Below are positions 1 to 64,000 of a stretch of 64,000 nucleotides of DNA, piece after piece. Position numbers and translations under genes: made by a program. The number at the start of each line of letters is the position of its first letter. Position 1 is the stretch's first letter. Below the pieces are notes generated by a model that saw nothing but the letters and a program-made list of their open reading frames with translations, ran no database searches and was not told the DNA's origin. The stretch is from Lentibacter algarum (lineage in GTDB: Bacteria; Pseudomonadota; Alphaproteobacteria; Rhodobacterales; Rhodobacteraceae): NCBI RefSeq assembly GCF_018860975.1, contig NZ_JAHKQI010000010.1:434001-498000 (forward strand). Reading direction: 5' to 3'.

Positions 1-174
1 GCCTTCGATCATTTCGCCCTCTTCCTCATAGGTGGCCCCAAAACGGTGGTCTTCGAACTCGTTGATCACCACTTGCACGGTTTGACCGGAGTGCTCCATT
101 TGAAACAGCGCTTGCACAGCGTAGAGCCGCGCGGCTGACTTCATTTTGCGTTTTTGGTTGCCTGAGAGCGTCAT
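1..174 (-). CDS. nusB: Transcription antitermination factor NusB (N-terminal part)
   Basis: Partial gene: the 58 visible codons run off the left edge. The N-terminus reads MTLSGNQKRKMKSAARLYAV and continues with QALFQMEHSGQT, typical of alphaproteobacterial NusB, the all-helical RNA-binding protein that with NusE binds boxA and supports rRNA antitermination. Its ATG overlaps the ribH stop codon (ATGA), so it is translationally coupled as the last visible gene of ribB-ribH-nusB, the usual order in this group. The remaining part, with most of the RNA-binding surface, lies outside the window. Confidence 0.88.
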   Translation of the reverse strand, partial: MTLSGNQKRKMKSAARLYAVQALFQMEHSGQTVQVVINEFEDHRFGATYEEEGEMIEG

Positions 175-725
175 GCTGTGGGTGTTTCCTCGGTAGTCGT
201 GCCTGCCAGCAGTATTTCTTCGGCGTCGGGTTTGAAGCCCGGTGCCGTGCGCTGGCCGCCCCACTTACGAGCGAGCGCGATAAGATGCAAGGCCGCAGCC
301 GCCGCGCCGCCGCCTTTGTTCATATCATCGGGGTTGGCGCGCACTTCGGCTTGGGCCATGTTCTCGACTGTGAGGATGCCATTGCCGATGCAATGTCCTT
401 GCAGGCCAAGCAGCTGCAACGCACGCGAGCTGTCGTTGCAGACTGTCTCGTAGTGGGTTGTCGCGCCGCGGATGACGCAGCCGAGCGCAACGTAACCGTC
501 GTAGTTTGACAGGCGTTCGGCCATAGCAATTGTTGTCGGGATTTCGAGCGCGCCGGGCACCTCGACAAGATCCCAAGTGCCCATAGCGGCTTCGATCTCG
601 CCGGTGGCCCCTGAGACGAGGTCATCGGAGATGTCTTTGTAGTAAGGCGCGACGACGATCAGCAGCTTGATGGGCTTGTCGAACACGGGGCGTTTGAGAA
701 TGTTGTGAGCAATAGTTCCGGCCAT
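171..725 (-). CDS. ribH: 6,7-dimethyl-8-ribityllumazine synthase
   Basis: Condenses 5-amino-6-ribitylamino-uracil with 3,4-dihydroxy-2-butanone 4-phosphate to lumazine, the penultimate riboflavin step, in the cytoplasm. The 184-residue protein shows VPGALEIP (56-63) and GCVIRGATTHYE (82-93), the latter carrying the expected catalytic His91. GILTVEN (116-122) and the glycine-rich phosphate-binding region near 138-140 follow. About 25 residues trail beyond the usual C-terminus and look disordered. It lies 5 nt after ribB and overlaps nusB by 4 nt, so the three genes are one transcript. Confidence 0.95.
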   Translation of the reverse strand: MAGTIAHNILKRPVFDKPIKLLIVVAPYYKDISDDLVSGATGEIEAAMGTWDLVEVPGALEIPTTIAMAERLSNYDGYVALGCVIRGATTHYETVCNDSSRALQLLGLQGHCIGNGILTVENMAQAEVRANPDDMNKGGGAAAAALHLIALARKWGGQRTAPGFKPDAEEILLAGTTTEETPTA

Positions 726-730
726 TGGGC

Positions 731-1858
731 TTACTCCTGCGGAATCGGACGGGTGCCGACGATAGACAGCCCGTAGGCGTCGATGCCGACATAGCGGGTT
801 TCGGGCGAGTTTGTTAGCAAGATCAGCTCGGAGGCGCCGATGTTGGCGAGTATTTGCGAGCCGAGCCCCGTACGTTTGATGATCTGCGGGGTTTTGTCGT
901 CTTCGCCGAAGTCGAGCTTGGGGTGCGGCTCACGGAAAAGTACGACAGCGCCGCGCCCTTCAGCTGCAACAAGGCGCATAGCGGCGTGCAGCTCGCCAGC
1001 GGGGCCAGGGCCAAGGCCGAGCACATCTTCGAGCTCGTTGAGCGCGTGGGTGCGCACCAAAACTGGCTCGGGCGTGGTGATGTCCCCTTTGATCAAAGCG
1101 GTGTGTTCTGTGCCGCTGATCTCGTCAGAGAAGACCCGCAGCTCCCATTCGCCGCCGAACTCTGACTGCACGGTCTGGCGTTTCACTTCGCGCACGAGGT
1201 TGTCGTGCTTGTGACGGTAGGCGATGAGGTCTGAAATCGTTCCGATTTTGAGGCCATGTTCTTTTGCAATTTCAATAAGTTCCGGCAGGCGGGCCATCGT
1301 GCCGTCGGCGTTCATGATTTCACAGATAACACCGGCAGGGTTGAGGCCAGCGAGGCGCGAGATATCAACAGCGGCTTCTGTGTGGCCCGCGCGCACAAGC
1401 ACGCCGCCCTGTCGCGCGCGCAGCGGGAAGACATGCCCCGGCGTGGCAATCGCGGCCTCGGTGTTTTGCTCGTTGATCGCGGTTTTTACAGTCAAAGCAC
1501 GGTCGGCGGCCGAGATGCCCGTCGTCACGCCTTCGCGCGCCTCGATCGAGACGGTGAAAGCTGTCTCGTGGCGCGAGGAGTTGTTGGTTGCCATCATTGG
1601 GAGGCCGAGCCGCGCGATGCGCTCGGATGTCATTGGCAGGCAGATAAGGCCGCGTCCGAAAGTGGCCATGAAGTTAATGGCTGCGTCATCGGCAAATTCG
1701 GCGGCGATGACAAAGTCACCCTCGTTCTCGCGATCCTCGTGATCAACCAGAATATACATCTCGCCAGCGCGGGCGGCGGCAATGATCTCTTCGGTTGAAG
1801 AAATAGCCTCACTCAGGCTTGCTTCCAGCGGTCCGGGGGTTGTGTATGTTTCACTCAT
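731..1858 (-). CDS. ribB: 3,4-dihydroxy-2-butanone 4-phosphate synthase with degenerate GTP cyclohydrolase II-like domain (RibBX type)
   Basis: Residues 1-210 are a full RibB domain: the acidic metal/substrate motif [12 protein letters not shown] (39-50), [17 protein letters not shown] and [10 protein letters not shown]. It makes the four-carbon unit used by RibH. Residues 210-375 are homologous to GTP cyclohydrolase II but lack the three zinc-ligand cysteines (the C-x2-GD...CDC pattern), so that activity is probably absent; such forms are known as RibBX in proteobacteria. I start at MSETYTT because an ACGAGG-like ribosome site precedes it; the 74 codons of open frame upstream look non-coding. 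True RibA must be encoded elsewhere. Confidence 0.93.
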
Positions 1859-1958
1859 GGGAGCCTCGTTATGGTGCAGGGGCTGGTTAGCGCAAGTGCT
1901 GCGGCTTGACCAGAGGATAGGCTCATAACGTTGGGTATTTGTAGGTGCTAGAACTCCG

Positions 1959-2918
1959 CTAGAACTGCCAGAGCGCTGGCACAAAACGATAGGCGTCAGC
2001 ATCGCGTTGCACATGCCCGACACCGGGGAAAGGAAAGTGGTATCCGAGCAGCGAAATACGCTCGCTCGCGGCTTGGTCAAGCAGCTTCAGGCGGGTTTGC
2101 ACCGTTTGCCCACCGTCATGATCACCTTCGTTAAACCATGCGGGCTGAGCAAAGTTTGTCCAGGCGTGGCTCATGCTGTCGCCAAGGGCGAGCAAAGTTT
2201 TGTCGCCCGACGAGACCCTAACAGACATATGCCCCGGCGTGTGCCCGGGCGTGCTGACGAGCGCCACACCTGAAACAACCTCGTGCCCGTCGCGTGCAAA
2301 CACCCAGTCGAGCCCCTCGGTGGCGAAGGCGTTCAGCGCTCCGACAACAAACTGCTGTCGTTCAGGTGCAACACGGTCAACCAGCCCCTCTTGGCTCCAA
2401 TAAGCGTGCTCGGCCTCGCCGATGATGTATTCGGCAGACGGAAACAACGGCTCGTCAAAGCCGTCGCGGATGCCCCAGATATGATCAGGGTGGGCGTGGG
2501 TGATAACCACATGGGTGATATCGTCGAGCCCGAGGCCGGCGGCCTCAAGGTTGCTCACCAGCTTACCGGTTGTCTCGAACCAGCGGTCACCAGAGCCGAC
2601 ATCAACCAGCACTTTGTGCTCACCGGTCTCGATCAGCAGGTGGTTGGTGTGCGAATAACCTTTGTCGACATCCAGATAGTAAGCTTGTAAAAACGCCTGC
2701 ACCTCGTCACGCGGCGCGTTGATACCAAGGCCGGTTGTCGGGTTGGAGAAGTATCCGTCCGACAGCACAGTCAGGCGCATATCTCCGAGCGTAAACCGAA
2801 AATACCCCGGATTTTGCCCCTCGGGCGCGCCCAATTGGGCGGCCGCAGGCAGCGCAAAGGCCGGCATCGCGGCGGCAACTTTAAGGATATCACGGCGGGT
2901 CGGTTTGATCAGGCTCAT
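1959..2918 (-). CDS. Tat-exported metallo-beta-lactamase-fold hydrolase
   Basis: A 319-residue protein beginning MSLIKPTRRDILKVAAAMPA: a twin-arginine signal with a hydrophobic stretch and an Ala-rich cleavage region near residue 28, so it should act folded in the periplasm. The zinc motif HAHPDH (His141, His143, Asp145, His146) and a later TPGHTPGHMS segment mark an MBL-fold hydrolase of the lactonase or glyoxalase-II-like class. The substrate cannot be read from sequence. The start was chosen for the AGGGAG site 7 nt upstream; 18 further in-frame codons lie before it. It sits upstream of ribB on the same strand but shows no functional link to riboflavin. Confidence 0.8.
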   Translation of the reverse strand: MSLIKPTRRDILKVAAAMPAFALPAAAQLGAPEGQNPGYFRFTLGDMRLTVLSDGYFSNPTTGLGINAPRDEVQAFLQAYYLDVDKGYSHTNHLLIETGEHKVLVDVGSGDRWFETTGKLVSNLEAAGLGLDDITHVVITHAHPDHIWGIRDGFDEPLFPSAEYIIGEAEHAYWSQEGLVDRVAPERQQFVVGALNAFATEGLDWVFARDGHEVVSGVALVSTPGHTPGHMSVRVSSGDKTLLALGDSMSHAWTNFAQPAWFNEGDHDGGQTVQTRLKLLDQAASERISLLGYHFPFPGVGHVQRDADAYRFVPALWQF

Positions 2919-3197
2919 GGCGGCTCCCTGTTTGAAAGGCAGACTAGGCCATACGGGCGTGAACGCAATCATTTTCGTGAATGTAATTAACTGACGGCGT
3001 TAACGTCGCTTTGAAAGCCATGTATATGGCTGCGGTGCGGACTTAGCGCCATTTCGCTGCAGCTGCTCTAAGGTCGGCTCTGTGCACTTCTAAACCGCAG
3101 TGGAAAGCAGGCCGCCGAGGCCGATGGTTGCCTAAAGTGCAGCGAGAGACTATCGCTACCTGTAAACACCGCCTGCAATGAACCAAGGTATCGATCC
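2919..3197. other. Intergenic region between divergent genes
   Basis: 279 nt between the exported hydrolase and the deaminase, which are transcribed away from each other. It must hold both promoters, but I could not assign boxes with confidence. I see no RNA gene or clear repeat. Confidence 0.5.
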
Positions 3198-4163
3198 ATG
3201 ATCCCGAAAGCTGAAATTCACTGTCACATAGAAGGCGCTGCTGATCCGGAGCTTGTTCTCCAGCAGGCCCGCAAATACAATGTTGATGTTTCAGAAATCA
3301 TTCAAAATGCGGCATTTGTCTGGAGCAACTTTTCCGAGTTCCTGAAGTGTTTTGATGGTGCGGCGAGCCTGTTTCGCACGCCAGAAGACTATGCGCTGCT
3401 GGCAGAAACTTATCTTGCCCAACTTGCTGCGGTTGGTTGCATATATTCAGAGGTCTTCATCTCAACCGATCATGCCCGCATGATTGGTATTTCGGAACGC
3501 GACTATATTGACGGGCTGGCCGAAGGCATAATCCAAGCCCGACGCAAGCACGGCATCGAAACGCGTATGATCGCGACCGGTCTACGGCACGAAGGCCCGG
3601 AATCAGTGCTTCGTGCAGCAACCTATATCGCCCAAAACCCCCATCCGCTTGTCACAGGATTTGGCATGGGTGGTGACGAGCGCATGTACCATCCAAAAGA
3701 ACTTGCGCCCGGATTTGACGTGGCACGAGAAGCGGGTCTGGAGATTACGACGCACGCCGGTGAATTCGGCGGGGCAGACTCTGTGCGGGATTCCTTAAAG
3801 TACTTAAAGCCGAGCCGAATTGGCCATGGTGTCCGCGCGATCGAAGACCCGGAGTTGGTTCAAGAGCTTGCCGACCAACAGATCGTTCTGGAATGCTGTC
3901 CCGGCTCCAATATTGCCCTATCTGTTTACAACAGCTTTGCCGAACACCCTTTTTTGGCTCTGCGTGACGCTGGCGTCCCCGTCACACTGAACTCGGACGA
4001 CCCTCCGCATTTTCATACCTCTCTGGCGCGTGAGTATGAGATCGGGGCAACTGAATTTGGTTTGACAGAAGCAGAGCTTTGCGAAGTTACCCGTACGGCG
4101 ATCAAGGCGGCGTTCGTTGACGACGAGACGCGTATACGCTTGTTGCAAAGAGTAGACGGTTAA
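3198..4163 (+). CDS. Adenosine deaminase family protein
   Basis: A 321-residue TIM-barrel amidohydrolase. The metal motif HCHIEGA (8-14) stands where adenosine deaminases have HxHLDG; HAGE (about 186-189) and LNSDDPPHF (about 265-273) supply further zinc ligands and the catalytic Glu and Asp. Expected reaction is hydrolytic deamination of adenosine, or of a related purine such as adenine, in the cytoplasm. The Ile-Glu variant in the first motif and SDDPPHF point to the bacterial adenosine/adenine deaminase group, so substrate is not certain. It is convergent with the next gene, overlapping by 4 nt. Confidence 0.83.
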   Translation: MIPKAEIHCHIEGAADPELVLQQARKYNVDVSEIIQNAAFVWSNFSEFLKCFDGAASLFRTPEDYALLAETYLAQLAAVGCIYSEVFISTDHARMIGISERDYIDGLAEGIIQARRKHGIETRMIATGLRHEGPESVLRAATYIAQNPHPLVTGFGMGGDERMYHPKELAPGFDVAREAGLEITTHAGEFGGADSVRDSLKYLKPSRIGHGVRAIEDPELVQELADQQIVLECCPGSNIALSVYNSFAEHPFLALRDAGVPVTLNSDDPPHFHTSLAREYEIGATEFGLTEAELCEVTRTAIKAAFVDDETRIRLLQRVDG

Positions 4164-4867
4164 AGTTCTACCCGTACATCGTGCAGCCAGATTTTCGGTG
4201 GCCGGGACAGCATGAACACAACAACATCAGCCAGATCCTCGGGTTCTGTGAAGATGTGATTTGGCACGTCTTCGTTGGCTTTTGAGAACATTTGTGTGTT
4301 TGTGCCACTTTGATAGAGTCCGGCGACGCGAATGCTCGTGTCTTGTTCATCAGCCTTCAGGACTTCTGTAAATCCGCGAACGCCGTATTTGGTAGCCGTG
4401 TAAACAGATTGGCCTGCCTGGGCCACGACGCCGGATTTTGAAGCAACATTCAACACAATTGCCTCTGGTTTTTTGCGCATATCGGCAATCAAGAAGCGCG
4501 TTAGCTGCATCAATGCTGTCAGATTTGTCTGAACAGTGGCTTCGAGCATCTCAGCGTCAATCTCGTCCAGCGGGCTGGTCTTGTGCCAAATCCCTGCATT
4601 ATTGATCAGGATATCAACACCGTTAAACGCCGTCAGGATGTCCTGGGCTGTTTGTTCCAGTTGCGCGACATTTTGGATATCGCAGGTAAAGGACCTAACC
4701 TGCTGCGCTCCTCCAGCTAGGCACCGTTCTTTCACGTCTGACAGCCGCTCGGCGTTCCGACCGATGATCGCCAAGTTGCAGCCTTGTTCAGCAAGTTTCA
4801 AGCAGATGTGCTTTCCAATGCCGTCACTGCCACCTGTAACCACGACAGTCTTGCCCATAAGGTTCAT
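4160..4867 (-). CDS. Short-chain dehydrogenase/reductase
   Basis: A 235-residue classical SDR: cofactor motif TGGSDGIG (11-18), NNAG near 91 and the YxxxK active site as YTATK near 155. The first strand ends in a small residue and an arginine occurs soon after, so NADP(H) is plausible. Substrate unknown. The start at MNLMGKT is chosen because GGAGAA lies 9 nt upstream; 17 in-frame codons before it are likely untranslated. Confidence 0.83.
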   Translation of the reverse strand: MNLMGKTVVVTGGSDGIGKHICLKLAEQGCNLAIIGRNAERLSDVKERCLAGGAQQVRSFTCDIQNVAQLEQTAQDILTAFNGVDILINNAGIWHKTSPLDEIDAEMLEATVQTNLTALMQLTRFLIADMRKKPEAIVLNVASKSGVVAQAGQSVYTATKYGVRGFTEVLKADEQDTSIRVAGLYQSGTNTQMFSKANEDVPNHIFTEPEDLADVVVFMLSRPPKIWLHDVRVEL

Positions 4868-5101
4868 CGTCAGATTCTCCGTTAAAGTAAAAGGTTTCGA
4901 TGAATGGCTATGCGCCAATCTGAGGGATATTGAGTATCTTCATCTTTTTAACCGAACCAAAATCAAATCAAAAGCTCGTACGCTTCCTGTCTATGTTGAA
5001 ACTGAACCAATGACTGCTTTCATTGGCTCTGGTCATCCAGCCAACTCGCAGCATCCGTAACTATCGGCTCGAACCAGACTTTCGCTGCGGGCTGCTGTTG
5101 C

Positions 5102-5701
5102 TTATGAAAACTCGGCCAGCCGATCAACATAGCGCGCAACATAGCGCGCCATTGTGTCGATCTCGAGGTTCACGCGGTCACCGACTTGCGCCGCGCCCCA
5201 TGTTGTCACATCCTTGGTGTGGGGGATGATGTTGACGCCGAAAATGCAGCCATCAACCTCGTTCACCGTCAAAGACGTGCCGTTCAAGGCCACAGACCCT
5301 TTGGGCGCGATGAACTTCGCCAGTTCTTCAGGTGCCTCGAACGTGAAGCGGGTGCTGTCACCCTCTTCAACCATCGCAGTGATCACAGCTACACCGTCAA
5401 CATGGCCCGAGACGATATGCCCGCCGAGCTCGTCACCAACCTTGAGCGCGCGCTCCAGGTTGAGCTTGCCGCCCTGCTCCCAGCTGCCGATGTTGGTTTT
5501 GTCGATGCTCTCTGCCGAGATTTCGACATCAAACCAGCCTTTGCCCAGAGTGATCGCTGTGAGGCAAACGCCGTTGCAAGCAATAGAAGCGCCAATGTCG
5601 ATGCTGTCGGTGTCATAGGCCGTCGCGATACGCGCACGCAGATCACCGCGCTGCTCAAGTTCGCTGATTTCGCCGATGTCAGTGATGATGCCTGTGAACA
5701 T
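5102..5701 (-). CDS. ribE: Riboflavin synthase alpha subunit
   Basis: Dismutates two lumazine molecules to riboflavin. The 199-residue protein starts MFTGIITDIG, the canonical RibE N-terminus, and contains two tandem lumazine-binding barrels: SIACNGVCLTA in the first and GSVALNGTSLTVNEV with the VNIIPHT segment in the second. The start at MFTGII is fixed by family comparison; 18 upstream in-frame codons are ignored. In related genomes ribE usually sits with ribD and ribB; here capsule genes separate it from ribD and three unrelated genes separate it from ribB. Confidence 0.95.
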   Translation of the reverse strand: MFTGIITDIGEISELEQRGDLRARIATAYDTDSIDIGASIACNGVCLTAITLGKGWFDVEISAESIDKTNIGSWEQGGKLNLERALKVGDELGGHIVSGHVDGVAVITAMVEEGDSTRFTFEAPEELAKFIAPKGSVALNGTSLTVNEVDGCIFGVNIIPHTKDVTTWGAAQVGDRVNLEIDTMARYVARYVDRLAEFS

Positions 5702-5848
5702 GCCACGCTCCTTGCTGATTGCCCTTGGCTTAACGAAGCCAGGCGACAGGCGCAAGAAACCCTGTTAATTTAGCAGCAAATCAACCATATTTTGACCACA
5801 GTCTGCGCATATCAAAAGGTGTAAAGTATCACGAGTTTTGCAAGACAT

Positions 5849-7141
5849 ATGACAAAGATCACAGGTGATAACCGCGTTTTCCTGTTTTTGCAGGGGCCGC
5901 ACGGGCCGTTTTTCCACAAGCTTGGAAAGATGCTGCGCGCCGCTGGTGCGCAAGTCTGGCGCGTGGGCTTTAATGCTGGTGACCGTGCCTTTTGGTTCTC
6001 GCCCAAAACATACATCCCCTTTCGTGGCAGTCAGGACGCCTGGGCTGACACCTTTGAGCAGATCATTGCCGATAAAGGTGTGACCGATATCGTGCTTTAC
6101 GGCGACACGCGGCCTGTGCATGCGCAAGCCGCCGCACGTGCGCGCGATCTTGGCCTTGGCGTGCATGTCTTCGAGGAAGGTTACTTGCGCCCATATTGGG
6201 TGACTTATGAGCGCGGCGGCTCTAACGGGCATTCAAAGCTCATGGATATGAGCCTTGAGGAAATGCGCCGCGGGCTTGAGCACTCGGACATGGACGCGCC
6301 GCTGCCGCCCGCCCGCTGGGGCGATACAAGGCAACACGTTTTTTACGGTGCGCTTTATCACTGGTTTGTAATGTTTCGGAACGGCGACTACCGCAACTTC
6401 AAGCCGCACCGCGCGCTGAGCGTCACCAAAGAGTTTCGACTCTACCTCAAGCGGCTTTTGCTGATGCCGTTTCAGGCTGCTGACCGTGGCATTGCGACCT
6501 TGCGCATCCGCTATGGCGGCTTTCCCTATCACCTCGCCCTGTTGCAGCTGGAGCATGACAGCAGCTTTCAAGAGCACTCGCCCTTTGACACAATGATCGA
6601 CTTTCTTGATGTCGTAATTCGCGGCTTTGCCGAGGGCGCGCCAAAGCACCATCATCTTGTTTTCAAGGCGCATCCGCTGGAAGACGGGCGCGTGCCCCTG
6701 CGCCGCGAGATCAAGCGTATCGCGACCGAACTCGGCATTGGAAAGCGTGTGCATTATGTGCGCGGCGGCAAGCTCGCAGCGCTGCTTAACGACACCCGCA
6801 GCGCCGTAACAGTGAACTCGACAGCTGCGCAGCAAGTGCTCTGGCGCGGTATCCCGCTCAAGACTTTTGGTAAGGCTGTCTACAACAAACCCGAGTTTGT
6901 TTCGACGCAGCCTTTGGGCACTTTCTTCTCGGCGGCGCAGCGGCCTGATCACAAAGCCTATCAAGAATATCGCCGTTACCTGCTTGAAACGTCACAGGTT
7001 CCTGGCGGGTTTTACTCGGCACGTGGCCGCCGCCAGCTGATGCGAATGGTCGTTGATATGATGCTCTGCCCTGACGATCCCTACCAAGCATTGGAAACCG
7101 GAACCGCGGCTCCGCGGCAACAGTTACGGATCGTCCAGTAA
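5849..7141 (+). CDS. Capsule polysaccharide biosynthesis/export protein, KpsS-like (beta-Kdo transferase family)
   Basis: A 430-residue cytoplasmic protein of the capsule-synthesis (KpsS/LipB) family. Opening GDNRVFLFLQGPHGPFFHKL, then FEEGYLRPYWVT (about 110-122), a FKAHPLEDGR segment near 272 and VNSTAAQQVLWRGIPLKTFG near 320 are the conserved blocks. KpsS adds the first Kdo to lysophosphatidylglycerol to prime the lipid-linked poly-Kdo linker of group 2 capsules. It heads a three-gene block with an export lipoprotein and a KpsC-like enzyme. KpsM, KpsT and KpsE are not in the window. Confidence 0.87.
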   Translation: MTKITGDNRVFLFLQGPHGPFFHKLGKMLRAAGAQVWRVGFNAGDRAFWFSPKTYIPFRGSQDAWADTFEQIIADKGVTDIVLYGDTRPVHAQAAARARDLGLGVHVFEEGYLRPYWVTYERGGSNGHSKLMDMSLEEMRRGLEHSDMDAPLPPARWGDTRQHVFYGALYHWFVMFRNGDYRNFKPHRALSVTKEFRLYLKRLLLMPFQAADRGIATLRIRYGGFPYHLALLQLEHDSSFQEHSPFDTMIDFLDVVIRGFAEGAPKHHHLVFKAHPLEDGRVPLRREIKRIATELGIGKRVHYVRGGKLAALLNDTRSAVTVNSTAAQQVLWRGIPLKTFGKAVYNKPEFVSTQPLGTFFSAAQRPDHKAYQEYRRYLLETSQVPGGFYSARGRRQLMRMVVDMMLCPDDPYQALETGTAAPRQQLRIVQ

Positions 7142-7258
7142 CTTCTGCTCTTACTTACGCTTGATTTTTTTAAAACATCTGCGTTACAGTCACATCAAAA
7201 TAAGCGCGCAAAGTGCTGAATCTGAGGCAGAATATAAATAGGTCGAGGAGACCGAGTA

Positions 7259-8413
7259 GTGAAACCCGTAACTCCTAGTTGGGCGCGTTTTGTCGCGCTT
7301 GTCGCCGCATTGGCGGTTGTTTCATCTTGTGGCCTTCCCGGTGTTGGCCCCAACAAAAAGCAAATCTTCGCAGGCTCCGTGCAGCAAGAAGGTGATGCTT
7401 TCGTTGTCTCCGTGAACGACCGCGTGACACGCGCAACCGGTGTTGTTCCGGCGCTCGGGTTTTCTGACACTTTCAAAAATGCAGGCCTCATCGGCTCTGA
7501 CACCATCCGCCCAGGCGACACGCTTGGCCTGACAGTGTGGGAAAACGTTGATGATCCTCTGCTTGGGTCATCAGGCCCTGCTGGTGCCGGTGCTGCCGTC
7601 CTTGAAGAAGTGCAGGTTGACGGCGCAGGCTTCATCTTTATCCCCTATGCGGGGCGCATCAAAGCTTCGGGCAACACGCCAGAAGGCATCCGCCGCATCA
7701 TCACACGCAAACTGGCTGACCAGACACCTGATCCGCAGGTGCAAGTGCGCCGCCTCGCAGGCGATGGCGCGAGCGTCAGCCTTGTAGGTTCGGTTGGCGG
7801 TCAGGGTGTATTCCCGATCGAACGGCCGACACGCACGCTGACAACCATGCTCGCAAACGCGGGTGGCATCACCATCGAGCCGGAAATCGCCCAGATCACA
7901 GTGATCCGCAAAGGCATGCGCTCGAAAGTCTGGTTTCAGGACCTCTACAAAGACCCACGGTTTGACATCGCCCTGCGTGACGGTGATCGCATCCTTGTTG
8001 AGGAAGACACCCGCTCGTTCACAGCCCTCGGCGCGACAGGCGCGCAGGCTCGTGTGCAGTTTGAAAGCCAAACGCTCTCGGCAATTGAAGCCATCGCACA
8101 GGTTGGTGGCCTTTCGGCAACAGCAGCTGATCCGACAGGTGTATTCATCTTCCGCAACGAGCCAGCTGAAATCGCCAACATCGTAATGGGCCGGCAAGAC
8201 TTGCAGGGCGCGCAACGCCTTGTCTATGTGCTTGACCTCACACAGCCCAACGGCATGTTCCTCGCCCGTGACTTTTCAGTGCGCGACGGCGACACGCTCT
8301 ACGTAACTGAAGCCCCCTTCACCCAGTGGAACAAAACCATCTCGGCTGTCACCGGCACCCTTGGTGCAGTTGGCACAGTCAGCACTGGCGTGACATCACT
8401 TTCAGGGGGCTAA
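7259..8413 (+). CDS. Capsule/exopolysaccharide export outer-membrane lipoprotein (Wza/KpsD family)
   Basis: Starts at a GTG after a GAGGAG site. The signal peptide ends in a lipobox-like VVSSC (Cys near residue 25), so the mature protein is likely an outer-membrane lipoprotein. A polysaccharide-export domain follows (IRPGDTLGLTVWENVDD near 84-99; FIFIPYAGRIKASGNTPEGI near 127-146), then SLBB-like repeats (VSLVGSVGGQGVFPIERP near 178) and a second soluble-ligand repeat. Its role is the export channel or periplasmic conduit for the capsule. The last 30 residues are Gly/Thr/Val rich. The stop lies only 5 nt before the TTG start of the KpsC-like gene. Confidence 0.87.
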   Translation: MKPVTPSWARFVALVAALAVVSSCGLPGVGPNKKQIFAGSVQQEGDAFVVSVNDRVTRATGVVPALGFSDTFKNAGLIGSDTIRPGDTLGLTVWENVDDPLLGSSGPAGAGAAVLEEVQVDGAGFIFIPYAGRIKASGNTPEGIRRIITRKLADQTPDPQVQVRRLAGDGASVSLVGSVGGQGVFPIERPTRTLTTMLANAGGITIEPEIAQITVIRKGMRSKVWFQDLYKDPRFDIALRDGDRILVEEDTRSFTALGATGAQARVQFESQTLSAIEAIAQVGGLSATAADPTGVFIFRNEPAEIANIVMGRQDLQGAQRLVYVLDLTQPNGMFLARDFSVRDGDTLYVTEAPFTQWNKTISAVTGTLGAVGTVSTGVTSLSGG

Positions 8414-8418
8414 GCCCT

Positions 8419-10479
8419 TTGTCTAAAACGACAAACCCAGAAGCCGCCGGAGCACATTTGCCCCGGCGGCTTTTCTATTACAACGCCGGCTTCTGGCGCC
8501 AAAAGCGGTTGCGTCGCATTCTTGAGCTGTCAGGCCACGAGCTTAGGCTCGGTCGCCCTCGCGAAGGGGATGGCGTGGTTGTCTGGGGCCGTTCCCCCTA
8601 TGCCAAACGCGGCGAGGCTGTCGCGGCACGCAGCGCTGCACCTTTGGTGCGACTGGAAGATGCCTTTCTGCGCTCACTCAAGCCGGGCCGCGCAGGCGAG
8701 CCGCCTCAGGGCCTGATGATTGACGGGCGTGGTGTGCATTTTGACAGCTCGCAGCCGTCCGAAATAGAGCACATCCTTGCCAACACCCCACTGGACGACT
8801 CCGCAACTCTGGCCATAGCCAAAGGGGGGATCGAGCGGCTCAGAGAAGCGCATCTGACCAAGTATTCCGGCTTTGACACCAATGCTCCCCTGCCCGAGGC
8901 GGGCTATGTTCTGGTCATTGATCAAACCCGAGGTGACGCTTCGGTGACGCATGGCAAGGCCGATGCCAACGCGTTTCGCGAGGCGCTTTACTATGCCCAA
9001 GAAGACAACCCGGGCGCGCGCATCGTTGTCAAAACACACCCCGAAACAGCACAGGGCTTTCGCCAGGGCTACTTTTCCTCCAAAGACGCCAATGCCCGCA
9101 TCACCCTGTTTGACGCCCCTGTCAGCCCGCATGCGCTGCTCGACGGAGCGATCGCTGTTTATACCGTCAGCAGCCAAATGGGCTTTGAGGCGATCATGGC
9201 GGGACACAAGCCCGTGGTGTTCGGCCAGCCGTTTTACGCCGGATGGGGCCTGACAGATGACCGATGTCCACACCCCCTACCCCGCCGTGGCCGCGCCCTC
9301 ACGCCTGCGCAACTGTTTGCCGGAGCTATGGTGCTCGCGCCGACGTGGTATAGTGCCATCGACGACAAGCTTTGCAGTTTTGAGCAGGCGCTGGGCGAGT
9401 TCGAGGCCAACACCCGCGCTTGGCGCGAAGATCATCTCGGCTGGAAAGCCGCCCACATGCGCCTGTGGAAGCGCAAGCCTTTGCAGCAGTTTTTCGGCCA
9501 GCACGGCAAGCTGACGTTTCAAGACAAAGCCGAGGGCGAGCGCGCAATGGTCTGGGCTGGCAAAGCCACCGACACTGGTACTGGTACAGGCACTGGCACT
9601 GGCACTAACACTGACACCAACACTGACAGCCGCGTTCGGGTTGAAGACGGTTTTCTGCGCTCGCGCGGGCTGGGAGCCAAGCTGACGCCGCCGCTCTCTC
9701 TGGTGCTCGACGATATGGGCATCTACTACGACCCGACCTTTGAGAGCCGCCTTGAACTCTTGATCAAAACCCGCGCCAAGCTGCGCCCTGATCAAACCCT
9801 GCGTGCCCGCAAGCTGATTGATGAGATCACCGCAAAGGGCGTGACCAAATACAACCTTGAAGGCGCGGTGCCTGCTCTGCCGGAAGGCCGCAAGCTGCTG
9901 GTGCCCGGTCAAGTCGAAGATGATGCCTCGATCAAGCTGGGCGCTGGTGATGTGAACACCAACCTCAAGCTCTTACAGGCCGCGCGCAATGCCAACCCCG
10001 CCGCCATTATCGTGTTCAAGCCGCACCCCGATGTGGAAGCTGGCCTGCGCCAAGGGACGGTGCCAGCAGATCAGCTGGTTGGATTGGCTGATGTTCTGGT
10101 TGAAAACGCCAGCGCTGAAGCGCTCTTGGCCGCGGTTGACGAAGTCTGGACCATGACCTCGCTGCTCGGCTTTGAAGCCCTGTTGCGCGGCAAGAAAGTC
10201 ACCACCACAGGCCGCCCGTTTTACGCCGGATGGGGGCTGACAACCGACAAGGGCGCGGCCTGCGAGCGGCGCGGGATGCATATACAACTTGAAAGCCTCG
10301 TGCATGCGGCGTTGATTGATTACCCACGCTATCATGACCCCGTTTCAAACCTGCCCTGCACAGCAGAAACCGCCGTCAAACGCCTGGCCAGCGGCGACGG
10401 GCTCTCGCGCGGCCCTGTCAACAAAGGCCTGTCAAAACTGCAAGGGCTGTTCGCCAGCTACGCACACCTCTGGCGTTAA
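8419..10479 (+). CDS. Two-domain capsule polysaccharide export protein, KpsC-like (beta-Kdo transferase)
   Basis: 686 residues with two homologous transferase domains (about 20-330 and 375-670). Each has the marker RPFYAGWGLT or QPFYAGWGLT and an LEDAFLRS or VEDGFLRS strand, matching KpsC, the dual beta-2,4/2,7 Kdo transferase that extends the capsule linker. I place the start at TTG 8419 (LSKTTNPEAAG), in frame, just after the upstream stop and 10 nt from AGGGGG; an earlier ATG lies inside the preceding gene. An odd Thr-Gly/Thr-Asp run (385-404) is described separately. Confidence 0.88.
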   Translation: MSKTTNPEAAGAHLPRRLFYYNAGFWRQKRLRRILELSGHELRLGRPREGDGVVVWGRSPYAKRGEAVAARSAAPLVRLEDAFLRSLKPGRAGEPPQGLMIDGRGVHFDSSQPSEIEHILANTPLDDSATLAIAKGGIERLREAHLTKYSGFDTNAPLPEAGYVLVIDQTRGDASVTHGKADANAFREALYYAQEDNPGARIVVKTHPETAQGFRQGYFSSKDANARITLFDAPVSPHALLDGAIAVYTVSSQMGFEAIMAGHKPVVFGQPFYAGWGLTDDRCPHPLPRRGRALTPAQLFAGAMVLAPTWYSAIDDKLCSFEQALGEFEANTRAWREDHLGWKAAHMRLWKRKPLQQFFGQHGKLTFQDKAEGERAMVWAGKATDTGTGTGTGTGTNTDTNTDSRVRVEDGFLRSRGLGAKLTPPLSLVLDDMGIYYDPTFESRLELLIKTRAKLRPDQTLRARKLIDEITAKGVTKYNLEGAVPALPEGRKLLVPGQVEDDASIKLGAGDVNTNLKLLQAARNANPAAIIVFKPHPDVEAGLRQGTVPADQLVGLADVLVENASAEALLAAVDEVWTMTSLLGFEALLRGKKVTTTGRPFYAGWGLTTDKGAACERRGMHIQLESLVHAALIDYPRYHDPVSNLPCTAETAVKRLASGDGLSRGPVNKGLSKLQGLFASYAHLWR
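9571..9630 (+). repeat. In-frame short tandem repeat within the KpsC-like gene
   Basis: Sixty bases built from ACTGGT/ACTGGC and then ACTAAC/ACTGAC hexamers encode D-T-G-T-G-T-G-T-G-T-G-T-N-T-D-T-N-T-D-S. The run sits in the second transferase domain, between the strand MVWAGKA and the VEDGFLRS block. Domain 1 has a non-repetitive loop (RSPYAKRGEAVAARSAAPL) at that spot. Six-base units would change protein length without breaking the frame. Confidence 0.9.
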
Positions 10480-10545
10480 CGTGATTTGCGAAAGTATGGT
10501 CAAGCGCCTATCTTTTGAACATTGTAGCCCACAAGAGGTATCAGG

Positions 10546-11001
10546 ATGCGCCGTTATTATTCGAGTTTTTTCCATTGTCTGTTTAAAGGGTTTGCCCTGA
10601 CTGTTGCGCTTGGTGTCACGCTCGCGCCGCCCGTGAGCGCCTTTACAGCCGTCAACCGGCTTCATGTTCAGCCCACAGGCCAGCAGGGCCAGTTCGAGGT
10701 GATCTCGTCACAGGGTGCGGGGCCTCGTCAGATCTGGTGTGCCGGTGCAAACTTTGCCCGTTCCGCCCTTGGCGTGGCCGGTAACACGCGCCTCTACATT
10801 TCCAAGGGCTTGTCACCTAGCGCTGCTTTCAGGGGCCGTAAAAGCGTGATCTTTACAGTTGCCCCAAGTGCTGCGCTGCGCAACGGCCCGCGCCTAGGAG
10901 ACGGTGGTAACTACTCTGTTTCATTGACTAAAGCAGGTTTCAACCTGTCGGCAAATCACGCCGAAGGCTTTTGTGAAGACGTGTGGACCGACTTTGACTA
11001 A
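10546..11001 (+). CDS. Secreted hypothetical protein
   Basis: A 151-residue protein with a clear Sec signal (basic MRRYY start, hydrophobic core FALTVALGVTL, cleavage after PVSA near residue 32). The mature part of about 120 residues contains two Cys (IWCAG and FCEDVW) that could form a disulfide, and small beta-strand-like segments. I do not recognise a domain. It follows the capsule block by 66 nt on the same strand and could be its last gene or independent. Confidence 0.65.
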   Translation: MRRYYSSFFHCLFKGFALTVALGVTLAPPVSAFTAVNRLHVQPTGQQGQFEVISSQGAGPRQIWCAGANFARSALGVAGNTRLYISKGLSPSAAFRGRKSVIFTVAPSAALRNGPRLGDGGNYSVSLTKAGFNLSANHAEGFCEDVWTDFD

Positions 11002-11373
11002 CCCCTCCCGCCAACAGGAAAACCCCGCAGCGCACTAGTGCTACGGGGGCTCATACGCCGCGGCGTAAAGCTTAGTCTTCGAGTACGAATGTGACCATCT
11101 TGAGGCTCTTTTCCAAGTCGAGGAAATCTCTGTTACGCGTGCAATTGACATAGGGAGTCGCCCGTTGGTGTTTCATTTGATCTTGCCGCAGAGTTAGCGC
11201 CAGCGACCAGAAAAGAGACAGGGGGGAACCAAACTGCAACATTCCCACTACCCTCTATGTAGCGGTTACAATTGCCCTCTACCCAAACCCTAGCGGAGCC
11301 CCTATAGTGCCTGTAGATAAGTGGGGTTAACCCACATCTTTGAGGCGGAACAAGAAAAGAAGGGGGACGGCCG
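11002..11373. other. Intergenic region before nrdR
   Basis: 372 nt. The left part holds the palindromes GCACTAGTGC (inside a longer imperfect CCCCG/CGGGG stem, about 11023-11047) and ACGCCGCGGCGT (11055-11066), then on the minus strand a short dodecin-like relic (listed separately). The right part should contain the nrdR-ribD promoter; GTGGG-GTTAA-CCCAC at 11321-11335 is an inverted repeat about 40 nt before the start and a candidate operator. I found no convincing NrdR box. Confidence 0.5.
11072..11151 (-). pseudogene. Probable internally deleted dodecin gene
   Basis: On the minus strand an ATG at 11151 opens MSIARVTEISST, the usual N-terminus of the short bacterial dodecins (flavin-binding dodecamers of about 68 residues). 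Only about 25 nt later, in a different frame, the sequence reads LKMVTFVLED followed by a stop, matching the usual dodecin C-terminal strand (VTFVLED or similar). The middle of about 40 residues is missing and the frames do not match, so no dodecin can be made. The remnant is short; the two-ended match in the right order is what supports the call. Confidence 0.45.
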
Positions 11374-11844
11374 ATGCGCTGCCCGTTTTGCGGAAATGTC
11401 GACACACAAGTAAAAGATTCACGACCGGCCGAAGACCATGTGTCTATCCGGCGGCGGCGTTTTTGCCCCGCTTGCGGCGGTCGCTTCACCACATATGAGC
11501 GCGTGCAACTGCGTGACTTGGTGGTGATCAAAACCAACGGCAAGCGCGAGAATTTTGACCGCGACAAGCTTGAGCGCTCCATTCGCATCTCGATGCAAAA
11601 GCGCCCTGTTGAGCCTGAGCGCATTGATCAGATGATCTCGGGCATCGTCCGCCGGCTTGAAAGCATGGGCGAAACCGACATCCCCTCGACCGCTATCGGC
11701 GAGATCGTGATGGAGTCTCTGGCGCGTATCGACACCGTTGCTTACGTGCGTTTTGCCAGTGTTTACAAGAACTTCCAGGCAGCAGATGACTTTGACAAAT
11801 TTGTCAGCGAACTGCGCCCGGAATTTTCATCCGACGATAAGTGA
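11374..11844 (+). CDS. nrdR: Transcriptional repressor NrdR
   Basis: 156 residues, typical length. The N-terminal zinc ribbon has CPFCGN (3-8) and [13 protein letters not shown] (about 32-44), followed by an ATP-cone domain with [20 protein letters not shown] near 50-69. NrdR senses ATP/dATP and represses ribonucleotide reductase operons. The stop overlaps the GTG start of ribD (GTGA), so the two are coupled, as in many proteobacteria. Confidence 0.96.
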
Positions 11845-12941
11845 GCCGATCCGACATAGGCTTTATGCGCCTCGCGCTAAGCATCGGGCGGCGTGGGATG
11901 GGCCAGACTTGGCCTAACCCCGCCGTCGGATGCGTGCTTGTGAAGGACGGTCGCATCCTGGCGCGGGCTGTCACCGCCACGGGCGGGCGCCCGCATGCCG
12001 AGGTGCAGGCGCTTGCTCAGGCAGGCGCGGCGGCCAAGGGTGCCACGGCTTATGTGACGCTTGAGCCATGCTCGCATATCGGCGAAACGCCCGCTTGTTC
12101 GCAGGCCCTCATCGACGCAGGTATCGTCCGCGTAGTTGCCCCGTTTGAAGACAACGACAGCCGCGTTTCAGGGCGCGGTTTCGGCATGTTGCAAGCTGCT
12201 GGCATTGAAGTCACGCTCGGTATCTGCGCTGAAGAAGCGGCCATTGACCATGCAGGCTTCTTCCTGCGCAATGACACAGGCCGCCCTTTTGTCACCCTCA
12301 AACTCGCCAGCTCTTTTGACGGGCGCATTGCCACGGCGACAGGCGAAAGCCAATGGATCACGGGCGAGGCCGCACGCAAACATGTGCATGGGTTGCGCGC
12401 CTCACATGATGCCGTGATGGTCGGCGGTGGCACCGCCCGCGCTGATGATCCGATGCTCAATGTGCGCGGCTATGGCGCCCGCCGTCAGCCCGTGCGTGTC
12501 GTGGTTTCGCGGCGTTTAGACCTGCCGATGATGAGCAAACTCGCAGCCTCGGCCAAGGACGTGCCGCTGTGGCTATGTCACGCGCCGGACGCCGACAAAA
12601 TGTTGTTGCAAACTTGGCAGGGTATCGGCGCAACATGTGTTGAATGCAGTCTCCAAGGCCAGCAACTTGATGTTGCCTCCACCCTGCAAGCCATCGGCAA
12701 AGCCGGCCTCACCCGTGTGTTCTGTGAAGGCGGCGGCGCTTTGGCCGCGTCCCTGCTCAAGGCTGACCTGGTTGATGAACTGGTTGGCTACACCGCCGGC
12801 TTGGCGATTGGCGCAGAAGGCTTGCCAGCGATCGGCGCGATGGGGCTTTCAAACCTCAGCGCTGCGCCTCGGTTCAAACTGGCAGAGCAGCAGACACTTG
12901 ACGGTGATGTGATGATGCGTTGGCGGCGGGCTAGTAAGTAA
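11841..12941 (+). CDS. ribD: Bifunctional diaminohydroxyphosphoribosylaminopyrimidine deaminase / 5-amino-6-(5-phosphoribosylamino)uracil reductase
   Basis: 366 residues. The deaminase domain (1-145) carries zinc motifs HAEVQAL and [13 protein letters not shown]. The reductase domain (150-366) has [31 protein letters not shown] and [12 protein letters not shown]. It performs the second and third steps of riboflavin synthesis. It starts at GTG overlapping nrdR by 4 nt, with no room for an independent promoter. Its 3' end overlaps the convergent gene at 12931 by 11 nt. Confidence 0.95.
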
Positions 12942-13362
12942 ACTTAGCGCTTCCCGCGTCGCATCTTAGTTCGCCCAGCTCTTTTTCGCCTTGGCGGACA
13001 ACTATGCCAGCGACAGTCACAACCGTCACTTCTCCGTCGTCGTGGTCTGGGTAGTTTCGTTGATGTGCCCCGTAAACTGCGTAGCTTATACCGTTGTTTA
13101 TAAAGATTAACTCTTCCCAGATCGTCGAGCCTATCCCCGGCCAGGGCCTGTAGATAAACTCGCCAACCTTGGCGGTAAGCGCCAGCTCGGCCTTTCCGTT
13201 AATGCTGCCAAACCAATAGCTTGCCGAGTGTTCATCACGGCAAACCTCAAGGCGCTTCGTGCCGCCCTTGAGCGTGCATGATACAAAATGCGAGTCAGGA
13301 GTGGCGCAATCGGCCAATGCTGCTACGGGAAGAAAAACCGCAACTATCAGAGTTTTGAACAT
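12931..13362 (-). CDS. Secreted hypothetical protein
   Basis: 143 residues with an N-terminal signal (MFKTLIVAVFLPVAALA, cleavage before DCATPD). The mature part has four Cys (DCAT, SCTL, VCRD, RCDA) and looks like a small beta-rich periplasmic domain. I recognise no family. I chose the second ATG (13362) because GGAGAG is 6 nt upstream of it; the ATG at 13368 is too close to that site. It is convergent with ribD. Confidence 0.62.
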   Translation of the reverse strand: MFKTLIVAVFLPVAALADCATPDSHFVSCTLKGGTKRLEVCRDEHSASYWFGSINGKAELALTAKVGEFIYRPWPGIGSTIWEELIFINNGISYAVYGAHQRNYPDHDDGEVTVVTVAGIVVRQGEKELGELRCDAGSAKFTY

Positions 13363-13380
13363 CAGCATCTCTCCAAACGA

Positions 13381-13402
13381 AAAGAGCCCCGAAGGGCTCT
13401 TT
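13381..13402 (-). terminator. Rho-independent terminator of rpoD
   Basis: AAAGAGCCC-CGAA-GGGCTCTTT, a perfect 9-bp stem with a tetraloop, 3 nt beyond the rpoD stop and followed on the minus strand by a T-rich run. Confidence 0.9.
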
Positions 13403-13405
13403 GAT

Positions 13406-15388
13406 CTATTGATCCAAGAAGGAGCGCAGCTTGCGGGAGCGGCTTGGGTGCTTCAACTTCCGCAGCGCTTTCGCTTCGATCTGGCGGATGCGTTCGCGTG
13501 TTACCGAGAACTGCTGGCCGACTTCTTCAAGCGTGTGGTCGGTGTTCATGCCGATGCCAAAGCGCATGCGCAACACGCGCTCTTCACGCGGGGTGAGCGA
13601 GGCCAGAACACGAGTCGTGGTTTCCTTGAGGTTCTCCTGAATGGCAGAATCCAAAGGCAGCACGGCGTTCTTATCTTCGATGAAATCACCGAGCTGTGAA
13701 TCTTCCTCGTCGCCAATCGGGGTTTCGAGCGAGATCGGCTCCTTGGCGATCTTCATCACCTTGCGAACCTTCTCAAGCGGCATTTGCAGCTTGGCTGACA
13801 GCTCTTCCGGCGTCGGCTCGCGGCCGATTTCGTGCAGCATCTGACGGCCCGTGCGCACAAGCTTGTTGATGGTTTCGATCATGTGCACAGGAATACGGAT
13901 GGTGCGGGCTTGGTCAGCAATGCTCCGGGTGATCGCCTGACGGATCCACCATGTCGCATAAGTGCTGAACTTATAGCCGCGACGGTATTCAAACTTGTCC
14001 ACCGCCTTCATCAGGCCGATGTTACCTTCTTGAATAAGATCAAGGAATTGGAGGCCACGGTTGGTGTATTTCTTGGCGATCGAGATAACCAAACGCAGGT
14101 TGGCTTCAACCATTTCTTTCTTGGCTTGGCGGGCTTCTTTTTCGCCCTTCTGAACCTGCCCGACAATGCGGCGGAACTCGGAGATATCAAGCCCGACATA
14201 TTGCCCGACTTGCGCCATGTCTGCGCGCAGTTCTTCAACTTTATCGGTCGATTTTTCGATGAACATCTGCCAGCCACGGCCGGGCTTTTCAGCCATCTCT
14301 TCAAACCACGTCGGGTCAAGCTCGCGGCCACGGTAGGCCTCAACAAACTCACGGCGGTTGATGCGCGCTTGGTCAGCAAGCTTCACCATCGAGCTGTCAA
14401 TCTGCATGATGCGGCGGTTGATGCCGTAAAGCTGGTCGATCAGAGCTTCAATACGGTTGTTGTGCAGGTGCAATTCGTTCACCAACTCAACAATCTCGGA
14501 GCGGAGCTTTTGATACTTCTTCTCGGCCTTGTCGGTGAACGAGTCGTCTTCGTTGAGCGTCGCAGAAATGCGGCTGTCCTGCATTTGTGAAAGCTTCACA
14601 TAGTCGTCAGCGATGCGGTCGAGCGTTTCCAGAACGCCGGGCTTGAGCGCGGCTTCCATCGCAGCGAGCGACATGTTGGCCTGCTCGTCTTCGTCATCAT
14701 CATCGTCGTCATCGGTGTTGATCGGGTTGCCGTCAGCGTCGAGCTCTTGCGCCGCTTCGGCTTTGGGTGCTTCGACACCGCCCGCGGCGGGAGCAACAGC
14801 AGCGGTCTGGGTTTCTTCCTCACCCAACTGATCACCGAAGGTTGTCTCAAGGTCGATGACATCACGCAGCAGAATGTCTTCGCTTAGAAGTTCGTCGCGC
14901 CAGATGGTGATCGCTTGAAATGTCAGCGGGCTTTCGCACAGCCCGAGGATCATGGTTTTGCGGCCCGCCTCGATGCGCTTGGCAATCGCGATCTCGCCCT
15001 CACGAGAGAGCAGTTCTACAGAGCCCATCTCGCGCAAATACATGCGCACGGGGTCATCGGTGCGGTCAAGCTTTTCGGCGTTGCCCGAGCCTAGCGTCAG
15101 CTCGCCTTTTTGGCCGGCAGCAACAACATCGGTGACTTTGTTTTCGTCGTCTTCATCTTCATCTTCAATGATATTGATGCCCATTTCCGAGAGCATCGAC
15201 ATCACATCTTCGATCTGCTCCGAGCTAACTTGCTCGGGGGGCAACACCTGATTGAGCTGATCGTAAGTGATGTAGCCCTTCTCGCGCGCCTCGGCGATCA
15301 TCTTCTTGACGGCGGCTTGGCTCATATCCAGCGAGCCGTCAGCATCCTGATCGTCTGGCTTACGGTCGTCGTTGTCTTTTGCGGCCAT
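13406..15388 (-). CDS. rpoD: RNA polymerase primary sigma factor RpoD (sigma-70)
   Basis: 660 residues. Region 1.1 occupies the first 90 residues, with an acidic stretch ([11 protein letters not shown]); a second Asp/Glu tract ([10 protein letters not shown] near 215-225) lies in the non-conserved region. Region 2 has [20 protein letters not shown], region 3 [16 protein letters not shown], and region 4 the helix-turn-helix [20 protein letters not shown] for the -35 element. The start at MAAKDND follows AAGGAG; 14 upstream in-frame codons are not used. It is downstream of dnaG, the usual macromolecular-synthesis pairing, with a 132-nt gap that probably holds its own promoter. Confidence 0.97.
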
Positions 15389-15431
15389 GGTCTGCTCCTT
15401 ATGGGCAAATCGGGGAGGACGGATCAGCAAG

Positions 15432-15453
15432 ATGATTCGTTTTAACGAATCAT
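15432..15453. promoter_or_regulatory. Perfect 10-bp-arm inverted repeat upstream of rpoD
   Basis: ATGATTCGTT-TT-AACGAATCAT lies 44 nt upstream of the rpoD start. It lacks a T-run, so it is more likely an operator or 5'-leader hairpin than a dnaG terminator. Each arm contains a GANTC site. Confidence 0.55.
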
Positions 15454-15594
15454 GCAGCGTTAAGAGTGATTCGAAAACCTGTTTACCCCGTTTTCGTTAG
15501 GGATTCCCCACCAAAACGTATCAATCGTGCGAATCACTGTGGCCGATTTGCTCCATAAGCTTGGCGAAGACCTCTCTTTCGGCCTTACTGATTC
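15434..15594. promoter_or_regulatory. Cluster of six GANTC (CcrM-type methylation) sites
   Basis: GATTC/GAATC occurs at 15434, 15447, 15468, 15502, 15531 and 15590, spanning the dnaG 3' end and the rpoD leader. Cell-cycle methylation by CcrM at GANTC is established in alphaproteobacteria; whether it acts on this promoter is inference. Confidence 0.5.
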
Positions 15595-17473
15595 GCGCAC
15601 CGTTCTTTGAGGTGTGGTATTCTGTCTTGTCTTCCTGCGCTCCATGCGCAGCTTTGTTGCGGGCTTCAGCGGCCTGTGACAGCCGCCATGTCATCGTCTC
15701 ATCGGCGACATGGGCGAGGTCCTCCTCGGCTTCGGCGATCTCGGCACGCCAGCCGCGTTGGGCCTCAAGTTTGGCAAATTCTTCGGCAAGCGTCATGCGG
15801 GCGAGGTCTTCATCTGCCTCCGGCCGCAGCGCTGGCACGACTTTTAGGTGGGGCTGGGTCGAAAGGTTTTCAAGAGCATAGGGGCCGAGTGTTTCAAAGG
15901 CCGCATCTGCCGCCTCTTCGCGGGTTTTCGCCTGACAGCGCAGCAGAAATGCACGCAGGTCTGCCAAGTCTCCATCTGGGCAATCAAGCCGCTCGAGCGC
16001 GTAGTCAAACTCTTCACAAAGTTGCGGATGCCGCAGCAACACGGCAAGGATAGCACCAACACGCATGTTGTCTTGCATTTGCTCGGACGCCCCCATGAGC
16101 AGCGAGTTTTTCGTCTCGCTGAGCACGGCAGGTGTAGGTTTCCACTTGCCCTTGGTAAAGCTGCCAGTGCCGCCCGAGTTGCGCCGCTGGGGGCGGAAAA
16201 GCTCATAGCGCAGTTCTTTGATCGCCTCGCCGTAATGGGCGCGAATAGACGGGTCAGCGATCAGTTTGATCTTCTCGCGCAGGGCCTTGTCGAGTGCGGC
16301 TTTGCGTTCGGGGCTGTCATAAACGCGCCCCTCGGTTTCGCGTTGCCACAAGAGCTGCACCATAGGCATCGCGGCCTCAACCATCTGCCGCATCGCCCCT
16401 GCCCCTTGCTGGCGCACAAGGTCGTCGGGGTCTTTGCCCTCGGGCATCATCGCAAATCTGAGGCTCTTGCCAGCCTGCAAAAGCGGCAGCGCAATGTCGA
16501 TCACCCGCATCGCAGCCCTGAGCCCCGCGGTGTCACCGTCAAGCGCGATCACCGGCTCGTCGGCCACACGCCAAAGCATCTGCACTTGGTGCTCGGTAAC
16601 GGCGGTCCCAAGCGGCGCAACGGTGGCTGCAAGCCCTGCCTCAGACAGCGCGATCACGTCCATGTAACCCTCGGCGACAATCAGCGGTTCGCCCTTCCCT
16701 GCCGCCTCACGCGCAGGCGCGTGGTTGTAAAGCGTGCGTGACTTGTCAAACAGCGGTGTCTCGGGCGAGTTGAGGTATTTTGCATTGTCGGACGGGTCCA
16801 TCGCACGGCCACCAAAGGCAATGCAGCGCCCGCGCACATCGCGGATCGGGAACATGATACGGTTGCGGAAGGTGTCGTAGGGCTTGCCGCCTTTTTGGCT
16901 TGCCTTCGCCAACCCCGCTTCAAGGATCAGCTCTTCCTCAACACCCTTTCCGCGCAGGTGCTCCCAGAGGTTCTGCCAGCCCTCCGGTGCAAAACCGATC
17001 TCGAAGCGCTCGACTGTCTCGGGCTTAAGCTTGCGGCCCTCAATATAGTCTCGCGCGTCGGCCCCCGCGCCTGTCTTGAGTTGCAGCTTATAAAACTGCA
17101 CGGCCTGTTCCATGACCTCGACCAAAAGCGTGTTGCGATCCGCCTTTTGCTGCGCTTTCGGGTCGCGCTGAGGCATCGGCATTCCGGCCTCTCGCGCCAG
17201 AATTTCAACAGCTTCCATGAACTCGACATTCTCGGTTTCTTTGACAAACCCGATCGCGTCGCCCTTGGCGTGACAGCCAAAGCAGTAGTAATAGCCCTTG
17301 CGGTCATCGACATGAAAGGAGGCGGTTTTTTCGTGGTGAAACGGGCACGGCGCCCACATGTCACCCTTGCCCTGGTTTGACTTTCGCGCATCCCACATGA
17401 CTTTGCGGCCCACAACCTGCGTGATCGAGGTTCTGGTGCGCAGCTCGTCTAAAAATCCGGGTGGCAGCGACAT
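15521..17473 (-). CDS. dnaG: DNA primase DnaG
   Basis: 650 residues. An N-terminal zinc finger (CPFHHEKTASFHV near 42-54 and CFGCHAKGD near 68-76) is followed by the RNA-polymerase core with EVGFAPEGW-like and FRNRIMFPI motifs, and a Toprim domain (IVAEGYMDVIAL near 265-276; ALDGDTAGLRAA near 310-321). The C-terminal helicase-interaction domain is divergent, as usual. It synthesises lagging-strand primers and is encoded immediately upstream of rpoD. Confidence 0.96.
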   Translation of the reverse strand: MSLPPGFLDELRTRTSITQVVGRKVMWDARKSNQGKGDMWAPCPFHHEKTASFHVDDRKGYYYCFGCHAKGDAIGFVKETENVEFMEAVEILAREAGMPMPQRDPKAQQKADRNTLLVEVMEQAVQFYKLQLKTGAGADARDYIEGRKLKPETVERFEIGFAPEGWQNLWEHLRGKGVEEELILEAGLAKASQKGGKPYDTFRNRIMFPIRDVRGRCIAFGGRAMDPSDNAKYLNSPETPLFDKSRTLYNHAPAREAAGKGEPLIVAEGYMDVIALSEAGLAATVAPLGTAVTEHQVQMLWRVADEPVIALDGDTAGLRAAMRVIDIALPLLQAGKSLRFAMMPEGKDPDDLVRQQGAGAMRQMVEAAMPMVQLLWQRETEGRVYDSPERKAALDKALREKIKLIADPSIRAHYGEAIKELRYELFRPQRRNSGGTGSFTKGKWKPTPAVLSETKNSLLMGASEQMQDNMRVGAILAVLLRHPQLCEEFDYALERLDCPDGDLADLRAFLLRCQAKTREEAADAAFETLGPYALENLSTQPHLKVVPALRPEADEDLARMTLAEEFAKLEAQRGWRAEIAEAEEDLAHVADETMTWRLSQAAEARNKAAHGAQEDKTEYHTSKNGARISKAEREVFAKLMEQIGHSDSHD

Positions 17474-17489
17474 CTAACTAATATAGGGG

Positions 17490-17804
17490 CTATTTGTCAG
17501 GATCAAAGCCCGAGCATTGCTCGACAAAAGCAAGCTTCGGATCAGCGGCTTTCAAATCCTTGCGCGGCAAGGTGTAGATATAGCCAACCAGCAGCGGCAC
17601 AGAGGTTTTATAATCTTCCTCGGTGCTTTCCATAATCTCTTCTTTTGCCTTGGCCTCACGCGTGCGGGCAAGCCGCGCTTCGGCGGCTTTGGCAATGATC
17701 TCGCCTTGTTTTTCACAACGCGCATCGCGCTCGGAAGCACTTTCGGCGGCGGCAGCTGATGCAAACGCCAAGCCCAGTAAAGTGACCAGAAGAATCTGTT
17801 TCAT
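17490..17804 (-). CDS. Small secreted hypothetical protein
   Basis: 104 residues with a signal peptide (MKQILLVTLLGLAFASAAAA) and a mature region rich in Ala, Arg, Lys and Glu that is probably helical (CEKQGEIIAKAAEARLARTR), with two Cys. I start at MKQILL because AAGGGG lies 8 nt upstream. No family recognised. It sits 16 nt before dnaG on the same strand, so it may share its transcript. Confidence 0.6.
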   Translation of the reverse strand: MKQILLVTLLGLAFASAAAAESASERDARCEKQGEIIAKAAEARLARTREAKAKEEIMESTEEDYKTSVPLLVGYIYTLPRKDLKAADPKLAFVEQCSGFDPDK

Positions 17805-17861
17805 ATCGTTCCCCTTCAGATGATTTAGCTGTGATAGCGCGTCTGGCCGCAAGAGTCTCGC

Positions 17862-18539
17862 TCAGAACCGCTGCTGGCCCTTAGCCATGTCCAAATGTGT
17901 CTTGATCGACGGCGCAAAGAGCAAAAGCCAGCCCGACGTATACCAAAGGTAAAACAGCGCCGGCCACCAGAGCACAGCAAACACCAGCCCGATCACGCCA
18001 GCAACACGCATTGCCGTGTTTTGCGAGGCAAAGCGCAGCAGCGTCAGTTGCAACAGCTTGCCCCCGTCAAGCGGCTGCACGGGCAGCATGTTAAACACAA
18101 ACAGCGCGATGTTGATGCGCGAAAACAACCAGAGATACCCGCCGAATGTCGCCAACAACATGTTGCCACTGCTAAAGATATACCAAGCCCCCAGCGAGCT
18201 GAGGGCCCACAGCGCAAGGTTGACGATCGGGCCCATCGCCACGATCAGCTCTTGTTCGCGGCGTGTGCCCGAGCGTGCGTGCTCACAAAACCCGCCGCCG
18301 CCAAAGAGCACAATCCGCCGCACCGGAATGCCCTGCACCTGACAGCCCCAGGCATGGCCAAGCTCGTGCAGATAAATCGAAGCCAGCAACATCGACACTG
18401 TGATGCCAACCCAGATAAAGTTGCTCAGCCCCGACAAAAGCAGAAACAGCCCCGCCAACAAAATGAGCGACTGCGCAATTTCGACTCTGACCCCGAAGAG
18501 GCCTTGAAAGCTAAAGATCGTTGGGCCGGGCTGAAACAT
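17862..18539 (-). CDS. Site-2-protease family zinc metalloprotease (M50)
   Basis: 225 residues, polytopic. The HELGH motif sits in a membrane helix (YLHELGHAWG near 58-67) and the second metal site in FNMLPVQPLDGGKL near 155-168, diagnostic of M50 peptidases that cleave within membranes. GGGGFCEHA follows helix 2. There is no PDZ or CBS domain, so this is the minimal type. I place the start at MFQPGPTIF because upstream open frame (about 134 codons) overlaps the divergent sirtuin gene in antisense and looks non-coding. The substrate is unknown. Confidence 0.78.
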   Translation of the reverse strand: MFQPGPTIFSFQGLFGVRVEIAQSLILLAGLFLLLSGLSNFIWVGITVSMLLASIYLHELGHAWGCQVQGIPVRRIVLFGGGGFCEHARSGTRREQELIVAMGPIVNLALWALSSLGAWYIFSSGNMLLATFGGYLWLFSRINIALFVFNMLPVQPLDGGKLLQLTLLRFASQNTAMRVAGVIGLVFAVLWWPALFYLWYTSGWLLLFAPSIKTHLDMAKGQQRF

Positions 18540-18620
18540 AAACTGACCATTACCGCAAGCATCCTGAGGGGCAAGAGAGAAACGACTTGCCACGCCGCGC
18601 TGCCGCGTTAAGCTGTTGAA

Positions 18621-19316
18621 ATGACAGAAATGATCACCATCCTTACGGGTGCAGGTATCTCGGCGGAAAGCGGGCTTGGCACCTTTCGCGACGAAGGGGG
18701 CCTCTGGGCGCAGCACCGCATTGAAGATGTCGCCACACCCGAGGGCTTTGCGCGCGATCCCGAACTTGTGCACAGCTTTTACAACGCCCGCCGCGCGCAG
18801 GCTCGCGAGGCCACGCCAAACGCTGCGCATGAAGCGCTGGCTAAGTTGGAAGCCCGTTACAACGGCGAGGTTTTGATTGTCACTCAGAACGTCGACGGGC
18901 TGCACGAAGCCGCTGGTGCGCAAAATGTCTTGCACATGCATGGACAGCTTGAGGGCGCGCTATGTGGTGCCTGCGAGAAACGCTGGGCGGCCCCTTTGGT
19001 CATGCATCCAAGCGACACATGCCCGCACTGCAACGCGGCGGCAACGCGGCCCGACATCGTCTGGTTCGGAGAAATGCCCTACGGCATGGACACGATCGAA
19101 GACGCCCTTGCGCGCTCGACGTTGTTTGCTTCGATCGGCACTTCGGGCAATGTCTACCCTGCTGCCGGCTTTGTCGCCCAAGCGCGGCAAAACCGCATCC
19201 CGACCATCGAGCTCAACCTCGAAGCCTCACAAGGCGGCACCCTGTTTGACGAGCGCCGCCTAGGCCCCGCAAGCAAAGTTGTGCCTGCGTGGATTGATGA
19301 GCTGTTGTCAGCCTAG
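18621..19316 (+). CDS. cobB: NAD-dependent protein deacylase, Sir2 family
   Basis: 231 residues. NAD-binding GAGISAESGLGTFRDEGGLW (10-29), the catalytic HMHGQ near 107-111 after TQNVDGLHEAAG, and a small zinc site (CGACEKRW and CPHC) identify a class III sirtuin. FYNARR keeps the Tyr-x-x-Arg pair that in CobB and SIRT5 favours succinyl and other acidic acyl groups, so desuccinylase as well as deacetylase activity is likely. The start is 81 nt from the divergent M50 gene. Confidence 0.93.
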   Translation: MTEMITILTGAGISAESGLGTFRDEGGLWAQHRIEDVATPEGFARDPELVHSFYNARRAQAREATPNAAHEALAKLEARYNGEVLIVTQNVDGLHEAAGAQNVLHMHGQLEGALCGACEKRWAAPLVMHPSDTCPHCNAAATRPDIVWFGEMPYGMDTIEDALARSTLFASIGTSGNVYPAAGFVAQARQNRIPTIELNLEASQGGTLFDERRLGPASKVVPAWIDELLSA

Positions 19317-19328
19317 ATTAACACCGGA

Positions 19329-19838
19329 TCAATCGCTGTGGCTGTGGCTTTCGTCGTCGCCGTGCTTGTGCTCATGATCGTGGCCTTCCATCTTCATCTC
19401 GGGCTTGCGTTCAAGATCAACAGGAACTTCGACAACCATCTCGCCAGCTTTTTCAAACTGCAGCGTTACGGTGATCGTCTCGCCCTGCACAAAAGGCTCG
19501 TTGAGGCCCATGAACATCACGTGATAGCCGCCGCGTTTCATCTTCAGGCCTTCATGCGCAGGCACGGGCATACCGCCTTCGACTTCGCGCATTTGCATAA
19601 CGCCATCATCGGCTTTGATATGCGTGTGAAGCTCGACACGTTTGGCCGCATCAGAACTGGCGCCGATCAGCGTGTCGTCTTCGCCATGGTTTTCGATGGT
19701 CAAAAATGCGGCACCGGCCTTGGCAACAGGGCTTGAAGAGCGCGCATAGCTGTCGGTGACCATGAGGCCCTCGGCATATGCCGGCGCAACGAGAGAAACA
19801 GCCGCAATGGCTGCGAGAATTGTGGTTTTGAATGACAT
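19329..19838 (-). CDS. Periplasmic copper chaperone PCu(A)C
   Basis: 169 residues with a Sec signal ending AYA. The copper site ELHTHIKADDGVMQMREV...GGYHVMFMGL fits the H(M)x10Mx21HxM pattern of PCu(A)C proteins, which deliver Cu(I) to the CuA/CuB centres of cytochrome oxidase. A C-terminal His/Asp-rich tail (GHDHEHKHGDDESHSHSD) may bind extra metal. It is 39 nt downstream of a DUF2946-like gene, likely co-transcribed. Confidence 0.9.
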   Translation of the reverse strand: MSFKTTILAAIAAVSLVAPAYAEGLMVTDSYARSSSPVAKAGAAFLTIENHGEDDTLIGASSDAAKRVELHTHIKADDGVMQMREVEGGMPVPAHEGLKMKRGGYHVMFMGLNEPFVQGETITVTLQFEKAGEMVVEVPVDLERKPEMKMEGHDHEHKHGDDESHSHSD

Positions 19839-19877
19839 GATATGTCCTTTGATTAGCTGATGTTTGAGTGGAAACCG

Positions 19878-20225
19878 TCAGATGATCAATGGTGGAGCGC
19901 GCGCGTTCTTGCGCAAAATGTGCTGCGTAGGAGCTTCAGTTCGTGTCGCCACGCTCAACAAAGTCGAGCCGCCGAGAACAAGCTCTGCCGCCACTGGCTG
20001 CTCTGTCAACAAAGCAGCAACCACAAGGGTGCAGTCAGGGCAGAGATGCGGCGCGCTCGTGGGCTGCCCCTGCGCGTCAACCAGCATCACTATCGGGCCG
20101 GAGCCGGAGCAAAGAACCATCAGCCCGGTCGCCGGGTTCACCATACGGGCTTGCACCATAGCACCGCCCGTCAGCACGAGGGCCAGAGACAGCACAATGG
20201 CGAGATATGAGCGAAGCGTGGTCAT
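19878..20225 (-). CDS. DUF2946-like small secreted/membrane protein
   Basis: 115 residues beginning MTTLRSYLAIVLSLALVLTGG, a signal or membrane anchor, and containing CPDCTLV near 70, similar to the Cys pair of DUF2946 proteins often found with copper genes. The pairing with PCu(A)C supports a metal-related role, by inference. The start at MTTLRS is preferred since the 43 upstream codons look non-coding. Confidence 0.6.
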   Translation of the reverse strand: MTTLRSYLAIVLSLALVLTGGAMVQARMVNPATGLMVLCSGSGPIVMLVDAQGQPTSAPHLCPDCTLVVAALLTEQPVAAELVLGGSTLLSVATRTEAPTQHILRKNARAPPLII

Positions 20226-20302
20226 TCTGTTTTCGAGTCTACGCCTCTCATTGCGGAGTTCAAAGTGACAAAATGAAACAGGGCAAAGCCCGCCCATCCA
20301 CA

Positions 20303-20339
20303 CAAACAAAAACAGCCCCGCCGCTTGGGCAGGGCCGTT
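20303..20339 (-). terminator. Rho-independent terminator of rpmB
   Basis: On the minus strand a 12-bp stem with two G-U pairs (arms 20328-20339 and 20311-20322, six-base loop positions between) runs into TTTTTGTTT, 22 nt after the rpmB stop. Confidence 0.9.
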
Positions 20340-20360
20340 TCTAACTGTCAGCAAAGAGGC

Positions 20361-20657
20361 TTAAGCTTCGGCTGCTGCCGTCTGCGCCTTAGCAATCTCT
20401 TTTTTCAGCTTCAGGTTCTTTTCTGAAAGCTCGGTGTCTTTGGCTTTTGCCAAGAACTTGTCAAGACCGCCACGGTGATCAACCGAGCGCAGCGCCGCTG
20501 CAGAGATGCGCATCTTGAAGCCGCGGCCCAGTGTTTCTGACTGGAGCGTGACGTCGTTCAGGTTCGGCAAGAACCGACGGCGCGTTCTGTTTTTCGCGTG
20601 GCTGACATTGTTGCCAACCATCGGGCCTTTTCCGGTCAATTCGCATACGCGTGACAT
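20361..20657 (-). CDS. rpmB: 50S ribosomal protein L28
   Basis: 98 residues. [20 protein letters not shown], then [11 protein letters not shown] and [19 protein letters not shown], are the L28 signature. The Lys/Ala-rich C-terminal extension is typical of alphaproteobacteria. It is monocistronic, with a strong terminator directly downstream. Confidence 0.96.
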
Positions 20658-20819
20658 GGCTTGTTCCTCATCTTCTCATCTGCCGCTCGCCTCTTGGCAG
20701 AGACTGCTGGCAATAAACATGGGCGCCGTCGCGCAGCGCCCGTCAAATCCGTTGTCGGTCTTTAGGCGGAATCGCTTCGCCCGTCAAGCGCATAGAGCGC
20801 AGGTTTTGAGACAAGCCGC

Positions 20820-22655
20820 TCAGAGTTCCAGAAACCCGCCCGACTGATGCGCCCAGAGATCGGCATATATCCCGCCACGCGCCAGCAAATCATCATGGCT
20901 GCCCTCTTCCACGATCCGCCCCTCGCGCATGACAATCACCCTGTCCATCGCCGCAATCGTCGACAGCCGGTGCGCGATCGCCAGCACGGTTTTGCCCTTC
21001 ATAACGGTCTGCAACGCCGACTGGATCGAAGCCTCGACTTCACTGTCCAAAGCGCTTGTTGCCTCGTCGAGCACAAGGATCGGCGCATCTTTCAAGATCG
21101 CCCGCGCCAGCGCAATGCGCTGCCTTTGCCCGCCCGACAGCTTGACGCCGCGCTCGCCCAAATGCGCCTCATAGCCCAAGCGCCCCTGCCCGTCTTCAAG
21201 GCTTTGGATGAACGCGCCCGCCTCAGCGGCATCAACCGCGCTCAGCAACTCTTGCTCGCTGGCGTCAGGGTGCCCGTAGGTGATGTTCTCGCGTGCCGAG
21301 CGGTTGAAAAGCGCCGTCTCCTGCGTGACCATGCCAATCGCGCGTCTGAGGCTCGGCTCGCTCACATCAGAGATGTCTTGCCCGTCGATTGTCACCTTGC
21401 CAAGCTCGGGGTCATAAAGCCGCAAAAGCAGCGAGACCAGAGTTGATTTGCCGGCACCGGATGCTCCGACAATGCCGAGCTTTTCACCAGCCTTGATGCG
21501 CAGATCAATGCCCTGAACGCCGCCCGCACCGCCGCCATAAGTGAAGCTCACATCCTCAAAGCTGATCGCACCCGCGGGCACATCAAGTGCCGCCCCGCTC
21601 CCCGCCTTCAAGCGTTTTGCAGGGGCCAGAGTGCGCATGCCGTCTTCAACTTCGCCAAGATGCATATAGATGGTCATCAAGACAAAGCTGATCCAACCCG
21701 ACATCTGCGCCAGCCGGATGCTCACCGCGCCGATCGCCGCAATATCACCGGCGCTCACACCGCTATCACGCCAGGCAAGCGCCGCACCGACAAGGCCCAC
21801 AGGCAAGAGCCCTGCGATCAGGATCAAGCCGTAACGAAATAGCGAAGAAAGCTCGCCAAAGGCCACCGCACGCCCGCGCAACACCTCAAGCACATCAGAC
21901 GTTGCGGCTTCCTCGTGGGCGTCACCGGCAAACAGCTTGACGGTTTTGATATTGGTGATCGTGTCAACAACCTGCCCCGAGACCATCGCCTGTGCCCCTG
22001 CACGATCTTTTGAGCGCAGCCGGATACGCGGCAGGAAATAGCGCAAATAGAGGCCGTAAACCACCATCCAGACAAGCATAACGCCGACCAATCGCCCATC
22101 GACCATCGCCACCAAGATGCACGAGCCGATCACCGAAGCCAGCGCGAACAGGATGGCGTTGACCATCTCGATCACAACTTCCGTCAGCGAGCGGGTGGCT
22201 TGCACCTGTTTCTGCGCCAGACGGCCTGCATAATCGTCATCAAAATACCCGACAGATTGCCCAAGCGTCCAACGGTTGAGCCGCGCGAGTATCTGTTTGA
22301 ACAGGTTCGGCCCCAAGACGACCGACTGAAAAACCGCATTGAGCCCGAAGAATACAGGCCGCAGCCCGATGAGCAGCAAAGCTCCGAGCGCCAGCAATCC
22401 GATGTTGTCTGTCAGTGGTGCGCCCGTCGCGGCGACGTCAACAACGCGGCCAAGCACATACATCGACAGCACTTCTGACGCACCGGAAAGCGCCGAGACA
22501 AACCCCGCCAAAGCGATGACAGGCCAGGCACCGCGCAGGCACCAAGCCGCAAAACGCCAAAGCGTTGTTGGCGGCGCGCCGATGGCGGGTTTCTCGGCGT
22601 CGATCATCCCCGCCGCGCGGCTGGCAACTTTCGCAAAAGCCTCGGTTGTGCTCAT
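20820..22655 (-). CDS. ABC exporter half-transporter (TMD-NBD), subunit B
   Basis: 611 residues: six transmembrane helices (about 30-330) and an ATPase domain with Walker A GASGAGKSTL, signature LSGGQRQRIALA, Walker B ILVLDEATSALDSE and a H-loop AHRLST. It overlaps its paralogue by 4 nt (ATGA), so the two probably form a heterodimeric exporter of the MsbA/MdlAB kind. All catalytic motifs are intact, so both ATP sites should be active. The cargo (lipid, drug or peptide) cannot be told. Confidence 0.88.
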   Translation of the reverse strand: MSTTEAFAKVASRAAGMIDAEKPAIGAPPTTLWRFAAWCLRGAWPVIALAGFVSALSGASEVLSMYVLGRVVDVAATGAPLTDNIGLLALGALLLIGLRPVFFGLNAVFQSVVLGPNLFKQILARLNRWTLGQSVGYFDDDYAGRLAQKQVQATRSLTEVVIEMVNAILFALASVIGSCILVAMVDGRLVGVMLVWMVVYGLYLRYFLPRIRLRSKDRAGAQAMVSGQVVDTITNIKTVKLFAGDAHEEAATSDVLEVLRGRAVAFGELSSLFRYGLILIAGLLPVGLVGAALAWRDSGVSAGDIAAIGAVSIRLAQMSGWISFVLMTIYMHLGEVEDGMRTLAPAKRLKAGSGAALDVPAGAISFEDVSFTYGGGAGGVQGIDLRIKAGEKLGIVGASGAGKSTLVSLLLRLYDPELGKVTIDGQDISDVSEPSLRRAIGMVTQETALFNRSARENITYGHPDASEQELLSAVDAAEAGAFIQSLEDGQGRLGYEAHLGERGVKLSGGQRQRIALARAILKDAPILVLDEATSALDSEVEASIQSALQTVMKGKTVLAIAHRLSTIAAMDRVIVMREGRIVEEGSHDDLLARGGIYADLWAHQSGGFLEL

Positions 22656-24493
22656 GTGGCCTCTCCTAAAAATCCGCCCGATTGACGTGCCCAGAACTCG
22701 GCATAAAGTCCGCCGTTTGCCAGCAACTCGGTGTGGGTGCCTTCTTCGGCAATCTTCCCCGCGTCGAGCACAACAATGCGGTCCATCTCGGCGATTGTCG
22801 ACAGCCTGTGCGCAATCGCGATCACGGTTTTGCCCTCCATCATGCCATATAGGGTATCCTGAATGGCGGCTTCGACCTCGCTATCAAGCGCGCTTGTCGC
22901 CTCGTCGAGCAACAGGATCGGCGCGTTTTTGAGGATCACCCGTGCCAGCGTAATGCGTTGGCGCTGCCCACCCGAAAGCTTCACGCCACGCTCGCCAACA
23001 TGCGCATCCATACCGCTGCGCCCCTCGGGGTCTTGCAACTCGCCGATAAACTCGAGCGCCTCTGCCGAACCAGCCGCCGCAAGCAGTTCTTCCTCGCTGG
23101 CATCAGGCCGCCCATAACGGATGTTGTCACGCAGCGAACGGTGCAAAAGCGAGCTCTCCTGCTGCACCATGCCGATCTGCCGGCGCAGGCTGTCCTGAGT
23201 GACTTGGGTGATATCCTGACCATCAATCAGGATTTGCCCGGCTTCAGGATCATAGAAGCGCAGCAACAGCTTCACGAGCGTCGACTTGCCAGCACCAGAG
23301 CGCCCGACAAGCCCGACTTTCTCGCCAGCCTTGATGCGCAGGTCAACGCCTTCAAGCCCACCGCTGTCACGCCCGTAGCTGTGTGACAACGCTTTGATTT
23401 CGATCTCGCCTTTGGCGATCTGCAAAGGCTTGGCGCTGTCGCTATCAACCAGCGCAATCGGCTGGGCGATGGTCTCCATGCCCTCGGCAACAACCCCGAG
23501 CTGGCGGAAAAACGATGTCAGCGCCCACATGATCCAACCGGTCATTGCATTAAGCCTGAGCGTCAGCGCCGTCGCCGCCGCGACGATGCCAACAGTGGCC
23601 TCGCCCTGCATCCAGAGCCAGACAGCCCAGCCAACAACGCCGACAATCAGCAAGCCGTTGAGCGTCACCAAAGCAAGATCCATGCGGGTGAATATGCGCA
23701 TCTCGACCATGAATGTCTGGCGTGCTTTCTCGATGGCTTCATGGGCGAAATCAAGCTCTTGGCCTTGGTGGGCAAACATCTTCACCGAGTGAATGTTGGT
23801 ATAACTGTCAACAACCCGCCCTGTAACCAGCGAGCGCGCATCGGAGGCCTCCTTGGAGGCGGGGCCAACACGGGCGATCACCCAGCGGATCAGCAATCCG
23901 TAAGCAACGAGCCAAACCAGCAAGGGCGCGACAAGCCGCACATCAGCGCCCCACAAAAGCACAGCTGCACCGATCACATAGGCCAGCGAGAATGTCAGCG
24001 CGTCAAACACCTGAAACACTGCCTCGCCCGCGGCGGGAGGGGTTTGCATAATACGGTTGGCGATGCGGCCGGCAAAGTCGTTCTCAAACCAGCCAACCGA
24101 CTGTCGCAACACATGCCCATGCGCCCGAAAGCGGATGAGCGAGCCGAAGTTCGGCAGGATCGTCTGGTTGATCAGCATCACGTCGGCAACATGCAGCGCG
24201 GGGCGGATAAACACGATAAACAGCGCCAGATAGATCAGCGCCGTGCCGTGGTCTTGCCAGACTTGCTCGGGTGTGCCTGACAGCACGTCAACGATCCAAC
24301 CCATGTAGTAAATCAGGCCAATCTCGACCAGCGCGACAACGACCGACAGAATGCCCGCCGCCCAGAACACCGCCTTAAAGGGCTTGGAATACCCGAGCAT
24401 AAAACGCCAAAGCGTCTGCGGCGGCACATCCTCGGCAGGGTAGGCAATGTAAGGATCAACGAGGGCTTCAAAGTAGGAAAACAGCTTTTTCAT
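22652..24493 (-). CDS. ABC exporter half-transporter (TMD-NBD), subunit A
   Basis: 613 residues, paralogous to the next gene. Transmembrane region about 35-335, then Walker A GRSGAGKSTL, LSGGQRQRITLARVI, ILLLDEATSALDSE. The N-terminal PPQTLWRFMLGYSKPFKA segment is an elbow helix also present in the partner (PPTTLWRFAAWCLRGAWP), so they arose by tandem duplication. It begins the two-gene operon. Confidence 0.88.
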   Translation of the reverse strand: MKKLFSYFEALVDPYIAYPAEDVPPQTLWRFMLGYSKPFKAVFWAAGILSVVVALVEIGLIYYMGWIVDVLSGTPEQVWQDHGTALIYLALFIVFIRPALHVADVMLINQTILPNFGSLIRFRAHGHVLRQSVGWFENDFAGRIANRIMQTPPAAGEAVFQVFDALTFSLAYVIGAAVLLWGADVRLVAPLLVWLVAYGLLIRWVIARVGPASKEASDARSLVTGRVVDSYTNIHSVKMFAHQGQELDFAHEAIEKARQTFMVEMRIFTRMDLALVTLNGLLIVGVVGWAVWLWMQGEATVGIVAAATALTLRLNAMTGWIMWALTSFFRQLGVVAEGMETIAQPIALVDSDSAKPLQIAKGEIEIKALSHSYGRDSGGLEGVDLRIKAGEKVGLVGRSGAGKSTLVKLLLRFYDPEAGQILIDGQDITQVTQDSLRRQIGMVQQESSLLHRSLRDNIRYGRPDASEEELLAAAGSAEALEFIGELQDPEGRSGMDAHVGERGVKLSGGQRQRITLARVILKNAPILLLDEATSALDSEVEAAIQDTLYGMMEGKTVIAIAHRLSTIAEMDRIVVLDAGKIAEEGTHTELLANGGLYAEFWARQSGGFLGEAT

Positions 24494-24658
24494 CGGGTAG
24501 AACTTTCGGAGGTGTCCGTAGGGACAGAATACAAATGTAGCGGCGGCTGCAAACAGCGGCGCATCGGGTGGCCAGCGATGCTGTTAGTCGTGCCAGATCC
24601 CGTAAAACATTTGTCCCTCCTCACATTTGCCTAAAGCCTAGCGCAGCTTTTTGGTGCT

Positions 24659-24709
24659 GTCACCCCCTGCGTGGCCTCTGCGTCACCCCCTGCTTCACCT
24701 CTGCGTGGC
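24659..24709. repeat. Short 23-bp tandem repeat
   Basis: About 2.2 copies of a 23-base unit beginning GTCACCCCCTGC and ending CCTCTGC lie directly beside the M48 gene stop. No T-run or hairpin makes it a terminator. Confidence 0.6.
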
Positions 24710-25843
24710 TCAATCGCAAATGCTTTGCAGCGCGCTCCAGTCGGCATCACTCAGCACCGATGTCGTTGCGCCTTGGGTTCCGGCAAAACTGCGTGCCTTA
24801 TTGGCGCGCTCAAGTGAGGGCGGGTGCGAGCGCAGGTAAGCCGGCGTCTCGAGGGCTCCTGGCAACTCGCTTTCCAGCCCGAGGACGTAGTCAAAGAAAG
24901 TCGCCAGCCCCTCGCCGCTCACCTCGGCCTTCTTCAAGGCTTCAAGCGCGTAGTCGTCGGCCTTGGCTTCAGCCTCACGGGTGTAGCTGGTCTCCAGCAT
25001 TTGCTCGGCCAGTACGACAGCCAAAGCCCCGCCGGAAAAGTCGCCAAATACCATCGAGATCAAACCCGCCGAGCCCGCCGCCCTTAACGCGCCTCGCGTG
25101 GCATCGCGGTTCTCGACATGGCCGATCTCATGCGCCAGAACACCGGCAACCGCGTCAGCGCTGGTGGCGTCATCAAGCAGCCCGCGCATGATCACGATCT
25201 GCCCACCGGGAGCCGCAAAAGCATTGACCATCGGATGATCAAATACCTGAATGTCGAGCTCGTACTCCATGTTCATTTCAGCAGTCAAACGCACTTCCAT
25301 CTGCTTGAGCGCCGCAAGCCCGTCAGGGGCTTCGCATACCGCGACATCTCCATGGCCACGCCTGACAAACCACTTAACCTGAGCAATCACCGCGCGGCCG
25401 AACTGCACTTCGCGCTCACGCGGCATCATCCGCGCCAGCGTGTCGGCCATCGCTGGCAAGATCACAAACAGCATCAAACACACCGCGGCGATGGCAGCTG
25501 CCAGCGTTTTAACAACCCGCATACCCGTGCCACGGTGCACATCGCGCTTCTTCAGGCGCGGAGCGATCTCGCGCAACCGCGCGTTCATCGCTCCGTCACG
25601 TACCGAAAGCCGCGCCTCATGTGAGAGCGTCTCGTCCTCATGCTCGGTATAGCGGGTGAACGTCAGCCAGCCCCCGCCGGGCTGATCGGCCAGCAAGCGC
25701 AAATCTTCCAGCCGCCAATGCTGGACAGCCTTAAGGCTTTCGCCCTCGAAAGTCAGGTATCCCGTCGCTTCGTCAAGCCTGACAACAACCTTGTGTTTGG
25801 CCGCGGACAGCCCGTCAAAATAGCTGCCCGCGGCCTCTTGCAT
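24710..25843 (-). CDS. M48-family zinc metalloprotease with N-terminal DUF7092-like domain
   Basis: 377 residues. Residues 1-95 form a small domain (YFDGLSAAKHKVVVRLD...), next a basic linker and one membrane helix (TLAAAIAAVCLMLFVILPAMA, about 112-132), then the protease with VLAHEIGHVENRD (zinc HExxH) and the downstream EAKADDYALEAL motif supplying the third ligand. This suits a membrane-anchored quality-control peptidase. Its ATG shares one base with the stop of the YjgN-type gene (TGATG), so they are coupled. Confidence 0.85.
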   Translation of the reverse strand: MQEAAGSYFDGLSAAKHKVVVRLDEATGYLTFEGESLKAVQHWRLEDLRLLADQPGGGWLTFTRYTEHEDETLSHEARLSVRDGAMNARLREIAPRLKKRDVHRGTGMRVVKTLAAAIAAVCLMLFVILPAMADTLARMMPREREVQFGRAVIAQVKWFVRRGHGDVAVCEAPDGLAALKQMEVRLTAEMNMEYELDIQVFDHPMVNAFAAPGGQIVIMRGLLDDATSADAVAGVLAHEIGHVENRDATRGALRAAGSAGLISMVFGDFSGGALAVVLAEQMLETSYTREAEAKADDYALEALKKAEVSGEGLATFFDYVLGLESELPGALETPAYLRSHPPSLERANKARSFAGTQGATTSVLSDADWSALQSICD

Positions 25844-27021
25844 CAGAACGCGCCGCCAACGTCGAGCGCATCGGCAAAGCCTTCAGCGTCAACACCGGTT
25901 TCGGCTGCGCGCTGGCTGATCGTGTTCAATCCGTCTTTGTTGTGCACTGTCAACTCGGTGACAAAATGTGACAACATCGGCTGAACGATAAACACCAGCG
26001 ACAGCGCGCTGATCATCACCAGAAACGCTATGTAGAGGATGGCTCCTAAAACACCAGCAACGATCATCAAGGCCTCAGACCCAACCGCAAAGAGGCCACC
26101 AAAAACCAGAGATCCGACGATGGCGATGCCAAAAGTGATGCCTATGATGATCAGTGAGCCAAGAAACAATATCTTGATCAGCTCACCAGTGCGCGGCGTG
26201 GCGGTAAACGTCACTTCATCGCCCAAAGTGCGGTTGGCGGCCATATAGCGCATCGCGTGGACGCGGTAATAAATCGACCCAACGATCAGCCAACCATAGC
26301 CAACAATGACCAGCACCATGCCAAGAAACACAGAGGCCTGCGCGATAACAATGCCAACAATCAAGAGCGCAATACCAATGAACACATGCAGCATTGCGGC
26401 ATAGAGCTTTGTCCACTTGCCGCCTTGCTCAAACTTCGCATCGCCATACCAGCTGCGATCAGCCATGTATTTCTCCAGCTTGAAGTTGGCCAGCGGCGCC
26501 AAAAGGCCGAGGCTGACGATCGTCAACAGCGTGTAGCCACAAGCGCGCAGAGCAAAGCCCCAAGCGCCCTGCTCCATGCCAAAGCGAACACCGCGCCAGC
26601 GCGTGCGCGCCATTTTGTAGCGACGTGCGCGGTAGGCTGCATAAAAGATCAGCGGAAACAGCGCAAAAAGGTTGATGTAGATCGCCGCGATCATCATGAT
26701 CACTTCGGCTTGGCTGGTTGGCTCTGCGACAAAGCTGATGCCAAAGAAGAACAGCACCATCTGGATCACCCCGAGGTAGATCGCCAGAACAACGATCGCG
26801 ACAAGGAAACCAAGAAATTTCTCCATGCCGGTGCCAGTGTATTCGAACGCATCCCCGTCACCCGAAACCGAGCTCCAGATGTATTTGCGAATGCGGGTTT
26901 TGGCCCAAAAACGGTAGATGCCAAGCGTCACGAGTGTGAGCAGTGATGTCACAAACGCGAGGTTAAACAGCTCGGATCGCGTGCCGCGATACTGGCCCTG
27001 AATGTCACTTTCTGTGCTCAT
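25843..27021 (-). CDS. YjgN-family membrane protein (DUF898)
   Basis: 392 residues with about eight to ten hydrophobic helices. It opens with GQYRGTRSELFNLAFVTSLL and has GIYRFWAKTRIRKYIW, which is typical of DUF898; an internal second copy (KMARTRWRGVRFGMEQGAWG with LEKYMADRSWYGDAKF) gives a two-fold repeat. Function unknown; the coupling to an M48 protease gene recurs in proteobacteria and suggests a joint envelope role. Confidence 0.85.
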   Translation of the reverse strand: MSTESDIQGQYRGTRSELFNLAFVTSLLTLVTLGIYRFWAKTRIRKYIWSSVSGDGDAFEYTGTGMEKFLGFLVAIVVLAIYLGVIQMVLFFFGISFVAEPTSQAEVIMMIAAIYINLFALFPLIFYAAYRARRYKMARTRWRGVRFGMEQGAWGFALRACGYTLLTIVSLGLLAPLANFKLEKYMADRSWYGDAKFEQGGKWTKLYAAMLHVFIGIALLIVGIVIAQASVFLGMVLVIVGYGWLIVGSIYYRVHAMRYMAANRTLGDEVTFTATPRTGELIKILFLGSLIIIGITFGIAIVGSLVFGGLFAVGSEALMIVAGVLGAILYIAFLVMISALSLVFIVQPMLSHFVTELTVHNKDGLNTISQRAAETGVDAEGFADALDVGGAF

Positions 27022-27089
27022 AAGTTCTGTCCCTCAGAATTACTTTTGTTTGGATAATAATCGCCTGATAGTTGAATGAAACGCAACGA

Positions 27090-29426
27090 TCAATCAAACT
27101 TCATATCACGCGGGAAGCCATAGGGCGGGCGTTTGCCAACGCCTGCGCGCTTGCCAAGCCATTCGCTCATGTCGGGCTCATTGCGGGTTTTGCCGCCGCC
27201 CATAGGCCAGCTAAGCCCCTGCTCCCACGTAAATGTCGTGAGGTCAGACAACCCGCCGTCAAGCTCAAGCGCGCCTTGTTTACCGCGCGCCATGTTATAC
27301 TTTTGCAAGCGCACACCCTTGCCGCGGCCCATCTCCGGCAACTCATCCAGCGGGAAGACAAGGAACTTGCCGTTCTCGCTGACAATCGCCACATGGTCGC
27401 CGCTGACAGGCTTGCAAATCACCGCAGCCGCGTCTTTGACGTTGAGCACCTGCTTGCCGGTCTTTGTCTGCGCGATCACCTCGTCTTCGGGCACAACAAA
27501 GCCGTTGCCCTCGCTTGAGGCCACGATCAGCTTGCCGCCAGCCTTGTGAATAAACAGCGAGACGATTTCTGCCTCATTGGGCAGATCAACCATCAAGCGC
27601 AGAGGCTCGCCCATGCCGCGCCCGCCGGGCAGGTTTGCCGCGCCAAGCGTATAGAAGCGCCCGTTGCTGCCCATGAGCAAGATCTTGTCGGTTGTCTCGG
27701 CGTGAAAGACAAAACGCCCCTCGTCGCCGTCTTTGAACTTCAGCTCGCGGGTGAGGTCAATATGCCCCGACATTGCTCTGATCCAGCCCATCTTCGAGCA
27801 AACAACCGTGATCGGCTCACGCTCGATCATCGCTTCAAGCGGCACATCTTCAACAACGCCCGCCTCGGCAAACAAGGTGCGACGAGCGCCGCCTTCATAA
27901 TCTTTGCCAAAGGTTTTCTTGGCATCTTTGAGCTGACCAGCGATGGCCGCCCATTGCAGTTCATGGCTCTCAAGCAAGTCTTCAAGCCCGGCGCGCTCTT
28001 CCATCAACTTGTCGCGCTCGGCCACAAGCTCCATCTCTTCAAGCTTGCGCAAGCTGCGCAGACGCATGTTCAAAATCGCATCGGCCTGCGCTTCGGTCAG
28101 CCCGTCATCACCGCCCTCGGCAGGCGAGCGATAGTCGCGCTCGTCTGTGGCGCGCACAAAATCCCGCCCCCAGTCTTCACGCATGAGCGCGGCCTTGGGC
28201 TCGTCGTCATAGCGGATAATGTCGATCACCCGATCAAGGTTGAGGAAGGCAACAATAAAGCCCTCAAGCACCTCAAGCCGCGCGTCGATCTTCTCCATCC
28301 GGTGAATAGAGCGCCGTTCAAGCACCTCACGGCGGAAATCAAGAAAGGCCCGCAGCACTTCCTTCATGCTGCAAACCTTCGGCGTCACCCCGTCGATCAG
28401 CACATTCATGTTGAGGCTAAAGCGCGTCTCTAGGTCAGAGTTGCGGAACATCATGTTCATCAACACATCCGGGTCGACGTTCTTTGATTTCGGCTCCAGC
28501 ACGAGGCGGATATCATCGGCGCTTTCATCGCGCACATCGCCCAAGATCGGCATCTTCTTAAGCTGGATCAGCTCGGCGATCTTCTCGATCAGCTTTGATT
28601 TTTGCACCTGATAAGGGATCTCGGTGACAACAATCTGCCACTGCCCGCGGCCCAAATCTTCCACTTCCCACTTGCAGCGCAACCGGAAACTGCCGCGCCC
28701 CGTGCGGTATGCCTGCGCAATGCTCTCGGGCGGCTCGACAATCGTGCCACCTGTCGGAAAGTCAGGGCCGGGCACAAAGTTGAGCAGCGTATCATCGCGT
28801 GCGTCCGGCACCTTGATCAGATGCAAGCAAGCATCCACCAGCTCGGCAATATTATGCGGCGGAATGTTCGTCGCCATGCCCACAGCAATACCTGTTGAGC
28901 CATTGGCCAACAGATGCGGGAAGGTCGCCGGAAGCACAGCAGGCTCGTCCAAACGCCCGTCATAGTTGGGCCGGAAATCAACCGCGTTTTCCGCGAGGCC
29001 TTCCAACATAGACTCGGCAACAACCGTCATCCGCGCTTCTGTATAGCGCGAGGCCGCCGGGTTATCGCCGTCGATGTTGCCAAAGTTGCCTTGCCCGTCA
29101 ACCAGCGGGTAGCGCACGTTAAAGTCCTGCGCCAAACGCGCCATCGCATCATAAATCGCCGCGTCACCATGCGGGTGAAAGTCACCCATCGTGTCGCCGG
29201 AAATTTTTGCGGATTTGAGGAACCCACCAGTGGCGTTCAACTTCAGGCGGCTCATCGCATACAAAATACGGCGGTGAACAGGTTTCAGCCCGTCACGCGC
29301 ATCGGGCAAGGCGCGGTGCATGATCGTCGAGAGCGCATAAGTCAGATACCTGTCGCCAATCGCTCGGCGCAGGGGCTCGGACACTTCCGACCCGTGGGTA
29401 TCATCCTCGTCAATCAAATCACTCAT
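27090..29426 (-). CDS. parC: DNA topoisomerase IV subunit A
   Basis: 778 residues. The winged-helix/tower core includes RALPDARDGLKPVHRRILYA (about 39-58), the quinolone region HPHGDAAIYDAM and the catalytic tyrosine in AASRYTEAR. Five to six C-terminal beta-propeller blades follow (for example GGRGMGEPLRLMVDLP). ParC with ParE decatenates replicated chromosomes. The length and absence of the GyrA box favour ParC over GyrA. In the drug region Ala and Asp occupy the positions of E. coli Ser80 and Glu84. Confidence 0.94.
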   Translation of the reverse strand: MSDLIDEDDTHGSEVSEPLRRAIGDRYLTYALSTIMHRALPDARDGLKPVHRRILYAMSRLKLNATGGFLKSAKISGDTMGDFHPHGDAAIYDAMARLAQDFNVRYPLVDGQGNFGNIDGDNPAASRYTEARMTVVAESMLEGLAENAVDFRPNYDGRLDEPAVLPATFPHLLANGSTGIAVGMATNIPPHNIAELVDACLHLIKVPDARDDTLLNFVPGPDFPTGGTIVEPPESIAQAYRTGRGSFRLRCKWEVEDLGRGQWQIVVTEIPYQVQKSKLIEKIAELIQLKKMPILGDVRDESADDIRLVLEPKSKNVDPDVLMNMMFRNSDLETRFSLNMNVLIDGVTPKVCSMKEVLRAFLDFRREVLERRSIHRMEKIDARLEVLEGFIVAFLNLDRVIDIIRYDDEPKAALMREDWGRDFVRATDERDYRSPAEGGDDGLTEAQADAILNMRLRSLRKLEEMELVAERDKLMEERAGLEDLLESHELQWAAIAGQLKDAKKTFGKDYEGGARRTLFAEAGVVEDVPLEAMIEREPITVVCSKMGWIRAMSGHIDLTRELKFKDGDEGRFVFHAETTDKILLMGSNGRFYTLGAANLPGGRGMGEPLRLMVDLPNEAEIVSLFIHKAGGKLIVASSEGNGFVVPEDEVIAQTKTGKQVLNVKDAAAVICKPVSGDHVAIVSENGKFLVFPLDELPEMGRGKGVRLQKYNMARGKQGALELDGGLSDLTTFTWEQGLSWPMGGGKTRNEPDMSEWLGKRAGVGKRPPYGFPRDMKFD

Positions 29427-29596
29427 GCGACTGTCTTAAGGCCTTTCCCACTGAGTTTGAATCCTAAAAATGCACATGGCGCGTGGTAAATATATCAAAC
29501 GGGGAACCAGAGGCGTTCTTTCTCCCTAATTTCGGGTGCGAATCGTGTATGGTGCTGACATTAGGGTTTTCATATTCGCTTAGGGGGTTTTGCGTT

Positions 29597-30136
29597 ATGT
29601 GGCGGTTTATCGTTGTTACTTTTGGTCTATTGGGCTTTTCGTTTTACGAGCTCAGCGGCGGCGCCGACTACGCGCCGGCTGATGGCTCGCGTCAGGCTCT
29701 GGCCGCAGAACGCCATGAAGCCGAAGCCCAGCGCCTTCTGGCAGAAGCGCAGTCAAAGCCCACAGCTCCGACACCTGCGCCGGTCATCACAGCCGCTCAA
29801 GGCGAGGCCGTGATCGTGCTCGCCTCGGTTACCCAGCAAACCGAAGCGCCGCAAAAGCCCGAAGCGACAACACCGACAACCCCTGTGGTTGACCCCGACA
29901 AGCTCGCTGATGTGACAGCCCTAAGCCAAGCCGCAACCGACATCCGTGAAGTGACAGGCAACCGCGTTAACCTGCGCAAAGGGCCGGGCACCGACTACGC
30001 CGCAGTTGGCAAGCTCACACGCGGCCAAGCCGTGCAAGTGCTGGCCGACACAGGTGATGGCTGGCTCAAGCTGCGCGTCGTTGAGACAGGCCGCATCGGC
30101 TTTATGGCCGACTTCCTGCTCACTGCTTCAAACTAA
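29597..30136 (+). CDS. SH3-domain protein with N-terminal membrane anchor
   Basis: 179 residues: a hydrophobic N-terminus (MWRFIVVTFGLLGFSFY), an Ala/Glu/Pro-rich linker (about 40-110), and a C-terminal bacterial SH3 domain (NRVNLRKGPGTDYAAVGKL...GWLKLRV). Such proteins bind peptidoglycan or partner proteins in the periplasm. I chose the ATG at 29597 with AGGGGG 10 nt upstream; upstream frame is likely not translated. Confidence 0.8.
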   Translation: MWRFIVVTFGLLGFSFYELSGGADYAPADGSRQALAAERHEAEAQRLLAEAQSKPTAPTPAPVITAAQGEAVIVLASVTQQTEAPQKPEATTPTTPVVDPDKLADVTALSQAATDIREVTGNRVNLRKGPGTDYAAVGKLTRGQAVQVLADTGDGWLKLRVVETGRIGFMADFLLTASN

Positions 30137-30151
30137 GAAATCGCACACCGC

Positions 30152-30979
30152 GTGACAGGCACTATTCTCATTACCGGATGCTCGTCAGGCATAGGCTATG
30201 ATGCCGCTCACGGGCTTGCCGCACGCGGATGGCGTGTCTTCGCCACCTGCCGGCAAGAAGCCGATTGCGCCCGCCTGCGCGCCGAAGGCCTTGAAAGCTT
30301 CCCGCTTGATTACGCCTCGACCGAAAGCATCAACGCCGCCCTCGCCAAGGTGCTTGGCCTCACAGGCGGCACGCTTGATGCGCTCTACAACAACGGCGCA
30401 TTCGCCTGCCCCGGCGCAGTTGAAGACATCCCACGCGACGCGCTCCGGCATGTGTATGAAACCAATCTCTTTGGCCTGCATGAGCTGACTTGCGCTGTCA
30501 TCCCCGTCATGCGCGCGCAGGGTCACGGGCGGATCATCAACTGCTCTTCCGTGCTCGGCTTGGTGCCGATGCAGTGGCGCGGCGCTTACTCTTCAAGCAA
30601 GTTCGCCCTCGAAGGCCTTACCGACACCCTGCGGATCGAAATGCGCGATACGCCGCTGCACATCATAACACTTGAACCCGGGCCGATCACCTCCGACATC
30701 CGCAAAAACTCGATCCCGCATTTCGAGCGTTTCATTGACTGGCGCACCTCCCCGCGCCGTGCGCAATATGAGAACAACCTGCTCGAACGCCTCTATAAAG
30801 ACAGCGGCCCCGATCGTTTTGAGCTTCCTGCATCTGCCGTCACCAAAAAGCTCGCCCACGCGCTTGAAAGCCCGCGCCCACGCCCGCGCTATTATGTGAC
30901 GACACCAACATATCTCATGGGCTTCGCCCGCCGTATCTTGCCGACACGCGCGCTCGACTGGCTTATTTCACGCGGGTAG
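30152..30979 (+). CDS. Short-chain dehydrogenase/reductase
   Basis: 275 residues starting at GTG, 15 nt after the SH3 gene. Cofactor motif TGCSSGIG (8-15), active site YSSSK near 147-151, and Ser near 137. The usual NNAG is NNGA here, a common minor variant in this subfamily. It resembles the SDRs annotated as oxidoreductases of the 17-beta-HSD-like type; no substrate can be assigned. It overlaps the convergent transporter gene by 17 nt. Confidence 0.8.
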   Translation: MTGTILITGCSSGIGYDAAHGLAARGWRVFATCRQEADCARLRAEGLESFPLDYASTESINAALAKVLGLTGGTLDALYNNGAFACPGAVEDIPRDALRHVYETNLFGLHELTCAVIPVMRAQGHGRIINCSSVLGLVPMQWRGAYSSSKFALEGLTDTLRIEMRDTPLHIITLEPGPITSDIRKNSIPHFERFIDWRTSPRRAQYENNLLERLYKDSGPDRFELPASAVTKKLAHALESPRPRPRYYVTTPTYLMGFARRILPTRALDWLISRG

Positions 30980-31883
30980 CCGCCTTAAGCCGGCGCTCGC
31001 GCCAGACAATGAACAAGCCGCCAAAGGCAATCAGCAAGGCCCCGGGGAAGAGATCATCCCAAGGCGCTTCTCCAAAGGCCAACCAGCCAAGCCCGAACGC
31101 CAGCGGGATGCCAAAGTAGCTGAACGGTGCAAGGTTGCTTTGTTCGGTCATGCGGTAAGCAAACACGTAGAGCAACACAGCCACGCCGCCAAACCCGCCC
31201 ATAAGCGCGATCAGCGCGAGGTCGGCCCAGCTCTGCAACGGGCTGAAAGCGCCGAAAAACGGCACAAGGATCAACGACCCTAAAAGCGCTCCACTGGCGG
31301 AATAGACATTGATAAGCGGCGTCGGCACATCGCTGTCAAACAAACGCGTGCTGATCGCCGCCAAAGCATAAAACGCCGCCGCCCCCAGCGGGACGGTCGC
31401 GGACCAGCCAAACACCTCACGGCTCGGCCCGACAACCAGAATCACCCCCGCAAAACCGATCAGCACCGCCAGCCAGCGCATCATGCCGACACGCTCGCCC
31501 AGCAAAGGCCAAGCCAGCGCCGTGGTAAAGATCGCCGAGGCATAAGACAGCGTCGAAGCCGTCGCAAAGGGCATGAACGTCAGCGAGAAGTAAAACAACA
31601 ACTGTGCGAGGGCGATACAGCCACCGCGCAGAAAGCCAAGCCGCCACTGCCGTATCTTCCAGGCTCGGCCAGTGGCCTTCCAGCTTTTCGCCATATGCAG
31701 CGCAATCAGTGTCGGCACCAGACCAAACACATTGCGATACACCGACAGCTCGGCCGCCGTGTAACGCCCGCCAAGCGTCTTTATCACCAGCCCCATCAGG
31801 TCAAAAAACAACAGCGCTGTCAAAAACAGCCCGATCGCCAAGACAACATTATCGCCCTTCAGGGCCATGCGCGCATCACTCAT
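30963..31883 (-). CDS. EamA/DMT-family transporter
   Basis: 306 residues with ten predicted helices in two EamA repeats (around 5-135 and 150-285). The second ends in a typical PFSYFGIPLAFGLGWLAFGE. Such proteins export or import small metabolites; substrate unknown. I start at MSDARMALKGD because the first helix follows directly; the 39 upstream codons are poorly hydrophobic. Downstream it is convergent with the SDR gene. Confidence 0.78.
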   Translation of the reverse strand: MSDARMALKGDNVVLAIGLFLTALLFFDLMGLVIKTLGGRYTAAELSVYRNVFGLVPTLIALHMAKSWKATGRAWKIRQWRLGFLRGGCIALAQLLFYFSLTFMPFATASTLSYASAIFTTALAWPLLGERVGMMRWLAVLIGFAGVILVVGPSREVFGWSATVPLGAAAFYALAAISTRLFDSDVPTPLINVYSASGALLGSLILVPFFGAFSPLQSWADLALIALMGGFGGVAVLLYVFAYRMTEQSNLAPFSYFGIPLAFGLGWLAFGEAPWDDLFPGALLIAFGGLFIVWRERRLKAATRVK

Positions 31884-31984
31884 AACAAGGTGAGTAGCGG
31901 CATTCCGCCCCGCATGCCAGTTTGCTATCGCATTCCCCGCAAAAGCCCCTAAAAGTAGGGCAGCACCAGCATAGGAACCACGCC

Positions 31985-32188
31985 ATGACAGATGATCCAC
32001 TCTTTATTCTCGTAATCCTGTCTTGCGCTGCCGTGGTCATCATCCTCATGATCGGCATCGGCGGCTTTGCCAAGGGCGGTGACTTTAACCGCAAACATGC
32101 CAACAAAGTCATGCGCTGGCGTATCGGCGCTCAGTTCGTCGCTGTGTGTCTGATCCTTCTGTTCACTTGGTTGCGCTCCAAAAGCTAA
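31985..32188 (+). CDS. Twin-transmembrane HIG1-domain protein
   Basis: 67 residues. Helix 1 (LFILVILSCAAVVIILMIG), a basic loop with NRKHANKVMRWRIGAQ, and helix 2 (FVAVCLILLFTWL) match the HIG1/hypoxia-induced family, small membrane proteins tied to respiratory complexes. The start MTDDPLF is preferred to an in-frame upstream ATG with no hydrophobic context. It lies 17 nt upstream of the cobalamin adenosyltransferase gene. Confidence 0.82.
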   Translation: MTDDPLFILVILSCAAVVIILMIGIGGFAKGGDFNRKHANKVMRWRIGAQFVAVCLILLFTWLRSKS

Positions 32189-32205
32189 CCTGAAAGACTG
32201 ACATT

Positions 32206-32778
32206 ATGGTCGTGCTCAACAAAATCTACACCCGCACCGGCGACAAGGGCGAAACCGCACTGGGCAACGGCAGCCGCGTCGCCAAGCACTCGGCCCGCGT
32301 TATGGCCTACGGCACCTCCGACGAGCTCAACGCCTTCATCGGCGTCGCACGTCTTTCGGCCACGGGCGACACCGACACAGCCCTCGCGCGCATCCAGAAC
32401 GATCTCTTCGATCTTGGCGCCGACATGTGCACGCCCAACCCCGATGATGACGCAAACGCCGAATATCCGCCTCTGCGCATGGTCGAAGAGCAAACCCTGC
32501 GCCTCGAAGCCGAAATCGACGCGATGACCAAAATCCTCACCCCGCTCAAAAGCTTTATCCTGCCCGGTGGCTCGGCCTTGTCGGCGCACCTGCACGTCTG
32601 TCGCACCGTCGCCCGCCGCGCCGAGCGTTTGGCAACCGAACTCGCCGAGCAGGAAGCCGTGAACATGCACGCAGTCAAATACCTCAACCGCCTGAGCGAC
32701 TGGTTCTTTGTCGCCGCCCGCATGGCCAACGAGAACGGCACAACCGACGTGCTCTGGGTTCCGGGGGCAAACCGTTGA
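32206..32778 (+). CDS. Cob(I)alamin adenosyltransferase, PduO type
   Basis: 190 residues. The N-terminal YTRTGDKGETALGNGSRV (8-25) is the ATP-binding loop of PduO-type enzymes, and RTVARRAERL and VKYLNRLSDWFFVAAR are the later conserved helices. It transfers 5'-deoxyadenosine from ATP to cob(I)alamin, making AdoCbl for mutases. The ethylmalonyl-CoA pathway needs AdoCbl mutases, which fits the Mcd gene further on. Its stop overlaps the next gene's TTG start. Confidence 0.92.
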   Translation: MVVLNKIYTRTGDKGETALGNGSRVAKHSARVMAYGTSDELNAFIGVARLSATGDTDTALARIQNDLFDLGADMCTPNPDDDANAEYPPLRMVEEQTLRLEAEIDAMTKILTPLKSFILPGGSALSAHLHVCRTVARRAERLATELAEQEAVNMHAVKYLNRLSDWFFVAARMANENGTTDVLWVPGANR

Positions 32779-33497
32779 ACCCTGTCATGCAAGCCATCAT
32801 CGAAGACGCCTACCAAGTCTTCAACCGCGCCAAGCCAGCCGACACCGAAGTCTGCAAAGCCTGCTGCCTTGATCCAAAAATCGAAGCCGATTTCTTCAAG
32901 CCCGACATCCGCGAACTGCCGCTCTCCTACTTACAAGGCTGGTTTGAAGCCGCAGCAACCCCTGCACAAGTCTCGCTCACCTTGTCGCGCTACTTGCTCC
33001 CGCGCGTGTTTGATCTCCTCGCACAGCGCGAAGAACTCACTCTTGTCGGAACCGAAGTCGCCTTGCAGCGCTTCGCCACAGGCGACACAAGCCGCTGGAC
33101 TGAAACCGAGAACGAGCTCATCGCCAGTTTCACCCGGCTCCACCTAGATGACGCAGAACAATACGACACACTCGACGAGATCCTCTGCATGTTCAGTGCC
33201 GCGGGCCACAAAGCCCAAGACCTGATAGACCAAATCTGGGCATGGCCCGACGAGGAGGTTTTCTGCCGCCTTGCGGATTGTTGGGGCCCAAGCCCCGCCG
33301 TTATCATTCCCACAGCCTTCTGGAACGGCGGCTCTGGCGAAATGCCAATCCATGCCGAGAACGCCAAGACCATCGCTGACTGGTATCGCAGCGATGCCCT
33401 CAATGCCCGCGCAAAAACCGCCTATGAAACCGCCCCCGCCGGCTCACAGCTTCGCGACGACGCCCAGACCGTCCTAACCGCAATCGCTTCAGCATAG
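32775..33497 (+). CDS. Conserved hypothetical protein
   Basis: About 240 residues, mainly helical and soluble. Starts by overlap at TTG 32775 (or at the ATG 12 nt later, MQAII...). A CKACCLDP segment near residue 27 and Trp-rich WAWPDEEVFCRLADCWG near 155 stand out. I recognise no domain. It is the last gene of the HIG1-adenosyltransferase transcript. Confidence 0.62.
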   Translation: MNPVMQAIIEDAYQVFNRAKPADTEVCKACCLDPKIEADFFKPDIRELPLSYLQGWFEAAATPAQVSLTLSRYLLPRVFDLLAQREELTLVGTEVALQRFATGDTSRWTETENELIASFTRLHLDDAEQYDTLDEILCMFSAAGHKAQDLIDQIWAWPDEEVFCRLADCWGPSPAVIIPTAFWNGGSGEMPIHAENAKTIADWYRSDALNARAKTAYETAPAGSQLRDDAQTVLTAIASA

Positions 33498-33712
33498 GGC
33501 CTTCGCGCGCCCGGCTTTTTCTTTTCGCAAAAATACTCGAAACAGCCCCGCCCACACGCTCCGCAACCGCAAGAATCCGTTAACGCGGCGTCCATGTGCT
33601 ATTGCGCGACGTTTTTACACTGTTATAGCGTCCCTCAACTCGCTATCAAAGCCGTGTAATAAAGGGAGTCGCCGCAAGGTGCCTCAATTAAACCCAAGAG
33701 GAGAGACCGCAA

Positions 33713-34471
33713 ATGAAGGTGCTTGTGCCCGTCAAACGCGTGATCGACTACAACGTAAAAGTGCGCGTCAAAGCGGACGGTTCCGGTGTCGATCTTGCCA
33801 ATGTTAAAATGTCGATGAACCCTTTCGACGAGATCGCAGTTGAACAAGCGATCCGTCTCAAAGAAGCGGGCAAAGCCGACGAAGTGATCGCCGTGTCTAT
33901 CGGTGTGAAGCAAGCGCAAGAAACACTGCGCACCGCTCTCGCGATGGGCGCTGACCGCGCGATCCTCGTTGTGGCTGCCGACGACGTGCACCAGGACATC
34001 GAGCCGCTCGCAGTTGCCAAGATCCTCGCCAAAGTGGTTGAAGAAGAAGCCCCCGGCATCGTTCTTGCCGGTAAGCAAGCGATCGACAACGACATGAACG
34101 CCACAGGCCAGATGCTCTCGGCCCTGCTCGGCTGGTCACAAGGCACATTCGCCTCCGAGCTCGACATCGACGGCGACAAAGCCGTTGTGACGCGCGAAGT
34201 TGACGGCGGTTTGCAAACCATCAACGTCAACATGCCAACCATCATCACGGTTGACTTGCGCCTCAACGAGCCGCGCTATGCGTCACTGCCAAACATCATG
34301 AAAGCCAAGAAAAAGCCGCTGGACGAGAAAACAGCAGCCGACTACGGCGTTGATGTCACACCGCGCCTCGAAATCGTTTCAACGACCGAGCCGGAAGCCC
34401 GCAAAGCAGGCGAAATCGTAGGTTCGGTTGACGAGCTTGTCGCGAAACTCAAAGAAGCGGGGGCCGTGTAA
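33713..34471 (+). CDS. etfB: Electron transfer flavoprotein beta subunit
   Basis: 252 residues. [36 protein letters not shown] and the conserved [10 protein letters not shown]-type segment ([16 protein letters not shown]) define EtfB. With EtfA it carries electrons from acyl-CoA and related dehydrogenases to ETF-quinone oxidoreductase. GAGGAG lies 9 nt upstream. The stop overlaps the etfA start (TAATG). Confidence 0.96.
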
Positions 34472-35397
34472 TGTCAGTTCTTCTCCTAGCCGAAGTTAAC
34501 AATGGCGAACTTGCGATGGACGCAACAGCCAAGGCCGTAACTGCCGCTGCATCACTTGGTGATGTCACCGTGCTTTGCGCCGGTGCCTCAGCCGCCGCCG
34601 CTGGCGACGCCGCTGCAAAAATCAACGGTGTGAGCAAAGTGCTCGTTGCCGAAGATGCATCACTGGGTCACCGCCTCGCGGAACCAACGGCAGCCTTGAT
34701 CGTGTCACTCGCAGGCGATTACGAGCACATCGTTGCCCCCGCCACGACCGACGCCAAAAACGTGATGCCCCGCGTGGCAGCTCTGCTTGACGTTATGGTT
34801 ATCTCCGACGCTTCCGGCGTTGTAGATGGCAACACATTCGAGCGGCCTATCTACGCAGGCAACGCGATCCAGACTGTTAAGTCTTCGGACAGCAAAAAAG
34901 TCATCACCTTCCGCACATCAACATTTGATGCCGCGGCCGAGGGTGGTTCTGCTTCTGTTGAAACCATCGGTGCGGCGGCTGACCCAGCCCTGTCATCATG
35001 GGTTGAAGACAAAGTCGCCGCAAGCGACCGCCCAGAACTCACATCAGCTGGTGTGGTTGTGTCCGGTGGCCGCGGTGTTGGCTCGGAAGACGACTTCGCG
35101 CTGATCGAAAAGCTCGCCGACAAACTCGGCGCAGCTGTTGGCGCATCACGCGCGGCTGTCGACTCAGGCTATGCGCCAAACGACTGGCAAGTTGGCCAAA
35201 CCGGCAAAGTTGTTGCCCCTGATCTCTACGTCGCCGTCGGCATCTCGGGTGCGATCCAGCACCTCGCCGGTATGAAAGACAGCAAGATCATCGTCGCAAT
35301 CAACAAAGACGAGGAAGCCCCGATCTTCCAAGTCGCCGACTATGGCCTCGTTGCTGACCTGTTTGAAGCCGTTCCCGAGCTTATCGAAAAGCTCTGA
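34471..35397 (+). CDS. etfA: Electron transfer flavoprotein alpha subunit
   Basis: 308 residues. The C-terminal FAD domain carries [12 protein letters not shown] near 194-205, [20 protein letters not shown] and [19 protein letters not shown], all typical of EtfA. Translationally coupled to etfB, followed by a strong terminator. The Mcd-type dehydrogenase at 44.4 kb is a plausible electron donor. Confidence 0.96.
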
Positions 35398-35419
35398 AGC
35401 CAAACTGACAAAACAAAAG

Positions 35420-35446
35420 AAGGCCCGCTCAACCAGCGGGCCTTTT
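35420..35446 (+). terminator. Rho-independent terminator of etfBA
   Basis: AAGGCCCGCT-CAACC-AGCGGGCCTT, a perfect 10-bp stem ending in a TTTT run, 22 nt after the etfA stop. Confidence 0.95.
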
Positions 35447-35508
35447 CAGTTTGGCCCCCTGCTGAGTCGTCCCCCCCCAAAAAAAGCGCCCAATTCCAAT
35501 GGTAGCAA

Positions 35509-35739
35509 TGCGGACAAAGCCGTCGTTTGCTAAGCCGTGCATTGCCAGACCGTGGGATGGTGATTTGACGGAATTTCGGGCCACTTTATGTCAGCCAAAC
35601 ACTCCCTCGTTCAGTTGGTTGTGCTTCCGGCAGCCAATCACCAGCCCGCGGGACGGTCTGGCGATGCACGGCGGCCTGCGGCCTTGTTTCCGTGCAGTGC
35701 AAACTTCAACGTTAGCTTTGGCTCAAAGCCGACATTCCC
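35509..35739 (+). repeat. Structured intergenic element, copy A (possible ncRNA or hairpin-type mobile repeat)
   Basis: A 231-nt element between the etfA terminator and the convergent acyltransferase gene. Outer helix: arms 35534-35553 and 35653-35672, 20 bp with a single G-U. On the 3' side a five-base bulge (GCGGG, 35648-35652) follows, then an inner helix GGG-A-TGGTGATT (35554-35565) with AATCACCA-G-CCC (35636-35647). An apical part includes TTTCGG, CTTTAT and GCCAAA blocks, and a 3' flank hairpin GCTTTG-GCT-CAAAGC. It is homologous to copy B (43247-43485), and the stems differ in compensating ways. Alternatives are a MITE-like element or a structured RNA. Confidence 0.72.
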
Positions 35740-35750
35740 AAAACCAAGAG

Positions 35751-36641
35751 CTAGCCCTTAAGCGCCAGCGTATGTTCACGCAGCCAAGCCATAAACCCGC
35801 GCGGGTCTTTGGACAGCAGTTCCATCTGCGCGTCAGTCAGCGGTTCTCCAACAACCGGTGCTTGGTTCTTGTTACAGCTCTTCACCACTTCATGCAGCAA
35901 CAAGCCCTGACGCAATGTCGCCGAAATGCGGTTGGCGATCATATACAGTCGCGAATTCGAGCCTTGATAGAAAATCGGCACAACACGCGCGCCTGAGCGG
36001 CGGATCATCTGCGCGGTGAACACGTTCCACTCGCGTTCGATCACAGGGCCAAAAGCCGTATCCGACGAGGCAACAACCCCCGATGGGAACAGCGCCACAA
36101 GCCCGCCCTCTTTAAGGTGTGCCATCGCTTTTGAGCGCATCTCGACAAACTTTTTCTGCGCGCCGTCCTCATAAGGAAACGGCACAGGAATCATATACTC
36201 GGTTGCAGCCTCATCAATGCCGGTCAGCAAAGCGCGGGTCAAAATCCGGTAGTCATTGCGAACGCGGCCAATGAGATCAGCAAAGATCATCCCGTCAACA
36301 AGCCCGTGCGGGTGGTTGGCGACAACGACAACCGGCCCCTCAACAGGAATGCGATCAAGCTGCTCCTGCGGCGTTTTGAGCTCGATGCCCATCACCTTGA
36401 GCACGGCCGGCCAAAAGGCCTGCCCCGTCGGCGTGCCCTGCTTTTCAAACTTGCGCACAAGACGCAGGATTGTCAGCTTGCCAGTCAGCCACTCGATGGT
36501 TTTGATCACCGTTGACTTGCCCGCGCCGTCAAACGAGTTGGCATAGGTCAGCGAGCGCCGGTCATATTGTTGGGCAGCTTTGCCATCTCTTGAAACAAGG
36601 GGCTGTTTTTGTGTTTGGTCTACCAAGCGTTCCTCGATCAT
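35751..36641 (-). CDS. Lysophospholipid acyltransferase-family protein
   Basis: 296 residues. NHPHGLVDG (about 112-120) is the H-x4-D catalytic motif of glycerol-phosphate acyltransferases, and ALFPSGVVASSD near 187 is the substrate-binding block. It likely acylates a lyso-lipid at the inner membrane; substrate could be a glycerolipid or an aminolipid. It follows the HPr gene by 18 nt on the same strand, perhaps at the end of the ChvG-PTS transcript. A GAGKST string near residue 40 is not a P-loop, since the first glycine is missing. Confidence 0.78.
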   Translation of the reverse strand: MIEERLVDQTQKQPLVSRDGKAAQQYDRRSLTYANSFDGAGKSTVIKTIEWLTGKLTILRLVRKFEKQGTPTGQAFWPAVLKVMGIELKTPQEQLDRIPVEGPVVVVANHPHGLVDGMIFADLIGRVRNDYRILTRALLTGIDEAATEYMIPVPFPYEDGAQKKFVEMRSKAMAHLKEGGLVALFPSGVVASSDTAFGPVIEREWNVFTAQMIRRSGARVVPIFYQGSNSRLYMIANRISATLRQGLLLHEVVKSCNKNQAPVVGEPLTDAQMELLSKDPRGFMAWLREHTLALKG

Positions 36642-36659
36642 CTGCGCACCCTTGAGGGC

Positions 36660-36938
36660 TTACATATCTTCCCCGAACTTATCTGCCACAAGCGCTTCAA
36701 GCGCGCCTGCAAGGGCTTCGGCGTCCGGCCCCGAAGTCTCAACGTCAATAGAGCTTCCATTGGCCGCTGCCAACATCAAAAGGCCCATAATACTGTCGCC
36801 ACTGGCGCTCATTCCGTCTTTGCTGACTTCTGCCCGCGCATCAAAGCCTTCAACAACTTCAACAAGCTTCGCCGAGGCGCGCGCATGCAGGCCCTTTACG
36901 TTGATAATCTGCAGTGTTTTCTGGTGTGTCTCTGACAT
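36660..36938 (-). CDS. HPr-family phosphocarrier protein
   Basis: 92 residues, full length. The phosphorylated His is in GLHARASAKLV (about 17-27), and the HprK target Ser lies in SIMGLLML (about 49-56). No sugar-specific EIIBC gene is near, so this is the incomplete regulatory PTS seen in alphaproteobacteria. It probably works with a PtsP/PtsI elsewhere, with the adjacent EIIA-Man-like protein and with HprK. Confidence 0.92.
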   Translation of the reverse strand: MSETHQKTLQIINVKGLHARASAKLVEVVEGFDARAEVSKDGMSASGDSIMGLLMLAAANGSSIDVETSGPDAEALAGALEALVADKFGEDM

Positions 36939-36963
36939 CGCCTGCGCCCTGCCCCTTGCTCGC

Positions 36964-37353
36964 TTAAGTGTTCACATTTTGGCTGTCGATATATTTACGG
37001 CCCGCATCCAGCGCCAGACGCACCGCGTCAGGCACATCCTTATGGCGTGATTTTGCCAGCTTCACCAACATTGGTAGGTTCGCCCCGTAAAGAATGCGCC
37101 GGTTTTCAGCCTTGCAAGCCATAAGCGACAGATTTGAAGGCGAGCCTCCGAACATATCGGTCACAACTACGACACCGCCGCCTTGATCTACATCACTTGC
37201 GGCCAGGCAAATCTCGCGTTCCTTAGCGTCACGGTCGCAGTCAGCCTCGATCATAACCGCACGCACGCCCTGCTGGCGGCCAACAACATGCTCAACGGCG
37301 GCAAGATATTCCTGCGCCAATCCACCATGTGCAACGATCACAATACCGATCAA
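36964..37353 (-). CDS. PTS EIIA component, mannose-family (regulatory EIIA-Man-like)
   Basis: 129 residues. [12 protein letters not shown] holds the phosphoacceptor His9, and [17 protein letters not shown] is the family's core motif. There is no EIIB/C/D partner here, so it likely has a regulatory role: phosphorylated by HPr and controlling other proteins. Its ATG overlaps the rapZ stop by 4 nt. Confidence 0.9.
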
Positions 37354-38258
37354 GATCTACTCCCGTGCTCCGGCTCATCGGGCTTTGGCCCAACAGCGCG
37401 GCGCTCCAATTCGCGGTGTCTTATTGACACCTGCCAGTCGTGCTCTGCAAGGGCTTTCGCAAGCATTTCTGCCAAAGTGACGGAACGGTGCCTGCCGCCA
37501 CTACACCCAAAGGCGAGTGAAAAGTGCGCCTTGCCCTCTTCACGGTAGGCGGGCAACAACTCAAGCGCAAGCCCGCGCACCTGCGTAAAGAAGCTCTCGT
37601 AGCGCGCGTCGTCCTTCACATAGTCTTGCACCGCAGGGTCAAGTCCGGTCATCCCGCGTAGCTCTTCCTGCCAGTGTGGGTTGCGTAAAAAGCGACAGTC
37701 CAACACCATATCGACACCGCGCGGCAAGCCCCGTTTGTAGGAAAACGACTGCACCGATAGCGCCAGCCGCGGCGTGCCTTTGTCGCCAAACCAGCCCGAA
37801 AGCTCCGCGCGCAAATCATGCGGGCTTAGCTCGGATGTGTCGATCAGAACATCGGCCCGTGTGCGCACCGAAGCCAGCAAATCAAGCTCCCGCCGCACCC
37901 CGAGCGCGGGGCTCTCATGCGGGGCAAGCGGGTGCCTGCGCCGCGTCTCCGAAAAGCGCCGGAGCAGCACATCTTCGCGGCTGTCGAGGTATAGCAACTC
38001 GGCCTGCACATCAAAGCGCCGCGCGCTCGCGTCGATCGTATCCAACAATGCAGAAGCAGAAAAGTCGCGGTTGCGCACATCCAGCCCCAGCGCCAACGGC
38101 CGCTCAAGCGGCGGCCCGTCAAGCAGGCGCTCGACAAGGCTCAGAGGCAGGTTGTCGATCGCCTCAAAGCCGAGGTCTTCCAGCACCCCGATCGCCGTGC
38201 TGCGCCCCGCGCCCGAGGGCCCCGTGACAAAGACCAGCCGTTTTGGTGTTATGCTCAT
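37350..38258 (-). CDS. rapZ: RNase adapter protein RapZ (YvcJ family)
   Basis: 302 residues. The N-terminal P-loop is GPSGAGRST (about 14-22), with Arg replacing the usual Lys, and [12 protein letters not shown] follows. The C-terminal domain has the [16 protein letters not shown] motif. RapZ binds nucleotide, and in E. coli senses glucosamine-6-phosphate and guides RNase E to small RNAs; in alphaproteobacteria the same gene sits between hprK and EIIA-Man as here. Confidence 0.92.
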
Positions 38259-38291
38259 CTGGCAGAGCCCCTTTGGCCTATGGCAGGCAGT

Positions 38292-38708
38292 TCAGCCTAC
38301 CCGCTCTCCCTTAACATAGAGCATTATTGCCGCAGCGAAATAGCTGCCCTCGATCTTGTGAAGACAGGGTAGTTCGACACCCCGCAACGAGCAGGTCCGG
38401 CGCGGCGGCAAACGCTCGGCTTCAATGTGGTCCATCTCTATCACCAGAACAACGGGTGTCGGCGCGGCAGGCTCGGCGCTGAGAATACCGACAAACCGCG
38501 CCTCGATCTGCCCTTCTAGGGCCTCCGGACAATGCGCCCAAAGCTGCCCGTCACGCGACCGCAGCTCAACCCCGTCGTCAGCAACCAGCTTTGCGCCAAG
38601 CGCCAAAAGCTCAAGCGCCAAGGCCGACTTACCGCTGCCCGAAGCCCCGCGGATAAGCACACCGCGCCCCGCGATCGAAACTGTTGTTGCATGAAGCGGC
38701 GCGCTCAC
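38292..38708 (-). CDS. hprK: HPr kinase/phosphorylase, short alphaproteobacterial form
   Basis: 138 residues, lacking the N-terminal domain of Gram-positive HprK. Walker A GASGSGKSALALEL (about 21-34), VADDGVELR near 42-50, and a C-terminal LPCLHKIEGS segment are visible. It phosphorylates the regulatory Ser of HPr. It starts 5 nt after the chvG stop, showing operon linkage. Confidence 0.9.
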   Translation of the reverse strand: MSAPLHATTVSIAGRGVLIRGASGSGKSALALELLALGAKLVADDGVELRSRDGQLWAHCPEALEGQIEARFVGILSAEPAAPTPVVLVIEMDHIEAERLPPRRTCSLRGVELPCLHKIEGSYFAAAIMLYVKGERVG

Positions 38709-38713
38709 CAGCG

Positions 38714-40417
38714 CTAGACCGGAAGGCCCACAACAAAGCGCGCGCCCAGCGGCTCGGAGGTGGCATCGATGTCTGTCGGGCGGATATTCTCGGCCCAGAT
38801 CACCCCGTCATGTGCCTCGACGATCTGCTTGGAAATCGCCAGACCAAGGCCGGAATTGTTGCCAAACTGCTGCTCGGGGCGCTCCGAATAGAAGCGTTTG
38901 AAAATCTTTGTCAGCGCCTCGTCAGGGATGCCCGGCCCCGTGTCTTCAACCACAACCAGCACGCGGTTTTCGCGTTGCCGCGCCCAAACCCTGATTGCGT
39001 CACCGTCTTCACAGAAAGACACCGCATTGCTGATCAGGTTGACAAAAACCTGCGCCAATCGTGCTTCAAGCCCGTCGATCATTACCGGCTGATCGGGCAA
39101 GTCACTAATGAAATCAATACCCTTAGACTTCGCATCTTCCCCAAGGAACTGACAAAGGTTGCCGATCATATTGAGCAGATCAAACGGCTCCTGCTCTTCC
39201 TTGACAAGCTCGCTGTCAAGCCGCGAGGCGTTCGAAATATCGCTGACAAGCCGGTCGAGCCGGCGCACGTCGTGATCGATCACATCAAGCAGTTTTTCAC
39301 GTTGGTCGTCGCGTTTGGCAACCCGCAATGTGCCCACAGCAGAGCGCAGGCTCGCCAGCGGGTTTTTGATCTCATGCGCCACATCGGCGGCAAACTGTTC
39401 GTTGGCGTCAATCCGGTCATAGAGCGCCGAAACCATACCCCGCAACGCGCCAGACAGGCGGCCGATCTCGTCAGGACGCGCCGTCAGGTCGGGAATGCGA
39501 ATGCGCCCGGGGGCAACATTGCGACTGTCTTTGTCACGGCCAAGCTCGGCGGAAGCCGCCAAATCGCTCAGCGGATTGGCGATGGTCGAGGCCAGAACCG
39601 CGCTCAAACCGATCGAAATCAGAACCCCGACCAAAAACATCTGCAACAGCCGTTCGCGCTCAAGCCTAACCAGATAATCGATCTCGCCAGACGTGGTTGC
39701 CAAAACAACGACACCAACGACGTCTTCGCCCTGCCGGACTGGTGCCGACACAGCAAAGCCGCTCATGTTGTCGACACCGCCAATTTGCGGTTTACCACCC
39801 ATCGTATCGGCAACAAGTCCGCGGGCCTGATTTTCGACGCTGACGAGCGGGGCGCTATCAGTCGCGCCGCCAAACAGCCCCGACACACTTTCCCAAACCC
39901 AGCTCAAGCCATTGGTTAGAATGGTGCGTTGGCGCACATCACTTTTGCTCTCGATATCAACCGGAAGCCCGCGCCCTTTGGTCTGTGCAATGAGCGTCTC
40001 GGCGCCATCAAAGGCGAAAACTTCAAGCCCTTCGCGCAGATGCAACCCATCAAGGGACGCAGCCACGTCAACGCCGTCAGCCGTTGCCAGATTCACCGGC
40101 GCACCTTGTGGCATCTGCACTTCAAGCACATTGGCGATCAACTCGACTTCGCCAACCAATTGTTTGGCGCGTTGCACGGCCAAACCGTCACGCGATGTGT
40201 TGAGAAAGAGAATGCCCGCCAGCAACAGGCACATGGCGATCAGGTTGAAAGTGATGATTTTCCGCGCCAGAGGCGAGCGCCGCAACGCAAAAAAGCCGCG
40301 CCGCTCACGGCGGGCGCGGATCGCATCATCAACGGTGTTGTGCGGGGCGATAAAATCATCGCCCAGCAGCACATCGCCGTCTCTCTCAGGTGCTAATTTC
40401 TGCACCACATTCCTCAC
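38714..40417 (-). CDS. chvG: Sensor histidine kinase ChvG/ExoS type
   Basis: 567 residues. A cytoplasmic N-terminal tail (about 45) is followed by TM1 (IITFNLIAMCLLLAGILFL), a periplasmic domain of about 220 residues, TM2 (LVGVLISIGLSAVLASTIA), HAMP, HisKA with FAADVAHEIKNPLASLRSAV, and HATPase with NLISNAVSF, DTGPGIP and NSGLGLAIS. ChvG responds to acid and envelope stress in rhizobia and controls exopolysaccharide, motility and pckA-related metabolism. It is 39 nt downstream of chvI. Confidence 0.93.
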   Translation of the reverse strand: MRNVVQKLAPERDGDVLLGDDFIAPHNTVDDAIRARRERRGFFALRRSPLARKIITFNLIAMCLLLAGILFLNTSRDGLAVQRAKQLVGEVELIANVLEVQMPQGAPVNLATADGVDVAASLDGLHLREGLEVFAFDGAETLIAQTKGRGLPVDIESKSDVRQRTILTNGLSWVWESVSGLFGGATDSAPLVSVENQARGLVADTMGGKPQIGGVDNMSGFAVSAPVRQGEDVVGVVVLATTSGEIDYLVRLERERLLQMFLVGVLISIGLSAVLASTIANPLSDLAASAELGRDKDSRNVAPGRIRIPDLTARPDEIGRLSGALRGMVSALYDRIDANEQFAADVAHEIKNPLASLRSAVGTLRVAKRDDQREKLLDVIDHDVRRLDRLVSDISNASRLDSELVKEEQEPFDLLNMIGNLCQFLGEDAKSKGIDFISDLPDQPVMIDGLEARLAQVFVNLISNAVSFCEDGDAIRVWARQRENRVLVVVEDTGPGIPDEALTKIFKRFYSERPEQQFGNNSGLGLAISKQIVEAHDGVIWAENIRPTDIDATSEPLGARFVVGLPV

Positions 40418-40456
40418 TGCTTTTGCCAGAAAGGGCCCGACAAGGGCTTACCCTGT

Positions 40457-41158
40457 TTACTCTTCGTTATACCTGTAACCGATACCGTAGAGTGTCTCAA
40501 TCGCCGAGAAAGTTTCATCAACACTGCGCATCTTTTTGCGGAGGCGCTTGATGTGACTATCGATGGTGCGGTCATCAACATAGACCTGGTCGTCATAGGC
40601 GACATCCATCAGCTGATCACGGCTTTTCACAAAACCGGGGCGCTGTGCGAGCGCTTGCAACAGCAAAAACTCGGTGACTGTCAGCGACACGTCCTGGCCC
40701 TTCCAGGCAACAGCGTGGCGCAGCGGATCCATACGCAGATCACCGCGGTCGATCACTTTTGTCTCTTCGGTTTCAGGAATGACATCACCTGAAATCGCAT
40801 CCTGACGGCGCAAAAGAGCGCGGATGCGTTCAACCAGCAACCGCTGCGAAAACGGCTTCTTTACATAATCGTCGGCGCCCATGCGCAGCCCGAGAACTTC
40901 ATCAATCTCGTCGTCTTTCGAGGTGAGAAAGATCACCGGCATCGACGTTTTCTGACGCAGCCTTTGCAACAGGTCCATCCCGTCCATCCGAGGCATCTTG
41001 ATGTCAAGCACAGCCATATCAGGAAGTTTCTTGTTAAAAGCGTCCAGCGCTTGCTGGCCGTCATGATAGGTTTCAACCTCGAAGCCCTCGGCTTCAAGAC
41101 ACATTGCTACTGATGTCAGAATATTTCTGTCATCGTCCACAAGGGCGATCTTGGACAT
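40457..41158 (-). CDS. chvI: Response regulator ChvI, OmpR family
   Basis: 233 residues. The receiver domain (1-120) has the acidic pair DDD (8-10), the phosphoacceptor in [14 protein letters not shown] (Asp near 52) and Thr/Lys in FLTSKDD and VKKPF. The winged-helix domain ends [20 protein letters not shown]. It is divergent from pckA, the conserved alphaproteobacterial arrangement. Confidence 0.94.
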
Positions 41159-41514
41159 CTAACTGTTCCTTATACTGCTCTCTACTGCCGGCTTTATTGC
41201 CCGCTTTTTCTTTCACCATTGCCTTTTTTTCCAACCCAATCAAGCTCAAAGCGAATCAGTCGCTCCACTGAGTCGATTTTGTCACTCAAAACCCTGCGAA
41301 ATGACTAAATTACCTCACTTTTCTGGTTTCGTTCCAAAATCACCGGCCAGATACCGGCCCAATACGCCCTCAGGTTGCGATATTCTGGGCTTGATTGCGC
41401 TAACTGCGTCATTCACGTCTGTTGCGTCACAAAACCGACATGCTATGACGCCTTCAAAGAAACCGTCGCGAACCAAAATGACCGACGGACAGGCACTGCT
41501 GAGGAGCACGACAC
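41159..41514. other. Divergent promoter region chvI-pckA
   Basis: 356 nt with no gene. It must hold both promoters. A TGAGGAGC ribosome site precedes pckA by 8 nt. I could not define a ChvI box or -35/-10 elements with confidence. Confidence 0.5.
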
Positions 41515-43113
41515 ATGTCTACAGGACGGGTAAACCCCAAATTCAAGCTGGAAGATCAAGGTATCACCGGGCTTGGCACGGTTTCATATAACCTGATGGA
41601 GCCCGCGCTGATCGAGGCCGCTCTCAAACGCGACGAAGGCACGCTTGGCAACGGCGGTGCCTTTCTGGTCACCACAGGCAAGTTCACCGGTCGCTCGCCC
41701 AAAGACAAACACGTCGTAAAGACGGCCTCGGTTGCCGACACCATCTGGTGGGAGAACAACGCCGAGATGAGCCCTGAAGGCTTTGACGCACTTTACAAAG
41801 ACATGCTTGAGCACATGAAGGGCCGCGACTATTTCGTTCAAGACCTGGTCGGCGGTGCAGACCCTGCCAACGCGATCAATGTGCGCATGATCACCGAGCT
41901 CGCATGGCACAGCCTGTTCATCCGCCACCTCCTGCGCCGCCCGGAGCGCACCGAGCTTGAGGGCTTCCTCGCCGACTTTACCGTCATCAACTGCCCAAGC
42001 TTCAAAGCCGACCCTGCCAAGCACGACTGCCGCAGCGAAACAGTTATCGCGATGAACTTCGACAAGAAGCTGATCCTGATTGGCAGCACAGAGTATGCTG
42101 GCGAAAACAAGAAGGCTGTGTTCTCGTTGCTCAATTACCTGCTGCCAGAAAAAGGCATCATGCCGATGCATTGCTCGGCCAACCACGCCAAGGGCAACCC
42201 TGTTGACGCCGCGATCTTCTTTGGCCTCTCCGGCACCGGCAAAACCACGCTTTCGGCTGACCCTGACCGCACGCTGATCGGCGATGACGAGCACGGCTGG
42301 TCAGACAACGGCACCTTCAACTTTGAAGGCGGCTGCTACGCCAAAACCATCAGCCTCTCGGCCACTGCCGAGCCAGAGATCTACGCGACCACGCACAAGT
42401 TCGGCACCGTGATCGAGAACATGGTCTTTGACGAAGAAACCAAAGAGCTTGACTTTGAAGACAGCTCGCTGACGCAAAACATGCGTTGCGCTTACCCGCT
42501 GCACTACATCAGCAACGCATCGGAAACCGCGACAGGCGGTCACCCGAAAAACATCATCCTGCTCACATGCGATGCTTACGGCGTTCTGCCCCCCATCGCG
42601 CGCCTCACACCGGCGCAAGCAATGTATCACTTCCTGTCTGGTTTCACCTCAAAAACACCGGGCACAGAGCGCGGCGTTGTTGAGCCAGAGCCAACATTCT
42701 CAACCTGCTTTGGCGCGCCGTTCATGCCACGCCGCCCAGAAGTTTACGGCAACCTCTTGCGCGAAAAAATCGCCAAGCACGGCGCCACATGCTGGCTGGT
42801 GAACACCGGCTGGACAGGCGGCGCATTCGGCACAGGCCAGCGCATGCCGATCAAAGCCACACGCGGCTTGCTCACAGCAGCGCTCGAAGGGTCTTTGAAT
42901 GACGCCACCTTCCGCAAAGACGAAAACTTCGGCTTTGACGTGCCAGTCACGGTTGAGGGCGTTGACGCGGCTTTGCTCGACCCGCGCAGCACATGGGCCG
43001 ACGCAACAGCCTATGACGCACAGGCGCAAAAGCTGGTGACAATGTTCTCGGAAAACTTCGAGCAATACCTGCCCTTCATCGACGAAGACGTGAAGGCCGC
43101 TGCCATCAGCTAA
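41515..43113 (+). CDS. pckA: Phosphoenolpyruvate carboxykinase (ATP)
   Basis: 532 residues. [20 protein letters not shown] (about 239-258) is the kinase-1a loop with GDDEHGW, and the substrate-binding R and K sites lie in [10 protein letters not shown] (about 58-67) and [12 protein letters not shown]. It makes PEP from oxaloacetate for gluconeogenesis on C4 acids, acetate and similar substrates. Divergent from chvI and followed by a strong terminator. Confidence 0.97.
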
Positions 43114-43136
43114 CGTTTTTTAGATATTGAACAGTT

Positions 43137-43167
43137 AAACGGCGTCTCAAACGAGGCGCCGTTTTTT
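43137..43167 (+). terminator. Rho-independent terminator of pckA
   Basis: AAACGGCGTCTC-AAAC-GAGGCGCCGTTT, a 12-bp stem with one G-U, followed by T residues, 24 nt after the stop. Confidence 0.94.
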
Positions 43168-43246
43168 GTTGATCTCCTTGAAACCACGATGTTCCAGAAA
43201 GCCGCCTTCGACAGGCATTTGCAAACCAAATTGTGAAAGTCCGCTC

Positions 43247-43485
43247 TGCGGGGCGAAGCTGCTGTTCGCGTCGGAGGCCAGCGTCAGCCCCTGGGGTGGC
43301 GATCCAACCGCAGTTTCGGAGCGCTTTATACCCGCCAAATGCTTCCTCAGAACGAACGACGCGCCTGCCTCAGAAAAATCGCCAGCCCATGGGAGGGGCT
43401 GACGCTGGCCGGGCCGCTTCGCGGCTGTTAACCGGCTGGGTGCTTAAGATAAGTAGCAACTCTGGGCTCAAACCCGCCGTCTCCG
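43247..43485 (+). repeat. Structured intergenic element, copy B (possible ncRNA or hairpin-type mobile repeat)
   Basis: A 239-nt element between the pckA terminator and the convergent TauE gene, homologous to copy A. Outer helix: 43276-43292 with 43394-43410, a perfect 17 bp of unrelated sequence to copy A's arms. A five-base bulge (ATGGG, 43389-43393) follows, then inner helix GGG-G-TGGCGAT (43293-43303) with ATCGCCA-G-CCC (43378-43388). The apical part shares TTTCGG, CTTTAT, GCCAAA and CTNCCTC blocks in order. The T-A to C-G change in the inner helix and the rebuilt outer helix are compensatory. Confidence 0.72.
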
Positions 43486-43502
43486 TAGCTCCACAACACA
43501 CC

Positions 43503-44270
43503 CTACCCCATCAGCCCTCGCCGGATCAGGTTTAGCCCAGCCACAAACAGCACAATTTGCGTCAAACGCTTGAAGCTCTTCTGGTCAATCCGGTCATGGA
43601 ACCGAAAGCCAAGCTGCATACCAATAAGCGCTGGCACCAGCATGATCGCCGAAAACGGCCAGGTGCGCGCGTTGAGCACGCCCGAGCCAATATGCGAGAC
43701 CACCAAAAGCACCGCGCCCAAACCGTATATAACGCCTTGAATACGAAGCGAATCCCGTTTCTCAACATCGAGCGCGCTCAAATACATCACCGTCGGCGGG
43801 CCCCATATGCCGGAGACACCGCCGATCATTCCGGCCACGGCTGCCACCACCCCCTCAACCTTGGGTGAGCGCTCGCGCAATTCGGGTGAAAACCCAATGA
43901 GCTGCAGCGCGGTAAACAGGCTAACTGCCAGCCCGATCACGAGTAAAAGCACATGCGCCGGAATCACACTCACCATCTGCGCGGCGAGCAAAAGCATCAC
44001 CCCGCCCACAATCAGAAACACCTTGAACGATTTCACCGAGGCCCAAGCCTCGTCCAGCCCCTGTCGCAAGGCTTGTTGCGCATTGGCCGCCACCGTCGAC
44101 AACAGCAGCCCCGCCAAGGCAAGCTCGGGGGAGATCAGGCTCGAAAGCCCCGAGATCATCACCATGGGCATAGCGAATCCGACCATGCCTTTGACAACAC
44201 CGGCCACAAACCCAACGCCCAAAGCCAACAAAAATACAGTGGGCGTCAGCCCTGACATAAATGCATCCAT
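43503..44270 (-). CDS. TauE/SafE-family membrane transporter
   Basis: 255 residues with about seven to eight helices. GVVKGMVGFAMPMV near the N-terminus and GVSGIWGPPTVMYLSALD near the middle are the two conserved TauE/SafE half motifs. Members export sulfite, sulfoacetate or other organic anions; the substrate here is unknown, although sulfur metabolism later in the window makes a sulfur anion possible. I place the start at MDAFMSG because the first helix begins right after; the ribosome site is weak and MSGLTP (44258) is an alternative. Confidence 0.78.
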   Translation of the reverse strand: MDAFMSGLTPTVFLLALGVGFVAGVVKGMVGFAMPMVMISGLSSLISPELALAGLLLSTVAANAQQALRQGLDEAWASVKSFKVFLIVGGVMLLLAAQMVSVIPAHVLLLVIGLAVSLFTALQLIGFSPELRERSPKVEGVVAAVAGMIGGVSGIWGPPTVMYLSALDVEKRDSLRIQGVIYGLGAVLLVVSHIGSGVLNARTWPFSAIMLVPALIGMQLGFRFHDRIDQKSFKRLTQIVLFVAGLNLIRRGLMG

Positions 44271-44439
44271 GCATTCGTCATACGCGCGCGCGCGCCTGCT
44301 TGCACTGGTAATTTTCGGTCTTTTTTCTGCGTTGCGGCGTATCTTTGTTGCGCTGCACCTGCAAAGTAGATAAATCATTCCCAACGCCCCAGTCAAAGCC
44401 CCAGTGGCTGATTCATCAATACACGGAACGGACAAACCC

Positions 44440-46110
44440 ATGGCTCAAAGCGCTCTTCTCCCCGATCTTCTTACGCTGACAAGAGCCGCCATCGGCCCAG
44501 TTGAGGCCCTGCTCGAAAAAGCCCGCGAGGCCGTGCGTGAGACTGTCTCAAACGAAGGCCGCGTTTCAGCGCAGCTCTTGGAGGAGCACCAAACAGCCGC
44601 CCACGGCCTCGCTTGGCTCGCCACCTACGTCGAAAGCCTGCGCCAGATGCAAAACTGGGCCGAGCGCCTCACAGAGAACGGCCAGTTCGGCCCGCTCGAG
44701 CAGCACATTCACCAGATCGCTTTCGGTGAATACCTGCATCACATTGCAGGCGGCATCCCGATGAACCAATCCGAAGTTGTCAAGCTGCGTGACATGGGCC
44801 TCGGCTGGGACGCACTGCAAGGTTTTCACTGTGACGAGGTGCAAACCCTGATGAACAGCGGCAACACCCAAGAAGCCCGCATGGCCCTCGTTGCGCTCAT
44901 GCAAGACGGCAAAGCCGAGATCACCTTTGGTAAAACCGGCCTCGACGACGAGCTCGAAATGATCCGCGAGCAGTTCCGCCGCTACGCCGTTGATAAGGTT
45001 GCGCCTTTTGCCCATGAATGGCACCTCAAAGATGAGCTGATCCCGATCGAGATCATCAATGAACTGGCCGAAATGGGCGTGTTTGGCCTCACCATCCCCG
45101 AGGAATACGGTGGCCTCGGCCTTTCCAAGGCCAGCATGGTTGTCGTCTCCGAGGAACTCTCGCGTGGCTACATCGGCGTCGGCTCGCTGGGCACTCGCTC
45201 CGAGATCGCCGCCGAGCTTATCCTCGCCGGTGGCACCGATGCCCAAAAAGAACAGTGGCTGCCCAAAATCTCCTCGGGCGAGACGCTCCCCACGGCCGTA
45301 TTCACCGAGCCAAACACCGGCTCCGACCTCGGCTCGCTGCGCACCCGTGCCATCAAAAACGCCGATGGCGACTATGAGGTCACCGGCAACAAGACATGGA
45401 TCACCCATGCCGCCCGCACCCATGTGATGACACTGCTTGCGCGCACCAATAGCGACACAACGGACCATAAAGGCCTCTCGATGCTGCTGGCTGAAAAGAC
45501 GCCAGGAACAGACGAAGCTCCTTTCCCCACCGAAGGCATGACCGGCACCGAGATCGAAGTGATCGGCTACCGCGGCATGAAAGAATACGAGCTCGCCTTT
45601 GACGGCTTCAAAGTGAAAGGCGAAAACCTGCTCGGCTCCGAAGAGGGCCAAGGCTTCAAACAACTCATGCAAACATTCGAGGCCGCCCGCATCCAAACCG
45701 CCGCCCGCGCCATCGGTGTTGCCCAATCCGCCCTCGACGTGGGCCTGCAATACGCCGAAGACCGTAAGCAATTCGGCAAAGCCCTGATCAACTTCCCCCG
45801 TGTCGCCAACAAACTGGCAATGATGGCGGTCGAGATCATGGTCGCCCGCCAGCTCACCTATTTCTCGGCATGGGAAAAAGACAACGACCGCCGCTGCGAC
45901 TTGGAGGCAGGCATGGCCAAACTCCTCGGCGCACGTGTGGCATGGGCCTCAGCCGACAACGCCCTGCAAATCCACGGCGGCAACGGCTTCGCGATGGAGT
46001 ATCAAATATCGCGCATCCTCGCCGACGCGCGTATCCTCAACATCTTCGAAGGCGCTGCCGAAATCCAGGCCCAAGTCATCGCCCGTCGCCTGCTCAGCAA
46101 AGCAAACTGA
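44440..46110 (+). CDS. mcd: Acyl-CoA dehydrogenase, probable (2S)-methylsuccinyl-CoA dehydrogenase
   Basis: 556 residues. The first 150 residues are a helical extension not found in ordinary acyl-CoA dehydrogenases but present in methylsuccinyl-CoA dehydrogenase. The ACAD core follows: AVFTEPNTGSDLGSLRTRA (flavin and substrate strand), RIQTAARAIGVAQSALD and the IFEGAAEIQ end with the catalytic Glu. In the ethylmalonyl-CoA pathway Mcd oxidises methylsuccinyl-CoA to mesaconyl-CoA, passing electrons to ETF. The start MAQSALL was chosen for a GGAACGGAC site; a GTG 36 nt upstream is possible. The assignment rests on length and remembered family sequence. Confidence 0.72.
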   Translation: MAQSALLPDLLTLTRAAIGPVEALLEKAREAVRETVSNEGRVSAQLLEEHQTAAHGLAWLATYVESLRQMQNWAERLTENGQFGPLEQHIHQIAFGEYLHHIAGGIPMNQSEVVKLRDMGLGWDALQGFHCDEVQTLMNSGNTQEARMALVALMQDGKAEITFGKTGLDDELEMIREQFRRYAVDKVAPFAHEWHLKDELIPIEIINELAEMGVFGLTIPEEYGGLGLSKASMVVVSEELSRGYIGVGSLGTRSEIAAELILAGGTDAQKEQWLPKISSGETLPTAVFTEPNTGSDLGSLRTRAIKNADGDYEVTGNKTWITHAARTHVMTLLARTNSDTTDHKGLSMLLAEKTPGTDEAPFPTEGMTGTEIEVIGYRGMKEYELAFDGFKVKGENLLGSEEGQGFKQLMQTFEAARIQTAARAIGVAQSALDVGLQYAEDRKQFGKALINFPRVANKLAMMAVEIMVARQLTYFSAWEKDNDRRCDLEAGMAKLLGARVAWASADNALQIHGGNGFAMEYQISRILADARILNIFEGAAEIQAQVIARRLLSKAN

Positions 46111-46153
46111 CCGCCCGCTTATCTCTCTTTTTCTTGGGGTAAGTATCCCGGGG

Positions 46154-46235
46154 GTGTGGGGGCTGGCCCCCACTTAAACCCGCGTGTGGGGGCTGGCCCC
46201 CACTTAAACCTGCGTGTGGGGGCTGGCCCCCACTT
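46154..46235. repeat. Three tandem 30-bp hairpin repeats between convergent genes
   Basis: Units start at 46154, 46184 and 46214; each contains GTGGGGG-CTGG-CCCCCAC, a 7-bp perfect stem with a tetraloop, plus a CTTAAACC spacer. Just upstream is TTCTTGGGGTAAGTATCCCGGG. They lie between the convergent Mcd and sulfatase-fold genes and may act as a bidirectional terminator or an mRNA-end block. Confidence 0.8.
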
Positions 46236-46306
46236 TGAAATCCCGCTGAGTCCGCGCAACAAGTGCGCTCTATCAGCCTACGCGATTGCTTTCGCAATAC
46301 GCTTGC

Positions 46307-47977
46307 TCAGCGTTTCTTCAAATCCTGCCAAGGCTTGGCCTTCACCCCACGGTATTTCACCGTCAGCTCAGCGTCCATATCGCCCTCTTCCGGCACTCCA
46401 ATCACAATCCCCTTGGTGCTCTTTTGCAGCCGCCGCGCCAGTATCTGATCATGGCTCACCGTCACCCGCTGCGACACCCGCCGCGCCCAGCGGTGTAGCT
46501 TCTCATACATCTCGGAGATTGCCCCGGCATGCTCGGCACTCTCGCCGAGATCATTCAGCTCATCCGGATCGGCAACCAGGTCAAACAGCATCGGTCGGTC
46601 GCCGCTTTCAAAGTGAATGAGCTTCCAGCGCTTGTCCGCAACCATATACATCTGCGCCTGTTCAACGCTGTTCCCGAGCCGGTTGGCCAAAGGCGCGCCG
46701 GAATAGTCGTATTCGCAAATCACAAAATCCCGCTCGCTCTCGACACGCGCCCCATGCAAAATCGGCACAAGGCTCTCGCCCTCAAGAATATGCCCAGCCA
46801 CATCACCGCCTGACATCTCGACAAAGGTCGGCGCCAGGTCGATACTCTCGACAAGCGCATCGCTCACCGTCCCGCGTGTGGCGTCAGCGTCAGGCGACGG
46901 ATCATAGATAATCAACGGCACCCGCACGCTTGGCTCAAAGAAGAACGTCTTTTCGCCCAACCAATGATCGCCCAGAAAATCCCCGTGATCAGAAGTCAGC
47001 ACGATCACAGTGTTGTCCCAGCGCCCCTCCGCTTTAAGCCAGTCGAACAAGCGGCCCATCTGGTCGTCAACCTGCTTGATCAGCCCCATGTAAGCCGGAA
47101 TAACCGCCTCGCGCACGTCCTCACGGCTAAAGCTCTGGCCGACAGGCGTATCCTGAAACGCCTTGAAAACAGGGTGCGCATTCTGACGTTCACTGTCAGA
47201 GCGCACAACCGGCATCACATGCTCGGGCCCATACATGCTCGCGTAGGGTTCCGGCACGATATAGGGCCAATGCGGCTTGATATAGCTGAGGTGACAGCAC
47301 CAAGGCGCATCCGTGCTTTGCATAAAATCCATCGCCCGCGTGGTCAGGTAAGGCGTCTCGCTGTCAGGCTCGTCAATGTTCGCCGCGTAAGCCGAGTTCT
47401 TCAAAAACCAGCCAGAGATCACATTGCCCTCTGCATCCAACCCCGAGTTGGCAAAGTCGTGCCAGGGGTTGTCGCTCTCATAGCCCTTCTCGCGCAGCCA
47501 CTCGTTGTAAGCCTGCGCGCCGCGTGGGTCATAGCTGCCCTCTGGCCCCTCGGGCTTCATCCCGTCGTCGCGCTCGAACACGTCAAAACCGCACTCGGCC
47601 ACGCGCACACCAATGACGCTATCCGGCTCAAGCCCCAAGCGCGCCATGCCCTCGGCATCAGCCTCCATATGCGTCTTGCCAACCAGCCAACAGTCAACAC
47701 CCTCGCGGCGCAGATGGTCGCCCATCGTCTGTTCGCCAACCTTGAGCGGCACCTTATTGTTGCTCGCACCGTGGCTGTGCACATAGCGCCCCGTATAGGT
47801 GCTCATCCGCGAGCTGCCGCAAATCGGCGACTGAATGTATGCGCGGTTGAACCGCACCCCCTGTGAGGCCAGCCAGTCGATGTTGGGTGTCTCAAGGTGC
47901 TTGTGCCCGTAACAGCTCAGATAGTCCCAGCGCAGCTGATCAAACATAATAAAAAGGATGTTTTTCTTGTCAGACAT
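46307..47977 (-). CDS. Sulfatase/alkaline-phosphatase-superfamily hydrolase with atypical nucleophile motif
   Basis: 556 residues, no signal peptide. Metal-binding FDQLRWD near 10-16, VLTSDHGDFLGDH near 280, and the nucleophile region ICGSSRMSTYTGR near 53-65 define the fold. Ordinary sulfatases carry C-x-P-S-R (Cys converted to formylglycine); here the third position is Ser (C-G-S-S-R). It may be a sulfatase or a phosphonate/phosphate diester hydrolase; cytoplasmic location is expected. The start MSDKKNILF is preferred, with AGAGGCG upstream; longer frame runs into the preceding gene's end. Confidence 0.8.
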   Translation of the reverse strand: MSDKKNILFIMFDQLRWDYLSCYGHKHLETPNIDWLASQGVRFNRAYIQSPICGSSRMSTYTGRYVHSHGASNNKVPLKVGEQTMGDHLRREGVDCWLVGKTHMEADAEGMARLGLEPDSVIGVRVAECGFDVFERDDGMKPEGPEGSYDPRGAQAYNEWLREKGYESDNPWHDFANSGLDAEGNVISGWFLKNSAYAANIDEPDSETPYLTTRAMDFMQSTDAPWCCHLSYIKPHWPYIVPEPYASMYGPEHVMPVVRSDSERQNAHPVFKAFQDTPVGQSFSREDVREAVIPAYMGLIKQVDDQMGRLFDWLKAEGRWDNTVIVLTSDHGDFLGDHWLGEKTFFFEPSVRVPLIIYDPSPDADATRGTVSDALVESIDLAPTFVEMSGGDVAGHILEGESLVPILHGARVESERDFVICEYDYSGAPLANRLGNSVEQAQMYMVADKRWKLIHFESGDRPMLFDLVADPDELNDLGESAEHAGAISEMYEKLHRWARRVSQRVTVSHDQILARRLQKSTKGIVIGVPEEGDMDAELTVKYRGVKAKPWQDLKKR

Positions 47978-48019
47978 GACGCGCCTCTTTTTGTTAACGT
48001 GTTCAGTAAACCTTAAAGC

Positions 48020-48055
48020 AAATAAAAAGGGCCGCAAGCTTTCGCCCACGGCCCT
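48020..48055 (-). terminator. Rho-independent terminator of the acyl-CoA synthetase gene
   Basis: AGGGCCG/CGGCCCT (48028-48034 with 48049-48055), a 7-bp stem running into TTTTTATTT on the minus strand, 24 nt after the stop. It separates this gene from the sulfatase-fold gene. Confidence 0.85.
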
Positions 48056-48078
48056 CTGAAATTCAAAGCAGGTTTGGC

Positions 48079-49959
48079 TTAGCCAACCCACTCCCAAGGA
48101 CGCGTAAATGCACCCAGCACTTTGCCAACATCTTCCTCAGAAGCGCCGTTGGCATCAAGTTGCGCGACAAGCCCGCGCTTTTTGTCGTCAATCACAACAT
48201 TCACCCGTGCCGCAACGCCGGCCTTTTCAAGCGCTGCATTGTAAATCCGTGTGATCGCAGCCTTGCGCAGATCAGGCTTGAAGATCTTGCCAACGGCCGT
48301 CTTTGGCAACTCGTCGAGGACTTCAACATACTTCGGAAACGCCGCGCGCTCGTGAATGTGGCGCTGTGCATGCTCCAGCAACTCGTCTGCCGACACACTC
48401 GCCCCGTCAACCAACTCGACCGAGACACAAGGCACCTCGCCCGCATGTGCATCAGGCTGTCCGATGGCACCCGCAAAGGCGACATCCTTATGCGCCAGCA
48501 TCGCATCTTCGATCTCGGCAGGGTCAATGTTGTGACCGCCGCGAATGATCAGGTCTTTCGCCCGCCCCGTGATCCAGATGTAGCCATCGGCATCAATGCG
48601 GCCCAAGTCACCTGTGCGCAGGAATTTCTCGTTGTGATAAAGCTCCCGGTTCTTCGCGGCTTCCGTATAGGTGTTGCCCGCCCAAACACCGGGGCCGGAT
48701 ACACATATCTCGCCGATCTCGTCAGCCTTACACTCAACGGGGCCGTCAGCCGTGTTGTTGTAAATCTTCACTTCAGTATAGGGAAACTGAACCCCGACCG
48801 AACCAACCCGCTTCTCGCCGTCAAGCGGGTTACAGCTGACCAGAACAGTCGCTTCCGTCAGCCCGTAGCCTTCAAGAATGTTGATGTTGGTGGCCTTGGT
48901 GAAGCGCGTGAACAGCTCAAGCGGCATCGGCGCCGAGCCGGAGAATGCGTTCTTTACTGTCGATACATCAGCATCAACGGGGCGCTGCATCATTGCCGAA
49001 ACAGCCGTCGGAACCGTGATGATAAACGTGGTCTTCCAGCGCTCACAAAGCTTCCAGAAGTTGTCAAACACACCGTCGCCGCGGTAGCCCTGCGGTGTCG
49101 GGAAAACAACATGCGCCCCCGACATCACCGTCGCCATCAAGATCACGTGGCAGGCAAAAACGTGAAACAGCGGCAGCGGACACATGACGCTGTCTTCCTC
49201 GGTGTAAAGCAGCGTGTCGCCGATCCAACCTTGATAAATGATGCCCGAGTTCTTGTGCTGGGCGACCTTGGGCATGCCCGTTGTGCCGCCCGTGTGAAAG
49301 TAGGCCGCGACGCGATCAACCTTGCGGTCTTCAAAATCAAGCGTCTTGTTTTGCCGCTTCAGCTCTTTGGCGTAGCTCTTCACATCGGCATGGTGGCCCG
49401 TAGGGTTCTTGGGGCGCACCAGCGGCACGATCCAGCTTTTGGGCGGGCTCAGATAGCGATTAAGATCAATTTCAAGCACAGTGCTCACGTTCGGCGCATG
49501 ACGCACGGCCTCGGCTGTCTTTTGGGCCAAGTCGGTTTTGGGGAAGGGCTTGAGTGTGATCACAACTTTGGCGTTGGTCTCGCGCAAGATCGAGGCGATC
49601 TGCTCAGGCTCCAACAGCGGGTTGATAGGGTTGACGATTCCGGCAACCATACCGCCCATCAGCGCAATCGCGGTTTCTGTCGCGTTCGGCAAGACCAACG
49701 CAACAACATCTTTTTCGCCAACACGGAGTTCGCGCATCAGGTTGGCAAACTGGCAAACCTGCTCATGCACCTCGCGCCAGTTCAGCGTCTCGGCTTTGTC
49801 TGTCGGGCCGGAAAGCAACTGATAGCTGATCGCCGGGCGCTCCGGAAATTTCTTCGCCGTTTTGTGCAGCATTTCATAAATCGTTGTCGGCACATTACGT
49901 GCTTCCCACGGCATTTCGTTGGTCATGTCCAGGCTGTCCTGAAGCGAGCCGAATGTCAT
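48079..49959 (-). CDS. Acyl-CoA synthetase, AMP-binding
   Basis: 626 residues. The AMP-loop YFHTGGTTGMPKVAQHKNSG (about 234-253), the EGYGLTEA block near 381, YIWITGRAKDLIIRGGHNIDP near 487 and the C-terminal lysine in LPKTAVGKIFKPDL near 577 are all present. It activates a carboxylic acid to its CoA thioester through an acyl-adenylate; substrate size is unknown, though the length suits long- or medium-chain or aromatic acids. The start MTFGSLQ is set by GGGGAGGA 8 nt upstream. Transcribed alone, ending in a terminator. Confidence 0.88.
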   Translation of the reverse strand: MTFGSLQDSLDMTNEMPWEARNVPTTIYEMLHKTAKKFPERPAISYQLLSGPTDKAETLNWREVHEQVCQFANLMRELRVGEKDVVALVLPNATETAIALMGGMVAGIVNPINPLLEPEQIASILRETNAKVVITLKPFPKTDLAQKTAEAVRHAPNVSTVLEIDLNRYLSPPKSWIVPLVRPKNPTGHHADVKSYAKELKRQNKTLDFEDRKVDRVAAYFHTGGTTGMPKVAQHKNSGIIYQGWIGDTLLYTEEDSVMCPLPLFHVFACHVILMATVMSGAHVVFPTPQGYRGDGVFDNFWKLCERWKTTFIITVPTAVSAMMQRPVDADVSTVKNAFSGSAPMPLELFTRFTKATNINILEGYGLTEATVLVSCNPLDGEKRVGSVGVQFPYTEVKIYNNTADGPVECKADEIGEICVSGPGVWAGNTYTEAAKNRELYHNEKFLRTGDLGRIDADGYIWITGRAKDLIIRGGHNIDPAEIEDAMLAHKDVAFAGAIGQPDAHAGEVPCVSVELVDGASVSADELLEHAQRHIHERAAFPKYVEVLDELPKTAVGKIFKPDLRKAAITRIYNAALEKAGVAARVNVVIDDKKRGLVAQLDANGASEEDVGKVLGAFTRPWEWVG

Positions 49960-50344
49960 AGTCGTCCTCCCCTTTTGTCTGCGATTTTGCAGGCCCCTCT
50001 TGACGGGCATACTGCCGAGAAACACAGCTTCACGCAAGGGTAGGTGCGTAACGTCAACTGCTTCTATTTGTGGAAAATATACTGGTTTTGCGGTGTTCTG
50101 CCGCCCGCAGCGTTAACCTTTCAGCGCGGCGCAAACTGTCAGCACGCATTATGCACTGTGGTATGCACTGCAGTATGCACGCAAGTCACAGCGCTTTTGC
50201 CCCATTAATCATTCGATCCGGCAACTCAAACCGCTTTTCAAGTCACACCCCGCGAACAAGCCACAGTTAGCCCTTGTAAAACCAGTGCAAAAGGCTCATT
50301 TAAGCCGCGTCTGCACCTAAGCAGGCATAACTCTAGGAGAGACC
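49960..50344. other. Intergenic region between divergent acyl-CoA synthetase and infA
   Basis: 385 nt. Its centre holds a 12-bp tandem repeat (see separate entry). The rest should contain the promoters of both genes; TAGGAGAG lies 7 nt before the infA start. Confidence 0.5.
50150..50185. repeat. Triple 12-bp direct repeat upstream of infA
   Basis: TATGCACTGTGG, TATGCACTGCAG and TATGCACGCAAG follow without gaps, about 160 nt upstream of infA. The exact one-turn spacing suits a protein binding the same DNA face. Confidence 0.75.
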
Positions 50345-50563
50345 ATGGCCAAGGAAGAACTGCTCGAATTCCCCGGTGTCGTAAAGGAACTCCTGCCGAA
50401 CGCGACATTCCTGGTCGAGCTGGAAAACGGCCATACGATCATCGCTCACACGGCAGGCAAGATGCGCAAAAACCGCATCCGCGTTCTGGCTGGCGACAAG
50501 GTGCAAGTCGAAATGACGCCCTACGATCTGACAAAAGGTCGGATCAACTACCGCTTCAAGTAA
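50345..50563 (+). CDS. infA: Translation initiation factor IF-1
   Basis: 72 residues, the classical length. [20 protein letters not shown], an OB fold with [19 protein letters not shown] and [12 protein letters not shown] at the end. It blocks the ribosomal A site during initiation. Followed 4 nt later by maf in the conserved infA-maf-rne-yacG cluster. Confidence 0.98.
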
Positions 50564-50567
50564 GCAC

Positions 50568-51143
50568 ATGAAACTGATCCTCGGCTCAGGCAGCCCGCGC
50601 CGCAAGGAATTGCTGGCGCAAATTGGCGTTGTGGCCGATGATATCCGCCCGCCCGACATTGACGAAACGCCGCTCAAGGCCGAGCTTCCGCGCCCCTATT
50701 GCGCGCGCATTTCTCTTGAAAAAGTGCAGGCAGTTCAAGCGGATAGCGCAGATATCGTGCTTTGTGCCGACACCACTGTCGCACTCGGGCGGCGCATTTT
50801 GGGCAAGCCCGAAGATGCCGATGAGGCCGCAAAGTTTCTACGTTCAATGTCTGGTCGACGTCACCGTGTGATCACCGCAATTGCCCTGCGCAAAGGCACG
50901 CAAACCTGGCAGCGCGACGTTGTGACAACCGTCAAAATGAAGCGGCTTTCCGAGGCCGAGGTGGCTGGATACATCGCCACGAACGACTGGCAAGGCAAAG
51001 CCGGAGGCTACGCCATTCAGGGCCCCGCAAGCGCGTTCATCCCTTGGATACAAGGCTCGTTCAGCGCCGTCGTCGGCCTGCCCCTCGCCGAAACATCACA
51101 GCTGCTGCAAGCCGCTGGCTACCCCCTATGGAGGCGCCCATGA
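50568..51143 (+). CDS. maf: Maf-family nucleoside triphosphate pyrophosphatase
   Basis: 191 residues. [14 protein letters not shown] (3-16) is the Maf phosphate loop and [10 protein letters not shown] near 65-74 carries the metal-binding Asp. [16 protein letters not shown] near 143-158 is the second conserved block. It hydrolyses non-canonical nucleotides such as m5UTP or m5CTP analogues. The stop overlaps the ribonuclease gene start (ATGA). Confidence 0.94.
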
Positions 51144-52162
51144 AAGGCCGTCAAATTATCCTCGATCACCTGAACGGGCGCGAAGCAGCTGCTCTCATGG
51201 TCGATGGAAAGTTGCATGACTTCCTCATCGACGCCGACGCCCCCCGCCCCGGAACGATCTATCGCGCCAAAGCGCTAAAGCCGATGAAAGGCCAAGGCGG
51301 CATCTTCCTTGAAACGCCCGACGGCAACGCTTTCTTGCGTCAAATCAAAGGCATAGCGCCGGGCGATATGCTCAACGTGCAGCTGACTGGATATGCCGAA
51401 GAAGGCAAGGCCCTGCCCGTCACGGCCAAGCTCTTGTTCAAATCCCGCTATGCGATTGTCACGCCCGACGCCCCCGGCCTCAACATCTCCCGCCAAATCC
51501 GCGAAGACGACACGCGCGATGAGCTCATGCTGATCGCCAAGGACGAAATGCAAGGCAATGACATGGGCCTGATCCTGCGCTCCTCCTGTGTCGAGGCCGC
51601 TTCTGAAGACATCGCCGAGGATATCCGCGCTATGGCCGCTCTCGCCCACAGCGTGGTGAACGAAGCCGGTAACACCGCCGAGACCCTCACAGAAGGCGAT
51701 GGTCCGCATGTGCAAGCATGGCGCGACTGGGCAGAGCCCGCAGATGTTGTTACCGAAGCGGGCAGCTTTGAAACCCACGGCGTGCTTGAGGCGCTTGAAG
51801 CCCTGCAAACCGCCGAAGTCCGCCTCTCTGGCGGTGCTAAACTCTACATCGAGCCCACCCGCGCGCTTGTCGCGGTTGATGTCAACACAGGCAACGACGG
51901 CTCTCTCGCGGCGGGCCTGAAAGCCAACTTCGCCTGCGCCAAAGAACTGCCGCGGCAACTGCGTCTGCGCGGCCTCGGCGGGCAAATCGTGCTTGATCTC
52001 GCACCGATGCCCAAGAAAGATCGCCGTGGCTTTGAAGCGAGCTTGCGCGCTCAACTCAAGGCCGACGGTATCGACACCGTGTTGGCTGGCTGGACGCCCC
52101 TTGGCTGCTACGAGCTCCAACGAAAGCGCGCCCGCCTCCCGCTGAGTGAGGTGCTCACTTGA
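51140..52162 (+). CDS. Short ribonuclease E/G-family protein
   Basis: 340 residues, much shorter than RNase E or RNase G (about 490 or more). The catalytic DNase-I-like core is complete: VAVDVNTG and [14 protein letters not shown] contain the two magnesium Asp residues. A reduced S1-like part exists in the first 120 residues. There is no zinc-link CPxCxGxG motif and no long scaffold, so it likely is a second RNase E/G paralogue. The start MKGRQIIL is fixed by overlap with maf and family alignment. Confidence 0.86.
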
Positions 52163-52341
52163 GCTGCCCGATATGCAACAAAGACACGGCCGAGGGCTTC
52201 CGCCCGTTCTGCTCCAAACGCTGCGCTGACATTGACTTATCCAAGTGGCTCGGCGGCAGCTACGCCATCCCGTCAGACGATCCGGATGACCTCGAACAGG
52301 TAATCGACGAACTGCAAAACAACAAACCTTTGCCGCACTGA
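52159..52341 (+). CDS. yacG: DNA gyrase inhibitor / zinc-binding protein YacG
   Basis: 60 residues starting at TTG, overlapping the ribonuclease stop (TTGA). The zinc ligands are CPIC (3-6) and CSKRC (18-22), followed by [16 protein letters not shown]. YacG binds GyrB and inhibits gyrase. The order infA-maf-rne-yacG-tRNA-Phe is conserved in alphaproteobacteria. Confidence 0.93.
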
Positions 52342-52425
52342 CAATTTCGCACAAATCCCTCTGGACACCGCTCGTCCCCTCGCCTAGAACCGCGCTACCC
52401 AGAGCGAAGCTTTCGTTCTTTCCGT

Positions 52426-52500
52426 GCCCGGGTAGCTCAGGGGTAGAGCAGTGGATTGAAAATCCTCGTGTCGGTGGTTCGATTCCGCCCCCGGGCACCA
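52426..52500 (+). tRNA. tRNA-Phe (anticodon GAA)
   Basis: 75 nt including the encoded CCA end. Acceptor GCCCGGG pairs with CCCGGGC, the D arm is GCTC/GAGC, the anticodon loop reads TTGAAAA (GAA, Phe), and the T arm has GGTTCGATTCC. The anticodon stem GTGGA/TCCTC has one T-T mismatch at its second pair. A tRNA at a boundary of gene character makes this a natural integration site. Confidence 0.97.
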
Positions 52501-53021
52501 TTTAAAACTCACACAACCCTGATTTTAAAAGAAAATATTTCGGCCGGCCAAAATTTATCCACCTAGATGTACACCCATCTTGTGTCGGTCAATGCTGCAC
52601 CTTGCTTCTAGGTGTGTTGTAAGAGTTGCATCTGGCCCCCACTAGTGAGTCTTCACACACATATATCGAAGGCACATATTGACGCGTAGCGTCAATATGG
52701 GAACGGAGACTTAGGCTCTTTCGGCCCCAACCAGCCGTTCGCAAAGGGTCGCCACGCCGCGCCGTAGCATCCCCAAAGTGGACATTGGCGAGTGAGCGCA
52801 GCAATTTATTGACGCATTTTCAATCTTCGAACTAAGCGGCAGCCATCCCATCATCTTGGTTGCAACAGCGGTAGGTGGTGTGTTCAATGTTGTTGGTTGC
52901 TGCGTCGACGCTTGTTGCGTTCGATAGCGAGCCGTAGTTCGAGGCGCCTATCAGTCCATTTGGCCAGGTCTGCGATCCGAACCGATCTTTGCATCCTGAA
53001 TCCGAGATAGGAAAATTCAAC
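52501..53021. other. Gene-free region after tRNA-Phe
   Basis: 521 nt. It holds an AT-rich patch after the tRNA, an 11-bp-arm inverted repeat at 52675-52699 (next entry) and no convincing gene. A short basic minus-strand frame (52884-52994) is discussed under rejected items. The last 20 nt contain the AGGAAAA ribosome site of the oxidoreductase. Confidence 0.55.
52675..52699. repeat. Perfect inverted repeat with 11-bp arms
   Basis: CATATTGACGC-GTA-GCGTCAATATG. There is no T-run, so it is either an operator or a hairpin left by a mobile element. Confidence 0.6.
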
Positions 53022-54134
53022 ATGAGCACCACTGGCAAGCAACTCTTCACGACGCTCGAAAGCAATGGGACGCTGACCGTTGCCATCGAGGACGTAACCT
53101 TCCCCGCCCCCACCGGCAATCAGGTGCTTGTCAAGATGGAGGCCGCCCCGATCAACCCTTCGGATCTGGCCATTCTTGTCGGTGCTGCTGATCTGGAAAA
53201 CGCGGAATATTCGCCGGGCAAGTATGTCGCCACCATGCCCGAGCCGTTCAATTCGGGGTCAAAGGCGCGTCACGGGTTGAAACTTCCGGCCGGTAATGAA
53301 GGTGCGGGCACCGTTGTTGCTGTCGGTGATGGCGACAAGGCCAAGGCGCTGATGGGGCAGCGCGTCGCTTGTGTGCCTGGCAACGCCTACAGCCAGTATT
53401 CTATCGCCGACGCCGGTATGTGCCTGCCGCTTGGCGATCACACGGCCGAAGACGGCGCGAGCGCTTTCGTCAATCCGATGACCGCCCTGGGATTTGCAGA
53501 AAATGCTAAGGCGGACGGACAGAGCGCGCTCCTGCACACAGTTGGCGCATCGAATCTTGGCCAGATGCTGACCCGCATCTGTCAGGAGGACGGGCTTGGA
53601 CTGGTTAATCTTGTGCGCAAAAACGATCAGGTGGAGTTGTTGAAAAAGTTGGGCTCAACCCATGTGGTGAACACTTCCGATGATGATTTCATGACGCAGC
53701 TTAAAGCCGCAATCGACGAAACAGACGCGTTCTATGGCTTTGATCCGATTGGTGGTGGCAAGACGGTCGACAGCGTGTTCAAGGCGATGGAACAGGTGGC
53801 GGTCACCAAGATGGACGAATATTCGCGCTATGGGTCTAACCAGCAAAAGCGCATGTTCATCTATGGGCGTCTCGACACGGGTGCTACGATCCTGTCGCCA
53901 AGCTTTGGCTTTGGCTGGACGCTGTCTGGCTGGTTGCTGTTTCCTTTCCTGCAATCGGTCGGCGGGGAAACCGTGGGACGGATGCGCAAGCGCGTGCTCG
54001 AAAATCTAACGACGACCTTTTCCAGCAGCTACAAAAAGCGCGTTGATCTCGAAGAGATGCTGACCAAAGAAGCCGTCATGGATTATCGCGCGATGAAGAC
54101 TGGTGAGAAATACCTCGTCATGCCTTGGAAATGA
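53022..54134 (+). CDS. Zinc-independent medium-chain dehydrogenase/quinone-reductase-like oxidoreductase
   Basis: 370 residues of the medium-chain reductase superfamily: an N-terminal GroES-like domain with QVLVKMEAAPINPSDLAIL (about 35-53) and GNEGAGTVVAVGDG, then a Rossmann domain with TVGASNLGQM near 177. Zinc-binding Cys/His pairs are absent, so it resembles quinone oxidoreductase/crotonyl-CoA-type members using NADPH. The start MSTTGKQL is preferred to a TTG 33 nt upstream. It stands alone and ends in a hairpin. Confidence 0.8.
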   Translation: MSTTGKQLFTTLESNGTLTVAIEDVTFPAPTGNQVLVKMEAAPINPSDLAILVGAADLENAEYSPGKYVATMPEPFNSGSKARHGLKLPAGNEGAGTVVAVGDGDKAKALMGQRVACVPGNAYSQYSIADAGMCLPLGDHTAEDGASAFVNPMTALGFAENAKADGQSALLHTVGASNLGQMLTRICQEDGLGLVNLVRKNDQVELLKKLGSTHVVNTSDDDFMTQLKAAIDETDAFYGFDPIGGGKTVDSVFKAMEQVAVTKMDEYSRYGSNQQKRMFIYGRLDTGATILSPSFGFGWTLSGWLLFPFLQSVGGETVGRMRKRVLENLTTTFSSSYKKRVDLEEMLTKEAVMDYRAMKTGEKYLVMPWK

Positions 54135-54142
54135 GGGATTCA

Positions 54143-54175
54143 GCACCCTTCGCAGTGAAGGTGCAGTCTCTTTTT
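54143..54175 (+). terminator. Probable terminator of the oxidoreductase gene
   Basis: GCACCCTTC-GCAGT-GAAGGTGC, an 8-bp stem with one bulge, followed by AGTCTCTTTTT. It lies 9 nt past the stop. Confidence 0.7.
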
Positions 54176-54394
54176 CCAACGGTGGTTCAAACGTCGTCGC
54201 GTTTAAGCAGTAGGCGAACGGCCCAGTCCAGTCATTGACCATCACTTCAAGATGCTGCAATGCGGTCCGCCATTGCGGCCATTCGTGCATCTCGCAGCAT
54301 CTCTGCCCCTCGAATGACAGCAGAACCGGACGGCGCCGATGGTCGCGTCCTTATCGTCTGGCTGTTGTCAGAGATGCATCATCGGCGCGAGTGT

Positions 54395-54805
54395 TCAGCC
54401 GGGAAGCCCGTCGATCCTTTCGATGGAGGCCAGGGCTTCGTCCCAGTCTGCGCGACTGGAACAACAGATATGCGCGTCGGGTCGAATGTCGATCGGGCTG
54501 TCAAGCGACCCTGCCGGAACCACAAGCAAACCGATCTCCGGCTGGGAGATAGGCAGCGCGGATCCGCAGTCGGAGCAAAAGTTCTTCATGTGGCGTGATC
54601 CGGGGAGACGGAACGTCTTGATCTTTGCCTCGCCTGAAACCCAGATGAGTTTGGCCGTAGACGAAAACAGGTTTGCCGAATGGGCCGAACCGCTGTCCTT
54701 GCGGCAGCGGGAACAGTGGCACAGGAAAAAGCTCTCAAACTCTCCTGATATGCGGAATTTCACAGCGCCACAAAGGCATTGTCCCGTGATCGGATTGTTG
54801 TCCAT
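54395..54805 (-). CDS. GFA/CENP-V-family zinc protein (glutathione-dependent formaldehyde-activating-like)
   Basis: 136 residues. Zinc cysteines occur in QCLCGAVKF (9-17), CHCSRCRKDSG (about 29-39) and FCSDCGSALP near 75-84, the exact GFA/Mss4-like layout. The family includes S-hydroxymethylglutathione formation in Paracoccus Gfa, but most members have no proven role. It stands alone in a gene-poor stretch. Confidence 0.85.
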   Translation of the reverse strand: MDNNPITGQCLCGAVKFRISGEFESFFLCHCSRCRKDSGSAHSANLFSSTAKLIWVSGEAKIKTFRLPGSRHMKNFCSDCGSALPISQPEIGLLVVPAGSLDSPIDIRPDAHICCSSRADWDEALASIERIDGLPG

Positions 54806-55329
54806 TCACACTCCTCACGACCGGCAATCCCTGCCACCGGTCAAACGCATTTCATTGTTCCCTTGTATCCGCGTGTTGGATCTCGGTCAAAACGGGCTCA
54901 AGGAGAGAGAGTCTCGGCGCCGCAGAGCATCAGCGAATTGAAAACTATGCCTTCCGTCGTTCACGGCCCTGACCTGCCGTTCGCAGAGGCTCAAGGCGCT
55001 ACATTACAGCTTCCCCAAAGCTGCCGTTCGTCGATCATGCAGCATTTAAGCTCGTCGGATGTTCGCTACGCGGACAAAGCGGGCTTGTGCAGTTGCGGCT
55101 AATGCTAATGCAGCATCCGTTCACCCATGCCGCGCAAACAATCCCGATGGGCTGTCGATATCGTTAAAGCGGTCATTCAAAGCGATCAAAGAATTAGCAA
55201 CATGGTTCGTTCCTTGCGTGCATTTTTTTCGTATTTGACGGACACTTGGCGAAGTTGCCCCCAATGGCCGTCTGTCGCCCGGCAAGGCCCAAGGTGTGGT
55301 CGATTTCGCATATGGCCGCCAATCAGCGT
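54806..55329. other. Gene-poor region before the sulfide block
   Basis: 524 nt without a supported gene. Around 54995-55080 the motifs AAAGCTGCCGTTCG and GCGGACAAAGC resemble parts of the left flanks of the structured elements A and B (TGCGGACAAAGC in A), so a degraded relative may lie here. No helix plan was seen. Confidence 0.45.
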
Positions 55330-55434
55330 CTAAATGACCAGCTTAATGGCGTAGGCCACCACACCAAGGACGATGACACTGGCGAGCCATAAGGCCAAAA
55401 ACCACGCCCATTTCGACAAAAGAGGGTATTTCAT
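55330..55434 (-). CDS. DUF2474-type small subunit of a bd-type quinol oxidase
   Basis: A 34-residue single-pass protein, MKYPLLSKWAWFLALWLASV followed by IVLGVVAYAIKLVI. Its ATG shares one base with the cydB stop (TGATG). It matches the tiny DUF2474 proteins found behind cioB/cydB, analogous to CydX, which stabilise the oxidase. No larger gene occupies the spot. Confidence 0.8.
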   Translation of the reverse strand: MKYPLLSKWAWFLALWLASVIVLGVVAYAIKLVI

Positions 55435-56438
55435 CAGTGATACCCTTCTGCCGGGTCAATTTTGCCACGGAAGACCCAATAGGCGTAGGCTGTGTATGCG
55501 AGGATGATCGGTACTAAGACAACAGCCCCAACCAGCGCAAAAGCGAGGCTGCTATCAGGGGCGGCGACTTGCCAAATGGTCAGCGAGGGTGGCACCATCA
55601 TCGGATAGAAGCTGATCCCGATGCCGATGAAGCTGACGACGAAGAAACCCAGTGCGGACAGGAATGGTTGCAAATCCTTGCCGTCGTTTAAGCTGGTAAA
55701 GAACACCCAAACAAGGCCGAGCATGACAACTGGAACCACCATTGAAACCAAACTACCAGGCAGGTTGAACCAACGCTCGAAATAGATCGGGTCCAGGAAT
55801 GGGGTGATCAGGCTGACAATGCCGATGAGGCCAAGCGTGCCTGCCCCAAGCCACCACGCGTAGCGACGCATCTGAACGTTCAATTCTCCTTCAGTTTTGA
55901 GTACGAGCCACGTTGCTCCAAGCAACGCGTAGCCGACAACAACGGCAAAGCCTGTGAGGATCGAAAATGGGGTAAGCCAGTCAAACCAATCGCCCGCATA
56001 AGCGCGACCAGAGATCTCAATTCCTTGGACCAATGCGCCAAGTGCGATGCCTTGTGCAAAGGCCGCTACAATGGAACCGCCGAAGAACGCGTAGTTCCAG
56101 AAGCCTTTCCAGCGGACTGTACGCCAGCGATATTCAAAAGACACACCACGAAAGACCAGCGCAAGGAGCATGATAGTGATCGGCATATAGAGGGCGGGCA
56201 TAATGATGGCATAGGCGAGCGGGAAAACGGCGAACAATCCGCCGCCTCCTAGGACAAGCCAGGTTTCATTTCCGTCCCAGACAGGGGCGACAGAATTCAT
56301 CATCAAGTCCCGATCTTTTTCAGACCTAGCGAAGGGATACAAAATCCCAATGCCAAGGTCGAAACCATCGAGGATGACATAGACGAGCACGGCAAAAGCA
56401 ATGAGGCCGGCCCAGATAAAAGCAAGATCGAATATCAT
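55434..56438 (-). CDS. cydB: Cytochrome bd-type quinol oxidase subunit II
   Basis: 334 residues, about eight helices. FAVLVYVILDGFDLGIGILY (about 12-31), WDGNETWLVLGGGGLFAVFP near 55-74, and GSIVAAFAQGIALGALVQG near 120 are typical of CydB/CioB. It pairs with CydA to oxidise ubiquinol with O2. The start MIFDLAF has AAGGAG upstream; it lies 10 nt after cydA. Confidence 0.94.
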   Translation of the reverse strand: MIFDLAFIWAGLIAFAVLVYVILDGFDLGIGILYPFARSEKDRDLMMNSVAPVWDGNETWLVLGGGGLFAVFPLAYAIIMPALYMPITIMLLALVFRGVSFEYRWRTVRWKGFWNYAFFGGSIVAAFAQGIALGALVQGIEISGRAYAGDWFDWLTPFSILTGFAVVVGYALLGATWLVLKTEGELNVQMRRYAWWLGAGTLGLIGIVSLITPFLDPIYFERWFNLPGSLVSMVVPVVMLGLVWVFFTSLNDGKDLQPFLSALGFFVVSFIGIGISFYPMMVPPSLTIWQVAAPDSSLAFALVGAVVLVPIILAYTAYAYWVFRGKIDPAEGYH

Positions 56439-56448
56439 AGCGGTCTCC

Positions 56449-57858
56449 TTATCTGCCAGGAATAAAGTCGGGATCGACTTGAGGAGCAGGCGTGATGCCT
56501 GCAGTTCGAATGGGGCCGTCGTTGAGGCCAACGTTCGGAGTTGCCGGTCTCTTGTTCATCATCCGTAGGATGTAGAATGTGCCCGCGCCAAAGACGAAGA
56601 AGTAGACAACGATGAAAGCGATGAGCGAAGCCGCAACAGCCGGTGCTGCAACCGGCGCAAGGCTATCGGATGTGCGCAGCAATCCGTAAACTGTGAAGGG
56701 CTGTCGCCCGACCTCAGTTGTGATCCAGCCTGCCAACACGGCGATGAAACCGGTAGGGCCCATCAAGATTGCGGTGCGGTGCAACCATGGGGCGGTGTAA
56801 AGATGACCTCTCCAGCGGGCGAAAAGTGACCACGCCCCAAGGCCCAACATCGCAAAACCAAGGCCGACCATAATCCGGAAGCTCCAGAACACAATTGCGA
56901 CGGGCGGCTCATCTTGGTCGGGGATCGTGTCGAGCCCGTCCATAGGCGCGTTCCAGTGGTGTTTGAGGATCAGCGAGCTCAGATAAGGAATTTCGATTGC
57001 GTAGTCGATGCGCTTTTCTTCAGGGTTCGGAATACCAAACAAGATCAACGGCGCACCTTCTGGATGACTATCGTAATGGCCTTCCATTGCCATGATCTTC
57101 GCGGGTTGATGCTCTAGCGTGTTCAGGCCATGCAAATCACCTGCGTAGATTTGCAAAGGGGTCACAATGGCCAGCATCCACATCGCCATGGAAAACATGC
57201 GACGTGCTTCTTTATCCGCCTTGTCGCGCAGCAGATGAACAGCACCGACGGCGCCAACTACAAGCGCGGTCGTCAGGAAAGCCGCGATGACCATATGCAC
57301 CAACCGGTATGGGAACGACGGGTTGAAGACGATCTCCCACCAATCTTCGGGGACGAACTGACCAACCTCGTTGATGCTATAGCCAGCGGGCGTTTGCATC
57401 CAGCTGTTTACCGACAAAATCCATGTGGCTGATATCAATGTCCCGAAGGCGACCATGGCTGTGGCAAACATATGCAGGCGTTCGCCGACCCGCTCCCGCC
57501 CAAATAGCATGACACCTAGGAAGCCGGCTTCGAGGAAGAAGGCCGACATCACTTCATAGGCCATCAGCGGCCCCACGACGGGCCCGGCCTTGTCAGAGAA
57601 AACGGCCCAATTGGTCCCGAATTGATAGGACATCACGATGCCGGACACGACGCCCATGCCAAAGGCCACCGCAAAAATCTTCTTCCAATAGGAAAATAGC
57701 GTAAGATACGTCTCGTCCCGCGTCTTTATCCAAAGTCCGTTAAGCACGGCCAGATAGCTGGCGAGGCCAATGGAAAAACACGGGAAGATGATGTGAAACG
57801 ACACCGTAAACGCGAACTGTACGCGGGCAAGTGTTTCTGCAGAAAAACTTTCCAACAT
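56449..57858 (-). CDS. cydA: Cytochrome bd-type quinol oxidase subunit I, cyanide-insensitive (short Q-loop) type
   Basis: 469 residues. His22 (FTVSFHIIFP) and a later RLVHMVIAA His are haem ligands, and the quinol loop includes LEHQPAKIMAMEGHY. The protein is shorter than E. coli CydA (522), so the Q-loop is the short form of the CioA branch. Such oxidases resist cyanide and sulfide and do not pump protons. It follows peroxiredoxin by 34 nt. Confidence 0.93.
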   Translation of the reverse strand: MLESFSAETLARVQFAFTVSFHIIFPCFSIGLASYLAVLNGLWIKTRDETYLTLFSYWKKIFAVAFGMGVVSGIVMSYQFGTNWAVFSDKAGPVVGPLMAYEVMSAFFLEAGFLGVMLFGRERVGERLHMFATAMVAFGTLISATWILSVNSWMQTPAGYSINEVGQFVPEDWWEIVFNPSFPYRLVHMVIAAFLTTALVVGAVGAVHLLRDKADKEARRMFSMAMWMLAIVTPLQIYAGDLHGLNTLEHQPAKIMAMEGHYDSHPEGAPLILFGIPNPEEKRIDYAIEIPYLSSLILKHHWNAPMDGLDTIPDQDEPPVAIVFWSFRIMVGLGFAMLGLGAWSLFARWRGHLYTAPWLHRTAILMGPTGFIAVLAGWITTEVGRQPFTVYGLLRTSDSLAPVAAPAVAASLIAFIVVYFFVFGAGTFYILRMMNKRPATPNVGLNDGPIRTAGITPAPQVDPDFIPGR

Positions 57859-57892
57859 GGCTGGCCTCTTGTTTGCTAATTAAGTCTGCGGA

Positions 57893-58528
57893 TCAGCCTG
57901 CACCAATGTCAACAGTGCGCAGGTAAGGGCGGATTTCCTCGAAACCCTGCGGGAATTTGGCAGCAGCTTCGGCATTTGAAACCGACGGCGGGATGATCAC
58001 GCGATCGCCGGGTCGCCAGTCGGCAGGCAAGGCCACGCCTTTGGCATCCCCTGTTTGAAGCGCATCAATCACACGGATAATTTCATCGAAGTTGCGACCA
58101 ACGCTCATCGGATAGGTCATCGACAGGCGCAGCTTTTTTTCTGGATCAATGATGAAGACAGATCGAACAGCTGCTGTAGCCGACTCACCCGGATGGATCA
58201 TTTCGTAAAGTGCGGCGACCTTGCAATCTGGATCAGCCACGATTGGGAACCGCAAGGTTGTGTTTTGCGTATCATTGACGTCTTCAATCCATTTGAGGTG
58301 CTCTTCGGTGGTATCGGTGCTAAGACCAATGGGCTTAACGTCCCGCGCGGCAAACTCGGATGCCAGCTGTGCGGTGCGGCCCATTTCCGTGGTGCAAACC
58401 GGCGTGAAGTCCGCAGGATGGCTGAAGAAAAAAGCCCATTCATTTCCAATCCAGTCATGAAACGAAATCGGACCTGTTGTTGTGTCAGCGGTAAAGTCTG
58501 GAACGATGTCCCCAAGAAGCAATGTCAT
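57893..58528 (-). CDS. 1-Cys peroxiredoxin, Prx6 type
   Basis: 211 residues. The peroxidatic Cys45 is in FTPVCTTE, with Arg in AVRSVFIIDP and the C-terminal GDRVIIPPSV and FPQGFEEIRPYLR segment of the Prx6/AhpC-TSA group. It reduces H2O2 or organic hydroperoxides and possibly reacts with sulfane sulfur. It is the first gene of the Prx-cydA-cydB-DUF2474 operon. A 17-bp palindrome lies 54 nt upstream. Confidence 0.92.
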   Translation of the reverse strand: MTLLLGDIVPDFTADTTTGPISFHDWIGNEWAFFFSHPADFTPVCTTEMGRTAQLASEFAARDVKPIGLSTDTTEEHLKWIEDVNDTQNTTLRFPIVADPDCKVAALYEMIHPGESATAAVRSVFIIDPEKKLRLSMTYPMSVGRNFDEIIRVIDALQTGDAKGVALPADWRPGDRVIIPPSVSNAEAAAKFPQGFEEIRPYLRTVDIGAG

Positions 58529-58581
58529 TGTATTCTCCTATTGTTGTCTTAACCTCATATAGGTGGTGCCGGTGCCAGCTT

Positions 58582-58598
58582 CAGTGACAATGTCACCT
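58582..58598. promoter_or_regulatory. 17-bp palindromic operator, copy 1
   Basis: CAGTGACAATGTCACCT, a GTGAC-N3-GTCAC palindrome, lies between the divergent peroxiredoxin (54 nt to ATG) and Rrf2 (49 nt) genes. It is the exact reverse complement of copy 2 (59806-59822). A Crp/Fnr-type target is suggested by the TGAC half-sites. Confidence 0.8.
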
Positions 58599-58647
58599 AT
58601 CTTGCATAAAGATATAAAGTAAATATAAGTTAACGACAGGAGGCACA

Positions 58648-59118
58648 ATGAAGCTCACTTCATACACCAATTTCGCCATGCGCTCTTTGCAGTTGGCCGC
58701 GCTGAAAGCACCGGATTTGATTCGTGTTGATGATGTCGTTCGTATCCATGGACTTGCACGTCCGCATATTGTGAAGATCGTGCATGAACTGGGGCAAGCC
58801 GGTTATATCAAAACGCAGCGCGGGCGCGGTGGTGGGTTTCGGCTCGCGAAGCCAGCCGAGGAAATCATCGTCGGTGATGTCGTCCGTCTGACAGAAGGCC
58901 CCTTGGATCTGGTCGAGTGTTTCAATCCGGAAAACAACACCTGCCCGCTGATCGACATCTGCAAACTGTCACGCGCTTTGCAAGAAGCAACACGCGCGTT
59001 CATGGCGGTCCTCGACGATTTAACGCTGGCCGATATCGCATCAAACCGGAATGATCTTTTGGCACGGATTGCCCCCTTGGAAGACGGCATCATTGCCCCT
59101 GTCAGGAGTGCCAAATGA
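58648..59118 (+). CDS. Rrf2-family transcriptional regulator with three-cysteine cluster
   Basis: 156 residues. The N-terminal winged helix starts MKLTSYTNFAMRSLQLAALK, with the wing QRGRGGGFRLAKP near 58-70. Cys91, Cys99 and Cys105 (ECFNPENNTCPLIDICKL) match the NsrR-like iron-sulfur pattern, so NO, redox or sulfur species could be sensed. It overlaps the Crp/Fnr gene by 4 nt. Confidence 0.88.
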   Translation: MKLTSYTNFAMRSLQLAALKAPDLIRVDDVVRIHGLARPHIVKIVHELGQAGYIKTQRGRGGGFRLAKPAEEIIVGDVVRLTEGPLDLVECFNPENNTCPLIDICKLSRALQEATRAFMAVLDDLTLADIASNRNDLLARIAPLEDGIIAPVRSAK

Positions 59119-59780
59119 CCATCTTGGATTGGACCGAACGATTTAAAGGAACAGCCGCCCTCCCGAAAGATGTTCGGGAACGGTTGAACAAATCCGCGCG
59201 CATCACCCATTTGAAAAAGGGCGATCAGGTGTTCGGGCCGATGAACATTCCTGATAGTCTGTTCTTCCTTTATGACGGGCGCATCCGTGTCTCCCAAACC
59301 TCGGAAGCCGGGCGCGAGATTGTGCTGTACCGGATCGAAGCGGGGGAAAGCTGTGTTTTGACCACTGCCTGCATGTTGGCCGAAGAGGCGTATAATGCGG
59401 AAGGGATTGCCGAAACCGACGTGACCGTCGTGGTCTTGCCCAAACCTGCGTTTGATCGTTTGTCATCCGAAGAAGACGCGTTTCGTAACTTTGTCTTTGC
59501 CGCCTATTCACGCCGCTTGATCGATCTGCTGCGCGTTGTGGACGACGTCGCCTTCGGGCGCATCGATGTCCGTCTGGCTGAACGGCTTTTGACCCTTGGT
59601 GACGTGCTGAAAGAAGTGCGTGCAACCCATCAGGACCTTGCAAGCGAACTTGGCACCGCCCGTGAAGTGATTTCGCGGGTATTGAACGACTTTCAAAAGC
59701 GCGACCTGATCGAGCAATCGCGTGGATTGATTACGCTCAAAGACAAGGCTGGGCTTGAGGCGATCGCGCACTCCGCCTAA
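59115..59780 (+). CDS. Crp/Fnr-family transcriptional regulator with a C-x5-C pair
   Basis: 221 residues. A cyclic-nucleotide-like sensor domain (1-130), a dimer helix, and a helix-turn-helix with TAREVISRVLNDF (181-193), whose Glu184, Ser187 and Arg188 match the FNR-type E-x2-S-R recognition pattern. It lacks FNR's N-terminal cysteine cluster, but Cys80 and Cys86 (ESCVLTTACM) sit in the sensor domain where a thiol or polysulfide switch is conceivable. Probable binder of the 17-bp palindrome; this is inference. Confidence 0.86.
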   Translation: MTILDWTERFKGTAALPKDVRERLNKSARITHLKKGDQVFGPMNIPDSLFFLYDGRIRVSQTSEAGREIVLYRIEAGESCVLTTACMLAEEAYNAEGIAETDVTVVVLPKPAFDRLSSEEDAFRNFVFAAYSRRLIDLLRVVDDVAFGRIDVRLAERLLTLGDVLKEVRATHQDLASELGTAREVISRVLNDFQKRDLIEQSRGLITLKDKAGLEAIAHSA

Positions 59781-59805
59781 CAGTTTTTTCGTGTTTCTGT
59801 CGGTT

Positions 59806-59822
59806 AGGTGACATTGTCACTG
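59806..59822. promoter_or_regulatory. 17-bp palindromic operator, copy 2
   Basis: AGGTGACATTGTCACTG, exactly the reverse complement of copy 1, lies 56 nt before the DUF2892 start. It probably gives joint control of the sulfur operon and the oxidase operon. Confidence 0.8.
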
Positions 59823-59851
59823 ACGATCCATTTTTGAAGTTATATCGTAAT

Positions 59852-59870
59852 CCTAACTTTAAACGTTAGG
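59852..59870 (+). promoter_or_regulatory. Small hairpin overlapping the DUF2892 ribosome site
   Basis: CCTAAC-TTTAAAC-GTTAGG; the right arm includes part of the AGGAG site (59868-59872), so folding could reduce translation of DUF2892. It might instead be an operator half of another regulator. Confidence 0.45.
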
Positions 59871-59878
59871 AGATCGTT

Positions 59879-60094
59879 ATGACACCCAATGTAGGCACCA
59901 TCGACCGCCTCTTTCGCGCAGCTTTGGGCGCGGTTCTGTTCTATCTTGCATTCGCCAGTGGCATGCAGTTTTTTGCGTCACCGCTGTTTAAATACGGTGC
60001 AGCACTTGTCGGTATTGTAATGCTCGCCACGTCGGCGTTCAAGATGTGCCCGATCTATTCGATCCTCGGCCTCAAGACCTGCAAGGACTGCTAA
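59879..60094 (+). CDS. DUF2892-family small membrane protein
   Basis: 71 residues. TIDRLFRAALGAVLFYLA, a second helix, and CPIYSILGLKTCKDC at the end. DUF2892 is the membrane half of YgaP (rhodanese-membrane protein), and members occur in sulfide-detoxification operons. The C-terminal CKDC pair may bind sulfane sulfur, by inference. First gene of the sulfur operon, 2 nt before the YeeE gene. Confidence 0.85.
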   Translation: MTPNVGTIDRLFRAALGAVLFYLAFASGMQFFASPLFKYGAALVGIVMLATSAFKMCPIYSILGLKTCKDC

Positions 60095-60095
60095 G

Positions 60096-60527
60096 GTGGA
60101 GACGTTGTTCACACCTTTCACGTCTCTTGGCGGCGGTTTGTTGATTGGTCTTGGCGCTGTGCTGCTCATGCTCGGCTTGGGTCGTATACTTGGCGCAACT
60201 GGCATTATGTCGGGCATTGTCTTCGCTGAAAACGGGGGTGAGTTTGCATGGCGCGCGGCGATGGTTGCAGGCATGATCCTCGCACCGGGTTTTATCTTTC
60301 TGGTCACAGGCGCGATGCCAGAGCTGTCTGTTCCGGTCAGCCCGGCAATGATCGTCATCGGCGGCGTTATCGTCGGGTTCGGCGCAAGTCTTGGCTCTGG
60401 CTGTACGTCAGGCCACGGCGTGTGTGGCCTCTCACGATTGTCGGTGCGCTCTATCGTGGCCGTTCCGACGTTTATGCTGACCGCCGCAATCACAGTCTAT
60501 CTCATCCGTCACGTTTTTGGAGCGTAG
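60096..60527 (+). CDS. YeeE/YedE-family transporter half, first
   Basis: 143 residues starting at GTG, four helices. GASLGSGCTSGHGVCGLSRLSVRS (about 93-116; the GCTSGHGVCG block) is the sulfur-binding signature of YeeE/TsuA/PmpA-type transporters, with both Cys conserved. The full transporter needs the following gene as its partner. Likely moves thiosulfate or a sulfane-sulfur species across the membrane. Confidence 0.88.
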   Translation: METLFTPFTSLGGGLLIGLGAVLLMLGLGRILGATGIMSGIVFAENGGEFAWRAAMVAGMILAPGFIFLVTGAMPELSVPVSPAMIVIGGVIVGFGASLGSGCTSGHGVCGLSRLSVRSIVAVPTFMLTAAITVYLIRHVFGA

Positions 60528-60530
60528 TCC

Positions 60531-60962
60531 ATGAAACTAATCTTCGCCCTCGTAACCGGCCTCGTCTTTGGCGCAGGCATTGCCATTTCTGGCATGATGA
60601 ATCCGGCCAAGGTTTTTAACTTCTTTGATGTGGCTGGCACATGGGACCCCAGCCTTGCGTTCGTGATGGGCGGTGCGGTTATCATCACGTTCATTGGCTA
60701 TCGCTTGGTCTGGCGCCGCGATGCACCGCTTTATGACGACCGGTTTCAGGTGCCCACTTCAACCGCGATTGATGCGCGCCTGATTGGTGGATCGGCCATC
60801 TTTGGTATCGGGTGGGGGATCGCGGGCTTTTGTCCCGGTGCCGCAATTCCCGCACTTGGAACGGGCCGCTGGGAAGTCGCCCTGTTCTTGGTTGCGGTCA
60901 CCGCAGGGTTCTACGCGCGCCGACTGATCGGGGCGACCCAAACCTCAGCAAAGGCAGCGTAA
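60531..60962 (+). CDS. YeeE/YedE-family transporter half, second (DUF6691-like)
   Basis: 143 residues, four helices. GAGIAISGMMNPAKVFNFFD (about 14-33) and GIGWGIAGFCPGAAIPAL (about 95-112) are the conserved blocks; the single Cys in GFCPG is a candidate sulfur-relay residue. It follows the first half by 3 nt. Two-gene YeeE pairs (PmpA/PmpB type) are common in persulfide operons. Confidence 0.88.
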   Translation: MKLIFALVTGLVFGAGIAISGMMNPAKVFNFFDVAGTWDPSLAFVMGGAVIITFIGYRLVWRRDAPLYDDRFQVPTSTAIDARLIGGSAIFGIGWGIAGFCPGAAIPALGTGRWEVALFLVAVTAGFYARRLIGATQTSAKAA

Positions 60963-61017
60963 AGCGTTCACGACATTTTGGCGGCTGACAGTCGCTTGCA
61001 CTGAAATGGAGGACACA

Positions 61018-61899
61018 ATGAACTATCCCGTAGATATGAACATCACCCCAGAGGTCGAAGCCTTTTTTGATGAGCCGACCAACACGATCAGCTATGTTGT
61101 CAAAGACCCAAGCTCTGACGCATGTGCAATCATCGATAGCGTCATGGATTTGGACTATGCCGCTGGCCGGATCACACATGTGAGCGCCGATCTGATGATT
61201 GGCCATATTAAGTCACGTGGTCTGAAGTTGGAGTGGATCATCGAAACCCACGTCCATGCGGATCACTTGAGTGCCGCGCCCTACATCCAGCAGGAATTGG
61301 GCGGCAAAATCGGCGTTGGTGAAGGCATTATGATTGTCCAAGAGACCTTTGGTAAGGTCTTCAACGAAGGCACGGAATTCCAGCGCGACGGGTCGCAGTT
61401 TGACGCGTTGTTCAAGGATGGCGACACCTATCAAATCGGCAACATGACAGCTTTTGCGATGTTCACCCCCGGGCACACACCCGCCTGTATGGTGCACGTT
61501 ATGGGCAATGCCGCCTTTGCGGGGGATACGTTGTTTATGCCAGATGGCGGCTCGGCACGGGCGGATTTCCCAGGTGGGGACGCGGGCGTTCTTTACGATT
61601 CAATCATGAAGGTTCTGAGCTTACCCGACGCGATGCGCCTGTTCATGTGCCACGATTACGGTCCGGGTGGTCGCACAATCGCGTGGGAAACCACAGTGGC
61701 TGAGCAGAAAGCCAACAACATTCACGTCGGCGGCGGCAAAACCAAAGAAGACTTCATCAAGTTCCGCACCGAACGGGATGCGCAACTGGCGATGCCCAAG
61801 CTCATCATTCCGTCGTTGCAAGTGAACATGCGGGCGGGCGAAGTGCCGACGGATGAAGATGGCAATCCGATGCTCAAGGTGCCAATCAACAGTCTGTAA
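61018..61899 (+). CDS. Persulfide dioxygenase, ETHE1/Blh-like metallo-beta-lactamase fold
   Basis: 293 residues. The iron ligands sit in ETHVHADHLSA (His78, His80, Asp82, His83), with DFPGGDA near 184 and a C-terminal IIPSLQVNMRAG block that is typical of the ETHE1/Blh class. It oxidises glutathione persulfide to sulfite plus GSH with O2. GGAGGA lies 5 nt before the chosen ATG at 61018; an ATG 12 nt upstream is less likely. Confidence 0.92.
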   Translation: MNYPVDMNITPEVEAFFDEPTNTISYVVKDPSSDACAIIDSVMDLDYAAGRITHVSADLMIGHIKSRGLKLEWIIETHVHADHLSAAPYIQQELGGKIGVGEGIMIVQETFGKVFNEGTEFQRDGSQFDALFKDGDTYQIGNMTAFAMFTPGHTPACMVHVMGNAAFAGDTLFMPDGGSARADFPGGDAGVLYDSIMKVLSLPDAMRLFMCHDYGPGGRTIAWETTVAEQKANNIHVGGGKTKEDFIKFRTERDAQLAMPKLIIPSLQVNMRAGEVPTDEDGNPMLKVPINSL

Positions 61900-61913
61900 T
61901 TTAGGGGAAGATC

Positions 61914-63593
61914 ATGGAAATCAAAAAAATCACAGATAAGGTTTCTGTCTCTCCGCAAATTGCAGCAGCGGATATGGCCGACATTAAGAAAGCCGGTTTT
62001 CGGGCAATCATCTGCAATCGTCCCGATGGCGAAGGCGCAGACCAGCCCAGTTTCGAAGAAATTGAGAAGGCGGCGAAGAAAGCGGGCCTTACCGCAGTCT
62101 ACCTTCCAATTGCAGCTGGGATGGTCACAGATGAAAACGTAGAAGAATTCGGTGCGATCCTAAAGGAACTGCCACGACCCGTTTTGGGCTATTGCCGATC
62201 CGGCACCCGTTCAGCGACGCTCTGGTCCTTGCACGAAGCACAAAAACGCCCGTTGCCTGAAATTCTGGCGGCCACAAAGGCCGCGGGCTATGACATGAAC
62301 GGTGTCGCGCGCCGTGTCGCAAACGGAGGCAAAACGCCAACCCAACAGGGCGATGCGAAGTTTGATGTCGTGATTGTGGGTGGTGGGGCTGGCGGTATCG
62401 CTACCGCGTCTAGTTTGCTCGCCCGTAAGTCGGGACTTTCGATTGCTATCATCGACCCCTCCGACGTCCATTACTATCAACCGGGTTGGACCATGGTTGG
62501 CGGAGGGGTGTTCGACGCACGCGACACCGCGAAGACGATGGGATCGCTCATCCCGCGTGGCGTGAGGTGGATCAAAGCAGCGGTCGCCGCGTTTGAGCCA
62601 AAGAACAACGCGGTCATTCTCGACGGTTGTACAGTGGTCACCTACGATCGCCTTGTTGTGGCTCCGGGGCTGAAGCTTGATTGGGGTGCAATTGAAGGGC
62701 TCGAAGACACGCTGGGCCGCAATGGCGTGACGTCGAACTATCGCTACGATCTTGCGCCCTACACGTGGCAGCTTGTTCAGGAATTGAAAGAAGGCCGCGC
62801 ACTGTTTACCCAGCCGCCGATGCCTATCAAATGCGCAGGTGCGCCGCAAAAGGCGATGTATCTGTCAGGTGATGCTTGGTTCCGTAACGGAGCGCTCAAA
62901 GACATTGATATTCAATTCATGAATGCGGGCGGGGTTCTGTTCGGGGTGAAGGAATACGTTCCAGCATTAATGAAATACATCGAGAAATACGATGCGACGC
63001 TGAATTTCTTCCATACGCTGACATCCGTTGATGGTGCGGCCAAGAAGGCGACGTTCAAAGTGGCCAAGCCGGACGCCGATCCGACGGAAGTTACCGTCGA
63101 TTTCGACATGATGCATGTTTGCCCACCGCAGGTTGCACCAGATTTCATTCGCGTTTCTCCTCTTGCCGACGCCGCCGGCTGGGTCGATGTCGATCAAGCA
63201 ACGCTGCGGCATAGGACCTTTGACAACATCTGGGCCTTGGGTGACGTGATGAACGCGCCAAATGCCAAAACGATGGCCGCCGCCCGCAAGCAGGCCCCGA
63301 CCGTCGCCGAGAACATCGTGGCCGACATCAATGGCGGTTCGCCGGTGGCGCAATATGATGGCTACGGGTCCTGCCCTCTGACAGTCGAGCGCGGTAAAAT
63401 CGTACTGGCCGAATTTGGCTATGGCGGCGCGCTCAAGCCGAGTTTTCCATCTTTCCTTCTGGACGGTACGAAGCCAAGCCGCGCGGCATGGTTCCTCAAG
63501 GAAAAGATACTCCCGCCGATCTACTGGCAGGCCATGCTCAAGGGCAAAGAATGGCTGGCCAAACCCGAAGAGATCAAGGTTTCCGTTGAATAA
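61914..63593 (+). CDS. DUF442 (Cys-phosphatase/sulfurtransferase-like) domain fused to sulfide:quinone oxidoreductase
   Basis: 559 residues. Residues 1-115 form a DUF442 domain with the loop GYCRSGTRSATLW (Cys94), like a tyrosine-phosphatase or rhodanese P-loop. Residues 150-559 are SQR: FAD motif GGGAGG (156-161), HYYQPGWTMVGGG near 187-199, redox Cys307 (IKCAGAPQKA) and Cys403 (HVCPPQ), and a C-terminal membrane-association segment. SQR passes electrons from H2S to ubiquinone and makes a sulfane sulfur that DUF442 could transfer to glutathione. In Blh proteins of other bacteria DUF442 is fused to the dioxygenase instead. Confidence 0.9.
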   Translation: MEIKKITDKVSVSPQIAAADMADIKKAGFRAIICNRPDGEGADQPSFEEIEKAAKKAGLTAVYLPIAAGMVTDENVEEFGAILKELPRPVLGYCRSGTRSATLWSLHEAQKRPLPEILAATKAAGYDMNGVARRVANGGKTPTQQGDAKFDVVIVGGGAGGIATASSLLARKSGLSIAIIDPSDVHYYQPGWTMVGGGVFDARDTAKTMGSLIPRGVRWIKAAVAAFEPKNNAVILDGCTVVTYDRLVVAPGLKLDWGAIEGLEDTLGRNGVTSNYRYDLAPYTWQLVQELKEGRALFTQPPMPIKCAGAPQKAMYLSGDAWFRNGALKDIDIQFMNAGGVLFGVKEYVPALMKYIEKYDATLNFFHTLTSVDGAAKKATFKVAKPDADPTEVTVDFDMMHVCPPQVAPDFIRVSPLADAAGWVDVDQATLRHRTFDNIWALGDVMNAPNAKTMAAARKQAPTVAENIVADINGGSPVAQYDGYGSCPLTVERGKIVLAEFGYGGALKPSFPSFLLDGTKPSRAAWFLKEKILPPIYWQAMLKGKEWLAKPEEIKVSVE

Positions 63594-63715
63594 GCGACTG
63601 CCTTGAATGGTGCCGCAGTCCGTCTGGTTGTCCTTGCCACGGCGGTCTGCGGTCATAAAATTTACCGACGCCCACGCGAGATGTGCCAAGCGCCGCCATT
63701 TCTGGACCAACTGCC

Positions 63716-64000
63716 ATGAGAACACTTCGCCAATTCCTCCCAATCCTTGATTGGGGCAGCCGCTATGATCGCAATGCTTTATCAAATGACATGATTGCAG
63801 CTGTGATCGTGACAATTATGCTGATCCCGCAATCTTTGGCCTATGCTCTGCTGGCCGGACTGCCGCCTGAGGCGGGTATCTATGCGTCCATTGCCCCCAT
63901 CGTTCTTTATGCGATCTTTGGCACAAGTCGCGCGCTCGCGGTTGGCCCCGTCGCAGTCGTGTCGCTTTTGACGGCGTCGACCATCGGTCAAGTGGCCGAA
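63716..64000 (+). CDS. SulP-family anion transporter (N-terminal part)
   Basis: Partial gene: 95 codons before the right edge. MRTLRQFLPILDWGSRYDRN is followed by IMLIPQSLAYALLAGLPPEA and FGTSRALAVGPVAVVSLL, the classical SulP helix 1-3 motifs. Expected role is sulfate, sulfite or bicarbonate transport at the inner membrane. Located 122 nt after SQR, it might move the sulfite or sulfate end product. The C-terminal STAS domain lies outside. Confidence 0.9.
   Translation, partial: MRTLRQFLPILDWGSRYDRNALSNDMIAAVIVTIMLIPQSLAYALLAGLPPEAGIYASIAPIVLYAIFGTSRALAVGPVAVVSLLTASTIGQVAE

What the first reader, a model, noticed from the sequence alone, without database searches (positions are those of the whole stretch)
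55330..64000. Sulfide-oxidation block joined to a bd-type oxidase and two sensors
Peroxiredoxin, CydA/CydB and DUF2474 face Rrf2-Crp/Fnr, DUF2892, two YeeE halves, a persulfide dioxygenase, a DUF442-SQR fusion and SulP. Together they could take H2S to sulfite and pass the electrons through ubiquinone to O2 via a sulfide-resistant oxidase. What is unusual is the physical and apparently regulatory pairing of the oxidase with SQR and dioxygenase. SQR, PDO and cytochrome bd roles are established; their integration here is inference.
Basis: partly seen in the sequence, partly recalled or inferred. Interest (0 to 1): 0.8.

Follow-up and report, generated by a model that had tools for sequence, protein, structure and literature searches.

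The report
Sulfide-oxidation and sulfide-proof oxidase regulon
A marine bacterium carries, side by side and under the same predicted DNA switches, the enzymes that burn toxic hydrogen sulfide and an oxygen-using enzyme of a kind that sulfide does not poison.

Summary
The block is real: DUF2474, CydB, CydA (short Q-loop, CIO type) and a 1-Cys peroxiredoxin diverge from Rrf2, Crp/Fnr, YgaP-TM, two YeeE halves, persulfide dioxygenase, DUF442-SQR and SulP. The claimed regulatory pairing now has sequence support. A dyad, GTGAC-N3-GTCAC, stands before both arms with the same promoter geometry (about -41). Among 15 other family genomes holding both genes, cydA lies within 10 kb of the fusion SQR in 4 (0.11 expected). 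Three CydA clades have linked members. Linked oxidases with a crp on the locus and a visible promoter carry the dyad in 13 of 14 cases by script (the 14th has it before prx); those without crp, 0 of 8. In the own genome the two best matches to the extended motif are these promoters. A second dyad, AAGTTA-N11-TAACTT, tracks rrf2 and overlaps the core promoters of rrf2-crp and the sulfide operon. The Crp/Fnr protein keeps a C-x5-C pair (C80 50 of 50, C86 47 of 50 relatives), a plausible persulfide sensor. Signals, binding and expression are untested. Linkage is a minority state: 11 of 16 genomes with both genes keep them apart.

The parts
55330..55434 (-). DUF2474, 34-aa single-TM CydX-like subunit
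   Evidence: ORF; Pfam DUF2474 E 1.4e-5, 25.5 bits vs cut-off 26.6
55434..56441 (-). CydB (Cyt_bd_oxida_II)
   Evidence: Pfam E 8e-101
56449..57858 (-). CydA, short Q-loop (CIO-type) cytochrome bd subunit I
   Evidence: Pfam E 5e-166; about 62 residues of the E. coli chain skipped at the Q-loop; H22, H188, M330 near-invariant in 82 CydA
57893..58528 (-). 1-Cys (Prx6-type) peroxiredoxin, first gene of the leftward operon
   Evidence: AhpC-TSA + 1-cysPrx_C
58556..58561 (-). predicted -10 (TATATG) of the leftward prx-cydAB promoter, class II spacing to the dyad
   Evidence: TA at offset 35 from dyad start in 8 of 11 leftward promoters; coordinates
58584..58596 (.). dyad 1, GTGACAATGTCAC: predicted Crp/Fnr operator for prx-cydAB
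58609..58631 (.). dyad 2, AAGATATAAAGTAAATATAAGTT: predicted Rrf2 operator over the core of the rrf2-crp promoter
58648..59118 (+). Rrf2-family regulator with Cys91, Cys99, Cys105 (RirA/NsrR-like)
   Evidence: Pfam, NCBIfam; three Cys in 16 of 16 relatives of at least 60% identity
59115..59780 (+). Crp/Fnr-family regulator with C80-x5-C86, predicted persulfide sensor/activator
   Evidence: Pfam; C80 50 of 50, C86 47 of 50 relatives of at least 45% identity; overlaps rrf2 by 4 bases
59808..59820 (.). dyad 1, GTGACATTGTCAC: predicted Crp/Fnr operator of the sulfide operon, 71 bp before ygaP
59837..59859 (.). dyad 2, AAGTTATATCGTAATCCTAACTT: predicted Rrf2 operator over the core promoter of the sulfide operon; only exact match to the searched pattern in the genome
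59879..60094 (+).
   Evidence: Pfam PF11127
60096..60527 (+). YeeE half 1 (Sulf_transp)
   Evidence: Pfam PF04143
60531..60962 (+). YeeE half 2 (DUF6691)
   Evidence: Pfam PF20398
61006..61899 (+). persulfide dioxygenase (type II PDO)
   Evidence: Closest PDB chains 9g8t, 4efz, 4ysk; NCBIfam Blh dioxygenase half, below cut-off
61914..63593 (+). DUF442 sulfurtransferase fused to a human-SQOR-like SQR
   Evidence: Pfam/NCBIfam; PDB 6mp5 E 3e-93; two cysteines (C307, C487) aligned with those of the human enzyme
63683..64000 (+). SulP anion permease with STAS domain (start; continues to G000:C1:499446)
   Evidence: directly downstream of sqr in 71 of 74 loci

Best explanation
The block is a dedicated two-promoter regulon. 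Rrf2 and Crp/Fnr form one small operon. The Crp/Fnr protein, predicted to be switched by (per)sulfide at its C80-x5-C86 pair, binds GTGAC-N3-GTCAC dyads centred near -41 and activates as a class II activator in two directions: leftward prx-cydA-cydB-DUF2474, and rightward ygaP-yeeE-yeeE-pdo-DUF442/sqr-sulP. Rrf2, an Fe-S type repressor, binds a 23-bp dyad (AAGTTA-N11-TAACTT) over the core of its own (rrf2-crp) promoter and of the sulfide operon, so it gates both the activator and the sulfide genes. The output is a sulfide-respiration bypass. SQR reduces ubiquinone with H2S, DUF442 and PDO turn the persulfide into sulfite, SulP/YeeE move anions or sulfane sulfur, and the quinol is oxidised by a CIO-type bd oxidase instead of the sulfide-poisoned haem-copper oxidases. 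The Prx handles peroxides or persulfides. Shown here by sequence: genes, dyads, their co-occurrence with the regulators, promoter geometry, non-random and repeated linkage. Inferred: which protein binds which dyad, the signals, the direction of regulation, electron flow.
For: Dyad 1 (at most 1 mismatch) lies 40-300 bp before a gene of the sulfide module in 47 of 48 loci with crp beside it and 5 of 25 without (Fisher 2e-12); 52 of 73 loci in all, against a mean of 1.1 and a maximum of 6 for 59 same-letter control palindromes. A TA step at one fixed offset in 50 of 76 sulfide-operon promoters (mean 3.4 over 42 offsets) and 8 of 11 leftward prx/cydA promoters. SQR-linked cyd operons with crp on the locus have the dyad in 13 of 14 by script (the 14th, L040, has it before prx), without crp 0 of 8, unlinked cyd 1 of 59; one linked row (L025) had no visible promoter. 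In the own genome the two best matches to the extended motif are these two promoters. Exact dyad 1 occurs 11 times there (control pattern 2): 2 in the block, 8 covered by ORFs of 110-878 aa, 1 over a likely start codon by eye. Dyad 2, in promoters that carry dyad 1: at most 3 of 12 mismatches in 25 of 25 of rrf2 loci, at least 4 in 44 of 44 others; the limit of 3 was set after seeing the data. CydA falls in three clades with linked members in each, and one clade for the 12 linked type-A CydA is rejected (p-AU 3.4e-7; named after the first tree was seen). CIO O2 uptake is unaltered by high H2S and its expression enhanced in P. aeruginosa (PMC10968556, abstract).
Against: No binding, expression or physiology data. 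Linkage is a minority state: 5 of 16 sampled genomes with both genes. With phylogeny controlled, informative pairs are few: crp-dyad 1 mean 3.5 the same way, 0.0 the other, 2.4 no difference; rrf2-dyad 2 mean 3.6, 0.0 and 1.4; median p 0.125 for both. Dyad-2-like sites (up to 2 mismatches) are no commoner in the own genome than the control pattern (3 and 5 against 5 and 3 on the two strands). G009 has an exact dyad 1 before a type-B cydA but no crp at E<=1e-8, and five SQR loci without crp upstream have a dyad (one of them, L061, has crp downstream), so another protein may use it. L035 has dyad 1 before a partial rrf2 without any prx/cyd hit. The dyad spacing (GTGA-N5-TCAC) is one base shorter than the usual N6 of Crp/Fnr sites (recalled). 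Persulfide sensing rests only on the conserved C-x5-C.
Confidence: 0.7

Rival explanations
1. The module answers nitric oxide (or iron/Fe-S status) first. The Rrf2 is an NsrR/RirA-like sensor whose ancestral partner is cydAB, a bd oxidase that also recovers from NO; the sulfide operon was added because sulfide and NO stress coincide.
For: Rrf2 scores nearly equally to RirA (124.9 bits) and NsrR (119), below both cut-offs. CX7CX5C kept in 16 of 16. Dyad 2 is 23 bp, the length reported for NsrR sites (PMC9338935, passages). In G003 a 72% identical Rrf2 is divergent to cydAB with a dyad-2-like site between (3 of 12 mismatches) and no SQR match in the genome. nsrR/hmp and cydAB are both induced by sulfide in A. 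baumannii (PMC7315123, passages).
Against: No hmp, nor or other NO gene among the annotated genes of the block. In most of the relatives' loci the sulfide operon has crp but no rrf2 (of 73 loci, 48 have crp and 16 rrf2). The dyad at the cyd promoter is dyad 1, which tracks crp.
Confidence: 0.25
2. Dyad 1 is bound by a general Crp/Fnr regulator (Fnr-, Dnr- or cAMP-type) and marks low-oxygen control, so oxidase and SQR are co-regulated by oxygen supply, not by sulfide.
For: bd oxidases are commonly low-oxygen genes (recalled); G009 has the dyad without a close crp; five SQR loci without crp upstream have it.
Against: Dyad 1 tracks this crp (47 of 48 vs 5 of 25). Only the two block sites of the 11 exact matches in the own genome are clearly intergenic, so it does not look like a global operator. 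There is no cysteine before C80, so no Fnr-type N-terminal Fe-S motif (sequence).
Confidence: 0.15
3. Simple neighbourhood: a laterally moving island of stress genes in which oxidase and sulfide arms are each autonomous; the dyad between them serves only rrf2-crp autoregulation.
For: Linkage is patchy, the rightward rrf2 promoter has its own -35-like CTTGCA next to the dyad, and L035 keeps the dyad without any prx/cyd hit.
Against: The GA that follows the dyad and the -10 spacing point leftward, to prx-cydAB, in 11 of 11 and 8 of 11 cases. In five loci with rrf2 but no prx/cyd hit (L024, L057, L065, L072 and G043's L160) the dyad is missing from the rrf2 promoter; L004, which seems to keep the start of prx, has it. 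bd-I-type oxidases carry it at their own promoter.
Confidence: 0.1

Closest known systems
BigR/SqrR-controlled yeeE-yedE-pdo operons and the bigR-blh operon (A. baumannii, Serratia, Xylella, Agrobacterium)
   Same: PDO, DUF442 sulfurtransferase, paired YeeE halves, a dedicated sulfur-responsive regulator (PMC7315123 and PMC5823870, passages)
   Different: Regulator there is ArsR-type; with the genome's Sox-linked ArsR as query no hit was found within 6 kb of SQR in 25 crp-less loci here. DUF442 is fused to PDO in Blh, to SQR here. No oxidase in those operons.
Sulfide-induced cytochrome bd (E. coli, A. baumannii, M. tuberculosis) and P. aeruginosa CIO
   Same: bd/CIO oxidase sustains respiration under sulfide and is sulfide-induced (PMC7315123 passages; PMC10968556 abstract)
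   Different: There the oxidase is described apart from the SQR/PDO operon; here it shares dyad, promoter geometry and locus with SQR/PDO.
CstR/cst and FisR systems (sqr-pdo with transporter)
   Same: SQR + PDO + anion transporter under a persulfide-responsive regulator (PMC7315123, passages)
   Different: Regulator families differ (CsoR-type repressor, recalled; sigma-54 activator); no oxidase or Rrf2 in those operons as described there.
NsrR/RirA (Rrf2) regulons
   Same: Rrf2 protein with three C-terminal Cys, 23-bp dyad before its own gene
   Different: Targets are sulfide oxidation and its own activator; below both equivalog cut-offs.
CIO-type cytochrome bd with DUF2474 (subtype C)
   Same: Short Q-loop CydA, DUF2474 behind cydB (PMC5322542, passages)
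   Different: Linked to SQR and a shared predicted operator.

Membership tests
CIO-type cytochrome bd oxidase | CydA lacks the long Q-loop extension | tested here: met
   Alignment to E. coli CydA skips about 62 residues at the Q-loop; longest aligned hits 470 (A), 474 (C) and 560 aa (B)
CIO-type cytochrome bd oxidase | haem ligands (two His, one Met) kept | tested here: met
   H22, H188, M330 near-invariant (95% or more) in 82 CydA; their role as ligands is recalled from E. coli, aligned
CIO-type cytochrome bd oxidase | insensitivity to cyanide/sulfide | not testable with these tools
   needs oxygraphy; inferred from P. aeruginosa CIO (PMC10968556 abstract)
SQR (human SQOR-like) | FAD fold with the two redox cysteines | tested here: met
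   PDB 6mp5 E 3e-93; KCAGAPQK and SCPL cysteines align; their redox role is recalled
Persulfide dioxygenase (type II) | MBL fold with HVHADH and downstream metal-site motifs | tested here: met
   Alignments to 9g8t, 4efz and 4ysk keep ETHVHADH, TPGHTPACM, GDTLFMPD; the PDB names are generic, PDO identity of those chains is recalled
NsrR | equivalog score | tested here: not met
   119 bits vs 182; not filed as NsrR
RirA | equivalog score | tested here: not met
   124.9 bits vs 193; not filed as RirA
Rrf2 superfamily, Fe-S type | Rrf2 domain and three C-terminal Cys | tested here: met
   Pfam E 6e-31; Cys 16 of 16; a bound cluster was not testable
Crp/Fnr family | cNMP-binding domain plus HTH_Crp | tested here: met
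   Pfam PF00027, PF13545
Known persulfide sensors (SqrR/BigR, CstR, FisR) | membership by sequence | tested here: not met
   Pfam and NCBIfam place it in Crp/Fnr; only the dithiol idea is shared
Persulfide sensing by a Cys pair | reversible per/polysulfide modification | not testable with these tools
   C80 50 of 50, C86 47 of 50 is permissive only

The most novel reading that the evidence does not exclude
A previously undescribed Crp/Fnr subfamily, recognisable by G-x-S-C-x5-C in the ligand-pocket region and by GTGAC-N3-GTCAC operators, is a dithiol persulfide sensor and class II activator. Its regulon is an 'oxidase socket': quite different bd oxidases (CIO-type and bd-I-type) have repeatedly been placed under its operator, so that each SQR gets its own sulfide-resistant electron sink. 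In the window's lineage an Rrf2 Fe-S repressor has been added as a second gate.
Probability: 0.4. Interest if true: 0.75.

Novelty: new variant of a known kind. Interest (0 to 1): 0.6.

Why it matters
Sulfide-oxidising heterotrophs are thought to be an important marine sulfide sink, and sulfide poisons haem-copper oxidases. How cells match SQR electron input to a sulfide-proof oxidase has been seen as separate stress responses. This locus offers a compact, testable circuit: one predicted sensor, two operators, one oxidase, one SQR. It names the binding sites to mutate and predicts a new class of sulfane-sulfur sensor.

Tried and rejected
ArsR (SqrR/BigR-type) control of the crp-less loci: with the genome's own Sox-linked ArsR as query, 0 of 25 such loci had a hit within 6 kb, and 1 of the other loci did; what regulates the crp-less loci is open. 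Other targets of dyad 1 in the genome: the SoxZ site (L088) and the other 7 exact sites examined lie in ORFs, so probably chance; the C11 site was read by eye as overlapping a start codon. Two 2-mismatch sites of the extended motif (L210, L211) lie inside ORFs. Dyad-2-like match at C1:255370: overlaps the end of one gene, 31 bp before a BASS-type transporter (recognised by eye); not counted as a target. SulP as outsider: rejected, it follows sqr in 71 of 74 loci. A phylogeny-controlled sign test had too few supported pairs to be decisive. Structure prediction was not used.

Rows dropped or set by hand. L001, L093 and L144 were removed as duplicates; four CydA rows (L052, L094, L095, L107) were missing from the first tree because my translation ran into a stop before the gene, and are. 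L083-L092 were left out of the locus database. L025 was dropped because its promoter lies off the locus. 8 of 81 loci with under 4 kb before sqr were left out of the tables. L108 was set by hand to 'unlinked', L095 to 'crp present' (its crp lies on the same contig, in L201). Genome sizes and cydA counts were typed.
Full report
Observation. Every gene in the finding is present and correctly named. The leftward arm is prx-cydA-cydB-DUF2474. The rightward arm is rrf2-crp (overlapping by 4 bases), a 98-bp gap, then ygaP-TM, two YeeE halves, PDO, DUF442-SQR and SulP. SulP runs past the window end; in the genome it is complete, and it follows sqr in 71 of 74 loci with enough flank. CydA is the only one found in the genome and is of the short Q-loop, CIO type. 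SQR is closest to human SQOR and keeps both cysteines. PDO keeps the metal-site motifs of the closest solved chains. The genome also has a Sox cluster elsewhere (genes recognised by eye), so thiosulfate or sulfite could be taken further.

Is the pairing random? The family sample is 120 genomes, each of another genus. By my count of the rows, 29 have the fusion SQR and 16 of these also a full-length CydA. In 5 of the 16 (window genome, G105, G098, G004, G034) the two are within 10 kb. Leaving out the window genome this is 4 of 15 against 0.11 expected, P about 3e-6. In four genomes a second, non-fused SQR lies within 4 kb of cydA (G025, G044, G083, G110). Among the 80 best SQR loci from the species collection, 16 have cydA within 10 kb, in three arrangements: divergent (9), same strand with a bd-I-type oxidase (4), and cydAB directly before sqr (3). 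Contig ends make this a lower bound, and the two samples share at least two genomes. Against: 11 of 16 keep the genes apart, and 13 of 29 fusion-SQR genomes have no full-length CydA.

Repeated recruitment. CydA falls in three clades (78 rows, supports 84, 99 and 100). In the fuller tree of 82 rows SQR-linked members are 12 of 35, 8 of 21 and 3 of 26. The label needs 12 changes, and a single clade for the 12 linked members of the window's clade is rejected (p-AU 3.4e-7). This was a quick tree under one model, and the group was named after the first tree was seen.

Dyad 1. GTGAC-N3-GTCAC stands at window 58584-58596, between the arms, and at 59808-59820, before the sulfide operon. In relatives it recurs at almost the same distance, 69-76 bp before ygaP. 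Of 73 loci with enough flank, 47 of 48 with crp beside the operon have it 40-300 bp before a module gene, and 5 of 25 without. 59 same-letter control palindromes give at most 6 loci, mean 1.1. In 20 further loci fetched around crp, most without a full fusion SQR on the stretch, 18 have it (exact or one mismatch, by eye) between crp and the next module gene or before ygaP; L192 and L202 do not. For the oxidase, linked cyd operons with crp on the locus and a visible promoter have it in 13 of 14 by script; the 14th, L040, has it before prx. Linked operons without crp have it in 0 of 8 and unlinked ones in 1 of 59. That one, G009, has no crp at E<=1e-8 and is unexplained. G034, linked but without crp on the locus, has a 40% identical Crp elsewhere.

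Geometry. Measured from the dyad's first base, a TA step lies at offset 35 in 50 of 76 sulfide-operon promoters (3.4 on average over 42 offsets) and in 8 of 11 leftward prx/cydA promoters. If this TA opens the -10 element, the dyad centre is near -41, the class II position (recalled). The GA that follows the dyad on the promoter side is in 54 of 76 and 11 of 11, so the divergent dyad is oriented to the oxidase arm. In five loci with rrf2 but no prx/cyd hit (L024, L057, L065, L072, L160) the dyad is missing before rrf2. L004, which seems to keep only the start of prx (by eye), still has it, and so does L035, which has a partial rrf2 and no prx/cyd hit (an exception).

Dyad 2. AAGTTA-N11-TAACTT, 23 bp, overlaps the -35/-10 region of rrf2-crp (58609-58631) and of the sulfide operon (59837-59859). 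Among promoters that carry dyad 1, those of rrf2 loci have at most 3 of 12 mismatches in 25 of 25 cases and the others at least 4 in 44 of 44; the limit was chosen after seeing the numbers, and L035 counted as without rrf2. L072 has rrf2, no crp, a perfect dyad 2 and no dyad 1. L132 has the same arrangement without crp: no dyad 1, and dyad 2 before rrf2 only. By another count 14 of 16 rrf2 loci have it before the operon's first recognised gene; L010 and L072 do not, and L078 has it without rrf2. A dyad of 23 bp fits NsrR sites (PMC9338935, passages).

Own-genome regulon. With the extended motif the two best hits in 3.65 Mb are the two block promoters. Exact dyad 1 occurs 11 times (control 2): 2 in the block, 8 covered by ORFs, 1 over a likely start codon. 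The dyad-2 pattern has one exact match, the sulfide-operon promoter, but matches with up to 2 mismatches are no commoner than the control. So the Crp/Fnr regulator looks local; for Rrf2 the genome-wide picture is less clear.

Phylogeny control. On the SQR tree crp changes 12 times and dyad 1 9 times. Independent pairs on well-supported branches go the same way in 3.5, the other way in 0.0 and do not differ in 2.4 (means); for rrf2 and dyad 2, 3.6, 0.0 and 1.4. Median p is 0.125 in both, so this test alone is not significant.

Regulators. Crp/Fnr has Cys80 in 50 of 50 and Cys86 in 47 of 50 relatives. PDB 3dv8, a distant relative, keeps the pair. The stretch corresponds to the ligand pocket of CRP (recalled). 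The recognition helix has R-E-x3-R, as CRP, which reads GTGA (recalled), and AREVxSR is invariant in the 50. Rrf2 has Cys91/99/105 in 16 of 16 and falls below the NsrR and RirA cut-offs. A close Rrf2 (E<=1e-38) is found in 6 of 120 genomes, in 4 beside cydAB (G000, G105, G034 and G003, the last without an SQR match), in G043 before the sulfide operon, and in G083 elsewhere. The module may thus join an Rrf2-oxidase pair and a Crp-sulfide-operon pair.

Mechanism and literature. PMC10968556 (abstract) reports that CIO oxygen uptake is unaltered by high H2S and that its expression is enhanced. PMC7315123 (passages) reports cydAB induction by sulfide, and SQR/PDO operons under FisR and BigR. PMC5823870 (passages) reports DUF442 as a sulfurtransferase. 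PMC5322542 (passages) ties DUF2474 to CIO. Of PMC8657789, PMC12345210, PMC9995734 and PMC5863699 only passages were seen. Ten searches of the open library listed no paper recognisable as being about this Crp/Fnr, its dyad or an SQR-oxidase regulon. Several lists were cut (for example 20 of 104), most listed papers were seen as titles and abstract starts only, and subscription papers are mostly missing, so this is weak evidence of absence.

Verdict. Sulfide as the signal and the electron route remain inference.

Noticed in passing
L206 (G000:C7:804000-812000): Sox cluster (soxA/Z/Y and others recognised by eye) with an ArsR regulator and a full-length YeeE-type transporter elsewhere in the genome.
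   Followed up: partly
L101, L104, L106, L095 (G025, G044, G083, G110): A second, non-fused SQR sits within 4 kb of a bd-I-type cydAB in four genomes: another SQR-oxidase linkage.
   Followed up: partly
L094:5063-5075 (G009): Exact dyad 1 before a bd-I-type cydA in a genome without an SQR match or a detectable crp of this type.
   Followed up: partly
L126 (G003): Rrf2 divergent to cydAB with a dyad-2-like site, no SQR match in the genome: perhaps the ancestral half of the module.
   Followed up: partly
L196:11614: Dyad 1 also about 140 bp before the non-fused SQR (sqr2) of G035.
   Followed up: no
PDB 3dv8: A Crp/Fnr protein with solved structure keeps the C-x5-C pair; it could be inspected for the Cys-Cys distance.
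   Followed up: no
L009, L025, L196, L200, L201: Another peroxiredoxin homologue (45-47% identical) recurs on crp loci with the non-fused SQR or bd-I-type oxidase, so Prx may be a regular member of the regulon.
   Followed up: partly
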